A stretch of 64,000 bases of DNA. Source: Paenibacillus sp. JNUCC-31. Its GTDB lineage: Bacteria; Bacillota; Bacilli; Paenibacillales; Paenibacillaceae. Shown one piece after another: positions 1 to 64,000 of this stretch (positions are counted from its first letter, which is position 1; each line of letters starts with the position of its first letter). The translations under genes and the position numbers were made by a program. The stretch spans positions 6,572,001 to 6,636,000 of the forward strand of contig NZ_CP062165.1 in the NCBI RefSeq assembly GCF_014844075.1, given 5' to 3'. The notes beneath the pieces are model-generated. The model was not told the origin of the DNA. It ran no database searches and worked only from the letters and a program-made list of their open reading frames with translations.

Positions 1-1
1 C

Positions 2-52
2 CTGTTGGTACGCTGGCGTTATCTTCGCAATATGTATGCCAAATTGATCTAA
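2..52 (+). CDS. C-terminal tail of an upstream gene (partial)
   Basis: The first 52 bases read open in one frame (ending R-N-M-Y-A-K-L-I) up to a TAA at 50-52, and a strong intrinsic terminator follows at once. The short, basic and hydrophobic tail would suit the last helix of a membrane protein, but 16 residues cannot identify a family. The call rests on the open frame and the terminator. Confidence 0.4.
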   Translation: MLVRWRYLRNMYAKLI

Positions 53-57
53 TTTAC

Positions 58-95
58 AAACACCGAGCCTGAGGCTCGGTGTTTGTTGACTTTTT
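58..95 (+). terminator. Rho-independent terminator
   Basis: A perfect 12-bp stem (AAACACCGAGCC with GGCTCGGTGTTT) has a 3-nt TGA loop and a T-rich tract near 91-95. It ends the upstream transcript and separates it from the monooxygenase gene. Confidence 0.85.
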
Positions 96-212
96 CCTCC
101 AAAGCAAAGTACTATTTCAATAGATACAGTATGTATCGTTGTAAGTGACCTTAGTTATGAAACGATTTAAACGTTGGATTTCATAGCCTGTTAGCCGAGA
201 AGGAGGATTACA

Positions 213-1652
213 TTGAGCATAACGATGTCTCGTGGACAAGCTTATCTGCAACGGTTGAACGACGAACGTAAGGTATGGCTTGATGGAGAGTGTATTCGAG
301 TAACGCAGCATCCTGCCTTCCGGGGAACGTTGCAAACGGTTGAAGGTTTGTTCAATCTGGTAGATGCTCCGGACACGAGAGAAACAGTGGCTTATTGGGA
401 TGAGCAGACGAGTGGATATGTACATCAAGCTTTTCGAGTACCCCGTAATGCTCAGGAGATCAGCAACAGGGCAGCAGCCTTTCGATTGTGGTCTGATCGC
501 ACCTATGGGGTGATGAGCCGCCTGTCGGATTACGCCCGATCCCGTCTGACCGGATGGTACGCCACACGGGACGAGATGGCAGCGCATGACCCGGCGTATG
601 GAGACAAAATCGCTGCCTATTATGATGAAGCAAAACGAAAGGATGCGTTCCTAACCATTGTCCAGCGTGACCCGCAGATTAACCGGGCTCTGCCTGTGGG
701 GGAAGATGAAGATGCGATGCTCCGCATCATTAGCACGAATACGGAAGGCGTTGTAATCCGTGGAGCGAAAATGGTGGCGACCGCTGCTCCCTATGCGGAT
801 GATATCATTGCGTACCCGATTCAGCGTATTCCTGGACATCGGCCGGAGCTGGCCCATATGGTTATTGTTGCAGCAGGGAGTCCAGGGTTACATATGGTAT
901 GCAGAGAATCTTTTGCGACACCGGATTCGGATAACGCTCATCCGCTCAGTATGCAGTATGATGAGATGGATGCCGTTTTATTTTTTGACGACGTATTCGT
1001 TCCTTGGGAGCGTGTATTGTTACACAACAATCCCGAAGCGGTATGGCAGATCCGCTGCAACGCAGCATCTTCCAGCCTGGCTTATCATCAGAGCATTATA
1101 CGGCTGCATTCGAAGCTGGAATTCATTACAGCCATTACGTCTTCGATCGCCAAGGAAATTGGAATTGATTCCTTCCTGAACGTCCAGGAACAGCTAGGAG
1201 AGATGATCAGTCAGATGCAGACGATTGAGGGACTCATCATCGCTTCCGAGGCACAAGCTGCGCCGGACGTTCATGGTAACTGGCTCCCATCCTTCAAATA
1301 TATCGAAACAGCCCGTAATCTGGGGAACCGTTATTACCCACGCGCTGTAGAGATTTTGAAGACCCTTGCTGCAGGTGGCCTTATTCAGATCCCTTCCGGG
1401 AAGCTGGAGCCCGAAGGAAACATCAGCTCCATGATGAACAAATATCTTGGAGGCGTAACGATGCAGGCACCGGAAAAGATTCGATTATTCCAACTCGCCT
1501 GGGAGCTTACGGGAAGTCCGCTCGGAGCGCGACATGATCTGTATGAACGTTTCTATGCCGGTGATCCGGTACGCAACCGGGCAAGTCAGTATATGCAGTA
1601 TGACAAGGACCAACTATATGCACGGGTTGAACCATGGTTACGTAACAAATAA
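213..1652 (+). CDS. 4-hydroxyphenylacetate 3-hydroxylase (HpaB) family flavin monooxygenase
   Basis: A 479-residue protein of the HpaB family, FADH2-dependent hydroxylases with an acyl-CoA dehydrogenase fold. The TTG start at 213 lies 6 nt after AAGGAGG (200-206); the in-frame ATG at 225 is too far from it. Family signatures include a VIRGAKM-like strand near residue 185 and FFDDVFVPWERV near residue 265, and the length is typical (about 480). These enzymes need a separate flavin reductase (HpaC type), and none lies within the window. The true substrate (hydroxyphenylacetate or another phenol) cannot be told from sequence. It is transcribed alone between two terminators. Confidence 0.85.
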   Translation: MSITMSRGQAYLQRLNDERKVWLDGECIRVTQHPAFRGTLQTVEGLFNLVDAPDTRETVAYWDEQTSGYVHQAFRVPRNAQEISNRAAAFRLWSDRTYGVMSRLSDYARSRLTGWYATRDEMAAHDPAYGDKIAAYYDEAKRKDAFLTIVQRDPQINRALPVGEDEDAMLRIISTNTEGVVIRGAKMVATAAPYADDIIAYPIQRIPGHRPELAHMVIVAAGSPGLHMVCRESFATPDSDNAHPLSMQYDEMDAVLFFDDVFVPWERVLLHNNPEAVWQIRCNAASSSLAYHQSIIRLHSKLEFITAITSSIAKEIGIDSFLNVQEQLGEMISQMQTIEGLIIASEAQAAPDVHGNWLPSFKYIETARNLGNRYYPRAVEILKTLAAGGLIQIPSGKLEPEGNISSMMNKYLGGVTMQAPEKIRLFQLAWELTGSPLGARHDLYERFYAGDPVRNRASQYMQYDKDQLYARVEPWLRNK

Positions 1653-1694
1653 TGTATGAACTCCTGAAACTTTGTTTATATTGGTTTGGGTTTA

Positions 1695-1723
1695 AAGCTC
1701 TGGCCTGATGTCAGGGCTGTTTA
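1695..1723 (+). terminator. Probable terminator of the HpaB-family gene
   Basis: An imperfect stem of AGCTCTG with CAGGGCT is followed by TGTTTATTT. The U tract is weak, so termination may be partial. Confidence 0.45.
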
Positions 1724-1876
1724 TTTAGGTTATCTTTAGAAATGATTTAGATTGAATTAAGAGACGTGGTGTATAGTAGTAACGTATAGACATGTGAACC
1801 ATAGGAAACGGAATGTATTACGGATATGAATTCGAATGAAAACGGAATTTATTGAAACAGGAATGAGAGGATTTGC

Positions 1877-2584
1877 ATGAGATACACACTATTAATTGCA
1901 GATGACGAACCCGAGATTGTGGAACTGCTTCAGCTGTACCTCGAGAAGGACTACAACATTGTGACAGCCGTTAATGGAGTAGACGCGCTACAATGTATCC
2001 GTTCAACCCAGATTGATCTGGTCATACTGGATATTATGATGCCTGTGATGGATGGACTTCAGCTGATCAAACAAATCAGGTCCACACATCACATGCCTGT
2101 TCTGTTCTTGTCAGCCAAAAGCCAGGATCATGACAAAATCCTTGGACTTGGACTGGGTGCCGACGACTATATCTCCAAGCCATTCAATCCGTTGGAGATT
2201 GTCGCCAGAGTGGAAGCTTTGCTCAGAAGGGTGAATCAATTCGACGCACCAGAAGTGCCTGCTGCCCAAGAGCTACATTTGACTTTGGGTGAGCTTGTAC
2301 TTGATCGATCCCAATGTATTCTTTTTCGCTCGGGGAGGCCTGTGACGTTGACCTCTACAGAATATAAAATCGTGGAGCTTCTGCTGGAGCAGCCGGGCCG
2401 GGTCTTCACTCGCAAAAAAATATACGAAGCCGTCTGGGGTGATTATTATGCGCATGAAGACAGCACTATTATGGTACATATCAGCAATATTCGGGAGAAA
2501 ATCGAGCGCGATTCCAGACAACCGGAATATTTAAAAACGATAAGGGGACTGGGATACAAAATTGAAGCGCCCATGGAAAGCTAG
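1877..2584 (+). CDS. OmpR/PhoB-family response regulator
   Basis: A 235-residue two-domain regulator. The receiver domain (about 1-120) has the acidic pair DDE at the N terminus, phospho-acceptor Asp52 in LVILDIMMP, and the conserved Lys in the KPF motif near residue 101. The C-terminal winged helix (about 135-232) ends in the usual TIRGLGYKIE. The ATG at 1877 follows a GAGAGGA site. The stop overlaps the start of the kinase gene by 23 nt, so the two are translationally coupled and form one two-component system. The stimulus cannot be inferred; the adjacent AI-2E family and Asp23 genes may share the transcript. Confidence 0.95.
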   Translation: MRYTLLIADDEPEIVELLQLYLEKDYNIVTAVNGVDALQCIRSTQIDLVILDIMMPVMDGLQLIKQIRSTHHMPVLFLSAKSQDHDKILGLGLGADDYISKPFNPLEIVARVEALLRRVNQFDAPEVPAAQELHLTLGELVLDRSQCILFRSGRPVTLTSTEYKIVELLLEQPGRVFTRKKIYEAVWGDYYAHEDSTIMVHISNIREKIERDSRQPEYLKTIRGLGYKIEAPMES

Positions 2585-4013
2585 AGAAAAGCGGCTGTTG
2601 CAAACGTCCCTGACCCTGGATTTTTTGCTGTTCAACTTCTTTTTGTTGCTGTTGGTATTGATCGTGTACATTATCATTAATCTGGATATAGTCGATTTTC
2701 GAATCTCGAATCAGGTGGTTGATCCCGATCTGAATGTGGAGGCGCATGTGTATGTGACAGAACTGGAGAACGAATGGCTATCCGGTAGTTCCGGTGAGGC
2801 CAGTAATACCGAAATCCAGCGGCTCAAGGACAGCGGCGGATGGATTGAAGTGCTGGATGGGGATCGCAGGGTCATTCATAATATCGGTGACAAGCAGGAT
2901 ACATTCACTCAATATACTGAAGCCGAGCTATATGAGGGACTCGAAAACCGAAATGACCAGCCATACTACTACTCCATTAGTCCACTTACGACAGAGGGAA
3001 CAGGAGAGTATCTTCTATTAAAGATTCCGCGTGACCTGGTCAGTGTGCGGATTAATGATAATCAACTGATTACCAATTTGAAGCATCCTTTATCCTTTTA
3101 CATTATGATCGGGATCGGATTGGTTTTGCTGCTGATATTCGTATATAGCTATTGGGTTGCCCGGCGAATCAAAAAGCCACTGAGTATTCTTTCGTCAGGT
3201 CTTACCCAGATGATCCAAGGGAATTATAGTACCCGTATGTCCATCTCGGCAGAGAGGGAATTTGTCCAGATTGGCGAAACCTTCAATTATATGGCAGACG
3301 TCATTGAGAATACTTCTGCGGAGAAACGATATGCCGAAGAGAGCAAACAGCGATTAATTGTGGATCTGTCACATGATCTCAAGACCCCGATCACGAGTAT
3401 TCAGGGATATGCCCAGGCTTTGGTGGAAGGGCGCGGGGAAGACAAGGACAGGCAGCAGCGATATCTGGGTTATATTTACAACAAGTCCGTTCAGGTTGCG
3501 CGCATGATTCAAAATATGCTGGAATTGCTCAAAGTGGATTCACCTGACTTCCGTATGCACATTCAGCAGCGGGAAATCGGCGAGTTCGTGCGTGAGATCA
3601 TGGCCGATACGTATGGTGAGATTGAGCAAAACCATTTTGCCCTTCATGTGCTCGTCCCAGATGAGGAGATCTACGCAAGGTATGATCCGGAGCTGTTGTC
3701 CAGAGTAATTCAGAACCTGATTACGAACGCTTTGTCCTACAACCCAAGGGGGACGGAGCTTCGTGTGGAGTTAATTTCACTGGACACCCATGTGATCATT
3801 GAGGTAGCGGATACCGGCGTGGGCATTCCTCAGGAGTTGTGGGCAACCATCTTTGATCCATTTGTTCGAGGGGATGAAGCACGCACGGGAACTGGAGGGA
3901 CTGGACTTGGACTTGCAATTGCCCGGCGGAACACCGAGAAGATGGGTGGACGGTTAACCCTCTCCAGACGCGGACGTGAGACAACGGTGTTCACTATACA
4001 GATTCCGAAATAA
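2562..4013 (+). CDS. Membrane sensor histidine kinase
   Basis: A 483-residue kinase paired with the preceding response regulator. Two membrane helices (about 22-42 and 178-198) flank an extracytoplasmic sensing domain of about 135 residues. HAMP follows (about 199-251), then HisKA with phospho-acceptor His near 271 in DLSHDLKTP, then HATPase_c with N box (LITNALSYN, near 388), G1 (DTGVGIP, near 421) and G2 (GTGGTGLGLAI, near 445). The TTG start at 2562 lies inside the regulator gene, about 11 nt after AAGGGGA. All catalytic motifs are intact. The sensor domain shows no family I can name. Confidence 0.93.
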   Translation: MKRPWKAREKRLLQTSLTLDFLLFNFFLLLLVLIVYIIINLDIVDFRISNQVVDPDLNVEAHVYVTELENEWLSGSSGEASNTEIQRLKDSGGWIEVLDGDRRVIHNIGDKQDTFTQYTEAELYEGLENRNDQPYYYSISPLTTEGTGEYLLLKIPRDLVSVRINDNQLITNLKHPLSFYIMIGIGLVLLLIFVYSYWVARRIKKPLSILSSGLTQMIQGNYSTRMSISAEREFVQIGETFNYMADVIENTSAEKRYAEESKQRLIVDLSHDLKTPITSIQGYAQALVEGRGEDKDRQQRYLGYIYNKSVQVARMIQNMLELLKVDSPDFRMHIQQREIGEFVREIMADTYGEIEQNHFALHVLVPDEEIYARYDPELLSRVIQNLITNALSYNPRGTELRVELISLDTHVIIEVADTGVGIPQELWATIFDPFVRGDEARTGTGGTGLGLAIARRNTEKMGGRLTLSRRGRETTVFTIQIPK

Positions 4014-4070
4014 AGGACCGACATATAGGATAAGGTTGACATAGAAGAGGTTAAGTGGAGGGGAAACTTT

Positions 4071-5150
4071 TTGTTCAAAGTAAATTCGTTTGTACGTTTC
4101 AGTATTGCGCTGGCACTGGTATTGATTAATATCTATTTGTTATCACGTGTCAGCTTTATTTTCCAACCGATTGTGACCATGCTTACGGTGATTACCGTGC
4201 CGATGATGCTGTCCGTATTTTTTTATTATCTGCTTCGGCCGCTCGTCAATTACATGGAGAAAAAGAAGCTCAACCGCACACTGAGCATTTTACTGATCTA
4301 TTTGGTGTTTGGTGTACTTTTTGCCCTGTTTATTGTAGGACTATGGCCTTCTTTACGTGAGCAGGTGATTAACCTGGTCGATAACGCTCCATACCTGATC
4401 AATTCACTGAGTTTGCAGCTCAAAGAACTGGAACAGAACGGTGCCATTACAGCTTTGTTCCCGGAAGGATCGACCCCGTTTTCGCAGATTACGGATTACA
4501 TTAACAAAGGCTTCACCTTTGTAACGAACTATGTGAGTGGATTCTTCTCTATCATATCAAGTTTTGCGATAGTCCTGTTCACTTTCCCGATCATCTTGTT
4601 CTACATGCTGAAGCAGGGAGAGAAATTTGGTCGTAGGCTGGTGCACATTGCACCAAAACGGTTCCAAAAAGACAGCCGTGAAGTGGTGCTTGAAATTGAT
4701 CAGGCATTAAGCGGCTTTATTGTGGGACGAGTGCTGGTGAATCTGGCTTTGGGCTTACTGATGTATATCGGTTTCCTGATCATCGGTCTGCCTTATGCAC
4801 TGCTGTTAACCGTGATTGCGGTCATTATGAACTTTGTTCCGTTTATCGGGGCGATCCTGTCTTCTGTTCCTATTGTCATTATGGGACTGGTGGTATCCCC
4901 TTCTGTTGCGATCTGGTCACTCATTATTATTCTGGTAGCTCAGCAAATTCAAGATAATCTGGTTGCACCGTATGTATTCGGCAAAAAACTCGATATTCAC
5001 CCGCTTACCACCATTATATTGGTGCTGGGTGCAGGTGATCTGGGCGGGATTATTGCCATTCTGATTATCATCCCTGTCTACATGATCGTTAAAATTATTT
5101 TGGTTCGAATCTACCAACTATTCTTCAAGGATAAATGGCAGAACGCTTAA
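4071..5150 (+). CDS. AI-2E family transporter (UPF0118-type) membrane protein
   Basis: A 359-residue polytopic protein with the layout of the AI-2E/PerM family: two N-terminal helices, a soluble insert (about 90-150), then five to six helices including the conserved NFVPFIGAI-like and QQIQDNLVAPYV-like stretches near 260-305. The TTG start at 4071 follows GGAGGGG. It begins 57 nt after the kinase with no terminator between, so co-transcription is likely. Members export AI-2 or act in Na+/H+ antiport; no substrate can be assigned here. Confidence 0.85.
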   Translation: MFKVNSFVRFSIALALVLINIYLLSRVSFIFQPIVTMLTVITVPMMLSVFFYYLLRPLVNYMEKKKLNRTLSILLIYLVFGVLFALFIVGLWPSLREQVINLVDNAPYLINSLSLQLKELEQNGAITALFPEGSTPFSQITDYINKGFTFVTNYVSGFFSIISSFAIVLFTFPIILFYMLKQGEKFGRRLVHIAPKRFQKDSREVVLEIDQALSGFIVGRVLVNLALGLLMYIGFLIIGLPYALLLTVIAVIMNFVPFIGAILSSVPIVIMGLVVSPSVAIWSLIIILVAQQIQDNLVAPYVFGKKLDIHPLTTIILVLGAGDLGGIIAILIIIPVYMIVKIILVRIYQLFFKDKWQNA

Positions 5151-5184
5151 AACATTCTTAACTTATATAAAAGGAGTGGAAATC

Positions 5185-5583
5185 ATGTCTGAAATCATCC
5201 CACAACCATACAATGAACCTGAGTATATTGAGCCACAATTGGTTCAAATGGGCGCCATTCATATTTCCAACGATGTGGTATCCAAGATTGTCGGCATGGC
5301 AGCCCAGGCTACCGGGGGAATATCCTCCATGTCCGTTGGTTTAACCGAAGGCATTGCCAAGAGCATCAGCGGAAAGAGCTTGCAAAAAGGGATTGACGTA
5401 GCGATTAAAGATGACCAGGCATCCATCCAGCTGCGTATCAATGTTCAATATGGCAGCAAAATGCATGAAGTCTGTCAGGAACTTCAACATAATGTGCAGC
5501 AAGCTGTGGAACAACTGACCGGCATTATGGTGAATGAAATTAAAGTATATGTGGTTGGTGTGACCATGCAGGAGCAGATGTAA
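5185..5583 (+). CDS. Asp23/Gls24 family envelope stress response protein
   Basis: A 132-residue cytosolic protein of the Asp23/Gls24 family. It shows the typical opening IHISNDVVSKIVGMAA, a central block of small residues, and the closing GIMVNEIKVYVVGV. Start: AAGGAG at 5171-5176 is ideally spaced (8 nt) from ATG 5185; the in-frame GTG at 5176 overlaps that site and is not used. Family members line the membrane or affect envelope stress in Gram-positives. It lies 34 nt downstream of the AI-2E family gene and may share its transcript. Confidence 0.9.
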   Translation: MSEIIPQPYNEPEYIEPQLVQMGAIHISNDVVSKIVGMAAQATGGISSMSVGLTEGIAKSISGKSLQKGIDVAIKDDQASIQLRINVQYGSKMHEVCQELQHNVQQAVEQLTGIMVNEIKVYVVGVTMQEQM

Positions 5584-5650
5584 TACAAAAAAGCAGAACC
5601 GAATGAAACGCTGAGATATACAGGCAATCATATTCTGTGTGAAAAATACA

Positions 5651-5697
5651 AAAACAGCACTTTCCCATTAGCTGCATAAATGGGAGGGTGCTGTTTT
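5651..5697. terminator. Bidirectional terminator between asp23-like and araC-like genes
   Basis: AAAACAGCAC (5651-5660) pairs perfectly with GTGCTGTTTT (5688-5697), with TCCCAT/ATGGGA extending the stem. It is flanked by A and T runs, so it can serve both converging genes. The stop codon of the araC-type gene lies inside it. Confidence 0.8.
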
Positions 5698-6510
5698 GTG
5701 TTTGCGGTAATATGTGGGAGCTTCGCCCATCACCTTTTTGAACATTTTTGAGAAGAGCAGCTGATCGGCGTACCCGACAGAGCGGGAGATATCGCCAATG
5801 GTCAAGGCAGGGTCCAGCGTCAGTTCAGCCGCCCTGCGCATTCGGTAATTGACCAGATACGACTGAATGCTGGTGCCCATTTTATCTTTGAAAAGGGAGC
5901 ACAGGTAACTTCGCTGCAACCCAATATGAGATGCAATGGACTGCACCGTTATGGTATTGGCATAATTGATCTCAATGAAATCCATCACCTGGGTGACATA
6001 GGTTTCTTTGGTATAGTCCTGGACTGATATGGAGCTGTCCTCATTTGCCTGATCGATCAAAATGGAGAAAAACTGAAACAGCAATCCCGTCATGCTGACC
6101 TCCCAGCCTTTATGTGTATTGCGAGAGTTGATCATACGATGCAGACAAGAGCGCATCTCATCATCATTGCTCAGTTCAAAGATTGGGTGGTACTCAGACA
6201 GGCAAGCCTGCTGCAATAAGGAAGGGCAACTGCTCCCTTGAAAAGCAACCCAGGTATACTCCCATGGGTCATTCTGATCTGCTTCATAATGAACGACCGA
6301 ATGGGGGACGATGAGGAATCCCTGTCCTTTGCGCAACGTAACCTTGTTGCCTCCGACTTCGAAGGTACCTTTGCCGTCCAAAATGTAATGGATTTTGTAA
6401 TAATCTCGCATGGCCGGGCCGAAGTGGTGACCAGGTGCACAAGCTTCTGTGCCGTAATGAAGGAGCTGCAATTCCTGAGAGTGATTGTTTTTGCACATAT
6501 ACGTAATCAA
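5668..6510 (-). CDS. AraC-family transcriptional regulator with N-terminal cupin
   Basis: A 280-residue regulator. The N-terminal half (about 15-110) is a cupin-like ligand domain (IHYILDGKGTFEVGG). The C-terminal 100 residues carry the double helix-turn-helix, with IASHIGLQRSYLCSLFK and the AraC signature ISRSVGYADQLLFSKMFK. The TTG start at 6510 lies 9 nt from AGGAG. It is divergent from the aldo-keto reductase gene about 200 bp away, so that gene is its likely target. AraC proteins of this build in Paenibacillus usually sense sugars; the effector is unknown. Confidence 0.9.
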   Translation of the reverse strand: MITYMCKNNHSQELQLLHYGTEACAPGHHFGPAMRDYYKIHYILDGKGTFEVGGNKVTLRKGQGFLIVPHSVVHYEADQNDPWEYTWVAFQGSSCPSLLQQACLSEYHPIFELSNDDEMRSCLHRMINSRNTHKGWEVSMTGLLFQFFSILIDQANEDSSISVQDYTKETYVTQVMDFIEINYANTITVQSIASHIGLQRSYLCSLFKDKMGTSIQSYLVNYRMRRAAELTLDPALTIGDISRSVGYADQLLFSKMFKKVMGEAPTYYRKHKTAPSHLCS

Positions 6511-6713
6511 GGTTATTCACTCCTGTTATGAAGTCGTTACAACTTGCATTTTAACATATAAAAGTGAAAAAGGAATCGTTTTATGAATATAAGTTGATAA
6601 AGATAACAATCATTTTTCCATATCGTTATAGTGAAATGCCATATCGTTTTGCATGGAAAATGTCTAAGATGAAAGGGTATTCCATAACTTTTACAAGAAA
6701 AGAGAGATTAACG

Positions 6714-7718
6714 ATGCCCTATACAGCGAGTGAACAACGATACAGTGAAATGAAGTATGCACGCTCTGGCAAAACCGGAATCAAGCTGCCACAAATTGCG
6801 CTGGGTCTATGGCAAAACTTCGGTGGAAACCGCACCCTGGATATTCAGGAAGAGATGATCTTGCGTGCTTTTGATCTGGGGATTAACCATTTCGACTTGG
6901 CCAACAACTATGGGCCGCCTCCCGGATCAGCCGAAGAGAATTTCGGTGTCATTCTCAAAAAACATCTGCGTCCTTACCGTGATGAATTGCTCATCTCAAC
7001 CAAGGCGGGTTATCATATGTGGAACGGTCCATACGGCGAATGGGGTTCCCGCAAAAATCTGATTGCCAGTCTGGACCAAAGTCTGAGCCGAATGGGACTG
7101 GATTACGTAGATATTTTCTATCATCATCGTCCAGATCCAGAAACACCGCTTGAAGAAACGATGACTGCGCTGGATCATATCGTTAGACAGGGTAAAGCTC
7201 TGTATGTAGGCTTGTCCAACTATGATGCCGAACAGACCCAGGAAGCAGTTACCATTTTGCGTCGTCTCGGAACACCATGTCTGGTTCACCAGCCAAACTA
7301 TTCGATGCTGAATCGCTGGATTGAAGATGGGTTGCAGGATGTGCTGGATGAACATGGCGTAGGGTCCATTGCATTTTGTCCGCTTGGCCGCGGTCAGTTG
7401 ACGAATAAATATGTGGACAAGATTAAGGAAGAGCGTGCCAATCCAACAGGCAATCTGAGAAAAGAAGCCTATACAGACGAACGGATCGCCAAGTTCGAAG
7501 CGCTTCAGACGGTTGCCGAACGCAGAGGTCAGACGATATCTCAACTTGCTCTGAACTGGATTTTGCGTGGTAACCGTGTTACCTCTGCCCTGATTGGTGC
7601 CAGTCGTGTGTCCCAGATCGAAGAAAACGTAGCCGCCCTTCAGGCACCCGAACTAACAACAGAAGAGCTAAATGAAATGGAGATCATTCTGGAAGGTATC
7701 GGAAACTACGCTTGGTAA
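6714..7718 (+). CDS. Aldo/keto reductase (YghZ / glyceraldehyde-3-phosphate reductase type)
   Basis: A 334-residue NADPH-dependent aldo-keto reductase. The catalytic tetrad is visible: Asp and Tyr in FDLANNYG, Lys in LISTKAGY, and His in DIFYHHRPD. The GPPPGSAEENFG loop and overall length match the YghZ subgroup, which reduces L-glyceraldehyde-3-phosphate and methylglyoxal-like aldehydes. The frame is open upstream to 6564, but ATG 6714 (MPYTASEQRYSEMKY) matches the family N terminus and is preceded by AGAGAG. It is divergent from the AraC regulator. Confidence 0.9.
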   Translation: MPYTASEQRYSEMKYARSGKTGIKLPQIALGLWQNFGGNRTLDIQEEMILRAFDLGINHFDLANNYGPPPGSAEENFGVILKKHLRPYRDELLISTKAGYHMWNGPYGEWGSRKNLIASLDQSLSRMGLDYVDIFYHHRPDPETPLEETMTALDHIVRQGKALYVGLSNYDAEQTQEAVTILRRLGTPCLVHQPNYSMLNRWIEDGLQDVLDEHGVGSIAFCPLGRGQLTNKYVDKIKEERANPTGNLRKEAYTDERIAKFEALQTVAERRGQTISQLALNWILRGNRVTSALIGASRVSQIEENVAALQAPELTTEELNEMEIILEGIGNYAW

Positions 7719-7740
7719 CTTGTAAGTGATTTGAATTAGA

Positions 7741-7777
7741 GTATCCTTTTCAGTGAACAGAAAAGGATGCTTTTTTC
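7741..7777 (+). terminator. Terminator of the aldo/keto reductase gene
   Basis: GTATCCTTTT pairs with AAAAGGATGC (one G-U pair) across a 10-nt loop, followed by TTTTTT. Confidence 0.85.
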
Positions 7778-7896
7778 TTTTGTATTGTTTAAAATGCGTT
7801 TTCTGGACATTCTAATTTACAAACCTAGGGAGATGTATATAAATCTAATTTTGATATTGCATTTTCTGGAGGTAAACCATGGAGGTGTAAATTTTA

Positions 7897-8913
7897 ATGA
7901 CATATCATTTCAAAAATTTGGTTTTTGAAGGTGGGGGAGTCTTAGGTTGTGCATACGTTGGGGTGATAGAAGGATTAAGTGATAAAGGGATACTGCCACT
8001 TATAAGCAGAGTTGGGGGGAACTCCGCAGGATCGATTGTTGCTTTACTCATTAGTCTGAATTATTCTCCGAAGGAAATCATCAAAGAACTCACTGAATTA
8101 GATTTAAAAAAATTTGCTGATGATGATTGGGGATTAATTCGTGACACCACACGATTCTTTAATAAATATGGTTGGCATAAGGGACAGGAAATGATGAAAT
8201 GGCTCGAGGAAAAAATAAAATATAAAACTGGAAGCAAAGATACAACGTTTGGTCAAATGCAGCTACTAAAAAAAGAAAAAAATTTTAAAGATCTTTATGT
8301 GACGGGAACCAATGTAAATAGACGTTTTTCAAGAACCTTTTCTCATGAAAAAGATGATGCCATGCGAATAGCTGATGCAATACGAATTTCTATGTCGATT
8401 CCCTTGTTTTTTGAAGCTGTAGAATATGAGGAGGAGACCTATGTTGATGGAGGTGTACTACTGAATTATCCTATTAAAATGTTTGACAGACAAAGGTTTT
8501 TAGAAAATAAAGAAAACGGAGTAGAGATTGGATTTTATGAGAAGTTTCAGTTGGAGAGTATCTCGGACCCTTTTATCTACAATAAAGAAACATTGGGATT
8601 TAGAATAGATTCAGAAATACAGAGAGATATCATTAGTGGAGTTATGCCTCCAGAATCTCATCATATTAACAATATTTATGATTTTTCAAAAAATCTAATT
8701 GGTTCAATTTTAGATTTTCAACAAAATGTTAGCTTGATGGATCTTGATTATGATCGGACTGTGTTTATCATTAATATAAACAAGGTATCAGCAATTAACT
8801 TTAAGATTTCCCAAGAGGAAAAAGATATTCTGATTAAATCTGGGAAGGAATCTACGCTTAAATATTTTCAAAATTTTGAAAATCCAGAGATTGTAATGCT
8901 TAATCGTCCATGA
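7897..8913 (+). CDS. Patatin-like phospholipase
   Basis: A 338-residue patatin-family lipid acyl hydrolase. It has the glycine-rich oxyanion loop (EGGGVLG, near residue 12), the nucleophile elbow GGNSAGS (Ser near 45), and the catalytic Asp in VDGGVLLNYP (near 185), so a complete Ser-Asp dyad. GGAGGTG at 7881-7887 is well placed for ATG 7897. No signal peptide is seen, so it is probably cytosolic. The gene is strikingly AT-rich, with AAA/AAT/TTT-dominated codons, compared with GC-balanced neighbours on both sides, which suggests recent transfer. It is a lone gene with its own terminator. Bacterial patatins include membrane-degrading immune effectors, but no cyclase or sensor partner lies beside it. 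Confidence 0.88.
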   Translation: MTYHFKNLVFEGGGVLGCAYVGVIEGLSDKGILPLISRVGGNSAGSIVALLISLNYSPKEIIKELTELDLKKFADDDWGLIRDTTRFFNKYGWHKGQEMMKWLEEKIKYKTGSKDTTFGQMQLLKKEKNFKDLYVTGTNVNRRFSRTFSHEKDDAMRIADAIRISMSIPLFFEAVEYEEETYVDGGVLLNYPIKMFDRQRFLENKENGVEIGFYEKFQLESISDPFIYNKETLGFRIDSEIQRDIISGVMPPESHHINNIYDFSKNLIGSILDFQQNVSLMDLDYDRTVFIININKVSAINFKISQEEKDILIKSGKESTLKYFQNFENPEIVMLNRP

Positions 8914-8999
8914 ATATATAGTTCTGGGCGGTATAATCCTATTATTAAAAATTCTGTTCTACTAAGTTTGGATTTCAAGTTCAATGGTTTCGATCCATT

Positions 9000-9045
9000 A
9001 ATAAGGCAGTAACTTTGACAATGACAAAGTTCTGTCTTATTTTTC
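9000..9045 (+). terminator. Terminator of the patatin gene
   Basis: AATAAGGCAG with AACTTTG forms a long, slightly bulged stem with CAAAGTT and CTGTCTTATT, followed by TTTT. Confidence 0.8.
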
Positions 9046-9136
9046 GTAAACTATCTCATATCATAGCACCAGGTCCTAGGATTTAGGGTATAATATATAG
9101 ATGCTTTACATTTGAAATATGAAGGAGAGGCTCCAT

Positions 9137-10729
9137 TTGAATTTTCAACAGTGGATTTCGCCTGAAACCTATAACCTGACATCCGAGATGGAGAATCACC
9201 CGTCGGATCGGGTTGCACTTCGATGGCTGAGCGATCATAAAGAATTGGAAGAGATCACGTATGGTGAGTTATTAAAGCAGGCAAATCGTCTTGCAGGGGG
9301 TCTGCGCGATCTTGGTTTGGTGAGGGGTGACCGGGTGCTGGTCATGGTACCACGCCGGATTATTGCCTACGTTATTTACATTGCCTGCCTGAAACTGGGC
9401 CTTGCTGTTATTCCTTCTTCCGAGATGCTGCGTGCGAAAGATCTGGAGTATCGTCTTCGGCATTCCGAGGCAAGAGCTGTAATTGTCTGGTCCGAGACTA
9501 CAGCTGAAGTTGAGAAAATGGATGCAGATCTGCCGACTTTGACACACCGGATCGTTGCATCACCAAATGGTGATGATCGCATACCTGGGGAAGGTTGGGT
9601 CAACGTACAACAGTTAATGCAAGGTCAATCCGATACGATGGCAGCGGTGGAAACCCATCGTGACGATATGGCCATTCTCGCTTATACTTCCGGTACGACC
9701 GGGAATCCAAAAGGCGTAGTACATAGTCATGGTTGGGGATATGCCCATTTGCGGATCGCTTCATCGTTATGGCTGGATATTCAGCCTTCAGATACGGTTT
9801 GGGCAACGGCGGCACCTGGATGGCAAAAATGGATTTGGAGTCCGTTCCTGTCTGTACTGGGAAGAGGGGCAACCGGACTCGTGTATAATGGATCATTCCA
9901 ACCTAAGCGTTATCTGGAACTGTTGCAGGAGCATCAGATCAACGTCTTGTGCTGTACGCCGACGGAATATCGGTTAATGGCCAAAGCAGACGATCTGGGT
10001 CACCATGATCTGTCTGCACTGCGCAGCGCCGTATCTGCTGGTGAGCCGTTGAATCAGGAAGTGATTGAAATTTTCCAGCGTCACTTTGACCTGACGATTC
10101 GGGACGGTTATGGACAAACCGAAAGTACACTCTTGATCGGAAGCTTGAAGGATGCGCCCGTACGCATTGGCTCCATGGGGCAGTCAATTACGCCGGGTCT
10201 CATTGAGATTATCAATGAAGAGGGACAACCTGTGCCTGCAGGTGAAGTAGGGGATATCGCAGTGCATAAGGAGATGCCTGCCTTGTTCCGTGCTTATTAC
10301 CAGGATGAGGGACGGAAGGAAGCGAATCAGCGCGGAGATTATTTTGTAACAGGTGACCGCGCACGCAAAGACGAAGAAGGATATTTCTGGTTTGAAGGTC
10401 GTAGTGATGATATCATTATCAGTTCGGGATACACGATTGGACCGTTCGAAGTGGAAGAAGCGTTGATGAAACACGCCAGCGTGAAGGAATGTGCGGTTGT
10501 TGCAAGTCCCGATGAAATTCGCGGGAATGTAGTGAAAGCTTTTGTTGTGCTGAGAGACGAGTCGTTAGCTTCACCAGAACTGGTACGGGAACTGCAAAAC
10601 CATGTGAAGTCATGGACAGCACCATACAAATATCCACGCAAAATCGAGTTTGTAGCCGATCTGCCGAAGACAAGCTCCGGTAAAATCCGTCGTATTGAGC
10701 TGCGTGAGCAAGAAAAAAACAATGCTTAA
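9137..10729 (+). CDS. Acyl-CoA synthetase (AMP-forming, medium-chain/acetyl-type)
   Basis: A 530-residue member of the ANL adenylating superfamily, which activates a carboxylate to acyl-AMP and then acyl-CoA. Core motifs: A3 LAYTSGTTGNPKG (near 185), A5 DGYGQTEST (near 325), A7 TGDRARKDEEGYFWFEGRSDD region (near 400), and the catalytic Lys in KTSSGKIRR near the C terminus. The TTG at 9137 follows AAGGAGAGG by 6 nt; the ATG at 9119 precedes that site and is rejected. The A3 to A10 set is complete. The chain length accepted cannot be told. It stands alone ahead of the aminopeptidase gene. Confidence 0.92.
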   Translation: MNFQQWISPETYNLTSEMENHPSDRVALRWLSDHKELEEITYGELLKQANRLAGGLRDLGLVRGDRVLVMVPRRIIAYVIYIACLKLGLAVIPSSEMLRAKDLEYRLRHSEARAVIVWSETTAEVEKMDADLPTLTHRIVASPNGDDRIPGEGWVNVQQLMQGQSDTMAAVETHRDDMAILAYTSGTTGNPKGVVHSHGWGYAHLRIASSLWLDIQPSDTVWATAAPGWQKWIWSPFLSVLGRGATGLVYNGSFQPKRYLELLQEHQINVLCCTPTEYRLMAKADDLGHHDLSALRSAVSAGEPLNQEVIEIFQRHFDLTIRDGYGQTESTLLIGSLKDAPVRIGSMGQSITPGLIEIINEEGQPVPAGEVGDIAVHKEMPALFRAYYQDEGRKEANQRGDYFVTGDRARKDEEGYFWFEGRSDDIIISSGYTIGPFEVEEALMKHASVKECAVVASPDEIRGNVVKAFVVLRDESLASPELVRELQNHVKSWTAPYKYPRKIEFVADLPKTSSGKIRRIELREQEKNNA

Positions 10730-10856
10730 CTCATTGCGTGTAAACAAATAGTTGGTACTATCGGCATAAGTAGTGAAGAGGAAGGAATCGATTATGCAGA
10801 AGTGTAGCATTCGCATAAGGTAGCCATTCAAATATGAATCAGGAGTGAACACAACC

Positions 10857-12101
10857 ATGAGTAATTTTGAACAATCCTTTGAAAAATCGTTGGAACAATA
10901 CGCAGAGCTGGTTGTCAAAGTCGGCGTAAATATTCAGAAAGGGCAGGATCTGCTCGTAACGGCGCCCATCGAAACATTGGAATTCACCCGTCTGATCGTG
11001 CAAAAAGCATATGCGGCAGGTGCCAAATATGTACAGGTTGATTTCGATGACGACGATATTACCCGCAGTCGTTTTCAATATGGCTCTGATGACAGCTTCG
11101 ACTATTACCCAGCCTGGAAGGCGGATATGATGGAGAAGTTTGCAGAAGCAGGCGGTGCGACTCTCACGATCAAGGTACCTGACCCTGAATTGTACAAAGG
11201 AATTAACTCTGACAACGTTTCGCGTGCGACCAAGGCGGCGGCTCATGCACGACGCGGATATTCAAAATATACACGTAACCACGAGATTAGCTGGTGTCTG
11301 ATCAAAGCGCCAACCAAGGCGTGGGCGAACAAAGTGTTCGCCGACATTCCAGAGGAAGATCGCATTCACGTCATGTGGGAAACCATCTTCAAAATGAACC
11401 GTGTCGATGGCGGAGACGCAGTACAGAACTGGAGAAAACACTTGGATACATTGAATGCCATGAGTGACTTGCTGAACAAGAAAAACTATAAAAGCTTGCA
11501 CTACCGTGCACCAGGTACGGATTTGAAAATCGAGCTGGTGAACAACCATATCTGGGGCGGAGGCGGTAGTGAAAACAAGCAAGGTATTTATACCGTTGCG
11601 AATATGCCGACAGAAGAAGTGTTTACGATGCCGAAGCGCAGCGGAGTCAACGGATTCGTCAGCAGCACGATGCCGCTGAACCTGAATGGACAGCTGGTGG
11701 ACCAGATGAGAATTACGTTCAAGGACGGACAGGTCGTTGCTTTTACAGCGGCTTCGGGCGAAGAGCACCTGAAAAACCTGTTTGCCACGGATGAAGGTGC
11801 ACGTTATCTTGGTGAAGTGGCCCTGGTTCCACATGATTCCCCGATTTCCAACTTGAATCGTATTTTCTATAATACCGGCATTGACGAGAACGCATCCTGT
11901 CATCTGGCTGTCGGAAGTGCATATCCATTCAACATGAAGGATGGTACGACAATGTCTAACGAGGAATTGCTGAAGCATGAATGTAACGTCAGTTTGACCC
12001 ATGTGGACTTCATGATTGGCTCCGCGGAGCTGGACATCGATGGCGAGCTGCAGGATGGTACGGTGGAACCTGTATTCCGTAAAGGGAACTGGGCATTTTA
12101 A
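10857..12101 (+). CDS. M29-family metallo-aminopeptidase
   Basis: A 414-residue peptidase of the thermophilic aminopeptidase (AmpS/PepS, M29) family, which removes N-terminal residues using two metal ions. Visible signatures are MPKRSGVNG (near 258), GEVALVPHDSPIS (near 320), and the His-bearing ASCHLAVG and LTHVDFMIG segments toward the C terminus. Length matches the family (about 410). The start is ATG 10857 after AGGAG; the GTG at 10845 lies within that site. Cytosolic, no signal. Expressed alone or from the preceding synthetase transcript; no terminator is seen between them. Confidence 0.93.
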   Translation: MSNFEQSFEKSLEQYAELVVKVGVNIQKGQDLLVTAPIETLEFTRLIVQKAYAAGAKYVQVDFDDDDITRSRFQYGSDDSFDYYPAWKADMMEKFAEAGGATLTIKVPDPELYKGINSDNVSRATKAAAHARRGYSKYTRNHEISWCLIKAPTKAWANKVFADIPEEDRIHVMWETIFKMNRVDGGDAVQNWRKHLDTLNAMSDLLNKKNYKSLHYRAPGTDLKIELVNNHIWGGGGSENKQGIYTVANMPTEEVFTMPKRSGVNGFVSSTMPLNLNGQLVDQMRITFKDGQVVAFTAASGEEHLKNLFATDEGARYLGEVALVPHDSPISNLNRIFYNTGIDENASCHLAVGSAYPFNMKDGTTMSNEELLKHECNVSLTHVDFMIGSAELDIDGELQDGTVEPVFRKGNWAF

Positions 12102-12167
12102 TTTGTATATCATCGCGATACGTGGTGCAAACACGGTGTCAGAGCCCAAAGATCGACCTAATTGATG

Positions 12168-12252
12168 AAATAACGCCTCTGGGATTCGTTACATCTCAGA
12201 ACGGTGCAAATGGGAGCGAATAACGTGTGTCAGGTTCGTTAGCCAAAATAAC
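12168..12252 (+). repeat. Two copies of a short interspersed repeat (ATAACG..TC..GG.TTCGTTA)
   Basis: Copy A (12169-12191) and copy B (12219-12242) share ATAACG, a TCTGGG or GTCAGG core and TTCGTTA. A further AATAACGCGG follows at about 12246. Related copies occur at 14111-14140 (inverted) and 14184-14230. They lie in the non-coding stretch after the aminopeptidase. Confidence 0.6.
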
Positions 12253-12259
12253 GCGGAAT

Positions 12260-12306
12260 AAGGGGTGTCCACCGTCAGGCTCATGACGTATGGGCAGCCC
12301 CTTTTT
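12260..12306 (+). terminator. Terminator after the repeat region
   Basis: AAGGGG...CC pairs with GGGC..CCCCTT, with an internal bubble, and runs into CCCCTTTTTG. It is the only T-rich hairpin downstream of the aminopeptidase gene. Confidence 0.65.
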
Positions 12307-12339
12307 GCTGTTTGCGTATTGCACTAACTTTACATTAAC

Positions 12340-12804
12340 TTATTGTGACTTAACGGGTACACATATCTCGCAATAATCCAGATGCAGCAGTTCGCCCGTA
12401 TATCTTTCTAATATGGGTTTGTTGTCCAACGTGTATCCGCTAGTTTGTAAATGGGAGAAAATAATAGTCCATGCTTGCCCAACAGCTTCAGCTGTATGTT
12501 TGACTTTGCAAATCAGATATTGTCCGCCAGGAAGTTCAGCCTCGTTTAGATCGGGAGTCGATCCATCCAAAGGAAAATCCTTCGAAATGACAATACAAGC
12601 ATCGTATCGACAATGTGCGGGAAGCGTGGTTTCCGGGTTGTCCTGGGGAATGCCAAACAGTATGGTGGACTTTGTAAGCAGGTTCTTGGATCTGGCCCAG
12701 CTCTTTAACGTTTCCATGGCCTGGCTGTTGGCGGGACCGTACGGACCCACTTGTCGTACATAGGCAATTCGGGTTGATGGCAGGTTTTTAATGTGAAATT
12801 CCAT
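12340..12804 (-). CDS. GyrI-like / AraC effector-binding domain protein
   Basis: A 154-residue single-domain protein of the GyrI-like (SbmC, AraC_E_bind) superfamily. It starts with an IAYVRQVGPYG-type strand and has the YDACIVISKDF-like second strand and the final ERYTGE...CEICVPV strand typical of the duplicated fold. No DNA-binding domain is attached. Stand-alone members bind small hydrophobic molecules or gyrase. GAAAGGATG precedes ATG 12804. It is an isolated gene; ligand and role are unknown. Confidence 0.8.
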   Translation of the reverse strand: MEFHIKNLPSTRIAYVRQVGPYGPANSQAMETLKSWARSKNLLTKSTILFGIPQDNPETTLPAHCRYDACIVISKDFPLDGSTPDLNEAELPGGQYLICKVKHTAEAVGQAWTIIFSHLQTSGYTLDNKPILERYTGELLHLDYCEICVPVKSQ

Positions 12805-12970
12805 TGGTTTTCATCCTTTCGTTACGGTTATGGGGTACATTTCGAATGCTATCATGGTATAAAAAAATATTCATATGTATTTTTGGGAAAAGGATGAATG
12901 ATGTGAACGGACGCTTCGGCTTATAAGTGAGGCTCATCCAGATGAGGATGTGAATGAATTACTTTGGCTG

Positions 12971-13040
12971 ACGTGGCTTTCCAGGAGGAAGGATCGGATG
13001 AAAACTGTTCAAACCTAAAGCCACGAGAACGTGGCTTTTT
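12971..13040. other. Alternative hairpin region with three complementary arms
   Basis: CGTGGCTT occurs at 12972-12979 and again at 13030-13038. AAAGCCACG at 13017-13025 can pair with either. The second hairpin ends in CTTTTTGG on the plus strand; on the minus strand it follows the nitroreductase stop and may act as its terminator. Between the arms lies AGGAGG followed by a 6-codon ORF (ATG 12998 to TAA 13018). Confidence 0.4.
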
Positions 13041-13056
13041 GGTTTACAGCTTTCAG

Positions 13057-13689
13057 TTATTCGGCTTGCATTTTGTTGAAGCTGACATATTCGTTAATCG
13101 GTTTGCGGTAGCCGCGTGGACGTTGTTTGGCTTCCGATTTTTTGCCAATCGTAATTAGCATGGCGGGTACATAATGGTCCGGGATATCCAGGGTTCTTTG
13201 CAGCTCTTCAGCATCGAAACCAATCATGGGGCAGGTATCCCAACCGCGATCCTGAGCGATCAGCATCAGCTGCATGGCCGACAGACTGGCATTACGAATC
13301 GCATCTTCGCGTTGGAAGAACCTTCCACGTGTTTCGTAAAATTCGATAACACTTTGTGATTCCTGTTCGTATTGAAACGGAGTAATCGCGCCGAGGTTCA
13401 GCAGGCCCTCATTAATGGTACGAATATGATGGTGTGCGTTGACATCGCCCAATACCACGATGACGGCAGAGGCGGTTTTAACTTTATATTGCTGGGAAGC
13501 TTCGTATACTTTCTCTTTCTGGGCCGGGTCGGTCAGCACAAGGTAATGTGTGTGTTGCAGATTAAAGGCAGATGGTGCGAATTTGTTCAGGGCAAACATC
13601 TCTTGCAGTTCCGACTCCGGAATCTCAATTCCTTCTTCAAAAATAACGGCCGATCTGCGGTTTTTGACCAGGTTCTCCAATTCACTCAT
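13057..13689 (-). CDS. NAD(P)H nitroreductase family protein (YodC/MhqN type)
   Basis: A 210-residue FMN-dependent oxidoreductase. It begins with a family-typical NRRSAVIF block, followed by FAPSAFNLQHTHYLV (FMN contact region, near 37-51), NASLSAMQLMLIAQDRGWDTCPM (near 132-154), and the C-terminal IGKKSEAKQRPRGYRKP. This matches the YodC/MhqN subgroup, linked in Bacillus to quinone and diamide stress. ATG 13689 is preceded by GCGAGGGAAACGAG. Single gene, converging with nothing annotated on the plus strand. Confidence 0.9.
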   Translation of the reverse strand: MSELENLVKNRRSAVIFEEGIEIPESELQEMFALNKFAPSAFNLQHTHYLVLTDPAQKEKVYEASQQYKVKTASAVIVVLGDVNAHHHIRTINEGLLNLGAITPFQYEQESQSVIEFYETRGRFFQREDAIRNASLSAMQLMLIAQDRGWDTCPMIGFDAEELQRTLDIPDHYVPAMLITIGKKSEAKQRPRGYRKPINEYVSFNKMQAE

Positions 13690-13819
13690 GCTCGTTTCCC
13701 TCGCTTATGTATGATTTATAAACTGACTATAACACACTTAGTTACTTTATGTAAGTATTATTTTTGAATAAGACAAGATCTGCCTGCCATACGATAACAT
13801 AAAACAGTAGAGGTGATTC

Positions 13820-14050
13820 ATGAAAACACTCATCACAAGGTATAGGGCTGGAAAGTCCCGGCAGGAATTTCAGGTATATGTGATTGAATCCTCTACTCTG
13901 AAACGATTTTTGGTAGTAGAGATGATCCTCAGTACGATCGTGTACAATGTTGCCCTTTATTTTTTTCATAATGCACTCCTTGCTGGCGCTGGTTCCTGGA
14001 TCGGAACGGAAAGCTTGAAGAGACTGCCCATCATATTTAGAAAACCGTAG
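13820..14050 (+). CDS. Possible small hypothetical protein
   Basis: A 76-codon ORF with a reasonable ribosome-binding site (GAGGTG, 6 nt before ATG 13820). The predicted peptide is basic with one hydrophobic stretch (about 34-50). I recognise no family, and a longer minus-strand ORF overlaps it. It is supported only by the start signal. Confidence 0.3.
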   Translation: MKTLITRYRAGKSRQEFQVYVIESSTLKRFLVVEMILSTIVYNVALYFFHNALLAGAGSWIGTESLKRLPIIFRKP

Positions 14051-14110
14051 GTCGGGCAGGTCTTTTCTAAGGAAATAGGACGTCCTATTCGGCCCTAGGA
14101 TCTCTTTATC

Positions 14111-14230
14111 ATTCGTTAGGAACACCAGACACGTTATTCCTGGAATCTCCTGAAAAAGACGAGATAACCGGCCCTAAATTTCGATATAACGTGTCTCAGG
14201 TTCCTTTGCCACGCCTCAGGTTCGTTAGCG
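14111..14230. repeat. Inverted and direct copies of the interspersed repeat
   Basis: The reverse complement of 14111-14140 (ATAACGTGTCTGGTGTTCC) and the direct copy at 14185-14205 (ATAACGTGTCTCAGGTTCC) form an inverted pair about 70 bp apart. A partial copy (CCTCAGGTTCGTTAGCG) follows at 14214-14230. They belong to the same family as the copies at 12168-12252. There is no ORF or insertion-sequence end in the stretch. Confidence 0.6.
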
Positions 14231-14304
14231 CTAAGAAGGAGCAATCTCTCTTCGTAATTCAAAGGCAGAAGCTTTCGATCGGGATGGAGTAATCGGACGG
14301 CAAG

Positions 14305-14919
14305 TTATTTCACTAAGGTACCTTGTAAAAAAATTTCGACAATCTCCTTGCCTAAATTTAGAGTGGAATTATGTTTTCTTAATGTATCTTCCTTATTACC
14401 AATGACCATCATGGTTGAGAAAGTTTGAGCAAGAAGCATAGAATTTTTTCTTCGAAGGATGTTATGATCCATCGCATCTTCAAAATAGTCAGCTAGCTCT
14501 ACATAAATCTTATTTTCCGCCGCTCTAATTTCCTCGATCTGTTCCGTACTCAAATATCTCTCCGAATCTCTGAGCATTGTCTCAATCTCCGCATGAGGAT
14601 TAGCTAATCTGGCTTCTGCCACATTTAACAGTCCTGCCTCCAGATGGTCTGCTTCTCTTAATAATCGTGACGTAGCTTGGTGCACATGTTTAAACATGGT
14701 TGTAACCGCGATCTTAAATAGTTCCGATTTGCTGGTGAAGTGATAATAAATGGATGGTTTAGACACATTGCAAGCTTTAGCGATCTGCTGAAGCGATACA
14801 GGTTCGTATCCATGTTCCATAAACAGTTTGGCAGCCGTTTGAAGAATTATTTCCTGTAGGGGCAAATCATCTTCTGTTTGTTTTGGTCTTCCTGGTAAGC
14901 GTTGTGAATCTGTATCCAT
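14305..14919 (-). CDS. TetR-family transcriptional regulator
   Basis: A 204-residue repressor. The N-terminal helix-turn-helix (about 20-66) reads TAAKLFMEHGYEPVSLQQIAKACNVSKPSIYYHF in outline, a textbook TetR domain. The remaining 140 residues are a helical ligand domain without a recognisable subfamily. GGAGGT lies 7 nt before ATG 14919; the upstream TTG at 14925 is too close to it. It is divergent from the alpha/beta hydrolase, with a perfect TTACCGGTAA palindrome between them, so it likely represses itself and the hydrolase. Confidence 0.92.
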   Translation of the reverse strand: MDTDSQRLPGRPKQTEDDLPLQEIILQTAAKLFMEHGYEPVSLQQIAKACNVSKPSIYYHFTSKSELFKIAVTTMFKHVHQATSRLLREADHLEAGLLNVAEARLANPHAEIETMLRDSERYLSTEQIEEIRAAENKIYVELADYFEDAMDHNILRRKNSMLLAQTFSTMMVIGNKEDTLRKHNSTLNLGKEIVEIFLQGTLVK

Positions 14920-14987
14920 CTTCAATACCTCCGTGAATATTTTATGACAAATTATCCATTGAATAAGAATAACCCTTGTAATTTAAC

Positions 14988-14997
14988 TTACCGGTAA
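14988..14997. promoter_or_regulatory. Putative TetR operator TTACCGGTAA
   Basis: A perfect 10-bp palindrome in the divergent region between the TetR gene (start 14919) and the hydrolase gene (start 15151). The core ACCGGT is common in TetR-family operators. No second copy was seen nearby. Confidence 0.55.
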
Positions 14998-15150
14998 ATA
15001 TAATTTATTAAGAACGAAGCAACAGTACAATGATAAACAAAAAACGGGCTGATGAATAGGAGTTGAAAAATATAGCATTATTAAAGCGGCTCAGTTATTT
15101 AATGATAATTTTTATAGGGTTTATTTTATTATTGAAAAGGGGTCATAACT

Positions 15151-15921
15151 TTGGAAAAAACAAAGAGAAAAAATAAATGGACCAAACGGCTGTTATGGGC
15201 ATGTTTGTTCATCGTGATTCCTATCATTGGCTTTTTGGTATATCTCAATTCAATAACCTACAGTCCTTCCAATCAAGCGGAGATTGCTTTCCAGAGCGAT
15301 AATCAGGTCAAAGTAACAGAGGTCAAAGAGGGTTACAAATTTGAGCCTCAACTCAGGAAGGTCATCGAACCGAATATTATTTTTTATCCTGGGGGTCTAG
15401 TCGAACCGGAAAGCTACTCTCCTTTTGCCAGGGAACTTGCTGAACTAGGTCATCGCGTATATATTGCAGAAATGCCGCTGAATCTAGCTATTTTTGGTCA
15501 AAATAAAGCTGACTCCTTTCTGAAAGAACACCCAGACGAATCATTTGTTATTGGAGGACATTCTTTAGGAGGTTCATTTGCAGCGAGATATGCTTCGAAG
15601 CACAGTGAAAAGCTTAAGGGTGTATTTTTCTTGGCTTCTTATGCTGATGAGACTGGATCAATAAAAGATACAGACCTATCTGTTTTACAAATTACAGGTA
15701 CAGCAGATGGCGTCCTCGATAGAGAAGCTTGGGAAAGTGCCAAAACCAATCTTCCTGCAGACACCTTGTATGTCAGTATAGAAGGAGGCAACCATGGACA
15801 ATTTGGATCCTATGGAAAGCAAAAAGGGGACAATGATCCGGCCATTGAAGAGCAGACGCAGTTAAAAAAGGTTGTTCTTGCTGTAGACAAATGGAGCGCA
15901 GGGATGAATAGTAAACAATAA
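15151..15921 (+). CDS. Membrane-anchored alpha/beta hydrolase
   Basis: A 256-residue hydrolase with an N-terminal membrane anchor (about 13-31), so the catalytic domain faces outside. The triad is visible: Ser138 in GGHSLGGS, Asp near 191 in TADGV, and His near 214 in GGNHGQFGSYG. It resembles the alpha/beta hydrolase_5 group. The TTG start at 15151 follows AAAGGGG. The gene is divergent from a TetR regulator and followed by a membrane protein; its substrate is unknown. Confidence 0.85.
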   Translation: MEKTKRKNKWTKRLLWACLFIVIPIIGFLVYLNSITYSPSNQAEIAFQSDNQVKVTEVKEGYKFEPQLRKVIEPNIIFYPGGLVEPESYSPFARELAELGHRVYIAEMPLNLAIFGQNKADSFLKEHPDESFVIGGHSLGGSFAARYASKHSEKLKGVFFLASYADETGSIKDTDLSVLQITGTADGVLDREAWESAKTNLPADTLYVSIEGGNHGQFGSYGKQKGDNDPAIEEQTQLKKVVLAVDKWSAGMNSKQ

Positions 15922-16042
15922 ATCTGCTAGCTTTTAAAAAGAACAGAACACAATGAGCTATAGTTGTTGAAACAGTGTAACAGGTCCGTATGCGTTCTCA
16001 TCAACGGCCTTTCGCGGCTGGATATCGGGATGGTGAAGTAAC

Positions 16043-16711
16043 TTGGATGTATGGATATATTCCGCACTTACTCTTGTTTATTTGATTCTTGTTATTCACA
16101 TGACCGTCGATTTAACTCGAAGGAAGCAATGGATCACGTATTTCACTTTTCAGCTTATCGTTTCGCTCAGCCTAGCCTATGATAATGGAATTATTGCCGC
16201 AGGGAATACAATAGGGGAAGGTGAACGGCTAATTGTTCTCAGCAGTCTTCGATTTTGGCTGCATGCTTTTGCTACTCCTCTCCTTATTCTTGTTAGCTAC
16301 CAGATCTTGCGGAGCTCAGGAACCACATTGGCAAAGAACAGCATAACGAATGCGGCAGCATGGCTGATAACCATAGGTCTTGTTATTTACCAGATTGTAG
16401 CCTTTACGTTGTCCGAGGTAAAAAATCTCACTCCTATAGAAGAGTATGGGGTGCTGAGATATATGGCAGAAGGTCATGCAGGTCCGCCAATTATGGTTAT
16501 CATTGTTGGATTCATACTCCTATTCGTTGGCTTAATCGTATTTATTAAACGAAAAGGGATATGGATGTTTGTTGGGACTACGCTATTGTTTGTAGGGCAG
16601 TTAATTAATCTGCAAGTTGAAAGTGGAGCTTTAACCAACGTGTGTGAGCTGATCCTGATGCTCTCGATTTGGAAAACAACGACATTTGTATGGAGAATCA
16701 ATAGGCGTTAA
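16043..16711 (+). CDS. Hypothetical polytopic membrane protein
   Basis: A 222-residue protein with six to seven predicted helices (about 4-22, 32-52, 72-95, 107-127, 147-168, 173-190, 195-212). I do not recognise a family. The TTG start at 16043 has only a weak GGGATGG site. It lies 121 nt downstream of the hydrolase on the same strand and ends before a strong terminator, so the two may form one TetR-controlled unit. Confidence 0.6.
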   Translation: MDVWIYSALTLVYLILVIHMTVDLTRRKQWITYFTFQLIVSLSLAYDNGIIAAGNTIGEGERLIVLSSLRFWLHAFATPLLILVSYQILRSSGTTLAKNSITNAAAWLITIGLVIYQIVAFTLSEVKNLTPIEEYGVLRYMAEGHAGPPIMVIIVGFILLFVGLIVFIKRKGIWMFVGTTLLFVGQLINLQVESGALTNVCELILMLSIWKTTTFVWRINRR

Positions 16712-16742
16712 AAATTATGCCTGATGCAAATGTTGTAGATAT

Positions 16743-16782
16743 GAACTATACAGGACGGGCCCTGTATAGTTCTGTTTGCTTT
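16743..16782. terminator. Terminator, probably serving both strands
   Basis: GAACTATACAGG (16743-16754) pairs perfectly with CCTGTATAGTTC (16761-16772) over a 6-nt loop, followed by TGTTTGCTTTTTC. It sits between the converging membrane protein and carboxypeptidase genes. Confidence 0.85.
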
Positions 16783-16844
16783 TTCTACATTCTATGGTCA
16801 TTAGAGCGGAACAACTTTACTTTTATCATCCAGATTCCTGCTGT

Positions 16845-17621
16845 TTATTTGGCGCCCTCCAAGTATTGCTCCAGTGTAAGCTTCTGGCTCGTAATTTCGC
16901 CAGCAATATATACACCCACATAACGTACATGCCATGGCTCATAGGAGTAGCCGGTTAGTTTTTCCTGATCTTTGCCATAACGAATGATGAAGCCGTATTT
17001 AGGCGCATTGGCTTTCAGCCATTTGCCTTCCTTGGTGTTTCCAAAGCTTTGTTGCAAATCATATCCCGCTGATGCACTGGAGATATCCATGGCAAGGCCG
17101 GTCTGATGCTCACTTTGTCCAGGACGAGCACTGGTTTTATTGGCAACGGCTTCGCCTTTGATACTTGCATTACGGTCAAAAATGGATTTTTGGGTGGCAT
17201 AAGAGCGATAGCCGGACACCGCTTTAATATCAATACCGTCTTTTTTGGCAGCCGCGAACAATTTTTCAATCGCTGTAGCAGCCACTTTACGCATTTGCTT
17301 TTTCGGACTGGAGCCGGAGAAGCTGAATGGAATGTTAGGAACAACCAGATCCTGAGGAGCATAGGAAGAAGGCAAGTTTCTCTTTTTATTTACAAGCACA
17401 ACCGTACTTGATAGATTCGTTACCGTTGCCAAACCGCCACTCGTTTTGATCGTACGGCCAGGAGCATTATCATGCAGAAATTGAGTGAAACTGGAGCTGG
17501 CAGCCGCTGACGCGACCGGGTTTATATTCATGGAGAAGGGCAATGTTGTAAACGCTGAGCCTGCTACGACAGAACCTATGATTATCGTGGATACGATGGA
17601 TTTACGTGTGAAAGATTTCAT
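16845..17621 (-). CDS. D-alanyl-D-alanine carboxypeptidase, VanY/M15B family
   Basis: A 258-residue secreted zinc peptidase that trims terminal D-Ala from peptidoglycan stems. A signal peptide (about 1-40, ending in ASAAA) is followed by a short linker and the M15B domain. The metal and catalytic motifs are complete: SEHQTGLAMD (His and Asp ligands, near 170-180) and EPWHVRYVG (catalytic Glu and third ligand His, near 230). GAGGAGGAA lies before ATG 17621. It is a single gene between two terminators. No van resistance genes are nearby, so a housekeeping wall role is more likely. Confidence 0.93.
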   Translation of the reverse strand: MKSFTRKSIVSTIIIGSVVAGSAFTTLPFSMNINPVASAAASSSFTQFLHDNAPGRTIKTSGGLATVTNLSSTVVLVNKKRNLPSSYAPQDLVVPNIPFSFSGSSPKKQMRKVAATAIEKLFAAAKKDGIDIKAVSGYRSYATQKSIFDRNASIKGEAVANKTSARPGQSEHQTGLAMDISSASAGYDLQQSFGNTKEGKWLKANAPKYGFIIRYGKDQEKLTGYSYEPWHVRYVGVYIAGEITSQKLTLEQYLEGAK

Positions 17622-17777
17622 GTTGGGTGTTCCTCCTCGGGTTATATCAATCTCGTACTTTGCTATATACCGAGTATACTAGAGGATTATATCCATAGGT
17701 TCTCCAATTGTTTCCGAGTTGTAAACAAAGTTTGCGAGATTCATAGCTTTTAAATGTTTGACGAGAAAAAGAGCATG

Positions 17778-17809
17778 AAAAAAGACTCTGCACTGTGCAA
17801 AGTCTTTTT
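17778..17809. terminator. Bidirectional terminator
   Basis: AAAAAGACT with TGCAC pairs with GTGCA and AGTCTTTTT, with one bulge on each side. A and T runs flank it. It lies between the 5' end of the carboxypeptidase gene and the 3' end of the HesB-like gene, so on the minus strand it ends the latter. Confidence 0.8.
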
Positions 17810-17861
17810 GTGTACATATAGGTGAATCAGGTCCTCATCATTTCAGCAACCAATCTTTGGA

Positions 17862-18224
17862 TTACAGCTCACATGAAACAGAATTGCCGGAACTTCCAGC
17901 AGCCACACCGCGGGCATCTCGGACACGGACATTGCTGCTAAGCACGCCGGAATCACTGCTTAATTTGAACGAAGGATAGTTGGGTTCCGTGTCCAGCTTC
18001 ATGTGCTGCTCCAGGTTTAACTGTTGCTTCGGATCGACATAGAACGGAACCAGATTGGTTTCCATTTGAACATCCAGAGCTGCGGATTCGTCCACAATAA
18101 GTATGGCGATCACTCCGTTACAGCCGCAACCTTCCATGTCATAGATTACTTTGAAATAACCGGGCTGATCATTCAAGCTTTCAGTCAAACGCGCAGCAGC
18201 CAAATCTGTAATTTGAATATACAT
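17862..18224 (-). CDS. HesB/IscA-like iron-sulfur biosynthesis family protein (YqkB-like)
   Basis: A 120-residue protein with the HesB-like fold and a GCGC motif (MEGCGCNG, near residue 30-37) plus a Cys three residues from the C terminus (SCEL). In A-type Fe-S carriers three cysteines bind the cluster, but here their spacing fits the divergent YqkB subgroup better than IscA. AAGGAG lies 9 nt before ATG 18224. It is transcribed alone, away from any suf or isc genes, and its function is unproven. Confidence 0.8.
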   Translation of the reverse strand: MYIQITDLAAARLTESLNDQPGYFKVIYDMEGCGCNGVIAILIVDESAALDVQMETNLVPFYVDPKQQLNLEQHMKLDTEPNYPSFKLSSDSGVLSSNVRVRDARGVAAGSSGNSVSCEL

Positions 18225-18332
18225 ATCGCTACACTCCTTTATATGTTGGCAGGATCATAAATAGTAAATAGATGAATTCAACTTCTAGGGTCATTATACC
18301 ACTTTGTCAAAAATCAAAGCATTTATTTTCTT

Positions 18333-18347
18333 GACTGATCGGTCTGG
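18333..18347. promoter_or_regulatory. Putative TetR operator (GACTGATCGGTC)
   Basis: A near-palindrome 39 nt upstream of the TetR gene, nearly identical (ACTGATC[G/A]GTCTGGAAAA) to the site at 19052-19065 before the SnoaL gene. It probably mediates autoregulation. Confidence 0.65.
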
Positions 18348-18385
18348 AAAATGTATTCTTGACTTAAGCAAGCGGGAGGTGAGGT

Positions 18386-18976
18386 GTGAAATTGGGAAGA
18401 GCCAAGGAGTTTGACACGGAAACTGTTCTAAGGAAAGCTACGGCTGTATTCGGAGCCTATGGTTATGAAGGTACTTCGTTGACCGTACTCCTGAATGAGC
18501 TTGGGATCGCCCGGCAAAGTCTGTATGACACCTATGGCACCAAGCATGATTTATTTGTCTCTGCCCTGAAATTTTATATTCAGCAGAAAACAGAATCGGG
18601 AATTCAGCTATTGAATGAATGCACCAGTGTACGGCAGGGTCTGGAACAGCTCTTCAACGAAGTGGTTAACGTATTGACGGACGATGTACGTCGCAATGAA
18701 TGTTTTATCATCAATAGCGCCGTTGAACAGGCACCCCAAAATCATGAAATTGCCGAATTTATTCAAGCCAACAACAAGCGAATGGAAGATATTTTACTTG
18801 CGGCACTAATACGTGGACATGAAAACGGTGAATTTCACCATGCCAAGGATGAATTGCCCGGTATTGCCCGTTTTCTGAATTATTCCCGCCTGTCATTGAC
18901 CTTTACGGCCAAGAGCGGTGCCAGTACAGAAGTGCTGCGGGAGCTAGTGAATACGACATTAAGCGTTATGAATTAA
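18386..18976 (+). CDS. TetR-family transcriptional regulator
   Basis: A 196-residue repressor with an N-terminal HTH (about 10-55) including FGAYGYEGTSLTVLLNELGIARQSLYDTYG. The wide DTYGTK and later LRELVNTTL features resemble the TetR_C group that controls small oxidoreductase operons. The GTG start at 18386 follows GGGAGGTGAG. The same 15-bp operator lies ahead of this gene and of the next operon, so it very likely represses both. Confidence 0.92.
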   Translation: MKLGRAKEFDTETVLRKATAVFGAYGYEGTSLTVLLNELGIARQSLYDTYGTKHDLFVSALKFYIQQKTESGIQLLNECTSVRQGLEQLFNEVVNVLTDDVRRNECFIINSAVEQAPQNHEIAEFIQANNKRMEDILLAALIRGHENGEFHHAKDELPGIARFLNYSRLSLTFTAKSGASTEVLRELVNTTLSVMN

Positions 18977-19051
18977 TGGCAGTACATGAGCAAGGATTTT
19001 TGTTGGATTTTTGAAAATGAACGCTTAGGGCGTTTATTTTTTCATCATTTT

Positions 19052-19065
19052 AGACTGATCAGTCT
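19052..19065. promoter_or_regulatory. Putative TetR operator (AGACTGATCAGTCT)
   Basis: A perfect 14-bp palindrome 41 nt upstream of the SnoaL-like gene, followed by GGAAAAATGG. It shares TCTGGAAAA and the palindrome core with the site before the TetR gene. Confidence 0.7.
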
Positions 19066-19106
19066 GGAAAAATGGACACAAAGCAAACTGAAGGAGGAAG
19101 TGAAAT

Positions 19107-19556
19107 ATGACATATTCTTATCAGGTGGAAGCAGGCAATGACATGCCACGACGCATTATGCATGGATTTACTCAATTGTTGCTGGATGGAGAGTTGGATC
19201 GGTGGGTGGAGCTATATGCAACAGAAGCTGTCTTTGAATTTCCGTATTCCCCGCCAGGATTCCCTAAGAAATTGGAGGGGAAGGCTGCAATTGCGAATCA
19301 TGTACAGGATCTTCTGAGGATGATTGAAATCCAGCAGTTTTCTGAACCGGTGATCTTGGCTGATCATGCGAAACAACAGTTCGTGGCCGAGTTCACTTGT
19401 GTGGGGCGGTCTCTGGTCACAGGTAAAACGTATAACCAAACCTACATCTCTGTAGTGAGCCATCAGTACGGCAAAATTACACATTATAAAGATTATTGGA
19501 ATCCAATGGTCGTACTTGAATCGGACTTGGGGGGGAATGGAAATGATCAACGATAA
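19107..19556 (+). CDS. SnoaL/NTF2-like small protein
   Basis: A 149-residue cystatin-like cone fold protein of the SnoaL family. The typical layout is seen: an N-terminal helix with LLDGELDRWVELYATEAVFEFPY (near 24-46), then alternating strands ending in ITHYKDYWNPMVV. Such proteins act as isomerases, hydrolases or ligand carriers. GAAGGAGGAAG precedes ATG 19107. The 3' end overlaps the NmrA-type gene by 14 nt, so the two are co-translated and controlled by the upstream TetR. Confidence 0.85.
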   Translation: MTYSYQVEAGNDMPRRIMHGFTQLLLDGELDRWVELYATEAVFEFPYSPPGFPKKLEGKAAIANHVQDLLRMIEIQQFSEPVILADHAKQQFVAEFTCVGRSLVTGKTYNQTYISVVSHQYGKITHYKDYWNPMVVLESDLGGNGNDQR

Positions 19557-20406
19557 ACCTTTAACACTGATTACGGGAGCGAGTGGAAAGACAGGAAGCC
19601 GCGTTGCGGCCATGCTTCGGAAAAATCAATATCCGGTACGTCTGGCAGGGAGAAAAAAGCCATTCTCTACTGATTCTGGCGATGATCATATCTATTTTGA
19701 TTGGTATGATTCTACCACGTATGGTTCAGCACTGAAAAATGTGGATCATGTGTACCTTGTCGTACCACTCATGGACATGAACCCGGAAACCGTAATGATT
19801 CCGTTCATCAAGGAAGCGTTATGGAGCGGCGTTAAACGATTCGTCCTGCTTGGCAGTGCTTCCATTGATGAAGGCGGACCCATATTCGGCAAAGTACATC
19901 AATGCTTGAAAGAACTTGCACCCGAGTGGGCTGTACTACAGCCTTCCTATTTTATGGAGAACTTTACGGAGGGACCGCATCGGGAGACGATGAAGCAGCT
20001 TGGGAAAATCTACAGTGCTGCTGGAGACGGAAAAATTGGCTTTGTCAGCGCAGACGATATCGCAGCAGTTGCCTTTCATGCTTTGACAGATGTTGTCCCC
20101 CATAATACAGCTCATATCATTACAGGGCCAGAAACGTTCTCCTATGGGCAGGTTGCAGACATCATCAGCCGCATTTTGGATCAGCCGATACAGCATGTGT
20201 CTTTGTCCGATGAAGAATTGAAGATCAGCATGATTCGGGCGGGGATGGCGGAAGACTACGCAACGATTCTGGCTGGATTGGATGTATTCATCCGGGAGGA
20301 AGCCAGAGAAGATCAAACGACAGATACGGTGCTGAAAGTCACGGGTCAAAGCCCGGTTTCTTTGGAGCAATTTATTAGGCAGTACATGCAAGGAGGGGAA
20401 CACTAG
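19543..20406 (+). CDS. NmrA-like NAD(P)-binding oxidoreductase
   Basis: A 287-residue atypical short-chain reductase. The Rossmann loop TGASGKTGSRVAAML lies near residues 11-25. The rest matches NmrA/YtfG-type quinone or redox sensor reductases (FVLLGSASIDEGG, LQPSYFMENFTEG). Several upstream ATG/TTG codons are in frame; ATG 19543 is best placed behind GGGGGGAATGG, and the gene overlaps the preceding stop by 14 nt. With the SnoaL partner it forms a two-gene TetR-regulated operon. Confidence 0.88.
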   Translation: MINDKPLTLITGASGKTGSRVAAMLRKNQYPVRLAGRKKPFSTDSGDDHIYFDWYDSTTYGSALKNVDHVYLVVPLMDMNPETVMIPFIKEALWSGVKRFVLLGSASIDEGGPIFGKVHQCLKELAPEWAVLQPSYFMENFTEGPHRETMKQLGKIYSAAGDGKIGFVSADDIAAVAFHALTDVVPHNTAHIITGPETFSYGQVADIISRILDQPIQHVSLSDEELKISMIRAGMAEDYATILAGLDVFIREEAREDQTTDTVLKVTGQSPVSLEQFIRQYMQGGEH

Positions 20407-20456
20407 CAGAATCATTATGTAAATATTGGAAGCAGCTCCTGCTGAATAAAAACAGG

Positions 20457-20485
20457 AAGACGGTGCCTCAAAGCCCGTCTTTTTT
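20457..20485 (+). terminator. Terminator of the SnoaL/NmrA operon
   Basis: AAGACGG pairs with CCGTCTT over an 11-nt loop, followed by TTTTT. Confidence 0.8.
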
Positions 20486-20632
20486 GCTGATTTTTCAACC
20501 TTTGGAAGGATCTGTCCGTATACCGAATTCTACAGAAACAACGATACCTCAGCCCAGCACGGTGATTATATGTCTGTGATTTTGGGGAAATAGATGAGAA
20601 TGAATGTTCAATAAAAGGAGAGAAGAGAACGG

Positions 20633-21676
20633 ATGATTCAGTTCGAAAATGTATCCAAGCAATACCCTGATGGAACCCATGCGCTGCGTCATGTTCATCT
20701 CAACATTAATAAGGGAGAATTGTTCGTCATGATTGGTCCGAGTGGTTGCGGTAAAACCACCATGCTCAAAATGATCAATCGCCTGATCGAGCGCACAGAG
20801 GGAATCGTAAGAATTAACGAACGACCCATTGATGAATATAACATTCATGAATTGCGCTGGAATATCGGATATGTGCTGCAACAGATTGCATTATTTCCAC
20901 ATATGACGATTGCCGAAAATATTGCGGTTGTTCCTGAACTCCGAAAATGGAAATCAGAACAAATCAAGGAGCGCGTACATACTTTGCTGGACATGGTCGG
21001 ACTGAAAGGAACTACATACAGTAATCGCAAGCCTGCTGAATTATCTGGTGGACAACAGCAAAGAATCGGTGTACTCCGGGCCCTCGCTGCCGATCCCGAA
21101 ATAGTACTGATGGATGAACCGTTCAGTGCACTTGATCCGATGAGCCGTGAGAAATTACAGGACGATATTCTGGATATTCAGCGTCAGATGAAGAAGACGA
21201 TTGTGTTTGTCACCCATGATATTCAGGAAGCGATGAAGCTGGGGGATCGCATCTGCATCATGAAGGATGGGCAGGTGTTACAGGTGGGTACCCCGGAAGA
21301 ACTGATCCAGCAGCCAGCGAATGAATTCGTGCGTGACTTTGTCGGAAGTCCCAGTCTGGATATGAGCTCACAGTCTGTATCTGGAAAGAGCAACCCGATG
21401 TATGGATTACTGATGGCCTCTGATGAACAAGAACGACCGACTGCATTATTTGAACTTGAATCGATCATGTCACCGCTCTCACCCGGTCATGTGCCGAAGT
21501 CAGCCAAAACGGCGGTTCCCGCATCAATCACGCTGGCAGAGCTGGTGGATATTATGTCTTCCCATGACCATTTACTGGTCGAGAGAGACCACCAGATTAT
21601 AGGCGAGGTCAGCCGAGCCGATCTGATCCGATACTGGGCAGATCAGCTGCAGGAACGGGGTGAAGGACATGAGTAA
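20633..21676 (+). CDS. ABC transporter ATPase, betaine/choline/ergothioneine (OpuC/EgtV) type
   Basis: A 347-residue ATPase of the quaternary-amine uptake subfamily. Walker [10 protein letters not shown] (near 35-43), signature LSGGQQQR (near 138), Walker [13 protein letters not shown] and the H-loop VTHD are intact. A C-terminal extension ends in one CBS-like segment (about 285-340) rather than the usual pair. An AAAAGGAGAG site lies 12 nt before ATG 20633. Its stop overlaps the next start in ATGAGTAA, so the subunits are coupled. Confidence 0.92.
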
Positions 21677-23183
21677 ATTTACGGAGGTGTTCAATGATCG
21701 TAAAGGAGAGTTGTTATCTGCTCTCCTTGAGCATATTCAGATCTCATTTATCGCGTTGTTCTTTGCCGTTCTGATCGCGATCCCACTCGGCATTTATCTA
21801 ACACGCAAACCGAGAGTGGCTGAGCCGATTATTGGGGTTACGGCAGTACTGCAAACGATCCCGTCCCTGGCGCTTCTCGGATTGCTCATCCCGTTATTTG
21901 GCATCGGTACACTTCCTGCGATCATTGCGCTAGTGGTGTATGCCTTGCTTCCGGTACTTCGCAACACGTACACGGGTATATCCGAAGTCGATCCTTCCAT
22001 GGTCGAGGCAGCGAACGCGATGGGCATGAACAGTCGTCAACGTCTGACCAAAGTGGAGTTGCCACTCGCGATGCCTGTCATTATGGCAGGGATTCGTACC
22101 GCCATGGTTCTCATTGTTGGTACAGCAACACTTGCTGCTCTGATTGGCGCGGGTGGTCTGGGTAAATTGATTTTGCTCGGCATTGACCGAAACGACACTG
22201 CATTGATTACTCTGGGAGCCATCCCGGCCGCATTGCTTGCGATTTTGTTTGATGTGCTGCTCCGCCAGTTCCAACGTTTATCGTTCAGGAAAACATTGGC
22301 TACGCTCGGAACACTCGCTCTGGTGGCTGTGCTGGTGATCACGATTCCCTGGCTCTCCCGTGGAGGCCAAAAAGATCTGATTATTGCCGGCAAGCTTGGT
22401 GCAGAACCGGAGATTCTCATTCATATGTACCAATTGCTGATTGAAAAGGATACCGATCTGAGGGTTGAATTGAAACCGGGATTGGGGAAAACTGCATTTC
22501 TGTTCAATGCACTAAAATCAGGTGATATTGATATTTATCCGGAATTTACAGGCACCGCCATCTCGGAATTTATGAAAGAAACCGCAGTCAGCACCGATCG
22601 CACAGAAGTGTATGAACAGGCAAAGGACGGGATGCTAAGTCAGTTCAATATGGTTCTTCTGAACCCGATGGATTACAACAATACGTATACGTTGGCTGTG
22701 CCTCAGAAGGTTGCGGATCAGTATAATTTGAAGACCATCTCGGACCTCAAGTCGGTACAGCAGCAGATTAAGGCGGGATTTACGCTGGAATTCTCAGATC
22801 GGGAAGACGGATATGTTGGCATTCAGAAGAAGTATGGCATCCAATTCCCCAACGTAGCCACAATGGAACCGAAACTGCGTTATTCAGCCGTTCAGCGTGG
22901 AGATATCAATTTGTTGGATGCTTACTCGACCGACAGTGAGCTGAGACAGTATAAACTGGTTGTGCTGGAGGATGATCAGGAATTGTTCCCGCCATATCAG
23001 GGAGCACCGCTGCTTCGCAAAGAAACGGCAGACCAATATCCGCAGCTGATCGAGGTACTGAATCAACTTGCAGGTCGTATCACGAACGATGAGATGCGCC
23101 AAATGAATTACGAAGTGAACGTGAATGGAGCGAGTGCAGAACAAGTTGCAACGAATTATCTGCAAAAAGCAGGGTTACTATAG
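21669..23183 (+). CDS. Fused permease and substrate-binding protein of the OpuC/EgtU type
   Basis: A 504-residue fusion. Residues about 15-215 are an OpuBB-like permease with five to six helices and the EAA loop ([15 protein letters not shown]). An extra helix (about 219-238) leads to an external OpuBC/ProX-like binding domain (about 245-504, from [15 protein letters not shown] to the C terminus). ATG 21669 overlaps the ATPase stop in ATGAGTAA. The same permease-binder fusion is found in the ergothioneine transporter EgtU and in betaine or bile systems. Ligand residues cannot be assigned confidently. The downstream disulfide reductase favours a thiol or thione substrate over an osmolyte; that is inference. 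Confidence 0.9.
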
Positions 23184-23222
23184 CTTGATGTTCACGGTTA
23201 ACCATGAAGAGGAGGAACCAAC

Positions 23223-24566
23223 ATGACACAACTTTATGATCTGATCGCGATTGGTACCGGGAGCGCAGCAAGCTCTGTTATATCCCGCTGCGCCGAAGCC
23301 GGATGGAAAATTGCCGTAATTGATGAACGAGAGTTTGGCGGAACTTGTGCGTTACGGGGCTGCGACCCCAAAAAGGTGCTTGCAGGAGCCGCTCAATTGA
23401 TCGACTGGAATGAGCGAATGAAGGGCAAAGGAGTGGAAGGAAACGCCTCAATTCATTGGCCGGAACTTATGGCGTTCAAGCGAACATTTACGGAAAGTAT
23501 TCCGAGAGCAAGTGAGAATAAGTTCAAACAGGCCGGAATGGATACATTCCATGGCAAGGCTTCTTTCATCGATGAAGATCACATTCGTGTAGGAGACGAA
23601 GTGCTGCAGGGGAAACATATTCTAATCGCTACAGGTGCGCGTCCAGCGACACTTTCAATCGATGGTGCTGAGCATCTGATATACAGTGATGATTTTCTTG
23701 ATTTGGAACAGCTGCCAGATAAATTGGTTCTGGTAGGTGGGGGCTACATTGCATTTGAATTTGCACATATTGCAGCCAGAGCCGGTACTGAAGTTCATAT
23801 TATTCATCGAGGGGAGCGGCCGCTGGAACAGTTTGATTCGGAGCTGGTGGATTTGCTGCTGCAAAAATCAGAAGAAGTGGGCATTCAAGTGCATTTGAAT
23901 GCGGAAGTGAAGGCGATTCGTCAGGAAGGCAGCACGTATGTAGTCAGCGGAACCCGAAATGGGGCGGAGCATCAATGGCAGTGCGGACTTGTCGTTCATG
24001 GAGCAGGACGTATTCCGAATGTAGAGGGACTTGAACTGGAGAAGGGAAATGTCAGCTATACGAAAAAAGGCATCTCCGTTAATGAGTACTTGCAAAGCGA
24101 AAGCAATCCAAAAGTCTACGCAGCTGGCGATGTTGCCGCAACGGAAGGACTTCCATTGACTCCGCTCGCAAGCCAGGAATCACGCGCTGTATCCTTGAAT
24201 CTGCTCGAAGGCAACCATAATAAACCTAATTATAAAGTGATGCCCTCGATTGTATTTACAGTACCATCCCTGGGTTCTGTAGGCCTCGATGTCGTACAGG
24301 CCAAGAAAGAGGGATACGAGGTGAAGGTAAATGACATGTCGAAATGGTATACTTATAAACGTACGAATGAAAAATTTGCCATGGCCAAAGTTGTTACTGA
24401 TAAGGCAACGGGGCGTATCCTGGGTGCCCATGTATTGGGTGGAAAAACAGAAGAACTGATTAACCTGTTCGCCATGGCGATTCAGTTCGATTTGACGACC
24501 GATCAGTTAAACACCATGAATTTTGCATATCCTACAGCCGCATCGGATTTAGGCTCTTTAATTTAA
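23223..24566 (+). CDS. FAD-dependent pyridine nucleotide-disulfide oxidoreductase (glutathione-reductase-like)
   Basis: A 447-residue flavoprotein. The FAD loop GTGSAASS lies near residues 11-18, and the redox-active pair is in GGTCALRGCDPKK (near 39-51; CxxxxC as in class I reductases). The NAD(P) loop GGGYIAFEFA lies near 174 and the second FAD motif VYAAGDVA near 300. The dimer domain is present, but the C-terminal His-Glu pair typical of glutathione reductase is not evident: the protein ends early at TAASDLGSLI, so the substrate may differ. AGAGGAGGAA precedes ATG 23223, 39 nt after the transporter gene. It probably reduces a disulfide linked to the imported compound. Confidence 0.88.
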   Translation: MTQLYDLIAIGTGSAASSVISRCAEAGWKIAVIDEREFGGTCALRGCDPKKVLAGAAQLIDWNERMKGKGVEGNASIHWPELMAFKRTFTESIPRASENKFKQAGMDTFHGKASFIDEDHIRVGDEVLQGKHILIATGARPATLSIDGAEHLIYSDDFLDLEQLPDKLVLVGGGYIAFEFAHIAARAGTEVHIIHRGERPLEQFDSELVDLLLQKSEEVGIQVHLNAEVKAIRQEGSTYVVSGTRNGAEHQWQCGLVVHGAGRIPNVEGLELEKGNVSYTKKGISVNEYLQSESNPKVYAAGDVAATEGLPLTPLASQESRAVSLNLLEGNHNKPNYKVMPSIVFTVPSLGSVGLDVVQAKKEGYEVKVNDMSKWYTYKRTNEKFAMAKVVTDKATGRILGAHVLGGKTEELINLFAMAIQFDLTTDQLNTMNFAYPTAASDLGSLI

Positions 24567-24595
24567 TGTGATGAAGTGGAAGGAAGGGAAGAATC

Positions 24596-25204
24596 ATGTC
24601 AGCTAATTTTCACCGAATTCATGACGCCGAGTGGACAACCGAACCGGCTCAAGCGCGAACGGAAGGTGACCGTCTGATTGTGGAGGCACAGGAGGGTAGT
24701 GACTTCTGGGAGAAAACCTTTTATGGTTTCTGTCATCAGAATGGACATGCCATGCTTGCTCCATGGGATGGTACCCAGGCAATCGAAGTATCGTTTGATC
24801 TCAGTTCATTCACGGAATTATATGATCAGGCAGGGTTGATGCTTTGGCACGGCCAGGATCAGTGGATCAAGGCGGGAGTAGAAGTGAATGACGGTGTGGC
24901 CCATGTAGGAGCGGTCGTAACGGATCGATTTTCTGATTGGTCACTCTCGCCTGTACCGGAATGGGGTGGACGCATCGTTACCATTCGGGCTTCATACCAT
25001 GACGAAGCAGTGGTCATTCGTGCCCGTACGGATGAGCATCCATGGCGCACCATTCGTGTTGCAAGGTTCGCCTATCCGACGAACAAACAGGCAGGACCGT
25101 TTCTCTGTTCTCCGAAGCGGGCCGGGTTCGAGGTTGCGTTTACCAAATGGAAATTGACAGAACCGGATCAGGATCTGCACACAGACCCTCCCATTACCGA
25201 TTGA
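24596..25204 (+). CDS. DUF1349 domain protein
   Basis: A 202-residue protein with the concanavalin-like DUF1349 fold. Typical blocks are GSDFWEKTFYGF (near 36-47), DQAGLMLWHGQDQWIKAGVE (near 84-103) and FLCSPKRAGFEVAFTKWKL at the C terminus. It is cytosolic by lack of signal. It is the last gene of the transporter/reductase run (29 nt gap, GGAAGGAAGGG site) and is followed by a long hairpin. Function is not established; the fold suggests carbohydrate binding. Confidence 0.82.
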   Translation: MSANFHRIHDAEWTTEPAQARTEGDRLIVEAQEGSDFWEKTFYGFCHQNGHAMLAPWDGTQAIEVSFDLSSFTELYDQAGLMLWHGQDQWIKAGVEVNDGVAHVGAVVTDRFSDWSLSPVPEWGGRIVTIRASYHDEAVVIRARTDEHPWRTIRVARFAYPTNKQAGPFLCSPKRAGFEVAFTKWKLTEPDQDLHTDPPITD

Positions 25205-25249
25205 GATGGGCCTGGTTTGGTTGAAAATGGTGAAGCAATCCATCGTAAT

Positions 25250-25300
25250 AAACTCAAACAAGCACGTTTTCCTTGATGGAGAACGTGCTTGTTTGAGTTT
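25250..25300. terminator. Long hairpin after the DUF1349 gene
   Basis: A 23-bp stem with one G-U pair (AAACTCAAACAAGCACG... with ...CGTGCTTGTTTGAGTTT) and a 5-nt loop. The run after it is GAGTTTGAATT, so there is no clean U tract. It may terminate in both directions or protect the 3' end. Confidence 0.6.
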
Positions 25301-25413
25301 GAGTTTGAATTAGGCAACTGCTTAGCCGTTATATCTTTCTTATACTGGATGGCATTCAGTCATTTTTTGTTCATCCATAAGCGTGCAGCTATCGCGGTAG
25401 TGTGCATCACAAT

Positions 25414-25890
25414 TTATTTGCTTGGATCCGTCGTATCTTTGGAATTGGCTTCGATGTCAACAGCATTCCCGTCACTATCATGTGTTTCATTCAGCTCACG
25501 CATGCGTTCCTCGTAATCGTCCAGAAACCAAAGCGGGTCCATATTATCTTCCTCGCCATTATAATTAATCAACACTTCTTCGCCGGCTTTGATATCTCTG
25601 TACGCATAGAAGTCAAAGGTATGGTTTTCAAAGTTAATGTCATAAGTGGCATTAGGTTCGTAGGAATGGTTGATCAAACTGCCGTATCCCAACAGGATGG
25701 CGGTATGATTTGCACCATACTCGAATACGTAATCTTCAAGAATTGTTTTCTCCACATGTTCGTGGTCTTCATTGGGATAAGGGACAACCGGAGCCTGATG
25801 GATCAGCTGGCCTTTTGGAATATCTACCGTAGCAAATACCCCGCGGTTAAATTCACCATCTCCCAATTTGGACTGTTTCACTTCAATCAT
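25414..25890 (-). CDS. SET-domain protein (putative protein-lysine methyltransferase)
   Basis: A 158-residue stand-alone SET domain. SET signatures are visible: RGVFATVDIPKGQLI (near 16-30), GYGSLINHSYEPNA (the NHS motif of the cofactor pocket, near 68-81) and DIKAGEEVLINYNG with the catalytic Tyr (near 98-111). The C-terminal 35 residues are acidic and probably disordered. AGGTG lies 7 nt before ATG 25890; an upstream GTG at 25899 lies in that site. Bacterial SET proteins may methylate histone-like or ribosomal proteins; the substrate is unknown here. Confidence 0.85.
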   Translation of the reverse strand: MIEVKQSKLGDGEFNRGVFATVDIPKGQLIHQAPVVPYPNEDHEHVEKTILEDYVFEYGANHTAILLGYGSLINHSYEPNATYDINFENHTFDFYAYRDIKAGEEVLINYNGEEDNMDPLWFLDDYEERMRELNETHDSDGNAVDIEANSKDTTDPSK

Positions 25891-26065
25891 AATGTTCACC
25901 TGATGCTCTGCATGAGAGCTCCATTCTTATAGTTGTAAGTCGTTTAAGCAAAAATTTTAACTCATCCATACCTATAAGGCAAATGCATTGATCTCAGTTT
26001 GAATGAATCGGGGTCGAAACGGAGGTCATTTCATCGAAAAATGGTGTTAAATTTACAATATGGCG

Positions 26066-26095
26066 TTGAGTTGTGCATGATATAGCGCTTATAAT
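26066..26095 (+). promoter_or_regulatory. Sigma-A promoter of the ABC-F gene
   Basis: TTGAGT (26066-26071), an 18-nt spacer and TATAAT (26090-26095), 39 nt upstream of ATG 26134. Confidence 0.65.
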
Positions 26096-26133
26096 ATACA
26101 AAGAATTAAGTCTATATAGAAAAGGTGTCATGA

Positions 26134-27690
26134 ATGAGCATATTAAATGTCGAAAAATTAAGTCACGGTTTTGGTGACCGTGCTATCTTTAACAACGTTT
26201 CTTTCCGCCTGCTGAAAGGCGAGCACATTGGGCTGATCGGGGCCAATGGTGAAGGTAAATCCACGTTTATGAACATTATTACGGGCAAGCTTCAGCCGGA
26301 TGAAGGCAAAGTGGAGTGGTCCAAACGGATGCGTGTTGGTTATTTGGATCAACATGCCGTGCTGAACAAAGGGCAATCCATTCGTGATGTACTTCGCGGA
26401 GCGTTCCAGTATTTGTTCGACATGGAGCAGGAAATGAATGATATGTATGGCAAGATGGGTGATGTAACTCCTGAGGAATTGGAACAGCTGCTGGAGGATG
26501 TAGGTACGATTCAGGATACGCTCACCAACCAGGATTTTTACATGATCGATGCCAAAGTGGATGAGACGGCGCGTGGTTTGGGTCTAACCGACATCGGTTT
26601 GGACAAGGACGTGAACGATCTAAGTGGTGGACAACGTACGAAGGTATTGCTCGCCAAGCTGCTGCTTGAAAAACCGGATATTCTGCTCCTGGATGAGCCT
26701 ACGAACTATCTGGATGAATTGCATATTGAATGGCTGAAACGCTATTTGCAGGAATATGAGAATGCTTTTATTCTGATTTCGCATGATATCCCGTTCCTGA
26801 ACAGTGTCATTAACTTGATCTATCACATGGAGAATCAAGATCTCACCCGTTATGTGGGCGATTATAGTCATTTCCAGGAAGTCCATGAGATGAAAAAACA
26901 GCAGCTAGAGTCGGCGTATAAGCGTCAACAACAGGAAATTGCTGATCTCAAGGACTTTGTGGCACGCAACAAGGCAAGTGTGGCTACGCGCAACATGGCG
27001 ATGTCCAGACAGAAGAAACTGGACAAGATGGATGTCATCGAAATCGCCAAGGAAAAACCGAAACCACAGTTTAACTTCCGTGATGCCAGAACGTCCGGCA
27101 AGCTCATTTTTGAAACCAAAGGGCTTGTCATTGGATACAATGAGCCGTTGTCGAGACCGCTGGACCTGCGCATGGAACGTGGACAGAAGATTGCACTGGT
27201 TGGTGCGAACGGAATCGGTAAAACAACCCTGATGCGCAGCATCCTGGGTGAAATTCCGGCTCTGGAAGGAACGGTTCAACGCGGGGAGCATCTGGAGATT
27301 GGGTACTTCCAGCAAGAAATGAAGGATGCGAACTACAATACATGTATTGAAGAGATCTGGCAGGAGTTCCCGTCCTACACCCAATTCGAGGTGCGTGCTG
27401 CACTTGCGAAATGTGGACTGACGACAAAGCATATTGAGAGCAAGGTAGCAGTGCTGAGCGGTGGCGAGAAAGCCAAAGTGCGTCTCTGCAAATTGATCAA
27501 CAACGAAACGAACCTGCTTGTACTCGATGAGCCGACGAACCATCTGGACGTTGACGCCAAGGATGAATTGAAACGTGCACTCAAAGCGTACAAAGGCAGT
27601 ATTCTGCTAATCTCTCACGAACCTGAATTCTATCGGGATGTGGTTACGGAGACGTGGAATTGTGAGTCGTGGACAACGAAGGTATTTTAA
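26134..27690 (+). CDS. ABC-F family ATPase (YkpA/YbiT type)
   Basis: A 518-residue soluble protein with two ABC cassettes and no membrane part. Walker A motifs are GANGEGKST (near 39) and GANGIGKTT (near 362). Signatures are LSGGQRTKV and LSGGEKAKV, and Walker B motifs LLLDEPTNYLD and LVLDEPTNHLD. An Arm and charged linker (about 240-310) lie between. Such proteins act on the ribosome E site as translation factors; the C-terminal NCESWTTKVF matches Bacillus YkpA rather than antibiotic-resistance ABC-F classes. AAAGGTGTC precedes ATG 26134. Confidence 0.93.
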   Translation: MSILNVEKLSHGFGDRAIFNNVSFRLLKGEHIGLIGANGEGKSTFMNIITGKLQPDEGKVEWSKRMRVGYLDQHAVLNKGQSIRDVLRGAFQYLFDMEQEMNDMYGKMGDVTPEELEQLLEDVGTIQDTLTNQDFYMIDAKVDETARGLGLTDIGLDKDVNDLSGGQRTKVLLAKLLLEKPDILLLDEPTNYLDELHIEWLKRYLQEYENAFILISHDIPFLNSVINLIYHMENQDLTRYVGDYSHFQEVHEMKKQQLESAYKRQQQEIADLKDFVARNKASVATRNMAMSRQKKLDKMDVIEIAKEKPKPQFNFRDARTSGKLIFETKGLVIGYNEPLSRPLDLRMERGQKIALVGANGIGKTTLMRSILGEIPALEGTVQRGEHLEIGYFQQEMKDANYNTCIEEIWQEFPSYTQFEVRAALAKCGLTTKHIESKVAVLSGGEKAKVRLCKLINNETNLLVLDEPTNHLDVDAKDELKRALKAYKGSILLISHEPEFYRDVVTETWNCESWTTKVF

Positions 27691-27736
27691 AGGATTACAA
27701 GCGAGTTTGCGAACAAGCTCGAACGGTGGTAAAAGG

Positions 27737-27777
27737 CGCGTATTTGCTTGCGAAGCAGGCGGAATACGCGTTTTTTT
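27737..27777 (+). terminator. Terminator of the ABC-F gene
   Basis: CGCGTATTTGCTTGC pairs with GCAGGCGGAATACGCG (slightly bulged), followed by TTTTTTT. Confidence 0.88.
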
Positions 27778-27817
27778 GCATAGTTTAAGTGATGTTATGT
27801 CCGAGCTAAGTTGGTGG

Positions 27818-27847
27818 TTGACAGCTTCAAACAGGCGATAATATAAT
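27818..27847 (+). promoter_or_regulatory. Sigma-A promoter of the GH43/SLH gene
   Basis: TTGACA (27818-27823), an 18-nt spacer and TATAAT (27842-27847). The start of transcription would fall near 27854, giving a leader of about 250 nt. No other feature beyond operators was seen in this 417-nt non-coding stretch. Confidence 0.7.
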
Positions 27848-27861
27848 TGTAAGCACTTACA
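27848..27861. promoter_or_regulatory. cre-like operator abutting the -10 box
   Basis: TGTAAGCACTTACA has 6-bp palindromic arms and fits the cre pattern TGWAANCGNTNWCA at all but one base (A for G at position 8). Its position next to the -10 box implies repression by CcpA or another LacI-family protein. Confidence 0.6.
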
Positions 27862-27871
27862 TTTATGTGAT

Positions 27872-27885
27872 ATAAACCTGTTTCA
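27872..27885. promoter_or_regulatory. Degenerate cre-like site
   Basis: ATAAACCTGTTTCA matches the perfect operator at 27970-27983 at 11 of 14 positions. It may be a second weak binding site. Confidence 0.3.
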
Positions 27886-27969
27886 CTACATAGGGGCAAA
27901 GAAGACGAGGTATTCCGTTTTGGTACATTGCACTTAGGAGGGAAAACAGGTCTTTTTTTTGCACTCTAC

Positions 27970-27983
27970 TGAAACCGGTTTCA
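27970..27983. promoter_or_regulatory. Perfect cre-type palindrome in the leader
   Basis: TGAAACCGGTTTCA is a perfect 14-bp palindrome matching every fixed position of the cre consensus. It lies about 115 bp inside the transcript, where a bound repressor would act as a roadblock. Confidence 0.65.
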
Positions 27984-28107
27984 TTAAAAGAGGAGGTGAA
28001 ACGCGCACGACACCGCACGTTGGTTGCACTCTCAGTAAAGGCTGGATAACAGCACCGTGACTTCAAGACTCTGTTTTCATTTTCCGAGGCAAAGGAGAGA
28101 ATGAACA

Positions 28108-31100
28108 TTGGATAGACTCAAGAAACCCTTGATACTCATGTTATCTGCTACGTTGGCATTGTCTTCAGGACCGTTGATGCAGCCAATCAAGACATATGCG
28201 GATGCAGCCAGAATGCCGGCCACGTTGCTTCAGGACGACTTTTCGGACGGGGATTATACGGCATCACCCGCGTGGAAGGTAAGTACGGGCAAATGGGAGG
28301 TGGTTGCGGACCCGGCGGATGCCTCCAACTACACGCTTTATCAGAGCGATACGGGAGAAGGCATCATTTCGACAGAAGACGTAATGTCTGACATGACGGT
28401 ATCTATGCGCTTTTACACGGGAGCCGGTCAGGGATATCCGGGGATTTTGCCGCGGTTTCAGGATAAGAGCAACTTTTATTATTTTCAAATGCAGGTTCCT
28501 TCCAATAAACTCGTCTTCTCCAAGCGGGTGAGCGGAACCGACACGACGTTGAAATCGGTGGATTATGCGTTTGCCAAACAAACGTGGTATACGCTCAAAA
28601 TGGTGTTGTCAGGTACTTCCATTCGCGGATACATCGTTGAAAACGGCACGGATCAGTTGGTCTTTGATCTGGTAGACAGCTCCTATGGGGCAGGTGCGGT
28701 CGGCATTCGGAATCGCTGGCAGTCGGTACATATAGATGACGTTATTATTGCCGAACCACCGCCAGTGAATGAGGTTGTGCTCTCCAGTGACGAGCAGTCG
28801 GCGTCTTCAGTTTCATTGCACTGGGCCGAAATAACAGGTGCTACAAGCTATCGGCTGTACCGCTCGTCTACGCCCGAAGGTGGATATTCCCTGATAACAA
28901 GCACGGGCTCTCAGGCTTACGTGGATGAGGGACTAAGCACCGATACATTGTATTATTACAAGCTCGCATATGAATACGCAGGGATGACGGAATCGTTATG
29001 GTCTGCGCCACTGGAGGTTCGTACGACAGCCGCTGCTCCACAGGCTCCAGGCGAACTGAATGCTGTAGCAATCGATGCCACAACCGTGAAGTTGTCCTGG
29101 CTCGCTGTGGACAAGGCGACTGGATACCGCGTGAATCGGGCAGAGACGGGCAGCGACCAATATGAGCAAATTTACGAAGGCAAGGAACTTGCTTTCAAGG
29201 ATGAAAGGCTCATGCCAGGCCGTAGCTACAGCTATCGTGTAACAGCTTTCAACGCTGCTGGAGAGTCAGCGTTCATTCCGGCAGAGGCTACGACGTATTC
29301 GTTTGATTCCCCTACAGGATTTGCTGCTACAGCAGTGACCGATACGTCGATCTCTCTGGGGTGGAACCCCTTGTCAGGTTCGGATGTAACGTATACCGTG
29401 TCCAGGGCAACCAGTGCTGCTGGTACGTATCAGCAAGTATACAGCGGTAATGAAAGTTCGTTCAGTGATAGCGGCCTGACGACGGGCACGGGATATTTTT
29501 ATGTCATTCAGGCAACAGTAGACGGCGTTGTTTCTCCGGCATCGGAACCGTTGGGTGTTGCCACCATCCGCACGAGCTTTACGCCCGGACAGTTGTGGCC
29601 GGATCAGGGCGGCAAGCCGATTGACGCGCATGGGGCAGGCTTTTTCTATGATGAACAGACTGAGAAATATTATTGGTACGGTGAATACCATACAGGAGGA
29701 TGGCCAGCCGTTGGTGTACGGGTGTATTCGTCAGAAGATTTGCTGAACTGGACAGATGAAGGCATGGCTCTAAGGACGATTCAGTCGATGGATGATTTTG
29801 ACAATGATCCGATCATCTCCGAATTGTACGCCGGGCGAGAGGACAAAGTGAACATCTGGGCAGACATTCGCAGAGGGCGTATTATCGAACGACCAAAAGT
29901 CATTTATAATGACAAAACGAAGAAATACGTCATGTGGGCCCATATCGATGGAGACAAGGACCCGTACAATGATAATGCCAATTATGGCAAGGCACAGGCC
30001 GGTTATGCAATCAGTGACTCGCCGACAGGGCCCTTCGTGTATCAGAAGAGTTACCGGATGGACAGAGCTCCCGAAGGGGAGAAAGACTACTTCCCAAGCG
30101 ATCGGGGCATGGCTCGTGACATGACATTGTTTAAGGACGACGATGGTACCGGATATCTTATCTATTCCAGTGAGGAAAACCTGACGCTGTATATCTCCAA
30201 ACTGAATGAAGACTACAGTGACGTAACAGGGTGGCATAAGGAAGGACGAACGGATGACAAAGGCAATCCGGTACGGGATTCCACTTATCAGGCTGAATAC
30301 GGTGTTGATTACGTGCGGGTGTTCCCAGGCGGACAGCGTGAAGCGCCCGCGATGTTCAAGTATCAGGGCAAATATTATATTCTGACCTCCGGCGCGTCCG
30401 GCTGGGCCCCTAACGAAAACAAAGTGACGGTGGCGGATAGCATTTTTGGTCCTTGGTCAACGATGAACAATCCGTTCGTACGCACATTGCCGAGCGATCC
30501 CGATCCGGGTAAGGCGTTCGGTACGCAGACTACGTCGGTCATTCCAGTCGATCCGGAAAAAGGAAAATTCATTTACGTGGGAGACACATGGAACGGCGGC
30601 AATTTCTCAAACGACGGGGCAAAATACGTTTTCTTGCCCATTGAGTTCGGAATAGGCTCTGACATTGCAATCCGATGGTACGACAGCTGGACGCCCGATC
30701 TGCTGAATTCAATGGGCAAGGTGGACATCGCTGATCCGATGCCGGAAGCTGTGCCGCTCGGGAAAGTACCTTCCCTGCCTACGATGGTCAATGTGCGTGA
30801 CGGAGGTACGCTTGTGTCAACCCCAGCGGTATGGACGATCGATAACCGGGTCATGACGGCAGAAGATTTTGCGAAACCCGGCCCGATCACACTGCAGGTA
30901 ACGACACCGGAGTTTGGTAACAAAAAGCAGGCGGTCCGTGTATATGTCATTCCGGAGAATGCACTGTATTTCGTGAACAGCGGGGGATACGAAACGGCGG
31001 ATTATAAGCTGATGGGTTCCTACATGAAAGGCTCGCTTGCCAACTCGGGTACAGCGGATCAAATGTACGCGCCTGTGGAGGGACGGACTTGGGGTTACGT

Positions 31101-33342
31101 CAGCGCCGATGCGCTGCCTTCCGGTTCGAGCGGCGGGGATATGTTCTCAACCGTACGTTATTTGAATGGAGGTAATGTCAGCAACTCGCCCAAAGGCAGT
31201 GATCTGACCTATACCTTTGATGTGGCGAACGGGACATACGATATATATGCCGGATTCAACGATCCGTGGACGAACACGTCGCGCAAAGCGAATTTCCTCA
31301 TCAACGGCACGAATACCGGTGCCGTTGCTTATACGCCAGCCAGTGTTAGAGCCCACACAGGCATTGTCGTTTCGGACAACAAGCTGGAATTGACCGTACG
31401 CAATACGGCATCACAGGACCCGCTAATCAGCTGGATCTTGATCGCCAAGCCTGATGCCGTGCCATCCACAGACGATAGCGTCGGACTGAATGCCGATATA
31501 ACGGCTGCAACGAGTACATCACTCCGTTGGGATGCTCTTCTCGGTGCAGCGAGCTACAAGCTCTATCGCTCGGAGCGCGAGAAAGGAGAGTACCATGTCA
31601 TCTACAACGGCAGTTTGCGGGAATACACGGACAACGGATTGAGTCCCGGCACCAGTTATTATTATAAAGTGGAAGCTTTTGACGCGGCGGGGCATTCGAT
31701 ACGCGGTTTGTCCTCCGCTTATCAGGTGTTTACGGCCCAACAGACCGCTGCCGATGTGGCTGCAAGCATTACAGCACTGGAGCAGCCTTCTGCAGGTGCA
31801 AAGAGGCTGGAGCTGCCGAAAGCGCCGCAAGGATTTGCGGTGGAGATCGCTTCCAGTTCGGTACCGTCCGTCATTCAAATCGATGGAACGATCATACCGC
31901 CATCGAAGGAAACGCAGGTAACGCTAGAATTGGAGATTACTCGAACCTCTGACGATAGTAAATCCATGACAGGGCCGTTGACAGTAACGGTGCCAGCCTA
32001 TGTGTCTACCCCTGGAGGAACAGACCCCGATGGTTCGGGCGGTAACCCAGGTGGAGGTACAGGCGGCAATTCAGGTGGGAATTCAGGAAGTGGCTCTGGC
32101 AACTCCGGAGAGCAGGCAGGAGGCGGTATCCCAAGCACAGGGGCTCCTTCACCCAAACCTGAGCTGCAAAAGGACCGCTCCGTTCTAGTGCTGCAAGGTA
32201 AGCCTGACCAGAAGGGTGAAGTAAAGACCCAAGTGGAAGCTTCAACAATTAGAGAGGCTTTCAAAGTTGCTCCCTTTACAGATGCTGGCCAACGTTTGGT
32301 TGAACTACGGCTGAAGCCGATCTTGGGAGCGACGGCTTATGAAGTGTCCCTGCCCGTGTCTGCGCTGTTGGATCATGGCGAGTCACACATACTTCATATC
32401 GTTACGGAACTCGGGACGTTAAAGCTTCCCGCGACAGTGTTAACAAAGGATGTGAAGGATAAGGAGATCGCTTCGGTACGACTAATCAGAACAGTGCTGC
32501 CGCAATCGGCCGCCAATCAACTTGGCACGCAGCATGGGGTTCAACTTGAACTGCATCTGGATGGTCATGAATGGCCATTGGGGGGCGAGTTGACGCTCCA
32601 TCTGCCTTACAAATCAGCGCAAGCTGCCCAGCAGGAAAGGATTGTAGCGTTTGCCATTGACGCGAGCGGTGTGGCAACCCCGTTGCCGCAAAGTCATTAC
32701 GATGCAAACAGCGGTGAAGTTATATTCTCTACAACGTCACCGGCAGGAAATTATGTTGTTATGTCTGTGGAGCACACGTTCACTGACCTTACAGAAGTAC
32801 AGTGGGCCAAGAAAGCGATGGAGGCATTGGCTGTTCGGGGAGTGATTGATGCGGAGGCAAACGGTGATCCACGCCAGCTGCATCCCAAAGCGGATATGAC
32901 GCGTGGTCAATACGTGCAGTGGTTAATAACCGCACTGGGCTTAAACGCCTCAAGCGGGAATGCGTTCACTGATGTCAGTGCAGAGGCGCCCTACTATGAA
33001 GCGGTAACCATGGCGCGTGCGCTTGGCATCACCAGCGGCACCGGGGATGGGCGCTTTATGCCTGAAGCAACCATTACCCGTCAGGAAATGATGACGCTGA
33101 CGGTTAGGGCGCTTGGAGCGGCCGGACTGGTCGAGCCCGAATCGGTATCGGAGGATAGCCTCGCTCATTTCCGCGATGCTTCGATGATCCGGTCATATGC
33201 CCGTAACAGTGTAGCCCTGCTTGTAAATCTGGGCATCGTCGGTGGATACAACAACGAGGTGAAACCTCTTGCCCATGCGACTCGTGCTGAATCGGCAGCG
33301 CTGCTGTATGCGATAATGAGCAAAATGGTTTGGCCTAAATGA
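28108..33342 (+). CDS. Secreted, SLH-anchored GH43 (subfamily 24-like) glycoside hydrolase with FN3 domains
   Basis: A 1744-residue cell-surface enzyme. In order: signal peptide (about 1-33), a concanavalin/LamG-like domain (40-212), three FN3 domains (217-307, 308-397, 398-487), the GH43 five-blade propeller (490-870), an Ig-like domain (884-950), a malectin-like carbohydrate-binding domain (952-1114), FN3 (1124-1210), a Gly/Ser-rich linker (1300-1348), a beta-rich domain (1354-1554) and three SLH domains (1554-1744). ARDMTLFKDDDG and REAPAMFKYQGKYY carry the probable modulator Asp and acid Glu, and the opening PIDAHGAGFF resembles subfamily 24 exo-beta-1,3-galactanases. The TTG at 28108 follows AAAGGAGAG by 8 nt. 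Galactan or arabinogalactan is the likely substrate. Confidence 0.85.
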   Translation: MDRLKKPLILMLSATLALSSGPLMQPIKTYADAARMPATLLQDDFSDGDYTASPAWKVSTGKWEVVADPADASNYTLYQSDTGEGIISTEDVMSDMTVSMRFYTGAGQGYPGILPRFQDKSNFYYFQMQVPSNKLVFSKRVSGTDTTLKSVDYAFAKQTWYTLKMVLSGTSIRGYIVENGTDQLVFDLVDSSYGAGAVGIRNRWQSVHIDDVIIAEPPPVNEVVLSSDEQSASSVSLHWAEITGATSYRLYRSSTPEGGYSLITSTGSQAYVDEGLSTDTLYYYKLAYEYAGMTESLWSAPLEVRTTAAAPQAPGELNAVAIDATTVKLSWLAVDKATGYRVNRAETGSDQYEQIYEGKELAFKDERLMPGRSYSYRVTAFNAAGESAFIPAEATTYSFDSPTGFAATAVTDTSISLGWNPLSGSDVTYTVSRATSAAGTYQQVYSGNESSFSDSGLTTGTGYFYVIQATVDGVVSPASEPLGVATIRTSFTPGQLWPDQGGKPIDAHGAGFFYDEQTEKYYWYGEYHTGGWPAVGVRVYSSEDLLNWTDEGMALRTIQSMDDFDNDPIISELYAGREDKVNIWADIRRGRIIERPKVIYNDKTKKYVMWAHIDGDKDPYNDNANYGKAQAGYAISDSPTGPFVYQKSYRMDRAPEGEKDYFPSDRGMARDMTLFKDDDGTGYLIYSSEENLTLYISKLNEDYSDVTGWHKEGRTDDKGNPVRDSTYQAEYGVDYVRVFPGGQREAPAMFKYQGKYYILTSGASGWAPNENKVTVADSIFGPWSTMNNPFVRTLPSDPDPGKAFGTQTTSVIPVDPEKGKFIYVGDTWNGGNFSNDGAKYVFLPIEFGIGSDIAIRWYDSWTPDLLNSMGKVDIADPMPEAVPLGKVPSLPTMVNVRDGGTLVSTPAVWTIDNRVMTAEDFAKPGPITLQVTTPEFGNKKQAVRVYVIPENALYFVNSGGYETADYKLMGSYMKGSLANSGTADQMYAPVEGRTWGYVSADALPSGSSGGDMFSTVRYLNGGNVSNSPKGSDLTYTFDVANGTYDIYAGFNDPWTNTSRKANFLINGTNTGAVAYTPASVRAHTGIVVSDNKLELTVRNTASQDPLISWILIAKPDAVPSTDDSVGLNADITAATSTSLRWDALLGAASYKLYRSEREKGEYHVIYNGSLREYTDNGLSPGTSYYYKVEAFDAAGHSIRGLSSAYQVFTAQQTAADVAASITALEQPSAGAKRLELPKAPQGFAVEIASSSVPSVIQIDGTIIPPSKETQVTLELEITRTSDDSKSMTGPLTVTVPAYVSTPGGTDPDGSGGNPGGGTGGNSGGNSGSGSGNSGEQAGGGIPSTGAPSPKPELQKDRSVLVLQGKPDQKGEVKTQVEASTIREAFKVAPFTDAGQRLVELRLKPILGATAYEVSLPVSALLDHGESHILHIVTELGTLKLPATVLTKDVKDKEIASVRLIRTVLPQSAANQLGTQHGVQLELHLDGHEWPLGGELTLHLPYKSAQAAQQERIVAFAIDASGVATPLPQSHYDANSGEVIFSTTSPAGNYVVMSVEHTFTDLTEVQWAKKAMEALAVRGVIDAEANGDPRQLHPKADMTRGQYVQWLITALGLNASSGNAFTDVSAEAPYYEAVTMARALGITSGTGDGRFMPEATITRQEMMTLTVRALGAAGLVEPESVSEDSLAHFRDASMIRSYARNSVALLVNLGIVGGYNNEVKPLAHATRAESAALLYAIMSKMVWPK

Positions 33343-33371
33343 CGATAGCAACAATTGTAGTGTAAGGAGAG

Positions 33372-33414
33372 AAGGCTTACGTCAACCTGGATTACAGGAT
33401 GACGTAAGCCTTTT
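33372..33414. terminator. Terminator between the GH43 gene and the quinone reductase gene
   Basis: AAGGCTTACGTC pairs with GACGTAAGCCTT over a 16-nt loop, followed by TTTTACTTG. It may serve both converging genes. Confidence 0.75.
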
Positions 33415-33499
33415 ACTTGTACGCCTGGCATGGGCAATAACTAGGCGGTGAAAGTCTGCTTCTCAACCAAATGAGTAGCCTTCTGTCCAATTGCCAAGG

Positions 33500-34060
33500 T
33501 CAATTGTAATGTCTGCCGATTTGATACGCTTGTTCCAACAAACCTTCGATATGCGTTTTGGATTCGGATATGGTTTCATAGAGAAACTCGACTCGGGATT
33601 CCTGCATTCTTGCATAGCCTGCGATCCCGTTATTCAGATAATTCGAAATCATGTTGTAATAATCGTATTTATGGAATGATGCCTCTGTTCCTCCAGCTAG
33701 CGCAATCCAGAGTGCCTTTTTGGAGTTTGCCTTGTTCAGCAGCCCCATGTTCCATACCTTGTCCAGATAGGCTTTAAGCATGGAAGGAACGTTGTACCAC
33801 CAGATCGGGAATACAAATACAATGGCATCCGCCGCGAGCACACGATCCAGCTCTTTGCGAATTACAGGGGCATGCTGCTTATCGGGGTTTTGCCAATCTC
33901 GCTCATCTTCTACGCTATATAACGGATCAAATCCATCACGATACAGATCGAGGATATCGATTTCGTGGTCATTCTCCTTTATACCTTCTATAAAACGATT
34001 CATCACGGCAAATGTTAGAGAATCCTGTCTTGGGTGAGTAACGACCAGTTTGATTTTCAT
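33500..34060 (-). CDS. NAD(P)H:quinone oxidoreductase, flavodoxin-like fold (MdaB/YwrO type)
   Basis: A 186-residue flavoprotein. It has VTHPRQDSLTFAVMNRF at the N terminus (phosphate loop for FMN/FAD), FVFPIWWYNVPSMLKAYLDKVW (near 82-103) and LAGGTEASFHKYDYYN (near 119-134), all typical of this family. It reduces quinones by two electrons, avoiding semiquinone stress. GGATGG lies before ATG 34060. It is divergent from an HxlR regulator gene, a common pairing in which HxlR senses quinones or aldehydes and controls the reductase. Confidence 0.9.
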   Translation of the reverse strand: MKIKLVVTHPRQDSLTFAVMNRFIEGIKENDHEIDILDLYRDGFDPLYSVEDERDWQNPDKQHAPVIRKELDRVLAADAIVFVFPIWWYNVPSMLKAYLDKVWNMGLLNKANSKKALWIALAGGTEASFHKYDYYNMISNYLNNGIAGYARMQESRVEFLYETISESKTHIEGLLEQAYQIGRHYN

Positions 34061-34238
34061 GTATAAGTAACCATCCTTTTTTCCTTCAATTTTTGGTTTA
34101 GCGTGCTGACCAATGTTATTATAAGATTCATGACATCTTATTGAGAAGTACGCACCTTCGAGTGCTGTAGATACCTTGAGGTTCTTCGGTTACTTTTAAT
34201 AATGGATATACATATATGTGATTTAAGGGGGATAACGA

Positions 34239-34628
34239 GTGGAACAGGAACTGAAAAGATATGAGAGCGGTGTGCAGGCGATGCTGGAACTGGTCGGTGG
34301 AAAATGGAGGATTCTTATTCTGCATCAACTGATATCAGGTAAAAAACGAACAAGTGAACTTCGCAGAGCCATTCCTGGCATTACTCAAAAGGTCCTTACC
34401 CAGCAGCTTCGTGATCTGGAAAAGAATGAAATCATCCATCGAATTATTCATCCCGAGATTCCGCCCAAGGTAGAGTATGAGCTGACCGAATATGGCTTGA
34501 CACTGCAGGAAATCATCGACCGTATCTGTCTGTGGGGAGAGAATCATCTGGACAAAGTATATGGAGATAAAAGCAAAGTGCTGGAAGATCATTTTAGTGA
34601 CTATATTCCGCTTTCGAATTCAACCTGA
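34239..34628 (+). CDS. HxlR-family transcriptional regulator
   Basis: A 129-residue winged-helix protein. The family signature is complete: a leading ALELVGGKW-like segment (LELVGGKWRILIL, near 17-29), SELRRAIPGITQKVLTQQLRDLE (near 40-62) and the wing with VEYELTEYG (near 79-87). The typical N-terminal Cys used by redox-sensing HxlR proteins is absent here (no cysteine before the HTH). The GTG start at 34239 follows AAGGGGGAT. It likely controls the divergent quinone reductase. Confidence 0.9.
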   Translation: MEQELKRYESGVQAMLELVGGKWRILILHQLISGKKRTSELRRAIPGITQKVLTQQLRDLEKNEIIHRIIHPEIPPKVEYELTEYGLTLQEIIDRICLWGENHLDKVYGDKSKVLEDHFSDYIPLSNST

Positions 34629-34652
34629 ACTGATCGCCAAAATGAAAATAAA

Positions 34653-34727
34653 ACAAAAGCCTCCCTCCATTTAAAATGTCCTTTACAAAGGGTACACTTT
34701 GATTGAAGAGGAGGTTATTTGTTTTTG
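34653..34727. repeat. Imperfect nested inverted repeat after the HxlR gene
   Basis: AAACAAAAGCCTCC (outer left arm) faces GGAGGTTATTTGTTT (outer right arm), and AAATGTCCTTT faces AAGGGTACACTT inside. The roughly 75-nt element could be a terminator with a long loop or a remnant of a mobile element end. There is no transposase sequence nearby. Confidence 0.35.
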
Positions 34728-34808
34728 TTCTGTCCTTTATCAGCGAAACTGATAAATGCCATAAAATCATCGAAATTGACCCTCAAGACCCCGTGTGTTA
34801 GGTTCTAA

Positions 34809-34846
34809 TTAGTAGAAATTAATATGATCATTTTAGTAGGAATTAA
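34809..34846 (+). promoter_or_regulatory. Direct repeats upstream of cysJI
   Basis: TTAGTAGAAATTAA (34809-34822) and TTAGTAGGAATTAA (34833-34846) match at 13 of 14 bases, 24 bp apart, just before the cysJ start. They are candidates for a regulator of sulfur assimilation. No promoter boxes could be placed with confidence. Confidence 0.45.
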
Positions 34847-34872
34847 AATTGACGCAATGCGCGAGGTGGCAA

Positions 34873-36714
34873 ATGGTGGAACTTCAAGTGACAAACAGCC
34901 CTTTTAATCAGGAACAGATTGAATTGCTCAATCGCCTTATTCCTACATTGAACGATGGACAGAAAACATGGTTAAGCGGATATCTGACAGCCATTCAGGG
35001 GAATGCAGCTGTGACCGCACCCGCTGGTGGGATACAACAGCCTGTACAATCGGCAGGTGCGGCACCTGCAAATACACCGACGGTTTCTCGGGAAGTAACC
35101 GTACTTTTTGGGTCACAAACGGGAAATTCCAGTGGACTATCCAAGAAACTGGCGAAAAAGCTGGAAGAGCAGGGACTCCAGGTGACCCTGTCTGCAATGG
35201 GGGATTTCAAACCAAACGGACTGAAAAAAATAGAGAATCTTCTCATTATTGTCAGCACGCATGGAGAGGGCGAACCGCCGGATAATGCGATTCCGCTGCA
35301 TGAATTCCTGCATAGCAAACGGGCTCCGAAGCTCGATGGACTGCGTTACTCTGTATTGGCTCTGGGAGATACTTCGTATGAGTTCTTCTGCCAGACAGGA
35401 AAGGATTTTGATACTCGCTTGCAAGAGCTTGGCGGAACAGCGCTTGTACCCCGTGTGGACTGTGATGTTGATTTTGATGAAGCGGCAGCAGAGTGGATGA
35501 ATGATGTACTTGCTTCACTCAGCAGCACACCGGCATCTGCGGGGACGGTAACCAGTGAAGCCGTTGGAGCGGCAGGAAGTAGCGATGAATCCGAGTTCAA
35601 CCGGACGAATCCTTTCAAGGCGGAAGTGCTGGAAAATCTGAACTTGAACGGCAGAGGGTCTGACCGGGAGACGCGTCATATTGAGTTGTCTCTGGAGGGC
35701 TCCAATCTGGACTATGAACCGGGCGACAGCCTGGGTGTATACCCTGAGAATCACCCACGACTTGTGGATGAGTTGATTGCAACCATGGAATGGAATGCAG
35801 ATGAGCGCGTTACGGTTAATAAAAGCGGAGAGCAGGTATCTGTGCGTGAAGCACTGCTGCGTTATTTCGAAATTACCGCTGTTACGAAACCGGTTGTTGA
35901 ACAGCTTGCAAAGCTGAGTCCGGATAGCGGACTACCTGCTCTGCTTGCAGATGGTTCGGAATTCCGCAAGGTCATGAACAGCTGTGATCTGCTGGATCTG
36001 GTACAGGATTACGGACTCAAAGGCATTTCGGCGGCTTCCTTCATAGCTGTGCTTCGTAAAATCCCGGCACGTCTATATTCGATCGCAAGCAGTTCGAAGT
36101 CTTTCCCGGATGAAGTTCATCTTACCGTTCGTACCGTACGTTATGAGTCGCATGGCAGAGAGCGCTACGGTGTATGCTCTGTTCATCTGGCTGAACGAAC
36201 CGAAATCGGTGATACATTGCCTGTCTTTATTCAGCAAAATCCAAACTTCAAATTACCCGACAACCCGGATGTTCCAATCATTATGGTCGGTCCTGGTACA
36301 GGTGTAGCTCCGTTCAGATCCTTCCTTGGTGAGCGTGAAGAGACGGGTGCAGAAGGCAAGACGTGGCTGTTCTACGGTGATCAGCATTTCTCCACGGATT
36401 TCCTCTACCAGACCGAATGGCAGCGCTGGCTCAAAGACGGCGTTCTTACGAAGATGGATGTGGCTTTTTCCCGTGATGCGGAAGAGAAAGTATATGTGCA
36501 GCATCGGATGCTGGAACACAGCAAAGAGATGTATCGGTGGATTCAGGACGGTGCAGTTATATATATCTGTGGTGACGAGAAACGAATGGCACATGATGTT
36601 CATGCTGCACTCGCAACAATTCTTGAACAAGAGGGTGGCTTAACACCTGAACAGGCAGCGGAATATCTGACACGGTTGCAACAGGAAAAACGTTATCAGC
36701 GGGATGTGTACTAA
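34873..36714 (+). CDS. cysJ: Assimilatory sulfite reductase (NADPH) flavoprotein subunit
   Basis: A 613-residue diflavin reductase that passes electrons from NADPH through FAD and FMN to the hemoprotein. The flavodoxin domain (about 75-220) has GSQTGNSSG and STHGEGEPPDN. An FAD/connecting domain (235-450) has RLYSIASSSK, and the NADP domain (460-613) has GPGTGVAPFRSFL and ends in DVY as the family does. ATG 34873 gives MVELQVTNSPFNQEQ, matching Bacillus CysJ; the upstream TTG at 34849 has no site. It is followed by cysI after 54 nt. Confidence 0.96.
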   Translation: MVELQVTNSPFNQEQIELLNRLIPTLNDGQKTWLSGYLTAIQGNAAVTAPAGGIQQPVQSAGAAPANTPTVSREVTVLFGSQTGNSSGLSKKLAKKLEEQGLQVTLSAMGDFKPNGLKKIENLLIIVSTHGEGEPPDNAIPLHEFLHSKRAPKLDGLRYSVLALGDTSYEFFCQTGKDFDTRLQELGGTALVPRVDCDVDFDEAAAEWMNDVLASLSSTPASAGTVTSEAVGAAGSSDESEFNRTNPFKAEVLENLNLNGRGSDRETRHIELSLEGSNLDYEPGDSLGVYPENHPRLVDELIATMEWNADERVTVNKSGEQVSVREALLRYFEITAVTKPVVEQLAKLSPDSGLPALLADGSEFRKVMNSCDLLDLVQDYGLKGISAASFIAVLRKIPARLYSIASSSKSFPDEVHLTVRTVRYESHGRERYGVCSVHLAERTEIGDTLPVFIQQNPNFKLPDNPDVPIIMVGPGTGVAPFRSFLGEREETGAEGKTWLFYGDQHFSTDFLYQTEWQRWLKDGVLTKMDVAFSRDAEEKVYVQHRMLEHSKEMYRWIQDGAVIYICGDEKRMAHDVHAALATILEQEGGLTPEQAAEYLTRLQQEKRYQRDVY

Positions 36715-36768
36715 TTCCAGAACATGTGGCGGATAAGGTATCCCGTGGATACGAGAGGAGAAAGCAGC

Positions 36769-38490
36769 ATGGCTTATAATAACTTACTTAACCCGCAGCG
36801 TGTGAACAGCGATGTGGAAGATATAAAGATCAAAAGTGACTACTTGCGCGGAAGTCTGACTGAAACACTGGCAGATCGAATCAGTGGAGCGATTCCGGAG
36901 GATGATAACCGCCTGATGAAACATCACGGAAGTTATATGCAAGACGACCGTGACTTGCGTAATGAGCGGAATAAATCCAAATTGGAGCCTGCCTACCAAT
37001 TCATGTTGCGTGTGCGTGCTTCGGGAGGAATCGTTACACCCGAGCAGTGGCTGATGATGGATCGTGTTGCGCATAAATATGCGAATGAGACGATTCGTCT
37101 GACGACACGCCAGTCATTTCAACTGCATGGTGTCCTCAAATGGGACCTCAAAAATACCATTCGTGAAGTGAATGATTCGTTGCTCAGCACCCTTGCTGCG
37201 TGTGGCGACGTCAACCGGAACGTGATGTGCAACCCGAATCCGGATCAATCGGATATTCATGCCGAAGTATATGAATGGGCATGCCAGGTGAGCAATCATC
37301 TGGACCCACGTACCCGTGCTTATCATGAACTGTGGCTGGATGGGGAGAAAGTTATCGATTCTCAGGACAACGATGAAGAAGTAGAACCGATTTACGGCAA
37401 AGTGTATTTGCCGCGTAAGTTCAAAATTGGGATTGCCGTTCCACCATCCAATGATGTAGATGTGTTCTCTCAGGATCTCGGCTTTATCGCTATTGTAGAG
37501 AACGGCAAGCTGCAAGGCTTCAACGTTTCTGTCGGCGGTGGTATGGGGATGTCTCATGGTGATCCGAAGACTTATCCTCAGGTCTCCAAAGTCATTGGTT
37601 TCTGCACACCAGAGCAAATGATTGATGTCGCGGAGAAAACGGTAATGATTCAGCGTGATTATGGGGATCGTGCAGTTCGTAAGCATGCCCGTTTTAAATA
37701 TACAATCGATGACCGCGGCTTGGCTTGGTTCGTGGAGGAACTAACCAGTCGTCTCGGTTGGAAGCTGGATGCGGCGCGCGAATTCCATTTTGATCATAAT
37801 GGAGATCGTTACGGTTGGGTGAAAGGCAGCAACGGCAGATGGCACTACACATTGTTCATTCAAAATGGACGAGTGAAGGATGTGGACGGTTATCCACTCA
37901 TGACGGGCTTGCGTGAAATTGCGAAAGTTCATACTGGAGATTTCCGCCTGACTGCCAACCAAAACCTGATTATTGGTAATGTAAGCAGCCAGAAGAAGAA
38001 AAAAATTGAGGCGCTGATTGAGCAATACAATCTGACGGATGGTGCTCATTACTCGGCACTCCGGAGAAGTTCCATGGCCTGTGTTGCTCTTCCGACCTGC
38101 GGCCTTGCGATGGCGGAGTCCGAACGATATCTGCCTTCTCTGATCGACAAGCTTGAGCCTGTTCTGGACGAAGCGGGACTGAGAGACGAAGAGATTGTTA
38201 TTCGTATGACAGGTTGCCCGAACGGCTGTGCAAGACCGATGTTGGCCGAGATTTCGTTTATCGGTAAAGCTCCGGGCAAATACAATATGTATCTTGGGGG
38301 AAGTTTTACCGGGCATCGCCTGAACAAATTGTACAAAGAAAATATTGGCGAAAAAGAAATTTTGGATACATTGACTCCGATGGTGAATCAGTATGCCAAA
38401 GAGCGCAATGAGGGAGAGCATTTCGGGGATTTCGTTATTCGTGCAGGTTATGTGCCTGAAGTGCTGGACGGTCAGCAGTTTCATGCCTGA
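36769..38490 (+). CDS. cysI: Assimilatory sulfite reductase hemoprotein subunit
   Basis: A 573-residue siroheme and 4Fe-4S enzyme that reduces sulfite to sulfide with six electrons. The cluster cysteines are in CVALPTC (near 437-443) and [10 protein letters not shown] (near 481-489). [13 protein letters not shown] (near 104-116) and the [11 protein letters not shown] loop are siroheme-side signatures. ATG 36769 has AGAGGAG 8 nt upstream; the longer frame from 36724 lacks this. The length equals Bacillus CysI. It is the partner of cysJ in a two-gene operon. Confidence 0.96.
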
Positions 38491-38505
38491 TTAGTTTATG
38501 TTGTG

Positions 38506-38538
38506 CAAAGAAGCATTCCCTAGGGAGGTGCTTCTTTG
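38506..38538 (+). terminator. Probable terminator of cysJI
   Basis: CAAAGAAGCA pairs with TGCTTCTTTG, and the loop carries palindromic CCCTAGGG. The following sequence is GCG rather than a U run, so efficiency is uncertain. Confidence 0.5.
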
Positions 38539-38688
38539 GCGTTTATGGAACTAAACTTAAAATTTTGAACGTTAGGTCTACTTGTCTTTTACCATTTTTT
38601 CGTGAGTCTAAACTTGTTGAAGTACGCCCAACAAGATATAATGACAAAGTAGAAAGCAGATTATATGTTGAAAGTGAGCGGAAACGAT

Positions 38689-39405
38689 ATGGGTCGTAAG
38701 TGGAATAATATTAAAGAAAAAAAAGCTTCAAAAGATGCAAATACAAGCCGGGTCTATGCCAAATTCGGCGTTGAGATTTATGTAGCTGCCAAGAAGGGCG
38801 AACCGGACCCGGAGGCGAACCGCGCACTGAAAGTCGTGCTGGAACGTGCCAAAACGTATAACGTACCCAAAGCGATTATCGATCGCGCCATGGAAAAAGC
38901 AAAAGGCAGCGGGGACGAGAACTATGAAGAACTGCGTTATGAAGGTTTCGGGCCCAATGGTGCCATGGTTATCGTGGATGCCCTTACCAACAACGTGAAT
39001 CGTACAGCACCGGAAGTGCGCTCCGCATTTAACAAAAACGCGGGTAACATGGGTGTGAGTGGTTCTGTTGCTTATATGTTTGATCCAACTGCGGTAATCG
39101 GGGTTGAAGGTAAAAATTCGGAAGAAGTACTTGAAATCCTGCTTGAAGCAGATGTGGATGTACGTGATATCGTGGATGAGGACGAGTCGGTTATCGTCTA
39201 CGCCGAGCCAGATCAATTCCATGCGGTTCAAGAAGCATTTAAAGCTGCGGGTGTTACTGAGTTCACCGTAGCCGAGCTGACGATGCTGGCGCAAAACCAT
39301 ATTGAACTTCCAGAGGATGCACAAGCTCAGTTCGAGAAACTGATCGATGCCCTGGAAGACCTTGAAGATGTTCAGCAAGTGTACCATAACGTAGAGTTCG
39401 TTTAA
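38689..39405 (+). CDS. yeeI: YebC/PmpR-family regulator (YeeI-like)
   Basis: A 239-residue protein of the YebC/TACO1 family. It starts [16 protein letters not shown], the short N terminus of Bacillus YeeI rather than the MAGHSKW form of Yeb[30 protein letters not shown] and the final [18 protein letters not shown] are characteristic. ATG 38689 is chosen over the TTG/ATG at 38665 because it matches family starts. YebC-type proteins act on DNA or relieve ribosome stalling at proline tracts. Single gene with its own terminator. Confidence 0.93.
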
Positions 39406-39433
39406 GCGAATTGAACGATACATGGTCAATGGC

Positions 39434-39484
39434 CAAAAAGAGTGTCTAGCCAATCAACGGGATTGGACAGACACTCTTTTTTTA
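39434..39484. terminator. Terminator between the yeeI-like and DMT genes
   Basis: AAAAAGAGTGTCT pairs with AGACACTCTTTTTTT over a loop holding CCAATC/GATTGG. A run on one side and T run on the other suit both converging genes. Confidence 0.85.
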
Positions 39485-39492
39485 TTGTTCTC

Positions 39493-39981
39493 CTAGGAGT
39501 CGGATTGCCATGCACCAGGAGATTTTTTCGATTTTGCCGATTTGCTGCCGCCAAACTTGAATAATACGATGCCGCCGACGATGACAAGAACCCCTAGAAG
39601 TTGGTTCCACGAAAATGGAATTTGCTCCAGTCCAAGCCACCCCATGGAATCAAAGAGCAGGGCGAAACTTAGCTGGGATGTGAGTACAATGGAGATGGCA
39701 AAGGTGGGGCCGAGCAGCTTCATGCCCTGAACGAGACAGAAGACCACCCCAACCCCAATCGCTCCGCTAAGCCAATACCAGGGCTGCATATGTTGGAAGC
39801 TGAACGTATTTTTGCCCTCCACCAGCAGAGAAATCAGAAACGAAGCAATAAATCCGGTGAAAAGCACCATCGTTGTCGTGGACCACGAGCCAGTACGTTC
39901 ATTTACCTTACTATTAAAGATGGTCTGCAGACTGACCAGAGAACCTGCCAGTAACGCAAGCAAAATACCTGTAATGATCAT
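39493..39981 (-). CDS. Half-size DMT transporter (DUF606/YdcZ family)
   Basis: A 162-residue protein with five predicted helices (about 3-22, 36-56, 68-90, 97-115, 126-143) and a basic cytosolic tail. GSLVSLQTIFNSKVN and LGPTFAISIVLTSQLSFALLFD match the DUF606 family. These are half-size members of the drug/metabolite superfamily and are expected to work as dimers. It lies 14 nt downstream of the Crp-type regulator, with a second family member on the other side of that gene. Substrate unknown. Confidence 0.85.
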   Translation of the reverse strand: MIITGILLALLAGSLVSLQTIFNSKVNERTGSWSTTTMVLFTGFIASFLISLLVEGKNTFSFQHMQPWYWLSGAIGVGVVFCLVQGMKLLGPTFAISIVLTSQLSFALLFDSMGWLGLEQIPFSWNQLLGVLVIVGGIVLFKFGGSKSAKSKKSPGAWQSDS

Positions 39982-39995
39982 AGATGTAGCTCTCC

Positions 39996-40694
39996 TTATT
40001 CATAGATGTTGTGCCCCGCCACTTCTGCCAGACCTGCCCGATCTTTGACCATTATAAATCCCTGATCCCGCATGATTAATCCCTCCTCACACAGTTTCTG
40101 AATCACCCGATTCAAATGCCGATAGCTCGTACCGATCAGATTCGCAATATCCGTCAGATTGAAGGCGTCCAGTTCTTCGTGGACAACTGTTCCTGCTTCT
40201 TCGGTAGAGATGGAGAGCAAATAGCTGGCTAATCGAACCTCGACCGGATACATCAGGTTAAAATTGGAGAAGTTCGAATCAATATAAAACTTGTGGGATA
40301 TGATTTTGAGCAAAAATTTCAACAGAGGTGCATACTCGCTGGCATGTTCAGCCAGCCATTTATAATGAATGCGCAGCATCACGACAGGTGAGACGGCCTG
40401 TACGGTGTTGACGATGTTGCTTTCCCGAACGTACTCGATATCACCAACCACCTCTAACGGTGTCTTGAAGCAAAGCACAAGTGTTTTATCCTGAGATGAG
40501 GTCGTGAAGATTTTGATCTTCCCTTCAACCAGTACGTACAAATATTCGGATAATTCCCCTTCGCGGCAGATCAATTCACACTTCTCGAAGTGGCATAATG
40601 TCATATGTGGACGCAGGGGCTCGTGAAATACCGATTCGAGTTGATACTGCTTCAAATAGTGTAACAATTGATGCTCATCCTGGATTTCTTCCAT
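39996..40694 (-). CDS. Crp/Fnr-family transcriptional regulator (YeiL-like)
   Basis: A 232-residue regulator. A cyclic-nucleotide-binding-like beta roll (about 25-120: CELICREGELSEYLYVLVEGKIKIF) and dimer helix lead to a C-terminal HTH (FNLTDIANLIGTSYRHLNRVIQKLCEEGLI, near 180-210). There are no clustered cysteines for an Fe-S cluster, so it is not FNR-like. The start is ATG 40694 behind GGGGGTG; the TTG at 40724 lacks a site. It is sandwiched between two half-size DMT genes on the same strand (34 nt and 14 nt gaps), forming a three-gene unit. Confidence 0.88.
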   Translation of the reverse strand: MEEIQDEHQLLHYLKQYQLESVFHEPLRPHMTLCHFEKCELICREGELSEYLYVLVEGKIKIFTTSSQDKTLVLCFKTPLEVVGDIEYVRESNIVNTVQAVSPVVMLRIHYKWLAEHASEYAPLLKFLLKIISHKFYIDSNFSNFNLMYPVEVRLASYLLSISTEEAGTVVHEELDAFNLTDIANLIGTSYRHLNRVIQKLCEEGLIMRDQGFIMVKDRAGLAEVAGHNIYE

Positions 40695-40728
40695 AACGTA
40701 TTTCACCCCCGACTTTATACTCAACCAG

Positions 40729-41154
40729 CTATAGTTTCATAATAATGACGCCCGTCACCATTAAGGCTATACCCAGAAATTGCGGTAGTTTCATTTTCTG
40801 CTTCACAACATCAAACCATCCGTTACTGTCGACCATAAAGGTCAGGAACAGCTGGGCAATCAACAGGGCGGAGATCGTAAACGTTACCCCGATTTGCTGG
40901 ATTGCCGTAACTTCACTAAAAATGATAACTGCTCCAAATGCACCTCCCGCAAGGTACATGGGTTTCACTTGCTTTAATCCTTGTAGATTGATGTCACGTA
41001 CAAACACTAGAATCAGAGCCGCCAGTATGAACCCGGTGAGCTGGGTAATCGTTGCGGCTTGCCAGGTGCCCATGTCCGTACTGATTCGGGTATTGGCAAC
41101 CCCTTGCAGGGTGATACATGCACCGCCTAATAGTGCAAAAATAATTCCTCTCAT
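40729..41154 (-). CDS. Half-size DMT transporter (DUF606/YdcZ family)
   Basis: A 141-residue protein with five helices, similar in layout to the gene at 39493: GGACITLQGVANTRI, then IQQIGVTFTISALLIAQLFLTFMVD. GGAGAG lies before ATG 41154. It is the first gene of the three-gene unit DMT-Crp-DMT. The two DMT halves probably assemble with each other in opposite membrane orientations. Confidence 0.85.
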   Translation of the reverse strand: MRGIIFALLGGACITLQGVANTRISTDMGTWQAATITQLTGFILAALILVFVRDINLQGLKQVKPMYLAGGAFGAVIIFSEVTAIQQIGVTFTISALLIAQLFLTFMVDSNGWFDVVKQKMKLPQFLGIALMVTGVIIMKL

Positions 41155-41258
41155 GGTGGTACTCTCCTTGTCGCATCATTACTTCTTCGATTTCTATTAA
41201 ATGATAAATTCACTCGAAAAGCCAAGGACAAATGTCCTCAGCTTGGAATTTACCGCAT

Positions 41259-42056
41259 CTAAAGTACTCTGTATACAGGTTGCTCTCCTACAAAGTGAAC
41301 AGGCAGTTCAGGAAAGTTCTTCGCCATTCTCTCTGCTAACATTTTCATACCGGAAGCCTCACTTTCGGCATGTCCCATCATAATAAGAGCCTTTTGTTTT
41401 CCTTGTTGCACAGCATCACGGATGTACTCCGGTGTTTCCCATTCAAATCCTTCACCTGCGATAATGAGATCCAGTCCTTCGTCTTGCAGCAGGGGAATGG
41501 TCAGATGACCGTTTCCTCGAAAACCGACCAGAATTGCTGCACGTGTGCAGATCATTGTTGGACTGCCGACCACCCGCACATATTCTATTCCAAGTTTATT
41601 TTTAATATGGTGGACAATATCTTCGACTGTTGTTCCTCCCGGAAGGGATAGAATGTCGGTTTCCGGTCTTCTTTGCTCTACATAAGATGACCATCCTAAT
41701 GCATGAACCAATCCTTCCGTAATGCCATCCGGTTGATAGCGGTGAATGGCATCATGACAGCGATAGATGGCGATACCCGCTTCGTTGATCAGACTATTTT
41801 TCGTGTTATAGACAGGATCTTCGGCAAGCCAATCGGTATGGCTATGATGGTTATAGAAGGGAGGCTCATGAGCGATAATTAGATTAACTCCACGCTGTAT
41901 CGCATGCTCAATTACATGTTGTGTAGGCATAAAAGTTACAAAGACGCCTGTGACCTTCTGACTGGGAGAGCCCGTAATCAATTGATCCACCGTGTTTTCA
42001 GGAAACTCAACTTCGGTAGTAAGGTGGTCTATAATGTGTTGAATGGTTATATTCAT
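41259..42056 (-). CDS. NIF3-like dinuclear metal-binding protein (DUF34)
   Basis: A 265-residue NIF3-family protein. The metal motifs are seen: IIAHEPPFYNH (near 64-74, His/Glu/His), DAIHRYQPDG (near 101-110) and the late MGHAESEASGM motif (near 228-238). Length is typical of short NIF3 proteins without the PII insert. ATG 42056 has GGAGGAATG upstream; the frame is open to 42098 without a site. The family has been linked to GTP cyclohydrolase-like or metal-insertion roles but remains poorly defined. It is divergent from the heme oxygenase gene. Confidence 0.9.
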   Translation of the reverse strand: MNITIQHIIDHLTTEVEFPENTVDQLITGSPSQKVTGVFVTFMPTQHVIEHAIQRGVNLIIAHEPPFYNHHSHTDWLAEDPVYNTKNSLINEAGIAIYRCHDAIHRYQPDGITEGLVHALGWSSYVEQRRPETDILSLPGGTTVEDIVHHIKNKLGIEYVRVVGSPTMICTRAAILVGFRGNGHLTIPLLQDEGLDLIIAGEGFEWETPEYIRDAVQQGKQKALIMMGHAESEASGMKMLAERMAKNFPELPVHFVGEQPVYRVL

Positions 42057-42250
42057 ATGTAACATTCCTCCAATAACAGGATATGCCCAGTGTATCATGT
42101 TGATGGAAGAACAGCATTATGGATATGCCTTTTCTGATGATCAGATTCATATCGTTTTCTCGTACAAGAAAAAGTATACTTATATAGAACCTTTATACAC
42201 ATTAAATGGAGTAGCCACGACAACCCTAGACTTGGAAAGGTGATGATTAT

Positions 42251-42850
42251 ATGACAGCCAGTACCATTATGGAACGTCTGAAGAGTGAGACGGCTCATTA
42301 TCACAGACAAGTGGAACAGAACGAATATGCCAGGGCTATTATGAATCAAACCATTAGCCTGGGAGCGTATAAGAAATATCTGGAGAAATTTTACGGGTTC
42401 CTGAAACCATTGGAAGATCAGGCGGTACAGCTACCATTCTGGGATAGCACGGGACTGGATATCGGGATTAGAGGTAAAGCGACTTTGCTTGAAAATGACC
42501 TGCGGAATCTTGGCGACAGTGAAGAGGAAATCAGTCAGGTTCCTTTATGTAAAGACCTTCCGGATATCTCGACACCTGCCAGATTGTTCGGTTATTTATA
42601 TGTCATTGAAGGATCTACCAACGGAGGTCAGATCATGACCAAACGATTGTCACAGTTCCTGCCAATTGAAGCGGATCGGGGTTTGGAATATTTTAATGCC
42701 TATGGCACGGAAACGAGAACTAGATGGGCCGAGTTCACGGAGCTGCTCCGCCAGTCCATTTCCAGGGAAGGAGATCATGACATGATGGTGCATACGGCTT
42801 CGGAAACATTCCGTTTGCTTGATCAATGGATTTGTACAGATACATTATAA
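42251..42850 (+). CDS. Biliverdin-producing heme oxygenase
   Basis: A 199-residue all-helical enzyme that opens heme to biliverdin, CO and iron. The proximal histidine lies in ETAHYHRQVE near residue 16-18, and the distal flexible helix reads YVIEGSTNGGQIM (near 117-129), as in HemO/BphO proteins. AAAGGTGATG precedes ATG 42251. No bacteriophytochrome or heme-uptake gene lies in the window, so the purpose (iron recovery or bilin supply) is open. Single gene with a terminator. Confidence 0.88.
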   Translation: MTASTIMERLKSETAHYHRQVEQNEYARAIMNQTISLGAYKKYLEKFYGFLKPLEDQAVQLPFWDSTGLDIGIRGKATLLENDLRNLGDSEEEISQVPLCKDLPDISTPARLFGYLYVIEGSTNGGQIMTKRLSQFLPIEADRGLEYFNAYGTETRTRWAEFTELLRQSISREGDHDMMVHTASETFRLLDQWICTDTL

Positions 42851-42920
42851 AATGAATTCGCAAAACGAAATTCTGAATGCCTTATTGAAGTGATATAGGA
42901 TATAGTAATACCGTATAGAG

Positions 42921-42966
42921 GAGTGTGGGTTAAACTGGATATCAGTTTGAACCGCATCTCTTTTTT
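42921..42966 (+). terminator. Terminator of the heme oxygenase gene
   Basis: GAG.TGTGGGTTAAACTG pairs with CAGTTTGAACCGCATCTC (with wobble pairs and a bulge), followed by TTTTTT. Confidence 0.75.
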
Positions 42967-43014
42967 GTTGTTAAAGGGAAAGTCCTATTTTCGCCACCGC
43001 AGACACAAAACAAG

Positions 43015-43023
43015 TGCTATAAT
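43015..43023 (+). promoter_or_regulatory. Extended -10 promoter of the TerB/ATPase/helicase operon
   Basis: TGCTATAAT (TG at 43015 and TATAAT at 43018-43023) lies 58 nt before ATG 43082. No good -35 box is seen at 17 nt, which fits an extended -10 promoter. Confidence 0.5.
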
Positions 43024-43081
43024 GAGGCATATGGATACACCTGTTCGTATTCTTTGGTGAAGGATGGTGAAATAGAGTTCG

Positions 43082-44668
43082 ATGAAAGAGGATTCAAGAC
43101 AACTGGAATTTATGGAGATAGATTTAAGTGAGGAGCCAGAGACAGCTGCTGTTCCCGTTCCTGATCGTTCAACGATTGTCCGTGTTGATCTCAATCCAAC
43201 ATTGTCAGGCGGCATATTGTCTTCGGAGAGACGATTTGTGGAGGAGGCGAGGCAGCTCGCAGAGGTGGAGGGGGAGGAAGCTCCATGGGTTCCTTTCATG
43301 AGTTATTGGCCGACCTATGGTGTTATGAATGCACCCCAACGCAAGTGGTATATGTATTGGAGGACCGAAGTGCGGCAAGGGCGATTCCCGGATACGGATC
43401 TCTCCTATCTGTTTGTTCACATTTATGAGCTGATTAACGGAATTGGTTGGCAGGAGCCCCAATCTGGTTATGATCAATTAAAAGAACTGTGGATCAACTA
43501 CCGTGAACGCCTTCTGCAACTGGATGTGTATATGCAGGAGTGGATCATTGATTATGGACTGGTACACAAGCTGAATATGTCCATTTCCGAGATGGTGGAC
43601 CTCACTAGCGGATATCTGCCCATGGAGGTTCTGGATATGGAGTTGCAACGGCTGCTGAACAATCATATATCGGACATCTCGCTGAAACTGCTACAACGAT
43701 ACTACGATTACGACATAACACTCAGCAAATTTTACAGGGATGGCGGCAAAGAAGTGCTGGAAAAGTACATTCCGCGAGTGATGTCTTTGGTCGATTCTTA
43801 TCTTCTGCGCACACGCGAGGCGGGGATATTAGATCAGTTTGAACTACTGAATAAGGAACGGACCATGGAACGCATGCTGTTTTGCAAAGCTGTATATGAC
43901 GACTCCATATATGGTAAATCGGTTCAGCTTACATACGTGCCGATTGGAGAGCATGCCGATTTTGTTCAGTTCGTAACCCGCATATTTCGATGTACCGAAA
44001 ATAAATGTCGTGAACTGCTCGGTTTCAGAGGGCGACTTCGCGGAAAGACCCTTGAACCTGAGCTTGCAAATGTGATTGAACGTTACTTGGACAAAGCCTT
44101 TGCAGCCGAACACGTGCCAGCGGTAGAGCAACCGTTGATCCAAATTGATACAGAGAAACTTGCATCGTTGCAGCAGGAAAGCGAGTATGTACGGAGAGCG
44201 CTCATGATTGAGGAAGATCCGGTTTGCGAAGATGGGAATAGGGGAGCGACGTTGTTAATCCCGAATTCAGTTCACGAAACGGATGATGTAAAAGAAATAC
44301 AACAAGATACGAAGGCGTGCACCCAGCAGGAGCCGTGCGTTGAAGTCCACATTAGCACTTCCGAAGGACAAGCGGGCACGGAGCCATTGACTCTGCAATG
44401 GGAGGCAGCCTCTTCTGCTGATCTGGATGAAGAATGGGCACATTTCTCAGGGATGCTCTCTCCTCAGCATGTACAGGCCATCCATGCCCTGCTTGGCGAT
44501 AATCCGGATACGGAGCTAATGCGAGTTGCTGAGCGTTATGGCACGATGCCTGCACTTCTGCTGGATGAAATAAATGATGTGGCTATGGAAACGATTGGTG
44601 ATCTGCTGGTAGAAGGGGATCGCCTGGTTTCGGAATATATGAATGTGTTTGAACAAGTGAAGAGGTGA
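43082..44668 (+). CDS. TerB_N / TerB_C domain protein
   Basis: A 528-residue protein. Residues about 60-280 form a TerB_N domain, with its aromatic opening WVPFMSYWPTYGVMNAPQRKWYMYWR (shown here only in part: WVPFMSYWPTYG). Residues about 440-525 form TerB_C, with LLGDNPDTEL, LLLDEINDVAMETIGD and a final helix. A low-complexity stretch (about 350-430) links them. The central TerB helical domain itself is not obvious. The family occurs in ter-type stress and phage-related gene clusters. It is the first gene of a tight operon with an ATPase and a helicase (7 nt gap). The start site is weak (AAGGATGGTG, 12 nt away). Confidence 0.85.
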   Translation: MKEDSRQLEFMEIDLSEEPETAAVPVPDRSTIVRVDLNPTLSGGILSSERRFVEEARQLAEVEGEEAPWVPFMSYWPTYGVMNAPQRKWYMYWRTEVRQGRFPDTDLSYLFVHIYELINGIGWQEPQSGYDQLKELWINYRERLLQLDVYMQEWIIDYGLVHKLNMSISEMVDLTSGYLPMEVLDMELQRLLNNHISDISLKLLQRYYDYDITLSKFYRDGGKEVLEKYIPRVMSLVDSYLLRTREAGILDQFELLNKERTMERMLFCKAVYDDSIYGKSVQLTYVPIGEHADFVQFVTRIFRCTENKCRELLGFRGRLRGKTLEPELANVIERYLDKAFAAEHVPAVEQPLIQIDTEKLASLQQESEYVRRALMIEEDPVCEDGNRGATLLIPNSVHETDDVKEIQQDTKACTQQEPCVEVHISTSEGQAGTEPLTLQWEAASSADLDEEWAHFSGMLSPQHVQAIHALLGDNPDTELMRVAERYGTMPALLLDEINDVAMETIGDLLVEGDRLVSEYMNVFEQVKR

Positions 44669-44675
44669 TAGGATA

Positions 44676-46019
44676 GTGACAGAATTCAAAATACCGAAGC
44701 GGCTGACTACTGCGCTGGTAAATTCGTTGACAGCGGGTGTTGTACCACGAATCGGACTGGAGCAGATCGCTGTTGGCCGGAAGGCTGAAGTCGACGCAAT
44801 CTTGCGGGACATGGATAACATTGCAGAAGGGGGAGCGGCCTTTAAGCTGATTACAGGAAGATATGGCAGCGGCAAAAGCTTTCTTTTACAGATGATTCGC
44901 AACTATGCGATGGATCGGGAATTCGTTGTGGCGGATGCCGATTTGTCACCGGAGCGCAGACTCGTGGGAACCAAGGGTCAGGGGCTAGCAACATACCGTG
45001 AGCTGATGATTCGTCTGTCTACTCGTACACGTCCGGATGGCGGCGCGCTGGAACCGATTTTGCAGAAATGGATCGCCAGTCTTCAGCAACAAGTGATGCA
45101 GAGCCAAGGCTTGAGCCCGGATGATCCTGCACTTCCCGCTGAAGTGGAGAAGCAGATCTATGCCGTAACGAATGAAATGCAGAATCTGGTTCATGGTTTC
45201 GATTTTGCCAAGGTGCTGGCTTCGTACTGGAACGGGTATAAATTGGCGGATGATGACCGCAAACAGGCAGCGCTGCGATGGTTGAGAGGTGAATTCGCCA
45301 CCAAGACGGAAGCGAAGAAAGAGCTGGCTGTCGGCGTCATCATTGACGATGATAACTGGTATGACTACTTCAAATTATGGTCCGAATTTACGGCACGGAT
45401 CGGTTATAAGGGACTGCTGCTGTTTATCGATGAAGCAGTGAATCTATATAAAATTACAAACAGCATTTCTCGGCAAAGCAACTACGAGAAGCTGCTCACC
45501 ATGTTCAATGATACGATGCAGGGAAAAGCAGAACACCTTGGCATTTTTGTAGGTGGCACACCGCAATTTGTGGAAGATGAGAGACGAGGGTTGTTCAGTT
45601 ACGAAGCACTCCGCTCCAGACTCATTGATGGCCGCTATGCAGCAAGAGCATATGCGAATTATACCGGACCGATCCTGAAACTTTCGATGTTGTCCCATGA
45701 AGAGATTCTGATTCTCTTGCAGAAGCTGCGCCAGATTCATGCCATGCATTTTGGATACAGTGCAACTCTGACAGATGAAGATTTAGTTGATTTTATGCAA
45801 ACCGCGGTAAACCGACTCGGTGCGGATGAGTTACTGACCACACGGGAAGTGGTACGGGATTTCATGGATGTGCTCCATACGCTCCACCAGAATCCCGAAG
45901 TGACCTATGCCCAATTGCTTGGTGAACGGGCATTGAAACCGCAGGAAACAGGAAAAGCAACTGATTCTTCATCCTCTTCCGATGATCTGGACGATTTTCT
46001 GGCGGAGTTCGACTTATGA
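44676..46019 (+). CDS. BrxC/BrxD-like ATP-binding protein (DUF2791 P-loop)
   Basis: A 447-residue AAA+-like ATPase of the DUF2791 (BREX ATP-binding) family. The opening PKRLTTALVNSLTAGVVPR is characteristic. Walker A is GRYGSGKSF (near 61-69) and Walker B LLLFIDEAVNL (near 246-256). A sensor-like VGGTPQFVEDERRG follows (near 290-303), and DELLTTREVVRDFMDVL is near the C terminus. The GTG start at 44676 has AGGTGATAGG upstream, partly inside the terB-type gene. It overlaps the helicase gene by 4 nt (ATGA). Size and pairing with an Lhr-like helicase match BrxD of type 2 BREX, but pglX, pglZ and the other BREX genes are absent. Confidence 0.88.
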   Translation: MTEFKIPKRLTTALVNSLTAGVVPRIGLEQIAVGRKAEVDAILRDMDNIAEGGAAFKLITGRYGSGKSFLLQMIRNYAMDREFVVADADLSPERRLVGTKGQGLATYRELMIRLSTRTRPDGGALEPILQKWIASLQQQVMQSQGLSPDDPALPAEVEKQIYAVTNEMQNLVHGFDFAKVLASYWNGYKLADDDRKQAALRWLRGEFATKTEAKKELAVGVIIDDDNWYDYFKLWSEFTARIGYKGLLLFIDEAVNLYKITNSISRQSNYEKLLTMFNDTMQGKAEHLGIFVGGTPQFVEDERRGLFSYEALRSRLIDGRYAARAYANYTGPILKLSMLSHEEILILLQKLRQIHAMHFGYSATLTDEDLVDFMQTAVNRLGADELLTTREVVRDFMDVLHTLHQNPEVTYAQLLGERALKPQETGKATDSSSSSDDLDDFLAEFDL

Positions 46020-48229
46020 GTGAGAATCCTTTCTATCGGCTTGCACCTTTTGTCCAGGAATTTATTTATAAAAAAAGGTGGGAGTCTCTCCGGCCCGCCC
46101 AGATTGAGGCCTGTAATATTTGCTTTCATACTCCGCATCATATGCTGATTGCCGCAGGAACTGCTTCCGGCAAAACGGAGGCGGCTTTTTTTCCTGCACT
46201 GACCGAGCTGTACGAACGACCCTCCAAATCTGTAGGCATTCTGTACATTGGGCCGCTTAAGGCATTGATTAATGACCAATTCGAGCGACTAAAGGATTTG
46301 TTGTCAGAGGGGAACATTCCAGTATGGCACTGGCATGGGGATGTGCCCCAGGCAGAGAAAACCCGTCTCATGCGACATCCATCCGGTGTGCTTCAGATTA
46401 CGCCTGAATCGCTGGAAGGTCTGTTAATGAATCGCCCCAATGCAATTCCGGCTCTGTTTCATGATCTGCGATATGTCATTATTGACGAAGTACATGCATT
46501 CATGGGGGCAGATCGTGGCATTCAGGTGTTAAGTGAGCTCGCGCGAATGGAGCGTATGGCTGGATGTAAACCGCGAAGAGTGGGGTTATCTGCGACACTG
46601 AGTGATTATGATACAGCTACAGCCTGGCTCGCTGCCGGAACTCACCAGGGGGTGGATGTGGTTTCTTCCCCTGGTGGTCGCAAGCTGCGTCTGCGGGTGG
46701 AGCATTTTTCGTTTCCGGATGCACGGGATGAAGAACAGGCCGAACATCTGCATAACGCACGTAAAGTTTATTACGACTTCATTTATGAGAGTACCTATCG
46801 CAAGAAAGCTTTGATTTTTACAAACAGCCGGACGGATGCCGAAGTCACCATCCTGGAGATGCGCCGTGTCGCTGCACGCAGACAGGAGCGAGATGTCTTT
46901 CATGTGCATCATGGCAGTATCTCCGCCATGCTGCGAGAAGAGACGGAAGCCGCTTTGCGGACGGGATCAGGTCCAGCCGTAGCTGCGGCTACCGTAACGT
47001 TGGAACTCGGTATCGACCTGGGTGAATTGGAGCGGGTTGTGCAGCTTGGAGCCCCTTATAGTGCATCGAGCTTTGTGCAGCGTCTTGGACGATCAGGCAG
47101 GCGTGAGGATATGGCTTCCGAGATGCTATTTGTATGTCCGGAGGAAGAGGATGAAGAGGCTCAGCTCCCTGCGCGCATGCCCTGGACACTACTGCGTGCC
47201 ATTGCTGTTATTGAATTGTATCTAAAGACCAAGTGGGTTGAGCCGCTGGAAGCCCGCCAAATGCCAATGGGTGTACTCTATCATCAAACCATGAGCATGC
47301 TGAAAAGCATGGGGGAAGCTGAACCGAAGGAACTGGCGGAAGCCATTCTATCGCTGGCACCCTTTGCCCAGATTCGATCAGATCAATATGAGGTCTTCCT
47401 GAACTATCTGATTGAGACAGATCATCTGCAATGGACCGAGGATCGGACATTAATTATTGGGCTTACGGGTGAGAAAACCGTTAATAACTATCGCTTTTAC
47501 GCAGTGTTCAAAGATGATGAAGAGCATAAAGTGCTGAACGGTTCCGAAGAGATTGGATCGATTACAACCGTGCCGCCACCTGGCTACTGTTTCTCCCTTG
47601 CCGGAAAACTGTGGAAAGTGGAAGAGGTGGACCATAAGCACAAATCGGTGTACGTAAAGTCTGCCAAAGGCAAAGTCGACACGTTATGGCTCGGTGCTGG
47701 TGGTGATATCCACACAGCCGTTGTACAGAAAATGCGTGAAGTACTGTCAGACACGGTGATATATCCTTATCTGTCTCCGCAAGCGGTGAATCGTCTGGAG
47801 CGTGCTCGACGTCTTGCACGGGAGAGCGGCCTGCTGAAGCAGGTCGTCATTCCTGCGGGTGGAGATTCCTTATACGTGCTGCCATGGGTGGGAAGCAAGT
47901 CTTTCCGAACACTGGAGCGACTAATGAAGCATAATTTATCTGACAAGCTGGCCTTGCGTTCTGTGGTGCCCATGGAGCCCTATTATTTTGTGGTGTCTGG
48001 CAAAGTGGATGGCCGCACACTTTTGGCCGAAATCATGAGTGAGTGTCGGACGGTCGAAGACGCATCTGCGTTACTTGCTGAAGATGAAGCACCGTATCTT
48101 GGCAAATATGATGAATTCATAGCCCCGGTCCTGATTCGTGAAGCTTTTGCAGTGGATGGATTGGATCTACATGGTCTTAGAGAAGGATTACAACAAACGT
48201 TGGCCTGGGAGTCTACAGCGACGAAATAA
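46016..48229 (+). CDS. Lhr/BrxHI-like DEAD/DEAH-box helicase
   Basis: A 737-residue SF2 helicase. Motif I GTASGKTEA (near 47-55), motif II IIDEVHAF (DEVH, near 155-162), motif III GLSATLSD (near 192-199), motif IV ALIFTNSRTDAEV, motif V ATVTLELGIDLGELERVVQ (core TLELGIDLG) and motif VI QRLGRSGRR (near 362-370) are all intact. The C-terminal 330 residues are an Lhr-type accessory region. ATG 46016 overlaps the ATPase stop in ATGA. It is the last gene of the operon, and nothing resembling a nuclease or methylase follows. Confidence 0.93.
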   Translation: MSENPFYRLAPFVQEFIYKKRWESLRPAQIEACNICFHTPHHMLIAAGTASGKTEAAFFPALTELYERPSKSVGILYIGPLKALINDQFERLKDLLSEGNIPVWHWHGDVPQAEKTRLMRHPSGVLQITPESLEGLLMNRPNAIPALFHDLRYVIIDEVHAFMGADRGIQVLSELARMERMAGCKPRRVGLSATLSDYDTATAWLAAGTHQGVDVVSSPGGRKLRLRVEHFSFPDARDEEQAEHLHNARKVYYDFIYESTYRKKALIFTNSRTDAEVTILEMRRVAARRQERDVFHVHHGSISAMLREETEAALRTGSGPAVAAATVTLELGIDLGELERVVQLGAPYSASSFVQRLGRSGRREDMASEMLFVCPEEEDEEAQLPARMPWTLLRAIAVIELYLKTKWVEPLEARQMPMGVLYHQTMSMLKSMGEAEPKELAEAILSLAPFAQIRSDQYEVFLNYLIETDHLQWTEDRTLIIGLTGEKTVNNYRFYAVFKDDEEHKVLNGSEEIGSITTVPPPGYCFSLAGKLWKVEEVDHKHKSVYVKSAKGKVDTLWLGAGGDIHTAVVQKMREVLSDTVIYPYLSPQAVNRLERARRLARESGLLKQVVIPAGGDSLYVLPWVGSKSFRTLERLMKHNLSDKLALRSVVPMEPYYFVVSGKVDGRTLLAEIMSECRTVEDASALLAEDEAPYLGKYDEFIAPVLIREAFAVDGLDLHGLREGLQQTLAWESTATK

Positions 48230-48291
48230 CGTAATAACGCTTGTCAGATGCCTTGAATTTGAATTGAAAAAATTTAAATGATGAATCAGGG

Positions 48292-48320
48292 TTGACACCA
48301 CCTCACCTGCCATGTAATAT
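48292..48320 (+). promoter_or_regulatory. Sigma-A promoter of the riboswitch-controlled DMT gene
   Basis: TTGACA (48292-48297), a 17-nt spacer and TAATAT (48315-48320), preceded by TG. Transcription from about 48327 would give a leader of nearly 240 nt. Confidence 0.75.
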
Positions 48321-48362
48321 ATGAAAAGTCGTCACACACGAATCATGAACAAATGCATATTT

Positions 48363-48442
48363 CATTTCGTATAACCTCGCAGGCCGAAAGTGTACACAGG
48401 GCGAGGGTCTCTACGGGAAGCCTATACTTCCTAACTACGATG
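48363..48442 (+). ncRNA. Purine-riboswitch-like aptamer with atypical loops
   Basis: Three-way junction: P1 is TCGTA (48367-48371) with TACGA (48436-48440). P2 is CCTCGC (48375-48380) with GCGAGG (48401-48406). J2/3 is GTCTCTAC (48407-48414, the conserved TNTCTAC). P3 is GGAAG (48416-48420) with CTTCC (48427-48431). J3/1 is AAC followed by TA. The Watson-Crick ligand position (C74 equivalent) is C at 48435, as in guanine rather than adenine switches. Unusual points: the P2 loop is 20 nt instead of 7 and the P3 loop is 6 nt (CCTATA) without the canonical CCGTAAA. AGGC (48381-48384) could kiss GCCT (48420-48423), at the cost of one P3 pair. Confidence 0.75.
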
Positions 48443-48485
48443 CCAGGGAATCATTGTATTCCTTGCTCGTAGTTAGGATTTTTTG
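48430..48485 (+). terminator. Regulated terminator overlapping the aptamer
   Basis: CCTAACTACGA (48430-48440) pairs perfectly with TCGTAGTTAGG (48467-48477), with an inner GGGAAT/ATTCC stem, followed by ATTTTTTG. Its 5' arm is the P1 and P3 3' strand of the aptamer, so aptamer folding and termination exclude each other. Ligand binding should therefore turn the gene on. Confidence 0.85.
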
Positions 48486-48563
48486 CATTTGGATGGTGTC
48501 TGTGACCTTGGCATGGATCAAACATGCGGACGCATTTTTCGATCATCAGGAGGTTTATTTACA

Positions 48564-49517
48564 ATGAAATATTATCTGTCTGTTCTCGCAGGAGCGATGA
48601 GCTATGGCATCTTATCCACAATTGTGGTTCTGGCTTACGGCGAAGGGTACAAACTTGGAGAGGTTGTGGGCACACAGCTGATCACGGGCTTCATCCTGTC
48701 CTGGATGCTGGCATTATACACGAAGTTTAGAATGAAACGGAATTCACAGGCAGATGGAAAACCATCAGCAGCTGTGGCAAAAGCATTCCAGAAATTAACA
48801 TGGAAGCAGCGTTTGATGTTGATGGCTGCAGGGACGCCGACCGTGATTACCGGTCTCGTCTATTACCAGTCTTTGCGGTACATTCCCGCGTCGCTGGCCA
48901 TTATTCTTTTGTTCCAGTTTACGTGGATTAGTGTATTGATTCAGGCCGTTAGCAAACGTCAGCGTCCTGACAAAGTAACCTTCCTGACATTGATTATTCT
49001 GTTTGGCGGTACTTTGCTGGCAGCAGGTTTCCTAGAACAGGGGCTTGGCGAGTTTAATGGTCTGGGCATTGCACTTGGACTGATGGCTGCTGTAAGTTAC
49101 TCGCTGTTTGTACTGTTTAGCGGCAAAGCGGTTCCAACCGCACATCCGGCATTTCGCAGTGCTTGGATGGTTACAGGAGGTCTGGTCCTGCTATGCATCC
49201 TGTTCCCGCCGACGTTCTTGTTTAACGGCTTAATCTGGAGCCAGCTGCTTGTGTTCGGATTACTGCTCGGATTCTTCGGAGCATTTATCCCGCCGGTTTT
49301 GTTCGCTGTAGGTGTCCCTCATATTGGAGGCGACATGGCCGGAATTCTTGGTGCAGTTGAACTTCCGATTGCGGTGTTGCTCTCGTCCATTGTGCTTCAC
49401 GAGCATGTCAGTGCATTGCAGTGGATCGGGGTTATCGTGGTGCTGATTGGTGTAGCGCTGCCAGAGATCTACAAGTTGCGGATGAGAAGAAGCCGAAATA
49501 CACCTCTATATTCCTGA
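48564..49517 (+). CDS. DMT/EamA-family exporter
   Basis: A 317-residue membrane protein with ten predicted helices in two EamA repeats (second repeat begins near residue 165). The C-terminal half ends with GGDMAGILGAVELPIAVLLSSIVLHEHVS in outline, the usual EamA helix 9-10 pattern. AGGAGG (48548-48553) sits 10 nt before ATG 48564; the longer frame from 48483 starts inside the terminator and is rejected. EamA proteins are mostly exporters of metabolites. The ON-type purine-like switch upstream resembles the logic of the Bacillus PbuE purine efflux gene. Confidence 0.9.
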   Translation: MKYYLSVLAGAMSYGILSTIVVLAYGEGYKLGEVVGTQLITGFILSWMLALYTKFRMKRNSQADGKPSAAVAKAFQKLTWKQRLMLMAAGTPTVITGLVYYQSLRYIPASLAIILLFQFTWISVLIQAVSKRQRPDKVTFLTLIILFGGTLLAAGFLEQGLGEFNGLGIALGLMAAVSYSLFVLFSGKAVPTAHPAFRSAWMVTGGLVLLCILFPPTFLFNGLIWSQLLVFGLLLGFFGAFIPPVLFAVGVPHIGGDMAGILGAVELPIAVLLSSIVLHEHVSALQWIGVIVVLIGVALPEIYKLRMRRSRNTPLYS

Positions 49518-49568
49518 GTGGGGAAAAAGATTGAGTTGTAAAGATAATAGCTACAGCTGAAAGAGTAA

Positions 49569-49597
49569 GAGCCTGAATGATCAGGCTCTTTTTTTAC
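49569..49597 (+). terminator. Terminator of the DMT exporter gene
   Basis: AGAGCCTGA pairs with TCAGGCTCT over ATGA, followed by TTTTTTT. Confidence 0.88.
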
Positions 49598-49729
49598 GAA
49601 CACATTTGACTTGATTGCTTCATGTTTCATGCCGTTATGGCCCATACGAGTCATTTTCATTTTTAACCGAATGGGGTATGCTGAAAAAGAGTTGCAATAG
49701 AATGGAAACATAGAAAGAGGAGCGTTGAG

Positions 49730-50155
49730 ATGAAAAGCTGGATTAACAAAACCTGGCCTTGGCTAACGCTGGGTCTTACTGTAGTCGTGCTGCTGGGATC
49801 TTTTATGGTTTATTTTATGGGCAAGGACATGTCCCCAGGCTCGGGAAGTACCGTAACGGCCAAAGCCGAGACGGCGGAGGACTTGAAAGGATATGAAGTT
49901 ATTGATGTTAACGTAAGCAATGACGGTTTTGAACCAGACGTAATTGAGGTCAAATCCGGAGTACCCACCAAAATAAATTTTATTCTTACCCGGCAGGTCA
50001 CACACGTCAAATCTGTTGGATCAAGTAAACTTGGCATGGACCTGTATATGCAAAAGGGAGATAATTACTACACGATAGACAAAAATCTGCAGCCTGGGGA
50101 ATATGAAATTCACTGCGGGATGTACATGATTTACGGAACGGTGAAGGTTATATAA
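49730..50155 (+). CDS. Membrane-anchored cupredoxin-domain protein
   Basis: A 141-residue protein. A membrane helix (about 10-30) anchors a cupredoxin fold (about 55-141). Probable copper ligands are His in TRQVTHVKS (near 91), Cys and His in EIHCGMYMIYG (near 127-132) and a Met three to four residues later. This matches the cupredoxin_1 group next to heavy-metal or respiratory genes. AGAGGAGCG precedes ATG 49730. It is isolated here and may carry copper or electrons at the outer membrane face. Confidence 0.82.
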   Translation: MKSWINKTWPWLTLGLTVVVLLGSFMVYFMGKDMSPGSGSTVTAKAETAEDLKGYEVIDVNVSNDGFEPDVIEVKSGVPTKINFILTRQVTHVKSVGSSKLGMDLYMQKGDNYYTIDKNLQPGEYEIHCGMYMIYGTVKVI

Positions 50156-50251
50156 AATGAGAGGGGCAGAGACTCGGCAATCGAATCTTTGCTCCTCTTT
50201 TCTAGGCATGATATATTGAAAGTGATTTATTCCATCTGGAGGTGGTCAAAA

Positions 50252-51274
50252 ATGAAAGCGCTATTTATTGGAGGAACAGGTACCATCAGTACAGCAATTA
50301 CCAACCAGCTTGCCAAAGAAGGCTGCGAACTTTATCTGATCAACCGGGGCAATCGAAACGATGATTTGCCTTCGGAAGTGAAGATACTTCAAGCCGATAT
50401 CAACGATGAGGCACGGGTTGCAGAGCTGATTGCCGACCTGGAGTTCGATGTTGTCGCAGACTTTATTGCGTTTGTACCTTCGCAGTTGGAGAGAGATTAC
50501 CGTTTGTTCAAGGGCAAAACGAAGCAGTTTATATTTATCAGTTCGGCATCAGCCTACCAGACGCCACTTTCGGACTATCGAATCACGGAAGGTACGCCAT
50601 TATCCAATCCATATTGGGAATATTCACGCAACAAAATTGCCTGTGAAGACTATCTGATGAAGCAGTATCGTGAAGAAGGATTTCCGGTGACCATCGTGCG
50701 TCCTAGCCATACCTATAATGAACGTTCTGTACCTCTCGGTGTGCACGGAGCAGAAGGCAGCTGGCAGGTGATCAAGCGCATACGTGAAAATAAACCGGTA
50801 ATCATTCATGGTGACGGTACATCGCTCTGGACCATAACGCATAACCGCGATTTTGCCAAAGGATTCATTGGCCTTATGGGCAACATTCACGCCATTGGAG
50901 AATCGGTACATATTACCTCGGATGAGTCGGTCACCTGGAATCAGATCTATGAGATTATTGCAGGTGTGCTTGGTGTCAAACTTCATGCCGTTCACGTATC
51001 TTCCGAGTTCCTGGCGGCGTGCAGTGATCAGGATCTTCGAGGCGGTTTGCTGGGAGACAAGGCGAACACGGTTGTATTTGATAACGGTAAATTAAAAAGG
51101 CTTGTTCCGGAATTTGTGGCAACGACAAGAGCCGATCAAGGAATCCGGAGTACCATAGAATATATCCTGGCTCATCCTGAATTACAGACCGAAGATCCGG
51201 AATTCGATACATGGTGTGACAGGGTGGTCGGAGCATTGGACGAGGCGTTGTTAAAGATTAGAGATGAGAAGTGA
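50252..51274 (+). CDS. NAD-dependent epimerase/dehydratase-like SDR
   Basis: A 340-residue extended short-chain dehydrogenase. The Rossmann loop is GGTGTIS (near 7-13), with ISSASAY near 91 and the catalytic YSRNK (Tyr and Lys, near 128-132). ITHNRDFAKGFIGLMGN in the second half is typical of nucleotide-sugar epimerases. GGAGGTGGT lies 7 nt before ATG 50252; an upstream frame from 50189 has no site. It is followed by an esterase gene after 9 nt, so both act together. Substrate unknown. Confidence 0.88.
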   Translation: MKALFIGGTGTISTAITNQLAKEGCELYLINRGNRNDDLPSEVKILQADINDEARVAELIADLEFDVVADFIAFVPSQLERDYRLFKGKTKQFIFISSASAYQTPLSDYRITEGTPLSNPYWEYSRNKIACEDYLMKQYREEGFPVTIVRPSHTYNERSVPLGVHGAEGSWQVIKRIRENKPVIIHGDGTSLWTITHNRDFAKGFIGLMGNIHAIGESVHITSDESVTWNQIYEIIAGVLGVKLHAVHVSSEFLAACSDQDLRGGLLGDKANTVVFDNGKLKRLVPEFVATTRADQGIRSTIEYILAHPELQTEDPEFDTWCDRVVGALDEALLKIRDEK

Positions 51275-51283
51275 GGCGAGCAT

Positions 51284-51940
51284 ATGTCCCAAACCGGGCA
51301 TCGACTGGTAAAAGAAATTACCAAAACTGTCACATTGGATTATTTGCTGCACATTCCTGAGACGGAGGAACCACTTGCTGTGGATCAGAAGTGGCCTGTC
51401 ATATTGTTTCTTCATGGTGCTGGGGAACGAGGCGATGATCTGGAAAAGCTTAAAGCAAATGGGGTTCCGCTTATTGCCGATCAGGACAAGAGCTTTCCGT
51501 TTATCGTCATTTCCCCGCAATGTCCTGTGGACGAATTTTGGGGTATGCATCGTGAAGCTGTCATGGCTCTTCTGGAACATGTGTTGGAAAACGAAGCAGC
51601 TGACCCAAAACGGGTATATATCACAGGTCTGAGTATGGGCGGTTATGGTGCTTGGGATCTGCCTTTGTTTTACCCCAATACATTTGCAGCATTGGCTCCT
51701 GTATGTGGGGGAGCAGACCCTTCCAAAGCGGAAGAACTGCGTAATATACCGATTTGGGCGTTTCACGGGGCGAAGGATGACGTCGTTTATGTTTCTGAAT
51801 CCGAGAAGATTGTTCATGCGCTGGAAGCGTTGAACGCGGATGTGAAGCTGACCATATACCCGGAAGGCGATCATGATGCTTGGACGGAAACGTATGCTAA
51901 CCCGGAATTGTACAAGTGGTTTCTCAGCCATAGTTTATAG
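51284..51940 (+). CDS. Alpha/beta hydrolase (phospholipase/carboxylesterase, predicted peptidase family)
   Basis: A 218-residue cytosolic hydrolase. The oxyanion region is LFLHGAGERGDDL (near 43-55), and the triad consists of Ser116 in GLSMGGYG, Asp near 166 in AKDDVV and His near 198 in GDHDAW. It is close to the small prolyl-oligopeptidase-like 'predicted peptidase' group found in many polysaccharide-utilising bacteria. It starts 9 nt after the epimerase gene and ends before a strong promoter. Confidence 0.87.
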   Translation: MSQTGHRLVKEITKTVTLDYLLHIPETEEPLAVDQKWPVILFLHGAGERGDDLEKLKANGVPLIADQDKSFPFIVISPQCPVDEFWGMHREAVMALLEHVLENEAADPKRVYITGLSMGGYGAWDLPLFYPNTFAALAPVCGGADPSKAEELRNIPIWAFHGAKDDVVYVSESEKIVHALEALNADVKLTIYPEGDHDAWTETYANPELYKWFLSHSL

Positions 51941-51982
51941 ATGGTCACCTACAGAATGAAGAGTATCACTTTATATAAGGTA

Positions 51983-52011
51983 TTTACATTCCTTATTTGA
52001 ATCGTTATAAT
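51983..52011 (+). promoter_or_regulatory. Strong sigma-A promoter of the giant surface protein
   Basis: TTTACA (51983-51988), a 17-nt spacer and TATAAT (52006-52011). Transcription should start near 52018, just before the leader hairpin. Confidence 0.75.
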
Positions 52012-52020
52012 CAAGAAAAA

Positions 52021-52116
52021 ATGACACTTGTTAGGGGAGGCACCCCAACAGAGGACTTTGTTCCTTTGTTGGGGTGCCTCCTTTTTTGGTGTGCAGAAAA
52101 GGAGAGCAGACGTTGA
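52021..52116 (+). CDS. Possible 31-codon leader ORF across the attenuator hairpin
   Basis: ATG 52021 lies about 3 nt from the predicted transcription start, with no Shine-Dalgarno, and the frame runs through the whole hairpin to TGA 52114-52116. That TGA overlaps the TTG (52113-52115) of the giant gene. If translated it could melt the hairpin and couple translation. It is a structural observation only; the peptide resembles nothing known. Confidence 0.3.
   Translation: MTLVRGGTPTEDFVPLLGCLLFWCAEKESRR
52036..52088 (+). terminator. Leader terminator/attenuator before the giant surface gene
   Basis: GGAGGCACCCCAACA (52036-52050) pairs perfectly with TGTTGGGGTGCCTCC (52067-52081), followed by TTTTTT. 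It sits between the promoter at 51983-52011 and the gene start at 52113, so transcripts must pass it. Confidence 0.8.
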
Positions 52117-55100
52117 AGAAATCCCGAAAATTGGTGAAAAAACAAGCCGAGCAACTGACCAAAGTAGTGCTGGCTTTTGCCTTGCTTTCACCTCAAGCAC
52201 TGATCGCTGAATGGGGAGCAACCGCCGTTATGGCTGAAGCTGTGGAAAGCATCAGTATTGTATCCGATACCTACAGCATGAAGGCTGTTCAATCCTCCAA
52301 AGTGAAGGTGGAGATGAACAGTGATGGCAAATACAGAATTGTATTGCTTCCCAATACCAACGTATTTTACGGCGGAGATACCGGAAATGTATCCACCATT
52401 ATTGATCACAACGGAACCCCCATTAACTTTAAGTCATTGCCGCTCAATTATTATCGAATCAACAACAACGTCATTGAAATGTCCCGGCAAAAGGACAATG
52501 TCGAGTATATTTTGCGAGTATCCATCGTCAACGCCACGTCTCAAGGCGGTTATATGAAAGTGGAGCTGGAGGCTGTTAATCGCAGCGGCTCGACGCTCAA
52601 TCTGGGAGGCACGTTCTACTGGGATACCATGGTGAATGGCAATGATGCTTCACCATTTGAAGTGATTGAGAACGGCTGGCGCAATTATAGCGGCGGTGTG
52701 CAGGTAACTGCTTTTTATGCCAACACGTATAATGTCGTGGACGCAGATCGTATTTTCATGGGGCAATATAACAGCCCGGATAATGCCCAACTTACAGGCG
52801 GTTCTACCCCATCTTCCTTTGTGCCAGGGCAGACCGTAACGGCGAGTGATACTGCTGCACAATTTTGGTGGAATGGCAAAGCAACCGCAAACCAGGTTTC
52901 CCGGAAATTTTCTACGATTGTTGGCATTGGTCCGAAAAATGCACCGCCCTCATTTACACTATCAGCTCCTTCTTCGGGCCAGACCTATTATAAAGGGGAG
53001 CAGCTGCAAATTTCCGGTACAACCCGGGACACGGATGTGGGAGATCTGTTGACTGTAAAATGGTCGATTGACGGTGGGGCGGAAAACATCCTGACACAGA
53101 TGACGGCCACAGGTGTGAATCAGTCATTTAACACAAATTATACGTTACCAGACACTCTCGCCGATGGTACACATACGTTACAGGTATGGGTGATGGATGA
53201 CAAAGGGGGAGTGTCTTCAGCCGGAACTATCCATTTCACGGTGAGAAGTTTCGTTGTTCCAGGAACGCCGACGTTTGCAGCGGTGAACAGCAATAATATG
53301 ACGGTGAACTGGGATAAGAAGGCGAATGACGCTTCCGTGACGTATGAATTGAAAAATGTAACGACCAATCAAAGTTTCGATACGGGTACCTCAAACAGTC
53401 GCCAGTTGACTGGACTTACACCGAATACGCAGTATTCCTTTGCGGTCCGGGCCAAAAATGCAGTCGGTTCCTACACGGGATATTCAAGTTCTGCGGCCAA
53501 ATATACACTGGCAAACTCGCCCGCTGATGCAGCAGTCACACAGTCTGGTAACTCCGTCACGGCCAGTTGGAACAACAATGGTAATCCCGCTGGAACCAAC
53601 TACAAAACCGAGATACGAAAATCTGGTGGACAAGTACTCGCATCGGGTACAACCTCCTCGACACGTACCGAATTGGCTATAACTGGGCTCGCCGACGGAG
53701 TGTATGAAGTGTATGTAGCAGCACTAAATGGCGAAGGCATACAGACACCATTCATATCTGCTGGTCAGATCACAAAGGACACAACAGGCCCGACTGCTCC
53801 CTCTATATCCGTCAATCCATCTACTTGGACCAAGGAAGAGGTGTCAGTTACCATAACAGCAGGTTCGGATGCCTTGAGTGGGGTGCAGAAGACACAGTAC
53901 AAACTGGGGATAGGGGGAGAATGGAAGGAATACAGCGTACCAGTCACAGTTGCTTCTGAAGGAAACACACTCATTTTTGCACGCAGCATAGATACATTTG
54001 GCAATACAGGACAAGAAGCTTCTGTTACGGCACGGGTAGACCGGACTGCTCCAACGCCTCCCATGATCTCATTGAATCCACCGGCATGGACCCATTCGAA
54101 TGTCACAGTGACATTAACGGCAGGTACAGACGAAGCCAGCGGCGTTGGTCTTACACAGTACAGGCTTGGTGAAGAAGGAACGTGGATCAATTACCAGGAA
54201 CCGTTTATCTTGAATGCAGAAGGAGTAACTGAAATTCAGGCGCGGAGTGTGGATCGAGCCTCGAATGTCAGTGGGTCAACTTCAGCTACTGCACGTATAG
54301 ACAGGACAGGACCCGAGGAGCCAAAGATTACGCTCAGTGACGATGACTGGACGAATCAGGATGTGTCTTTTGAAATAATCAGCGGTGAAGATACAGGGAG
54401 TGGACTTTCCAAAAGCCAATATCGACTAAATGAGCAAGGTCCCTGGATCGATTACACGGGCGAAGTGAAGGTTACCGACGAAGGACAAACCGCCGTATAT
54501 GCTCGCTCACTAGATCGGGTAGGGAATATAAGTACCGTAGCAAAAGCAATCATTCGGATCGACAAGACTGCTCCAACAGAGCCGGTCATTACATTAAGCC
54601 AATCCGGCTGGAGTAAGGAAGACGTGCAATTTACGATTGCCGGAAGTGTAGATGAACATGCCATATCATATGAGTATAGTTTAAACGGAGATCCATATAT
54701 TACAGGGAACTCGGGTACTGTGAGCATAAACGGAGCTACAGTCATTCGGGCCAGAGCGAGGGATGCCGTAGGTAATGTTGGCACAGAGATCAGTCGTACG
54801 GCTTACGTCGATCAGATTGCTCCAACGATTACATTTACACCGAATGGACAGGGTTGGACCGATACCGATATATCCGCCATGATTCAATATGAAGATGCTG
54901 ACTCAGGCATCCATGAACTGAAACGATTCTATCAAATAACGGGCGGCATTGCTCCACCAGAGAACTGGACTGAAGCCGAGTCCAATAAGCCCGTAATTCC
55001 AATCGATTCGGAAGGCATCTGGTATATTCATGCCAAAGCAACCGATGAGGCAGGCAATACATATGAAACCGTATCTTCACCTTATCAGATTCAGCGAAAA

Positions 55101-58100
55101 CCAGAACAACCAGCGAATGTGAGCATCACACAGATCAATGAAACTTCAGCAGAACTTACATGGGACCTGCCGACAGGTAAGTGGCACACCGATGGATACC
55201 AATATGAAGTGATGAACAAAACAACAGGACAGTCGTGGACAATGGATTATCCGAACCACACGTTAATAGATAGTTCTCTGAATGGAGGGCAAGTCTATGA
55301 ATTTGAGGTCAGAGCCAGAAACCACACGGGTTTAAGTGATTCAGTAACGATCCGTGCATTAACGGTTCCTGCGGCGCCGGGATCATTGCAAATTCGTAAA
55401 GTGGAATCTCAGCCAGATCTAGCAGAAGTACATTTCGATTCCGTTCAAGGCGCTACGGCATATCGGATCATGGCTTCAACTACAGACGGAAGAACGGTAT
55501 ATGATGAGACCATATCCGACTCTTCCCGCATGCCTTACATTAGCAATCTGGTCCCTGGGACAATTCATACCATCTCGGTTACTGCTTTGAATGAAAGTGG
55601 TGCGGGAGGGAGAAGCCGGACGGGATTCTTGACTTTGCCTGCAGCACCAGGGCAATTTGCGGCAGTGCAGATTCGGGAGCATGAGATCTCTCTGGCATGG
55701 GATACGGTAACTTCAGCCACATATTACAGTCTTTCGCGTAATGGGACAGGGGTCTTCGATGGATTGGAAACCGCGTACGTAGATGCAGGTCTGGATAGTG
55801 GTACAGAGTACAGCTATGAATTGCTCGCTGCGAATGAAACAGGAGAAGGGCCCCCGGCAGACTTGCAAAAATGGATGACCTTGCCCGGTGTTATTGAAAA
55901 CTTGACCGTGGATGAGCCTACAACAACGAGCTTGCGTCTAAGTTGGGAGCCTGTAAGAGGTGCTGAGCAATATGAGGTCTATGTGGATGGAGAGAAGAGG
56001 CAGACGCTGCCCACCGGAACCCATGAATGGGTCGTTACGGGATTGGCTGCAGGTACAATGCAACAGTTGGAAGTGCGGGCGGTCAATGGGAGTGGAGAAG
56101 GTCAATCGAATCGGGTAGCTGGAACGACCCTTCCCGAGAGTCCTTCGGGGCTTCACTTTGTTCAACCGACCGAGACAGGAGCTATACTTAAATGGGATGA
56201 AGTCCCCGGGGGCACCCATTATCGGGTGACTCTTGATGGACAGAGCTATGAAATATCAGATACACAGCTTATCGTCGATCAATTATCAGGCAGTCGTCGC
56301 TATACGTATCAAGTGGAGGCTGGAAATGCTGCCGGGTATGGTGCGGCCACAAGTAGCGAACTGCTCACTTTACCAACCAGACCTGAAGGAATGGCAGTAA
56401 CGCGTATCGATGAAACAAGCATGGGCATGGAGTGGGGATCGGTAAAGACAGCCGAGTCCTATATTGTGAGAATCAATGGAACTGAGGTTGGTCGAACTTC
56501 TCAACTTGCCTATACGGCTGTAGATTTATTGCCAGGGCTGGAATATGTGTTGGAGGTACAGGCCGTGAATGCCTCGGGAACAGGTCAATCGGCAAGTTTG
56601 ATCCAATTATCCAAACCAACGCCGCCTTCAGAAATCGTTGTTGAACCTAAAGTACATAAAGCAACCTTGTCTTGGGACGCTGTTGAAGGTGCATCGGAGT
56701 ATTTAATTTACCAGAATAATAAGGAGATCTATCGTGGTACGCAACCGACGGCGCTGATTACTGGGCTTCAGGATGGAACGAGGTACGACTATACTCTTCG
56801 GGCGGTAAATAGACAAGGGACCCAATCCGAAGCGACGAATGTCTCCGTGCTGACCTTGCCTAAGAAACCAGTTAAAGTTCAGGCATATGATGTGTCAGAA
56901 AACAGCCTTAGTCTGGATTTCACCAAAACAGATGTAAAAGGGGCAGACGAATATATCATTGAACGCAATGGGCGTGAGATCGCTCGTTTGAATGCTAGTG
57001 AAGGCCGCTTCGTGGACAAGGACTTGTCTTCGGGCACGAAATATACTTATATGATCCGGGCGGTCAATGCAAGTGGCTCAGGCGAATCCTTAACCTATGG
57101 GGTAATGACCCAAACACGGCCAATACCCGCAGATGGGATTAGTGTTATTAAGGGAACACATGCGTTTGATCTGGCCTGGGAAGCAGTTCAGGGAGCCACT
57201 GCATATGAAATTCACAATCAGACCACGGGAGATGTGCAGACGGTAACCGAACCTTCGGCTCATCTCGCGAGTCTGCTGGATGGCACAATGTATGAGTATG
57301 AACTCACGGTAATGAATGAGGATGGTCACCGTTCCACTCCAGTGCAGGTTCATTTACTGACCAAGCCTATATCCTCACAAACTGTAAGCATTGAGGCGGT
57401 AACGGATAAATCGGCAACACTTGATCTGAGTGGCAGCGCCACACGAGGAGCGGATCAATTGATCCTTTTGCGGGATGGGAATGAAATTGACCGTATTCCG
57501 GCTGACAGGATTTCTTATGAAGACAAGGACCTGACGCCGGGAGAGAAGTACACCTATACGGTCAAGACTTCTAATGCCTCCGGTGAAAGCGATGCGGGCT
57601 TTGAGGTTCAATTACGTACGCTACCCGCAACAGTGACTGAACTGCTGCATCCAGATGGGATTGAAGAGACGGAGGCAGTGATTACATGGGAGAAGGTTCA
57701 AGGGGCCGATGGTTACATTGTAAGGATAGCGGATGACGAATTTACTACAATTACAGAGAGTGAACTGACTGAGATCAGACTTACAGGGCTTGCCAGCGCA
57801 GCCCCATATGATATGGTGCAGATCATTCCTTATAATACGGCGGGTCAGGGAAGCCCTATTAAAGTCACGCCATTTTTCACATTGCCTCATGTTGATTCTG
57901 TTGAGATGAAGCTGTATCCCGAAACAAATCATGCCAGACTGGAGTGGGCTTTCCCTTATCCCAATGAGACGTTTGTAGTTATGATGGAGGGCATGGAGCT
58001 ATACCGCGGCAAACAAAAAGAGTATATCGCGGATGAGCTGGAGGGTGGAACGAATTACTCCATTGAACTGTATACCGAGAACGTGCAGGGAGATATATCT

Positions 58101-59627
58101 CATAAGCTTGAATATACGTTATTAACCAAACCGGAGGCACCAAAGGAAGTGGAATATCATTCCACACAAGATAGCATTCAACTTCAGTTTGGAAAGAGCC
58201 AAGTCAAGGGGGCCGAACAGTTCATCATTGAACGTAACGGAGTGGTGATCAGCAGAGTATCGGTGGACGAACCTTTTTATAAGGATCAGGGGCTCGAACC
58301 TGGAGTCCATTATGAGTACACCATTAAAACAGGGAATGCTTCCGGTATGAGCGAGAATGGTTTGAAGCTTAACGCAGTTACGCTGCCCGGTACGATTTCC
58401 TCCTCTCCTATGGTCGAAGAACGAGCTGCACATGGAGCAGATATACTATGGGATATGGCTCCAGGTGCAACGGGCTACCGGATCTACCGGCAAGCCGAGC
58501 TGATTGCAACAATAACAGAAACGTCCATGCATATTGCGGCATTGAAAAGTGCTCAGCGCTATCCTGACTTTTCCATCGTGCCTTTTAATGAGGCGGGAGA
58601 CGGAGAGGTAATCCTTGTACCTGAGTTTGAGACACTGCCGTCGAATGAAGTCATTGTTTCAGCGGTGGCCCAAGGTACAAGCAGTATTGTAGTGAGCTGG
58701 AAGCTGGAATCTTCGAATGAAACGGTTGTTCTTTCCCATAATGAACGTGAAATTTATCGTGGCAAAAATCGAAGCTACATCTGGACTGGATTAACGGGTG
58801 GACAGCGCTATGATCTGATGCTGTGGACTGAAAATTCTGCTGGGGAAAAAAGTGAAAGTCAACAGGCTTCGGCTGTTACTATGCCGTATCCACCTGCGAG
58901 TGGAGGAGCTAGCCCAGCAACGCCTTCCTCCAAACCGGAAACTGAACAGGCAGAAGTGACCCAACCTGATTGGGATGGCAAACCTGATACAGCAACCAAG
59001 AAACAGGTCAAATTTTTGGATATTGGTCAAACCTTTAATAAAGATCAGATTATCTGGCTGGCAGAACAGAATATTATTCAGGGTGTGAGTGAGACCCGTT
59101 TCGAACCGCGACGTCCCATTACACGAGCAGAGTTCACAGCACTTATTGTCCGATTAATGGGTGTGGACACATCTGTTGGTTACCAGCATGCTTTTCAGGA
59201 TGTGAACGATCAGGATTGGTTTGCTCCAGAGATTGGGGCTGCGGTAAGTCGTGGAATGGTACATGGTATGGGTAATGGCAAATTTGCCCCTTATGCGCTC
59301 GTGACCCGGGAACAGGCGTCGAAGATCATTGCGAATGTTATTCGTAAAATCAAGCCGGAGCCTATGACATCACGTCGTGCGTTTACCGATCAGATGGATG
59401 TGTCCGATTGGGCCAAAGAAGAGGTGGAAGAGCTTGCTGGAATGTATATGCTAACCGGATACGAAGACGGCAGTTTCCGTCCCATGCAGCATTTGAGCAG
59501 ATCCGAGGCGGCGGCCCTGATCTTCCGTTTGAACAAACTGATTCGTATTATAGAAGAAAACCAAACGATGGAGGGAAATCAAACGAGTAAAGAGACTAAC
59601 ACACCAAAATGGGACAGGACGATTTAG
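52113..59627 (+). CDS. Giant secreted FN3/Ig repeat protein with SLH anchor
   Basis: A 2504-residue surface protein. In order: a long signal peptide (about 1-44), an N-terminal beta domain (about 45-285), an Ig-like domain (290-380), two FN3 domains (about 385-550), five Ig-like repeats of the OmpL47-type (each opening D(K/R)TAPTEP-like and ending ARSxDxxGN, about 555-990), some 14 FN3 domains (about 995-2260), a short linker, three SLH domains (about 2296-2482) and a polar tail. No catalytic domain was recognised, so adhesion or scaffolding is the likely role. The TTG at 52113 follows AAAAGGAGAG; the frame extends up to 52074 but that would lie inside the terminator. Confidence 0.9.
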   Translation: MKKSRKLVKKQAEQLTKVVLAFALLSPQALIAEWGATAVMAEAVESISIVSDTYSMKAVQSSKVKVEMNSDGKYRIVLLPNTNVFYGGDTGNVSTIIDHNGTPINFKSLPLNYYRINNNVIEMSRQKDNVEYILRVSIVNATSQGGYMKVELEAVNRSGSTLNLGGTFYWDTMVNGNDASPFEVIENGWRNYSGGVQVTAFYANTYNVVDADRIFMGQYNSPDNAQLTGGSTPSSFVPGQTVTASDTAAQFWWNGKATANQVSRKFSTIVGIGPKNAPPSFTLSAPSSGQTYYKGEQLQISGTTRDTDVGDLLTVKWSIDGGAENILTQMTATGVNQSFNTNYTLPDTLADGTHTLQVWVMDDKGGVSSAGTIHFTVRSFVVPGTPTFAAVNSNNMTVNWDKKANDASVTYELKNVTTNQSFDTGTSNSRQLTGLTPNTQYSFAVRAKNAVGSYTGYSSSAAKYTLANSPADAAVTQSGNSVTASWNNNGNPAGTNYKTEIRKSGGQVLASGTTSSTRTELAITGLADGVYEVYVAALNGEGIQTPFISAGQITKDTTGPTAPSISVNPSTWTKEEVSVTITAGSDALSGVQKTQYKLGIGGEWKEYSVPVTVASEGNTLIFARSIDTFGNTGQEASVTARVDRTAPTPPMISLNPPAWTHSNVTVTLTAGTDEASGVGLTQYRLGEEGTWINYQEPFILNAEGVTEIQARSVDRASNVSGSTSATARIDRTGPEEPKITLSDDDWTNQDVSFEIISGEDTGSGLSKSQYRLNEQGPWIDYTGEVKVTDEGQTAVYARSLDRVGNISTVAKAIIRIDKTAPTEPVITLSQSGWSKEDVQFTIAGSVDEHAISYEYSLNGDPYITGNSGTVSINGATVIRARARDAVGNVGTEISRTAYVDQIAPTITFTPNGQGWTDTDISAMIQYEDADSGIHELKRFYQITGGIAPPENWTEAESNKPVIPIDSEGIWYIHAKATDEAGNTYETVSSPYQIQRKPEQPANVSITQINETSAELTWDLPTGKWHTDGYQYEVMNKTTGQSWTMDYPNHTLIDSSLNGGQVYEFEVRARNHTGLSDSVTIRALTVPAAPGSLQIRKVESQPDLAEVHFDSVQGATAYRIMASTTDGRTVYDETISDSSRMPYISNLVPGTIHTISVTALNESGAGGRSRTGFLTLPAAPGQFAAVQIREHEISLAWDTVTSATYYSLSRNGTGVFDGLETAYVDAGLDSGTEYSYELLAANETGEGPPADLQKWMTLPGVIENLTVDEPTTTSLRLSWEPVRGAEQYEVYVDGEKRQTLPTGTHEWVVTGLAAGTMQQLEVRAVNGSGEGQSNRVAGTTLPESPSGLHFVQPTETGAILKWDEVPGGTHYRVTLDGQSYEISDTQLIVDQLSGSRRYTYQVEAGNAAGYGAATSSELLTLPTRPEGMAVTRIDETSMGMEWGSVKTAESYIVRINGTEVGRTSQLAYTAVDLLPGLEYVLEVQAVNASGTGQSASLIQLSKPTPPSEIVVEPKVHKATLSWDAVEGASEYLIYQNNKEIYRGTQPTALITGLQDGTRYDYTLRAVNRQGTQSEATNVSVLTLPKKPVKVQAYDVSENSLSLDFTKTDVKGADEYIIERNGREIARLNASEGRFVDKDLSSGTKYTYMIRAVNASGSGESLTYGVMTQTRPIPADGISVIKGTHAFDLAWEAVQGATAYEIHNQTTGDVQTVTEPSAHLASLLDGTMYEYELTVMNEDGHRSTPVQVHLLTKPISSQTVSIEAVTDKSATLDLSGSATRGADQLILLRDGNEIDRIPADRISYEDKDLTPGEKYTYTVKTSNASGESDAGFEVQLRTLPATVTELLHPDGIEETEAVITWEKVQGADGYIVRIADDEFTTITESELTEIRLTGLASAAPYDMVQIIPYNTAGQGSPIKVTPFFTLPHVDSVEMKLYPETNHARLEWAFPYPNETFVVMMEGMELYRGKQKEYIADELEGGTNYSIELYTENVQGDISHKLEYTLLTKPEAPKEVEYHSTQDSIQLQFGKSQVKGAEQFIIERNGVVISRVSVDEPFYKDQGLEPGVHYEYTIKTGNASGMSENGLKLNAVTLPGTISSSPMVEERAAHGADILWDMAPGATGYRIYRQAELIATITETSMHIAALKSAQRYPDFSIVPFNEAGDGEVILVPEFETLPSNEVIVSAVAQGTSSIVVSWKLESSNETVVLSHNEREIYRGKNRSYIWTGLTGGQRYDLMLWTENSAGEKSESQQASAVTMPYPPASGGASPATPSSKPETEQAEVTQPDWDGKPDTATKKQVKFLDIGQTFNKDQIIWLAEQNIIQGVSETRFEPRRPITRAEFTALIVRLMGVDTSVGYQHAFQDVNDQDWFAPEIGAAVSRGMVHGMGNGKFAPYALVTREQASKIIANVIRKIKPEPMTSRRAFTDQMDVSDWAKEEVEELAGMYMLTGYEDGSFRPMQHLSRSEAAALIFRLNKLIRIIEENQTMEGNQTSKETNTPKWDRTI

Positions 59628-59695
59628 TTTAATCCTAAAATGGCTTCATCATTTCATCATCGTCTGTAGAACATTATCGGTTGTTCGACTTTTAA

Positions 59696-59704
59696 TGTTA
59701 TAAT
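59696..59704 (+). promoter_or_regulatory. Extended -10 promoter of the treR-like gene
   Basis: TGTTATAAT at 59696-59704, 46 nt before the start codon. A convincing -35 box is missing. Confidence 0.45.
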
Positions 59705-59749
59705 AGGTTGCCAATAGGATAAAAATAGGGTAATGGACAGTGGTGATGA

Positions 59750-60463
59750 ATGATGAATAACAAATTTATACGAATCTATGAAGATATTGCAGCACGAATC
59801 CGTACCGCCGAAATTCAAGCCGGATCGCTGTTGCCTTCGGAGCTGGATTTGGCTGAGAGCTACCAAACCTCCAGAGAAACCATCCGCAAAGCACTTAAAA
59901 TGTTATATGAAGAAGGATATATCCAGAAAATCCAGGGTAAAGGCTCCATAGTTTTGGATATCCGTAAAATTGACTTTCCAATCTCGGGACTGGTCAGTTT
60001 CAAGGAACTTGCCAAAAAAATGGGACACCGTGCCCAAACGTATGTGAAGGTTTTTGAGGAACAACAGGTCGATCAGGCCTTGTACAAAAAGATTAATTTT
60101 GGTCTGAATGAACAGGTGTGGGAGATCCGGCGTGTACGCAAAGTGGACGGAGTCCATGTTATTCTGGACAAGGACTATATTAGTCAGAAGCTTATTCCCG
60201 GTTTGAGCAAGGAGATATGCAATAATTCCATTTACGAGTACATTGAGGAAGAGCTGGGATTGACCATCTCTTTTGCCAAAAAGGAAATTTTGGTGGAGGA
60301 ACCTACCGCTGAGGATCGGGAACTGCTCGATCTCGATGGATTCCATAATGTAGTTGTCGTTAGAAGCCAGGTTTACTTGGAGGATGCCAGTCAATTTCAG
60401 TACACGGAGGCGAGGCATCGACCGGACAAGTTCAGATTTGTTGATTTTGCCCGGCGAAGATAA
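59750..60463 (+). CDS. treR: GntR/UTRA-family trehalose repressor (TreR-like)
   Basis: A 237-residue repressor closely matching Bacillus TreR throughout. The winged helix (about 5-70) has PSELDLAESYQTSRETIRKAL and YIQKIQGKGS. The UTRA ligand domain (about 90-235) has SGLVSFKELAK, HVILDKDYI, NSIYEYIEEELGL and the closing QYTEARHRPDKFRFVDFARR. TreR binds trehalose-6-phosphate. The start may be ATG 59750 or 59753 (GTGGTGATG site). No treA or treP gene is in the window, which is unusual; it may act on distant targets or on the DUF5107 gene. Confidence 0.88.
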   Translation: MMNNKFIRIYEDIAARIRTAEIQAGSLLPSELDLAESYQTSRETIRKALKMLYEEGYIQKIQGKGSIVLDIRKIDFPISGLVSFKELAKKMGHRAQTYVKVFEEQQVDQALYKKINFGLNEQVWEIRRVRKVDGVHVILDKDYISQKLIPGLSKEICNNSIYEYIEEELGLTISFAKKEILVEEPTAEDRELLDLDGFHNVVVVRSQVYLEDASQFQYTEARHRPDKFRFVDFARRR

Positions 60464-60484
60464 TGCACGTTACGGTTTGGTAGT

Positions 60485-60535
60485 AAAAAGAGTACTTTTT
60501 CACTGTTTGTCAGTGAATGAAGTACTCTTTTTGTT
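60485..60535 (+). terminator. Terminator of the treR-like gene
   Basis: AAAAAGAGTACTT with TTCACTG pairs with CAGTGAA and AAGTACTCTTTTT, over a 5-nt loop. It separates treR from the next gene. Confidence 0.85.
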
Positions 60536-60641
60536 ATGGGGAAATCCGAAGATCGTCCATCAAGAACCGTTGAATGTCAATGTTCTTCCTTCATGCCTGA
60601 GCGTATGATCACAATATATACGAGTCTAAGGAGTGAGTGGA

Positions 60642-63600
60642 TTGAATCACGCTATAGAAGGGCCAAAAGTTAGAGTATGGGAAGAAATTAGAAATATCCC
60701 GACCTATGGTACAGGCAAACCGGATCAAAATCCGATGTTTCTTGAAAAGCGAATCTACCAGGGGAGCTCCGGGAGGGTGTATCCGCTTCCGGTCGTTGAT
60801 CGTATTGATGATGAAGTTACGGATCAACCGTACCGAATCATTATTCTTGAAAATGAGTATGTGCGCATAGAGATGATGCCGGAACTGGGTGGTCGCATTT
60901 ATCGTGCGCTTGATCTTACGAACGATTACGATTTTGTATATTACAATCGGGTGATCAAACCTGCTCTTGTAGGTCTTGCTGGACCCTGGATCTCGGGAGG
61001 CATTGAATTCAATTGGCCCCAGCACCATCGGCCCAATACATTCGGTCCGGTAGATTGTACATTTTCTAGCAATGATGATGGAAGCGCTACCGTATGGATT
61101 GGTGAAATAGATCGCATGTATGGGACAAAGATGACAGCCGGTTTTACATTGCATCCTGGGAAAGCATATCTAGCGATTAATGCCGAAGTATATAACCGTA
61201 CCCATGAACCTCAAACCTTTCTGTGGTGGGCAAATCCGGCTGTTGCCGTAAATGATCATACGCAATCGGTGTTTCCACCGGATGTAACGGCTGTGCTGGA
61301 TCACGGGAAACGGGATGTGTCCCGCTTCCCCATTGCGACAGGGACGTATTACAAGATGGATTATTCTGAAGGTGTCGATATCTCACGTTACAAAAATATA
61401 CCGGTTCCAACATCGTACATGGCTTACAAATCGGATTACAATTTTGTGGGCGGTTATGATCATGGTGTTCAGGCAGGATTGTTGCATGTAGCCAACCATC
61501 ATGTATCTCCAGGCAAAAAGCAATGGACATGGGGAAATGGTGCATTTGGGCAGGCATGGGATCGTCAGCTCACAGATGAGGATGGACCGTACATTGAATT
61601 GATGACAGGTGTATTTACGGATAACCAGCCTGATTTTACTTGGCTGCAACCTTATGAGAGCAAGTCATTTTCGCAGTATTTTATGCCCTACAAAGGGGTT
61701 GGTATGGTTAAAAATGCCACGATTGATGCGGCTGTAAACCTGGAGCGCGATAAGGAAACAGGCCAAGTCGTTGTAAGTGTATATGCAACTTCAGTGTTTG
61801 CCGATGCGGCAGTTGAACTGAAAGGGGCAACTGCCGTGTATCTAAGCGAAACTTGTACCCTTTCACCAACCCAATTATTTAAGACTTCATTGCAATGGAG
61901 TGGTGAGGAGGAATGGCATCAGTTGATTGTAACTGTTCGTGCCGCGGATGGAAGAGTGCTCGTTTCCTATCAGCCGGAGCCAGCTGAATTGAACGAAGTG
62001 CCGGAAGCCGCCAAACCACTCCCTCTGCCTACCGAGATTCGGACCAACGAACAACTTTACTTGGCAGGGCTTCATATTGAGCAATACCGTCATGCCACCT
62101 ATGAACCAGAGTCTTATTATCTGGAAGGGTTGAAGCGTGATCCGGGTGATATCCGTCATAATATTGCATACGGCACATTGTTGCTGCGAAGAGGCTCGTT
62201 TCAGCAGGCAGAGGTTTATTTTCGCCAAGCTGTGCAATCGCTCTCATGGAAAAATGCAAATCCCTATGACAGTGAAGCCTTCTATCAGCTCGGTCTTTGT
62301 TTAAAGCTGCAAGGTAGACATCAAGAAGCGTACAAAGCACTTTATAAAGCAGTCTGGTCTGCACAGTATCAGGATAGCGGATATTTACTGCTTGCACAGA
62401 TCGATACAGCGGAAAATAACGACGTCGAAGCGCTGGAACTCATCGAACGTTCGCTGATCCGTAATACCAGAAACTATAGGGCACGTCATCTGAAGGTGGC
62501 TTTGCTGCGCAGGACGGCCCGAGAGCAACAGGCGATGCAGTACGCTCGCGAGACTCTGGAGCTGGACCCGATTGATTTTGGAGCTGCTTATGAGTTGGTT
62601 CTGTTATACAGTGGAACATCTTCACTGGCAGATCACGAAAAGAAAGCCCATGCGATTGTTCATTTCAAAAAGCTCATGCGTGGGGACGTCCATAATTATA
62701 TGAATGTGGTTGCAGATTACGCTGAGAGCGGATTGTGGCATGAAGCGCTAGGAGTACTTGCTTACTATGAATCCGAAGAAGAGCAGGTGTACCCGATGGT
62801 GTATTACGCTCAGGCGTATCTGCACCGTAAGGCAGGTGGCCCCGAACAAGCGTTGCAATGTCAACATCAAGGGAAAGTCGCCAAGCCAAATTATTGTTTT
62901 CCGAATAGTCTGTTTGAACTGCTTGTGCTGCTGGATTCGCTCATTGCAGATCCGTTCGATGCTCGCGCTCATTATTATGTGGGAAATTGGCTATATGATA
63001 AAAAACGTTATACGGATGCCATTACCCACTGGGAAACCTCACGTGAGGTTGATCCTACATATCCCACAGTACATCGGAATCTGGGACTCGCGTATTATAA
63101 CAAGCTTCATCGTCCTGATGATGCACTGAGATCCCTAGAGGAAGCTTTTCAACTGAATCCTGCGGACGCTCGGGTCTTCTACGAGTTGGATCAACTGCAC
63201 AAGAAGAGGGGCAGCTCCTGTGAAAACCGACTCGCATTATTGGAACAACACATGGACCTCGTTCATTTCCGTGATGATTTGTACATCGAGTGGGTTACAT
63301 TGCTGAACATGCTAGGAAGACATCAGGAGGCATGGAATGCACTTCAAGGTAGACATTTTCATCCCTGGGAAGGCGGGGAAGGCAAGGTCACCGGACAATA
63401 TGTTATGGCCCTTACTGAACTGGCGAAGCAACATCTGGCGAAAAAACAACCCGAACAAGCCATAGATTTGCTGAAAAAATCGTTGATTTATCCGCACCAT
63501 TTGGGTGAAGGGAAATTGGAAGGTGCGGGTGACAATCCGGTGTACTTCTATCTTGGTTGTGCCTACGAACTAATGAACAATACCGAGGCAGCAAAAGAGA

Positions 63601-63980
63601 ATTTTCTAAGAGCTTCCATCGGGCTGGACGAACCAACAAGTGCCATGTTCTATAACGACCAGCCGCCTGAATGGATCTACTATCAGGGCCTGGCCTGGGA
63701 ACGAATGGGGAAATCAAGGGAAGCAAAGCGTCGATTTAACAAGCTGATTGATTATGCGGAGAGACATATGCACGACCACATCAGAATGGATTATTTCGCC
63801 GTCTCCCTGCCTGACTTTCTGGTCTTTGAGGATAATCTAGATCAACGAAACGAGGAGCATTGTCGATACATGCGAGCCCTGGGACTGCTCGGCCTTGGAC
63901 GTAAAGACGAAGCGTGGCTTGAATTGGGACGAGTGCTGGAGATGAATCCGAATCACCAAGGAGCATATGTGCACAGATAA
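60642..63980 (+). CDS. DUF5107 / TPR-repeat protein
   Basis: A 1112-residue cytosolic protein (no signal peptide). Residues about 5-440 are a DUF5107 domain with a galactose-mutarotase-like fold: MMPELGGRIYRALDL (near 78-92), GGIEFNWPQHHRPN (near 115-128) and FLWWANPAVAVNDHTQ (near 187-202). From about 450 to the end come some 14 TPR-type helical repeats, such as YPTVHRNLGLAYYNKLHRPDDAL in outline. Such proteins occur in sugar-degradation loci and may bind or process glycans. AAGGAG (60628-60633) is 8 nt from TTG 60642; GTG 60633 overlaps it and is rejected. It ends 20 nt before the window edge. Confidence 0.88.
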   Translation: MNHAIEGPKVRVWEEIRNIPTYGTGKPDQNPMFLEKRIYQGSSGRVYPLPVVDRIDDEVTDQPYRIIILENEYVRIEMMPELGGRIYRALDLTNDYDFVYYNRVIKPALVGLAGPWISGGIEFNWPQHHRPNTFGPVDCTFSSNDDGSATVWIGEIDRMYGTKMTAGFTLHPGKAYLAINAEVYNRTHEPQTFLWWANPAVAVNDHTQSVFPPDVTAVLDHGKRDVSRFPIATGTYYKMDYSEGVDISRYKNIPVPTSYMAYKSDYNFVGGYDHGVQAGLLHVANHHVSPGKKQWTWGNGAFGQAWDRQLTDEDGPYIELMTGVFTDNQPDFTWLQPYESKSFSQYFMPYKGVGMVKNATIDAAVNLERDKETGQVVVSVYATSVFADAAVELKGATAVYLSETCTLSPTQLFKTSLQWSGEEEWHQLIVTVRAADGRVLVSYQPEPAELNEVPEAAKPLPLPTEIRTNEQLYLAGLHIEQYRHATYEPESYYLEGLKRDPGDIRHNIAYGTLLLRRGSFQQAEVYFRQAVQSLSWKNANPYDSEAFYQLGLCLKLQGRHQEAYKALYKAVWSAQYQDSGYLLLAQIDTAENNDVEALELIERSLIRNTRNYRARHLKVALLRRTAREQQAMQYARETLELDPIDFGAAYELVLLYSGTSSLADHEKKAHAIVHFKKLMRGDVHNYMNVVADYAESGLWHEALGVLAYYESEEEQVYPMVYYAQAYLHRKAGGPEQALQCQHQGKVAKPNYCFPNSLFELLVLLDSLIADPFDARAHYYVGNWLYDKKRYTDAITHWETSREVDPTYPTVHRNLGLAYYNKLHRPDDALRSLEEAFQLNPADARVFYELDQLHKKRGSSCENRLALLEQHMDLVHFRDDLYIEWVTLLNMLGRHQEAWNALQGRHFHPWEGGEGKVTGQYVMALTELAKQHLAKKQPEQAIDLLKKSLIYPHHLGEGKLEGAGDNPVYFYLGCAYELMNNTEAAKENFLRASIGLDEPTSAMFYNDQPPEWIYYQGLAWERMGKSREAKRRFNKLIDYAERHMHDHIRMDYFAVSLPDFLVFEDNLDQRNEEHCRYMRALGLLGLGRKDEAWLELGRVLEMNPNHQGAYVHR

Positions 63981-64000
63981 ATGTTTTATTGAAACCAATG

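Follow-up and report, generated by a model that had tools for sequence, protein, structure and literature searches.

A purine aptamer with an extended J3/1 junction, probably a guanine-type ON switch, precedes an EamA-family exporter gene in Paenibacillus and its relatives

The window, which is the whole 64,000-nucleotide stretch of Paenibacillus sp. JNUCC-31 DNA that was analysed, contains a gene for an EamA-family (DMT) exporter of 317 amino acids at 48564-49517 on the plus strand (PF00892, 72.5 bits; cut-off 28.2), and in the leader of this gene lies a purine-type aptamer whose end, at 48440, is 123 nt from the gene start. The only NCBIfam model listed for the exporter, TIGR00950, is far under its cut-off, and no related solved structure was matched by sequence. 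Directly upstream of the leader (window 43082-48229) three genes match SngA, SngB and SngC of the Shango defence system (PADLOC; E 6e-106, 1e-207 and 6e-245), and at window 52074-59627 there is an open reading frame of 2517 amino acids in which many fibronectin-III-like repeats and a surface-layer-like end are seen by eye. The same genome has three further purine aptamers above the RF00167 cut-off (L001-L003; L and G numbers are handles for loci and genomes), each with a 2-nt J3/1. From their translations, the genes behind these are presumably purE-purK (L001), xpt and a xanthine-type permease (L002), and a purine permease (L003). The features of the exporter leader are as follows.

48292-48320, plus strand: possible promoter (TTGACA, 17 nt, TAATAT), weak (one found against a shuffle mean of 1.0)
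48367-48371, plus strand: P1 5′ strand, 5 bp, pairing with 48436-48440
48372-48374, plus strand: J1/2, UAA; U22 is 48372, and the first base is U in 84/84 distinct leaders
48375-48380, plus strand: P2 5′ strand, 6 bp, pairing with 48401-48406; two pairs are changed on both sides
48381-48400, plus strand: L2, 20 nt, its 3′ end AGG (48398-48400) opposite the CCU of L3
48407-48414, plus strand: J2/3, GUCUCUAC
48415-48420, plus strand: P3 5′ strand, 6 bp, pairing with 48427-48432
48421-48426, plus strand: L3, CCUAUA (DNA CCTATA), of which CCU kisses L2
48433-48435, plus strand: J3/1, AAC; C74, the ligand-pairing position, is 48435; 1 nt longer than in ordinary guanine aptamers
48430-48440, plus strand: terminator 5′ arm, common to P3, J3/1 and P1 of the aptamer
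48467-48477, plus strand: terminator 3′ arm, followed by A and T6 (48479-48484)
48548-48553, plus strand: ribosome-binding site AGGAGG, by eye, about 110 nt 3′ of the aptamer

The aptamer (window 48367-48440, plus strand; core strands GTATAA, GTCTCTAC and AACTACGA) is matched by RF00167 at 36.8 bits over all 102 model positions (E 1.6e-4 in a scan of 351 bases). The curated cut-off of that model is 37, so the window copy is 0.2 bits short of it, and at curated cut-offs no Rfam family was matched in the 64-kb window. In 20 exporter leaders of relatives the same model found 19, 17 of them above the cut-off and two below; the unmatched one (L164) reached 29.9 bits in another scan. A match to sRNA154 in the leader is due to chance (12.7 bits, cut-off 88). 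The fold energy of the aptamer alone is ordinary (z -0.27), and the evidence for it is therefore homology and covariation.

The loops were compared in an alignment of 91 leaders, 84 of them distinct (L261-L266 and within-genus repeats were left out). Although L2 ranges from 6 to 36 nt, GG stands at its end or one base earlier, and CC opens L3, in all 84 distinct leaders. The pair adjoining GG:CC varies in a largely compensated way (A-U 74, C-G 7, U-A 1, U.G 1, U.U 1), and a third kissing pair can form in 83 of the 84; 20,000 shuffles, which ignore relatedness, averaged 67.1 and never went above 75. The GG opposite CC in every leader, together with the covarying neighbour, argues that the L2-L3 kiss is kept, and on alignment evidence it seems to be three pairs long. 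Short forms, such as the L2 AGATGG and L3 CCATA of L057, resemble ordinary kissing loops; in alignment A1 L057 was misplaced by MAFFT, hence no change is visible in the kissing helix there. P2 and P3 also covary, with compensated changes among the exporter leaders. Four of the five P1 pairs never vary, so that P1 is neither backed nor contradicted by covariation. The junction core columns hold constant in several of the order's families, against a background of drift in the terminator loop and L2. Comparison of the leaders thus establishes, at the level of sequence, both the aptamer fold and the kissing contact. A conserved extra hairpin in L2 was considered and rejected: 33 of the 59 distinct L2 sequences of at least 17 nt fold below zero, 13 at p <= 0.05, and that of the window is without a fold. 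With a hairpin limited to some lineages, the L2 insert looks like a variable spacer.

The first-pass annotation of this DNA had been right on the sequence of a purine-aptamer core with C at the ligand-pairing position (48435), an L2 of 20 nt and an L3 of CCTATA, but its claim that the loops that normally kiss had been replaced was wrong. Its expectation of covariation among homologous leaders was borne out for P2, P3 and the kiss, with P1 pointing neither way.

What does set these aptamers apart lies beside the ligand-pairing base. J3/1 is 3 nt in 84/84 distinct exporter leaders; as parsed, 43 of the 50 purine aptamers used for comparison have 2 nt (of the seven exceptions L195, L200, L205 and L209 are parser errors, a 2-nt reading also works for L253 and L258, and L254 is truly 3 nt). 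The Rfam alignment of the window aptamer makes P3 short by one 5′ position and keeps an unpaired A on its 3′ side. The first P3 pair in the 84 leaders is A-U in 47, G.U in 26, G-C in two and open in nine (U.U 6, G.A 2, A.C 1); whether it is counted or not, C74 lies one nt further from the inner 5-bp P3 than in the ordinary aptamers compared. The distinguishing trait of the exporter-linked aptamers is, as far as their sequences tell, a short P2 and P3 with one extra J3/1 nucleotide. Of the altered loops earlier put forward as the variant trait, the enlarged L2 holds, but a J3/1 longer by one nucleotide and a P2 of 6 bp had been missed. The pocket bases are constant: U22, U51 and C74 are present in 84/84 leaders. 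J2/3 starts GU in all 84, its U being U47, which we take to be a ligand contact; it is 8 nt long in 82 and 7 nt in two (L151, L166), and the base 3′ of U47 (n=84) is U in 56, C in 23, as in the window, and A in three.

The aptamer 3′ strand is also half of a terminator (48430-48477, plus strand), with a perfect 11-bp stem formed by CCTAACTACGA (48430-48440) and TCGTAGTTAGG (48467-48477). The terminator part alone is more stable than chance (z -6.97; as stable in 0/200 shuffles), and the window leader as a whole folds in the terminator form at -44.5 kcal/mol (z -4.4). Since that form is favoured at equilibrium, the switch must act during transcription; the window fold offers no obvious separate antiterminator. 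The terminator rule, with the aptamer 3′ strand as 5′ arm, was passed by 61 of the 73 leaders folded, and the other 12 have a complementary arm with an interrupted T-run, by which comparison the shared strand is established. Among 44 distinct arm pairs, the terminator 3′ arm is complementary to the extra J3/1 base in 41 (A:T 27, T:A 12, C:G 1, T:G 1, mismatch 3) and to R73 in 42 (A:T 26, G:C 14, G:T 2, mismatch 2), counts which include six rows with a wrongly placed 3′ arm (L140, L149, L153, L164, L167, L171). Five of these leaders (L140, L149, L164, L167 and L171) have a shorter terminator arm, GCUACG or GCUGCG, with its complement. Such covariation of the terminator 3′ arm with J3/1 is, by sequence, the design of a ligand-ON switch, as a P1 stabilised by ligand would exclude the terminator. 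The perfect 11-bp terminator on the aptamer 3′ strand, and the ON-switch architecture before an exporter gene deduced from it, had both been noted earlier and are upheld by these measures.

At E <= 1e-30 the exporter protein has a match in 119 of 149 relatives, and upstream DNA was taken at 70 of these matches (30 + 40 loci, minus-strand contigs being reverse-complemented). In a sample of 75 genomes of the genus the leader precedes all 50 exporter orthologues of at least 69% identity, in two of which (G059, G060) the exporter gene is in two pieces; in the remaining 25 an exporter is absent or only 39-46% identical, and the best match to R1, a covariance model of 21 distinct exporter leaders, is 43.6 bits. 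Fifteen EamA homologues at a greater distance (42-53% identity; L059-L061, L063-L074) had no leader match in their upstream DNA. Within the order, R1 at 58.1 bits or above has at least 149 matches in at least 148 of 392 genomes. Outside the genus there are 101 among those listed, and in all 81 examined (L052-L055, L057, L106-L174, L176, L261-L266) the exporter is downstream, which with the 50 of the genus makes 131/131 and establishes the exporter link by comparison; in L143 only a 60-residue exporter piece remains, beside an IstA-like transposase gene that interrupts it. Behind weaker R1 matches the exporter was found in 0 of 37, made up of 0/10 (L175, L177-L185), 0/19 (L216-L235 minus L232, which has no R1 match) and 0/8 (L253-L260). 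The score gap is partly built in, R1 having been trained on exporter leaders, but the gene link is not. A 398-genome draw of the class gave six matches outside the order at E <= 1e-9, the best at 55.2 bits. Searched for in named genomes, an exact 46-base stretch turned up in 17 records, all of them Paenibacillus (including P. pabuli, amylolyticus, taichungensis, xylanexedens, tundrae, polysaccharolyticus, xylanivorans and one filed as polymyxa). The distinct variant group that had been surmised is supported.

Genomes of the genus sample that lack the exporter leader (it is in 50 of the 75) include 14 with an MFS pump that shares 93-100% identity with the L179 pump and lies directly behind an R1 match of 32.9-36.2 bits. 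We take the L179 pump to be a PbuE homologue; NCBIfam models match it only under their cut-offs. The three of these 14 leaders examined (L179, L180, L185) have U74. The exporter leader and the adenine-type MFS-pump leader occur together in 0/75 genomes, where Fisher p = 8e-9 overstates the exclusion as both traits follow the species tree; one may have been swapped for the other within the genus.

Other purine RNAs of the relatives were given class labels by match to the wording of the available part of PMC9295807. L232, with G51 and before an allantoinase above the TIGR03178 cut-off, would fit xanthine-II, and L227 and L233, with U51 and before phosphoribosyltransferase-like genes, would fit guanine-II. 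L216 and L217 are guanine-II-like RNAs with U51 before Rieske-domain oxygenase-like genes. L221, with J2/3 GCUCUAC, precedes an 8-oxoguanine deaminase above its NCBIfam cut-off. Purine aptamers with an ON-type terminator stand before an FAD-dependent protein in L229, L231, L175, L255-L257 and L259; in L229 and L231 the last base of J2/3 is G, not C, and PF21688 is the FAD-dependent protein domain in L175 and L177. Outside the order, the purine aptamer L254 has what by eye is an ON-type terminator, and the gene behind it encodes a xanthine dehydrogenase Fe-S subunit. A 3-nt J3/1 as an exporter-only mark was rejected, as it is also found in L175, L229 and L231, before FAD-dependent proteins, and in L254.

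Taken together, the leader is probably a purine riboswitch of the guanine type by which the exporter is switched on. U22, U51 and C74 are named as guanine contacts in the available part of PMC9295807, and as they are unchanged here guanine is the likeliest ligand. When purine is scarce, the aptamer 3′ strand (the end of P3, J3/1 and P1) would fold into the terminator, and transcription would end before the gene. Abundant guanine, or a close purine, would instead pair with C74 in the three-way junction and lock P1 and the L2-L3 kiss, so that the terminator could not form; the EamA pump would then be made, presumably expelling excess purine or a purine-like compound. This is what we infer for the ligand, the ON direction in the cell and the substrate of the pump.

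Against this reading count the extra J3/1 base beside the ligand-pairing C and the window copy falling just under the cut-off. J3/1 insertions accompany changed selectivity in guanine-II and xanthine-II, according to the available part of PMC9295807, and the insertion makes a changed ligand possible. With a changed ligand, the exporter leaders would form an aptamer class of their own on the purine scaffold, whose J3/1 insertion and short P2 and P3 reshape the pocket for a non-guanine purine, perhaps toxic or damaged, that the EamA pump exports. The 3-nt J3/1 throughout (against 2 nt in most of the comparison aptamers as parsed), the constant tie to one exporter, and the other ligands sensed by related variants with junction changes (same part of PMC9295807) speak for it, but every named contact base is that of guanine, guanine-II is described there as still binding guanine with larger insertions, and the 3-nt J3/1 of L254 (xanthine dehydrogenase subunit) and of L175, L229 and L231 (FAD-dependent proteins) fits a common purine equally; we hold it to be rather unlikely. 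Much less likely is a guanine aptamer that acts as an OFF switch or on translation, for though guanine-I riboswitches are mostly OFF (PMC9295807, available part), the aptamer 3′ strand is the terminator 5′ arm in 61/73 leaders, the other 12 show the arm with its interrupted T-run, and the window fold has no evident antiterminator and a Shine-Dalgarno sequence about 110 nt 3′ of the aptamer. Decay or a chance match kept by neutral descent, to which the near-cut-off score, the ordinary fold energy and the close relatedness of the window's clade (where identity means little) might lend colour, is scarcely credible and was dismissed on terminator stability, core columns invariant across families while terminator loop and L2 drift, and compensated changes in P2, P3 and the kiss.

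A literature search, mostly without subscription papers and without supplements, turned up no paper in which a purine riboswitch precedes an EamA/DMT gene, though an earlier listing of these RNAs is possible. The probable guanine-type ON switch described here adds a further purine-aptamer layout in Paenibacillaceae to guanine-I, guanine-II, xanthine-II, the 8-oxoguanine variant and the adenine type, and gives an otherwise uncharacterised exporter a testable purine-related role. As a natural experiment it also bears on how much L2, P2/P3 and J3/1 may change with the pocket bases constant.

The Bacillus subtilis adenine (pbuE-type) riboswitch is an ON switch before an exporter, with its aptamer 3′ strand as the terminator, and in all this the exporter leaders resemble it; the adenine label fails as adenine types have U74 (L179, L180, L185, L199, L207) and the exporter leaders C74 in 84/84. 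The 8-oxoguanine variant, on what we take to be its details, shares C74 and the ON layout, and its aptamer ends CCUAACUACGA in L221. There, however, J2/3 is one nt shorter (GCUCUAC) and the gene is for 8-oxoguanine deaminase, not the EamA exporter found here in 131/131, although a 7-nt J2/3 is also seen in the exporter leaders L151 and L166. That purine-riboswitch variant is mentioned in the available part of PMC9295807. The ykkC subtype 2d RNA is likewise associated with EamA transporters (PMC7266159, available part) but is another scaffold, and the leader has no such Rfam match. Xanthine-II (PMC9295807, available part) shares the purine scaffold, the J3/1 insertion and occurrence in Paenibacillaceae, but has G51 (L232: GUUUCGACCA) against U51 in 84/84 exporter leaders. 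Guanine-II likewise has U51, an ON architecture, a J3/1 insertion and occurrence in Paenibacillus; with a one-nt insertion in J2/3 and a long one in J3/1, it still binds guanine (same source). The presumed guanine-II RNAs L216, L227 and L233, however, have J3/1 CCAGGC and P3 GGCAA/UUGCC, and their genes are phosphoribosyltransferase-like or encode Rieske-domain proteins; the label does not suit the exporter leaders, with a J3/1 of 3 nt, not CCAGGC, and a J2/3 of 8 nt in 82/84 and 7 nt in two (counted one nt longer where the first P3 pair is taken as open). From guanine-I (RF00167) the exporter leaders differ in a J3/1 of 3 nt rather than 2, a 6-bp P2, a mostly larger and variable L2, the ON layout and the EamA gene, but with it they share the three-way junction, U22, U51, C74 and the kissing GG:CC.
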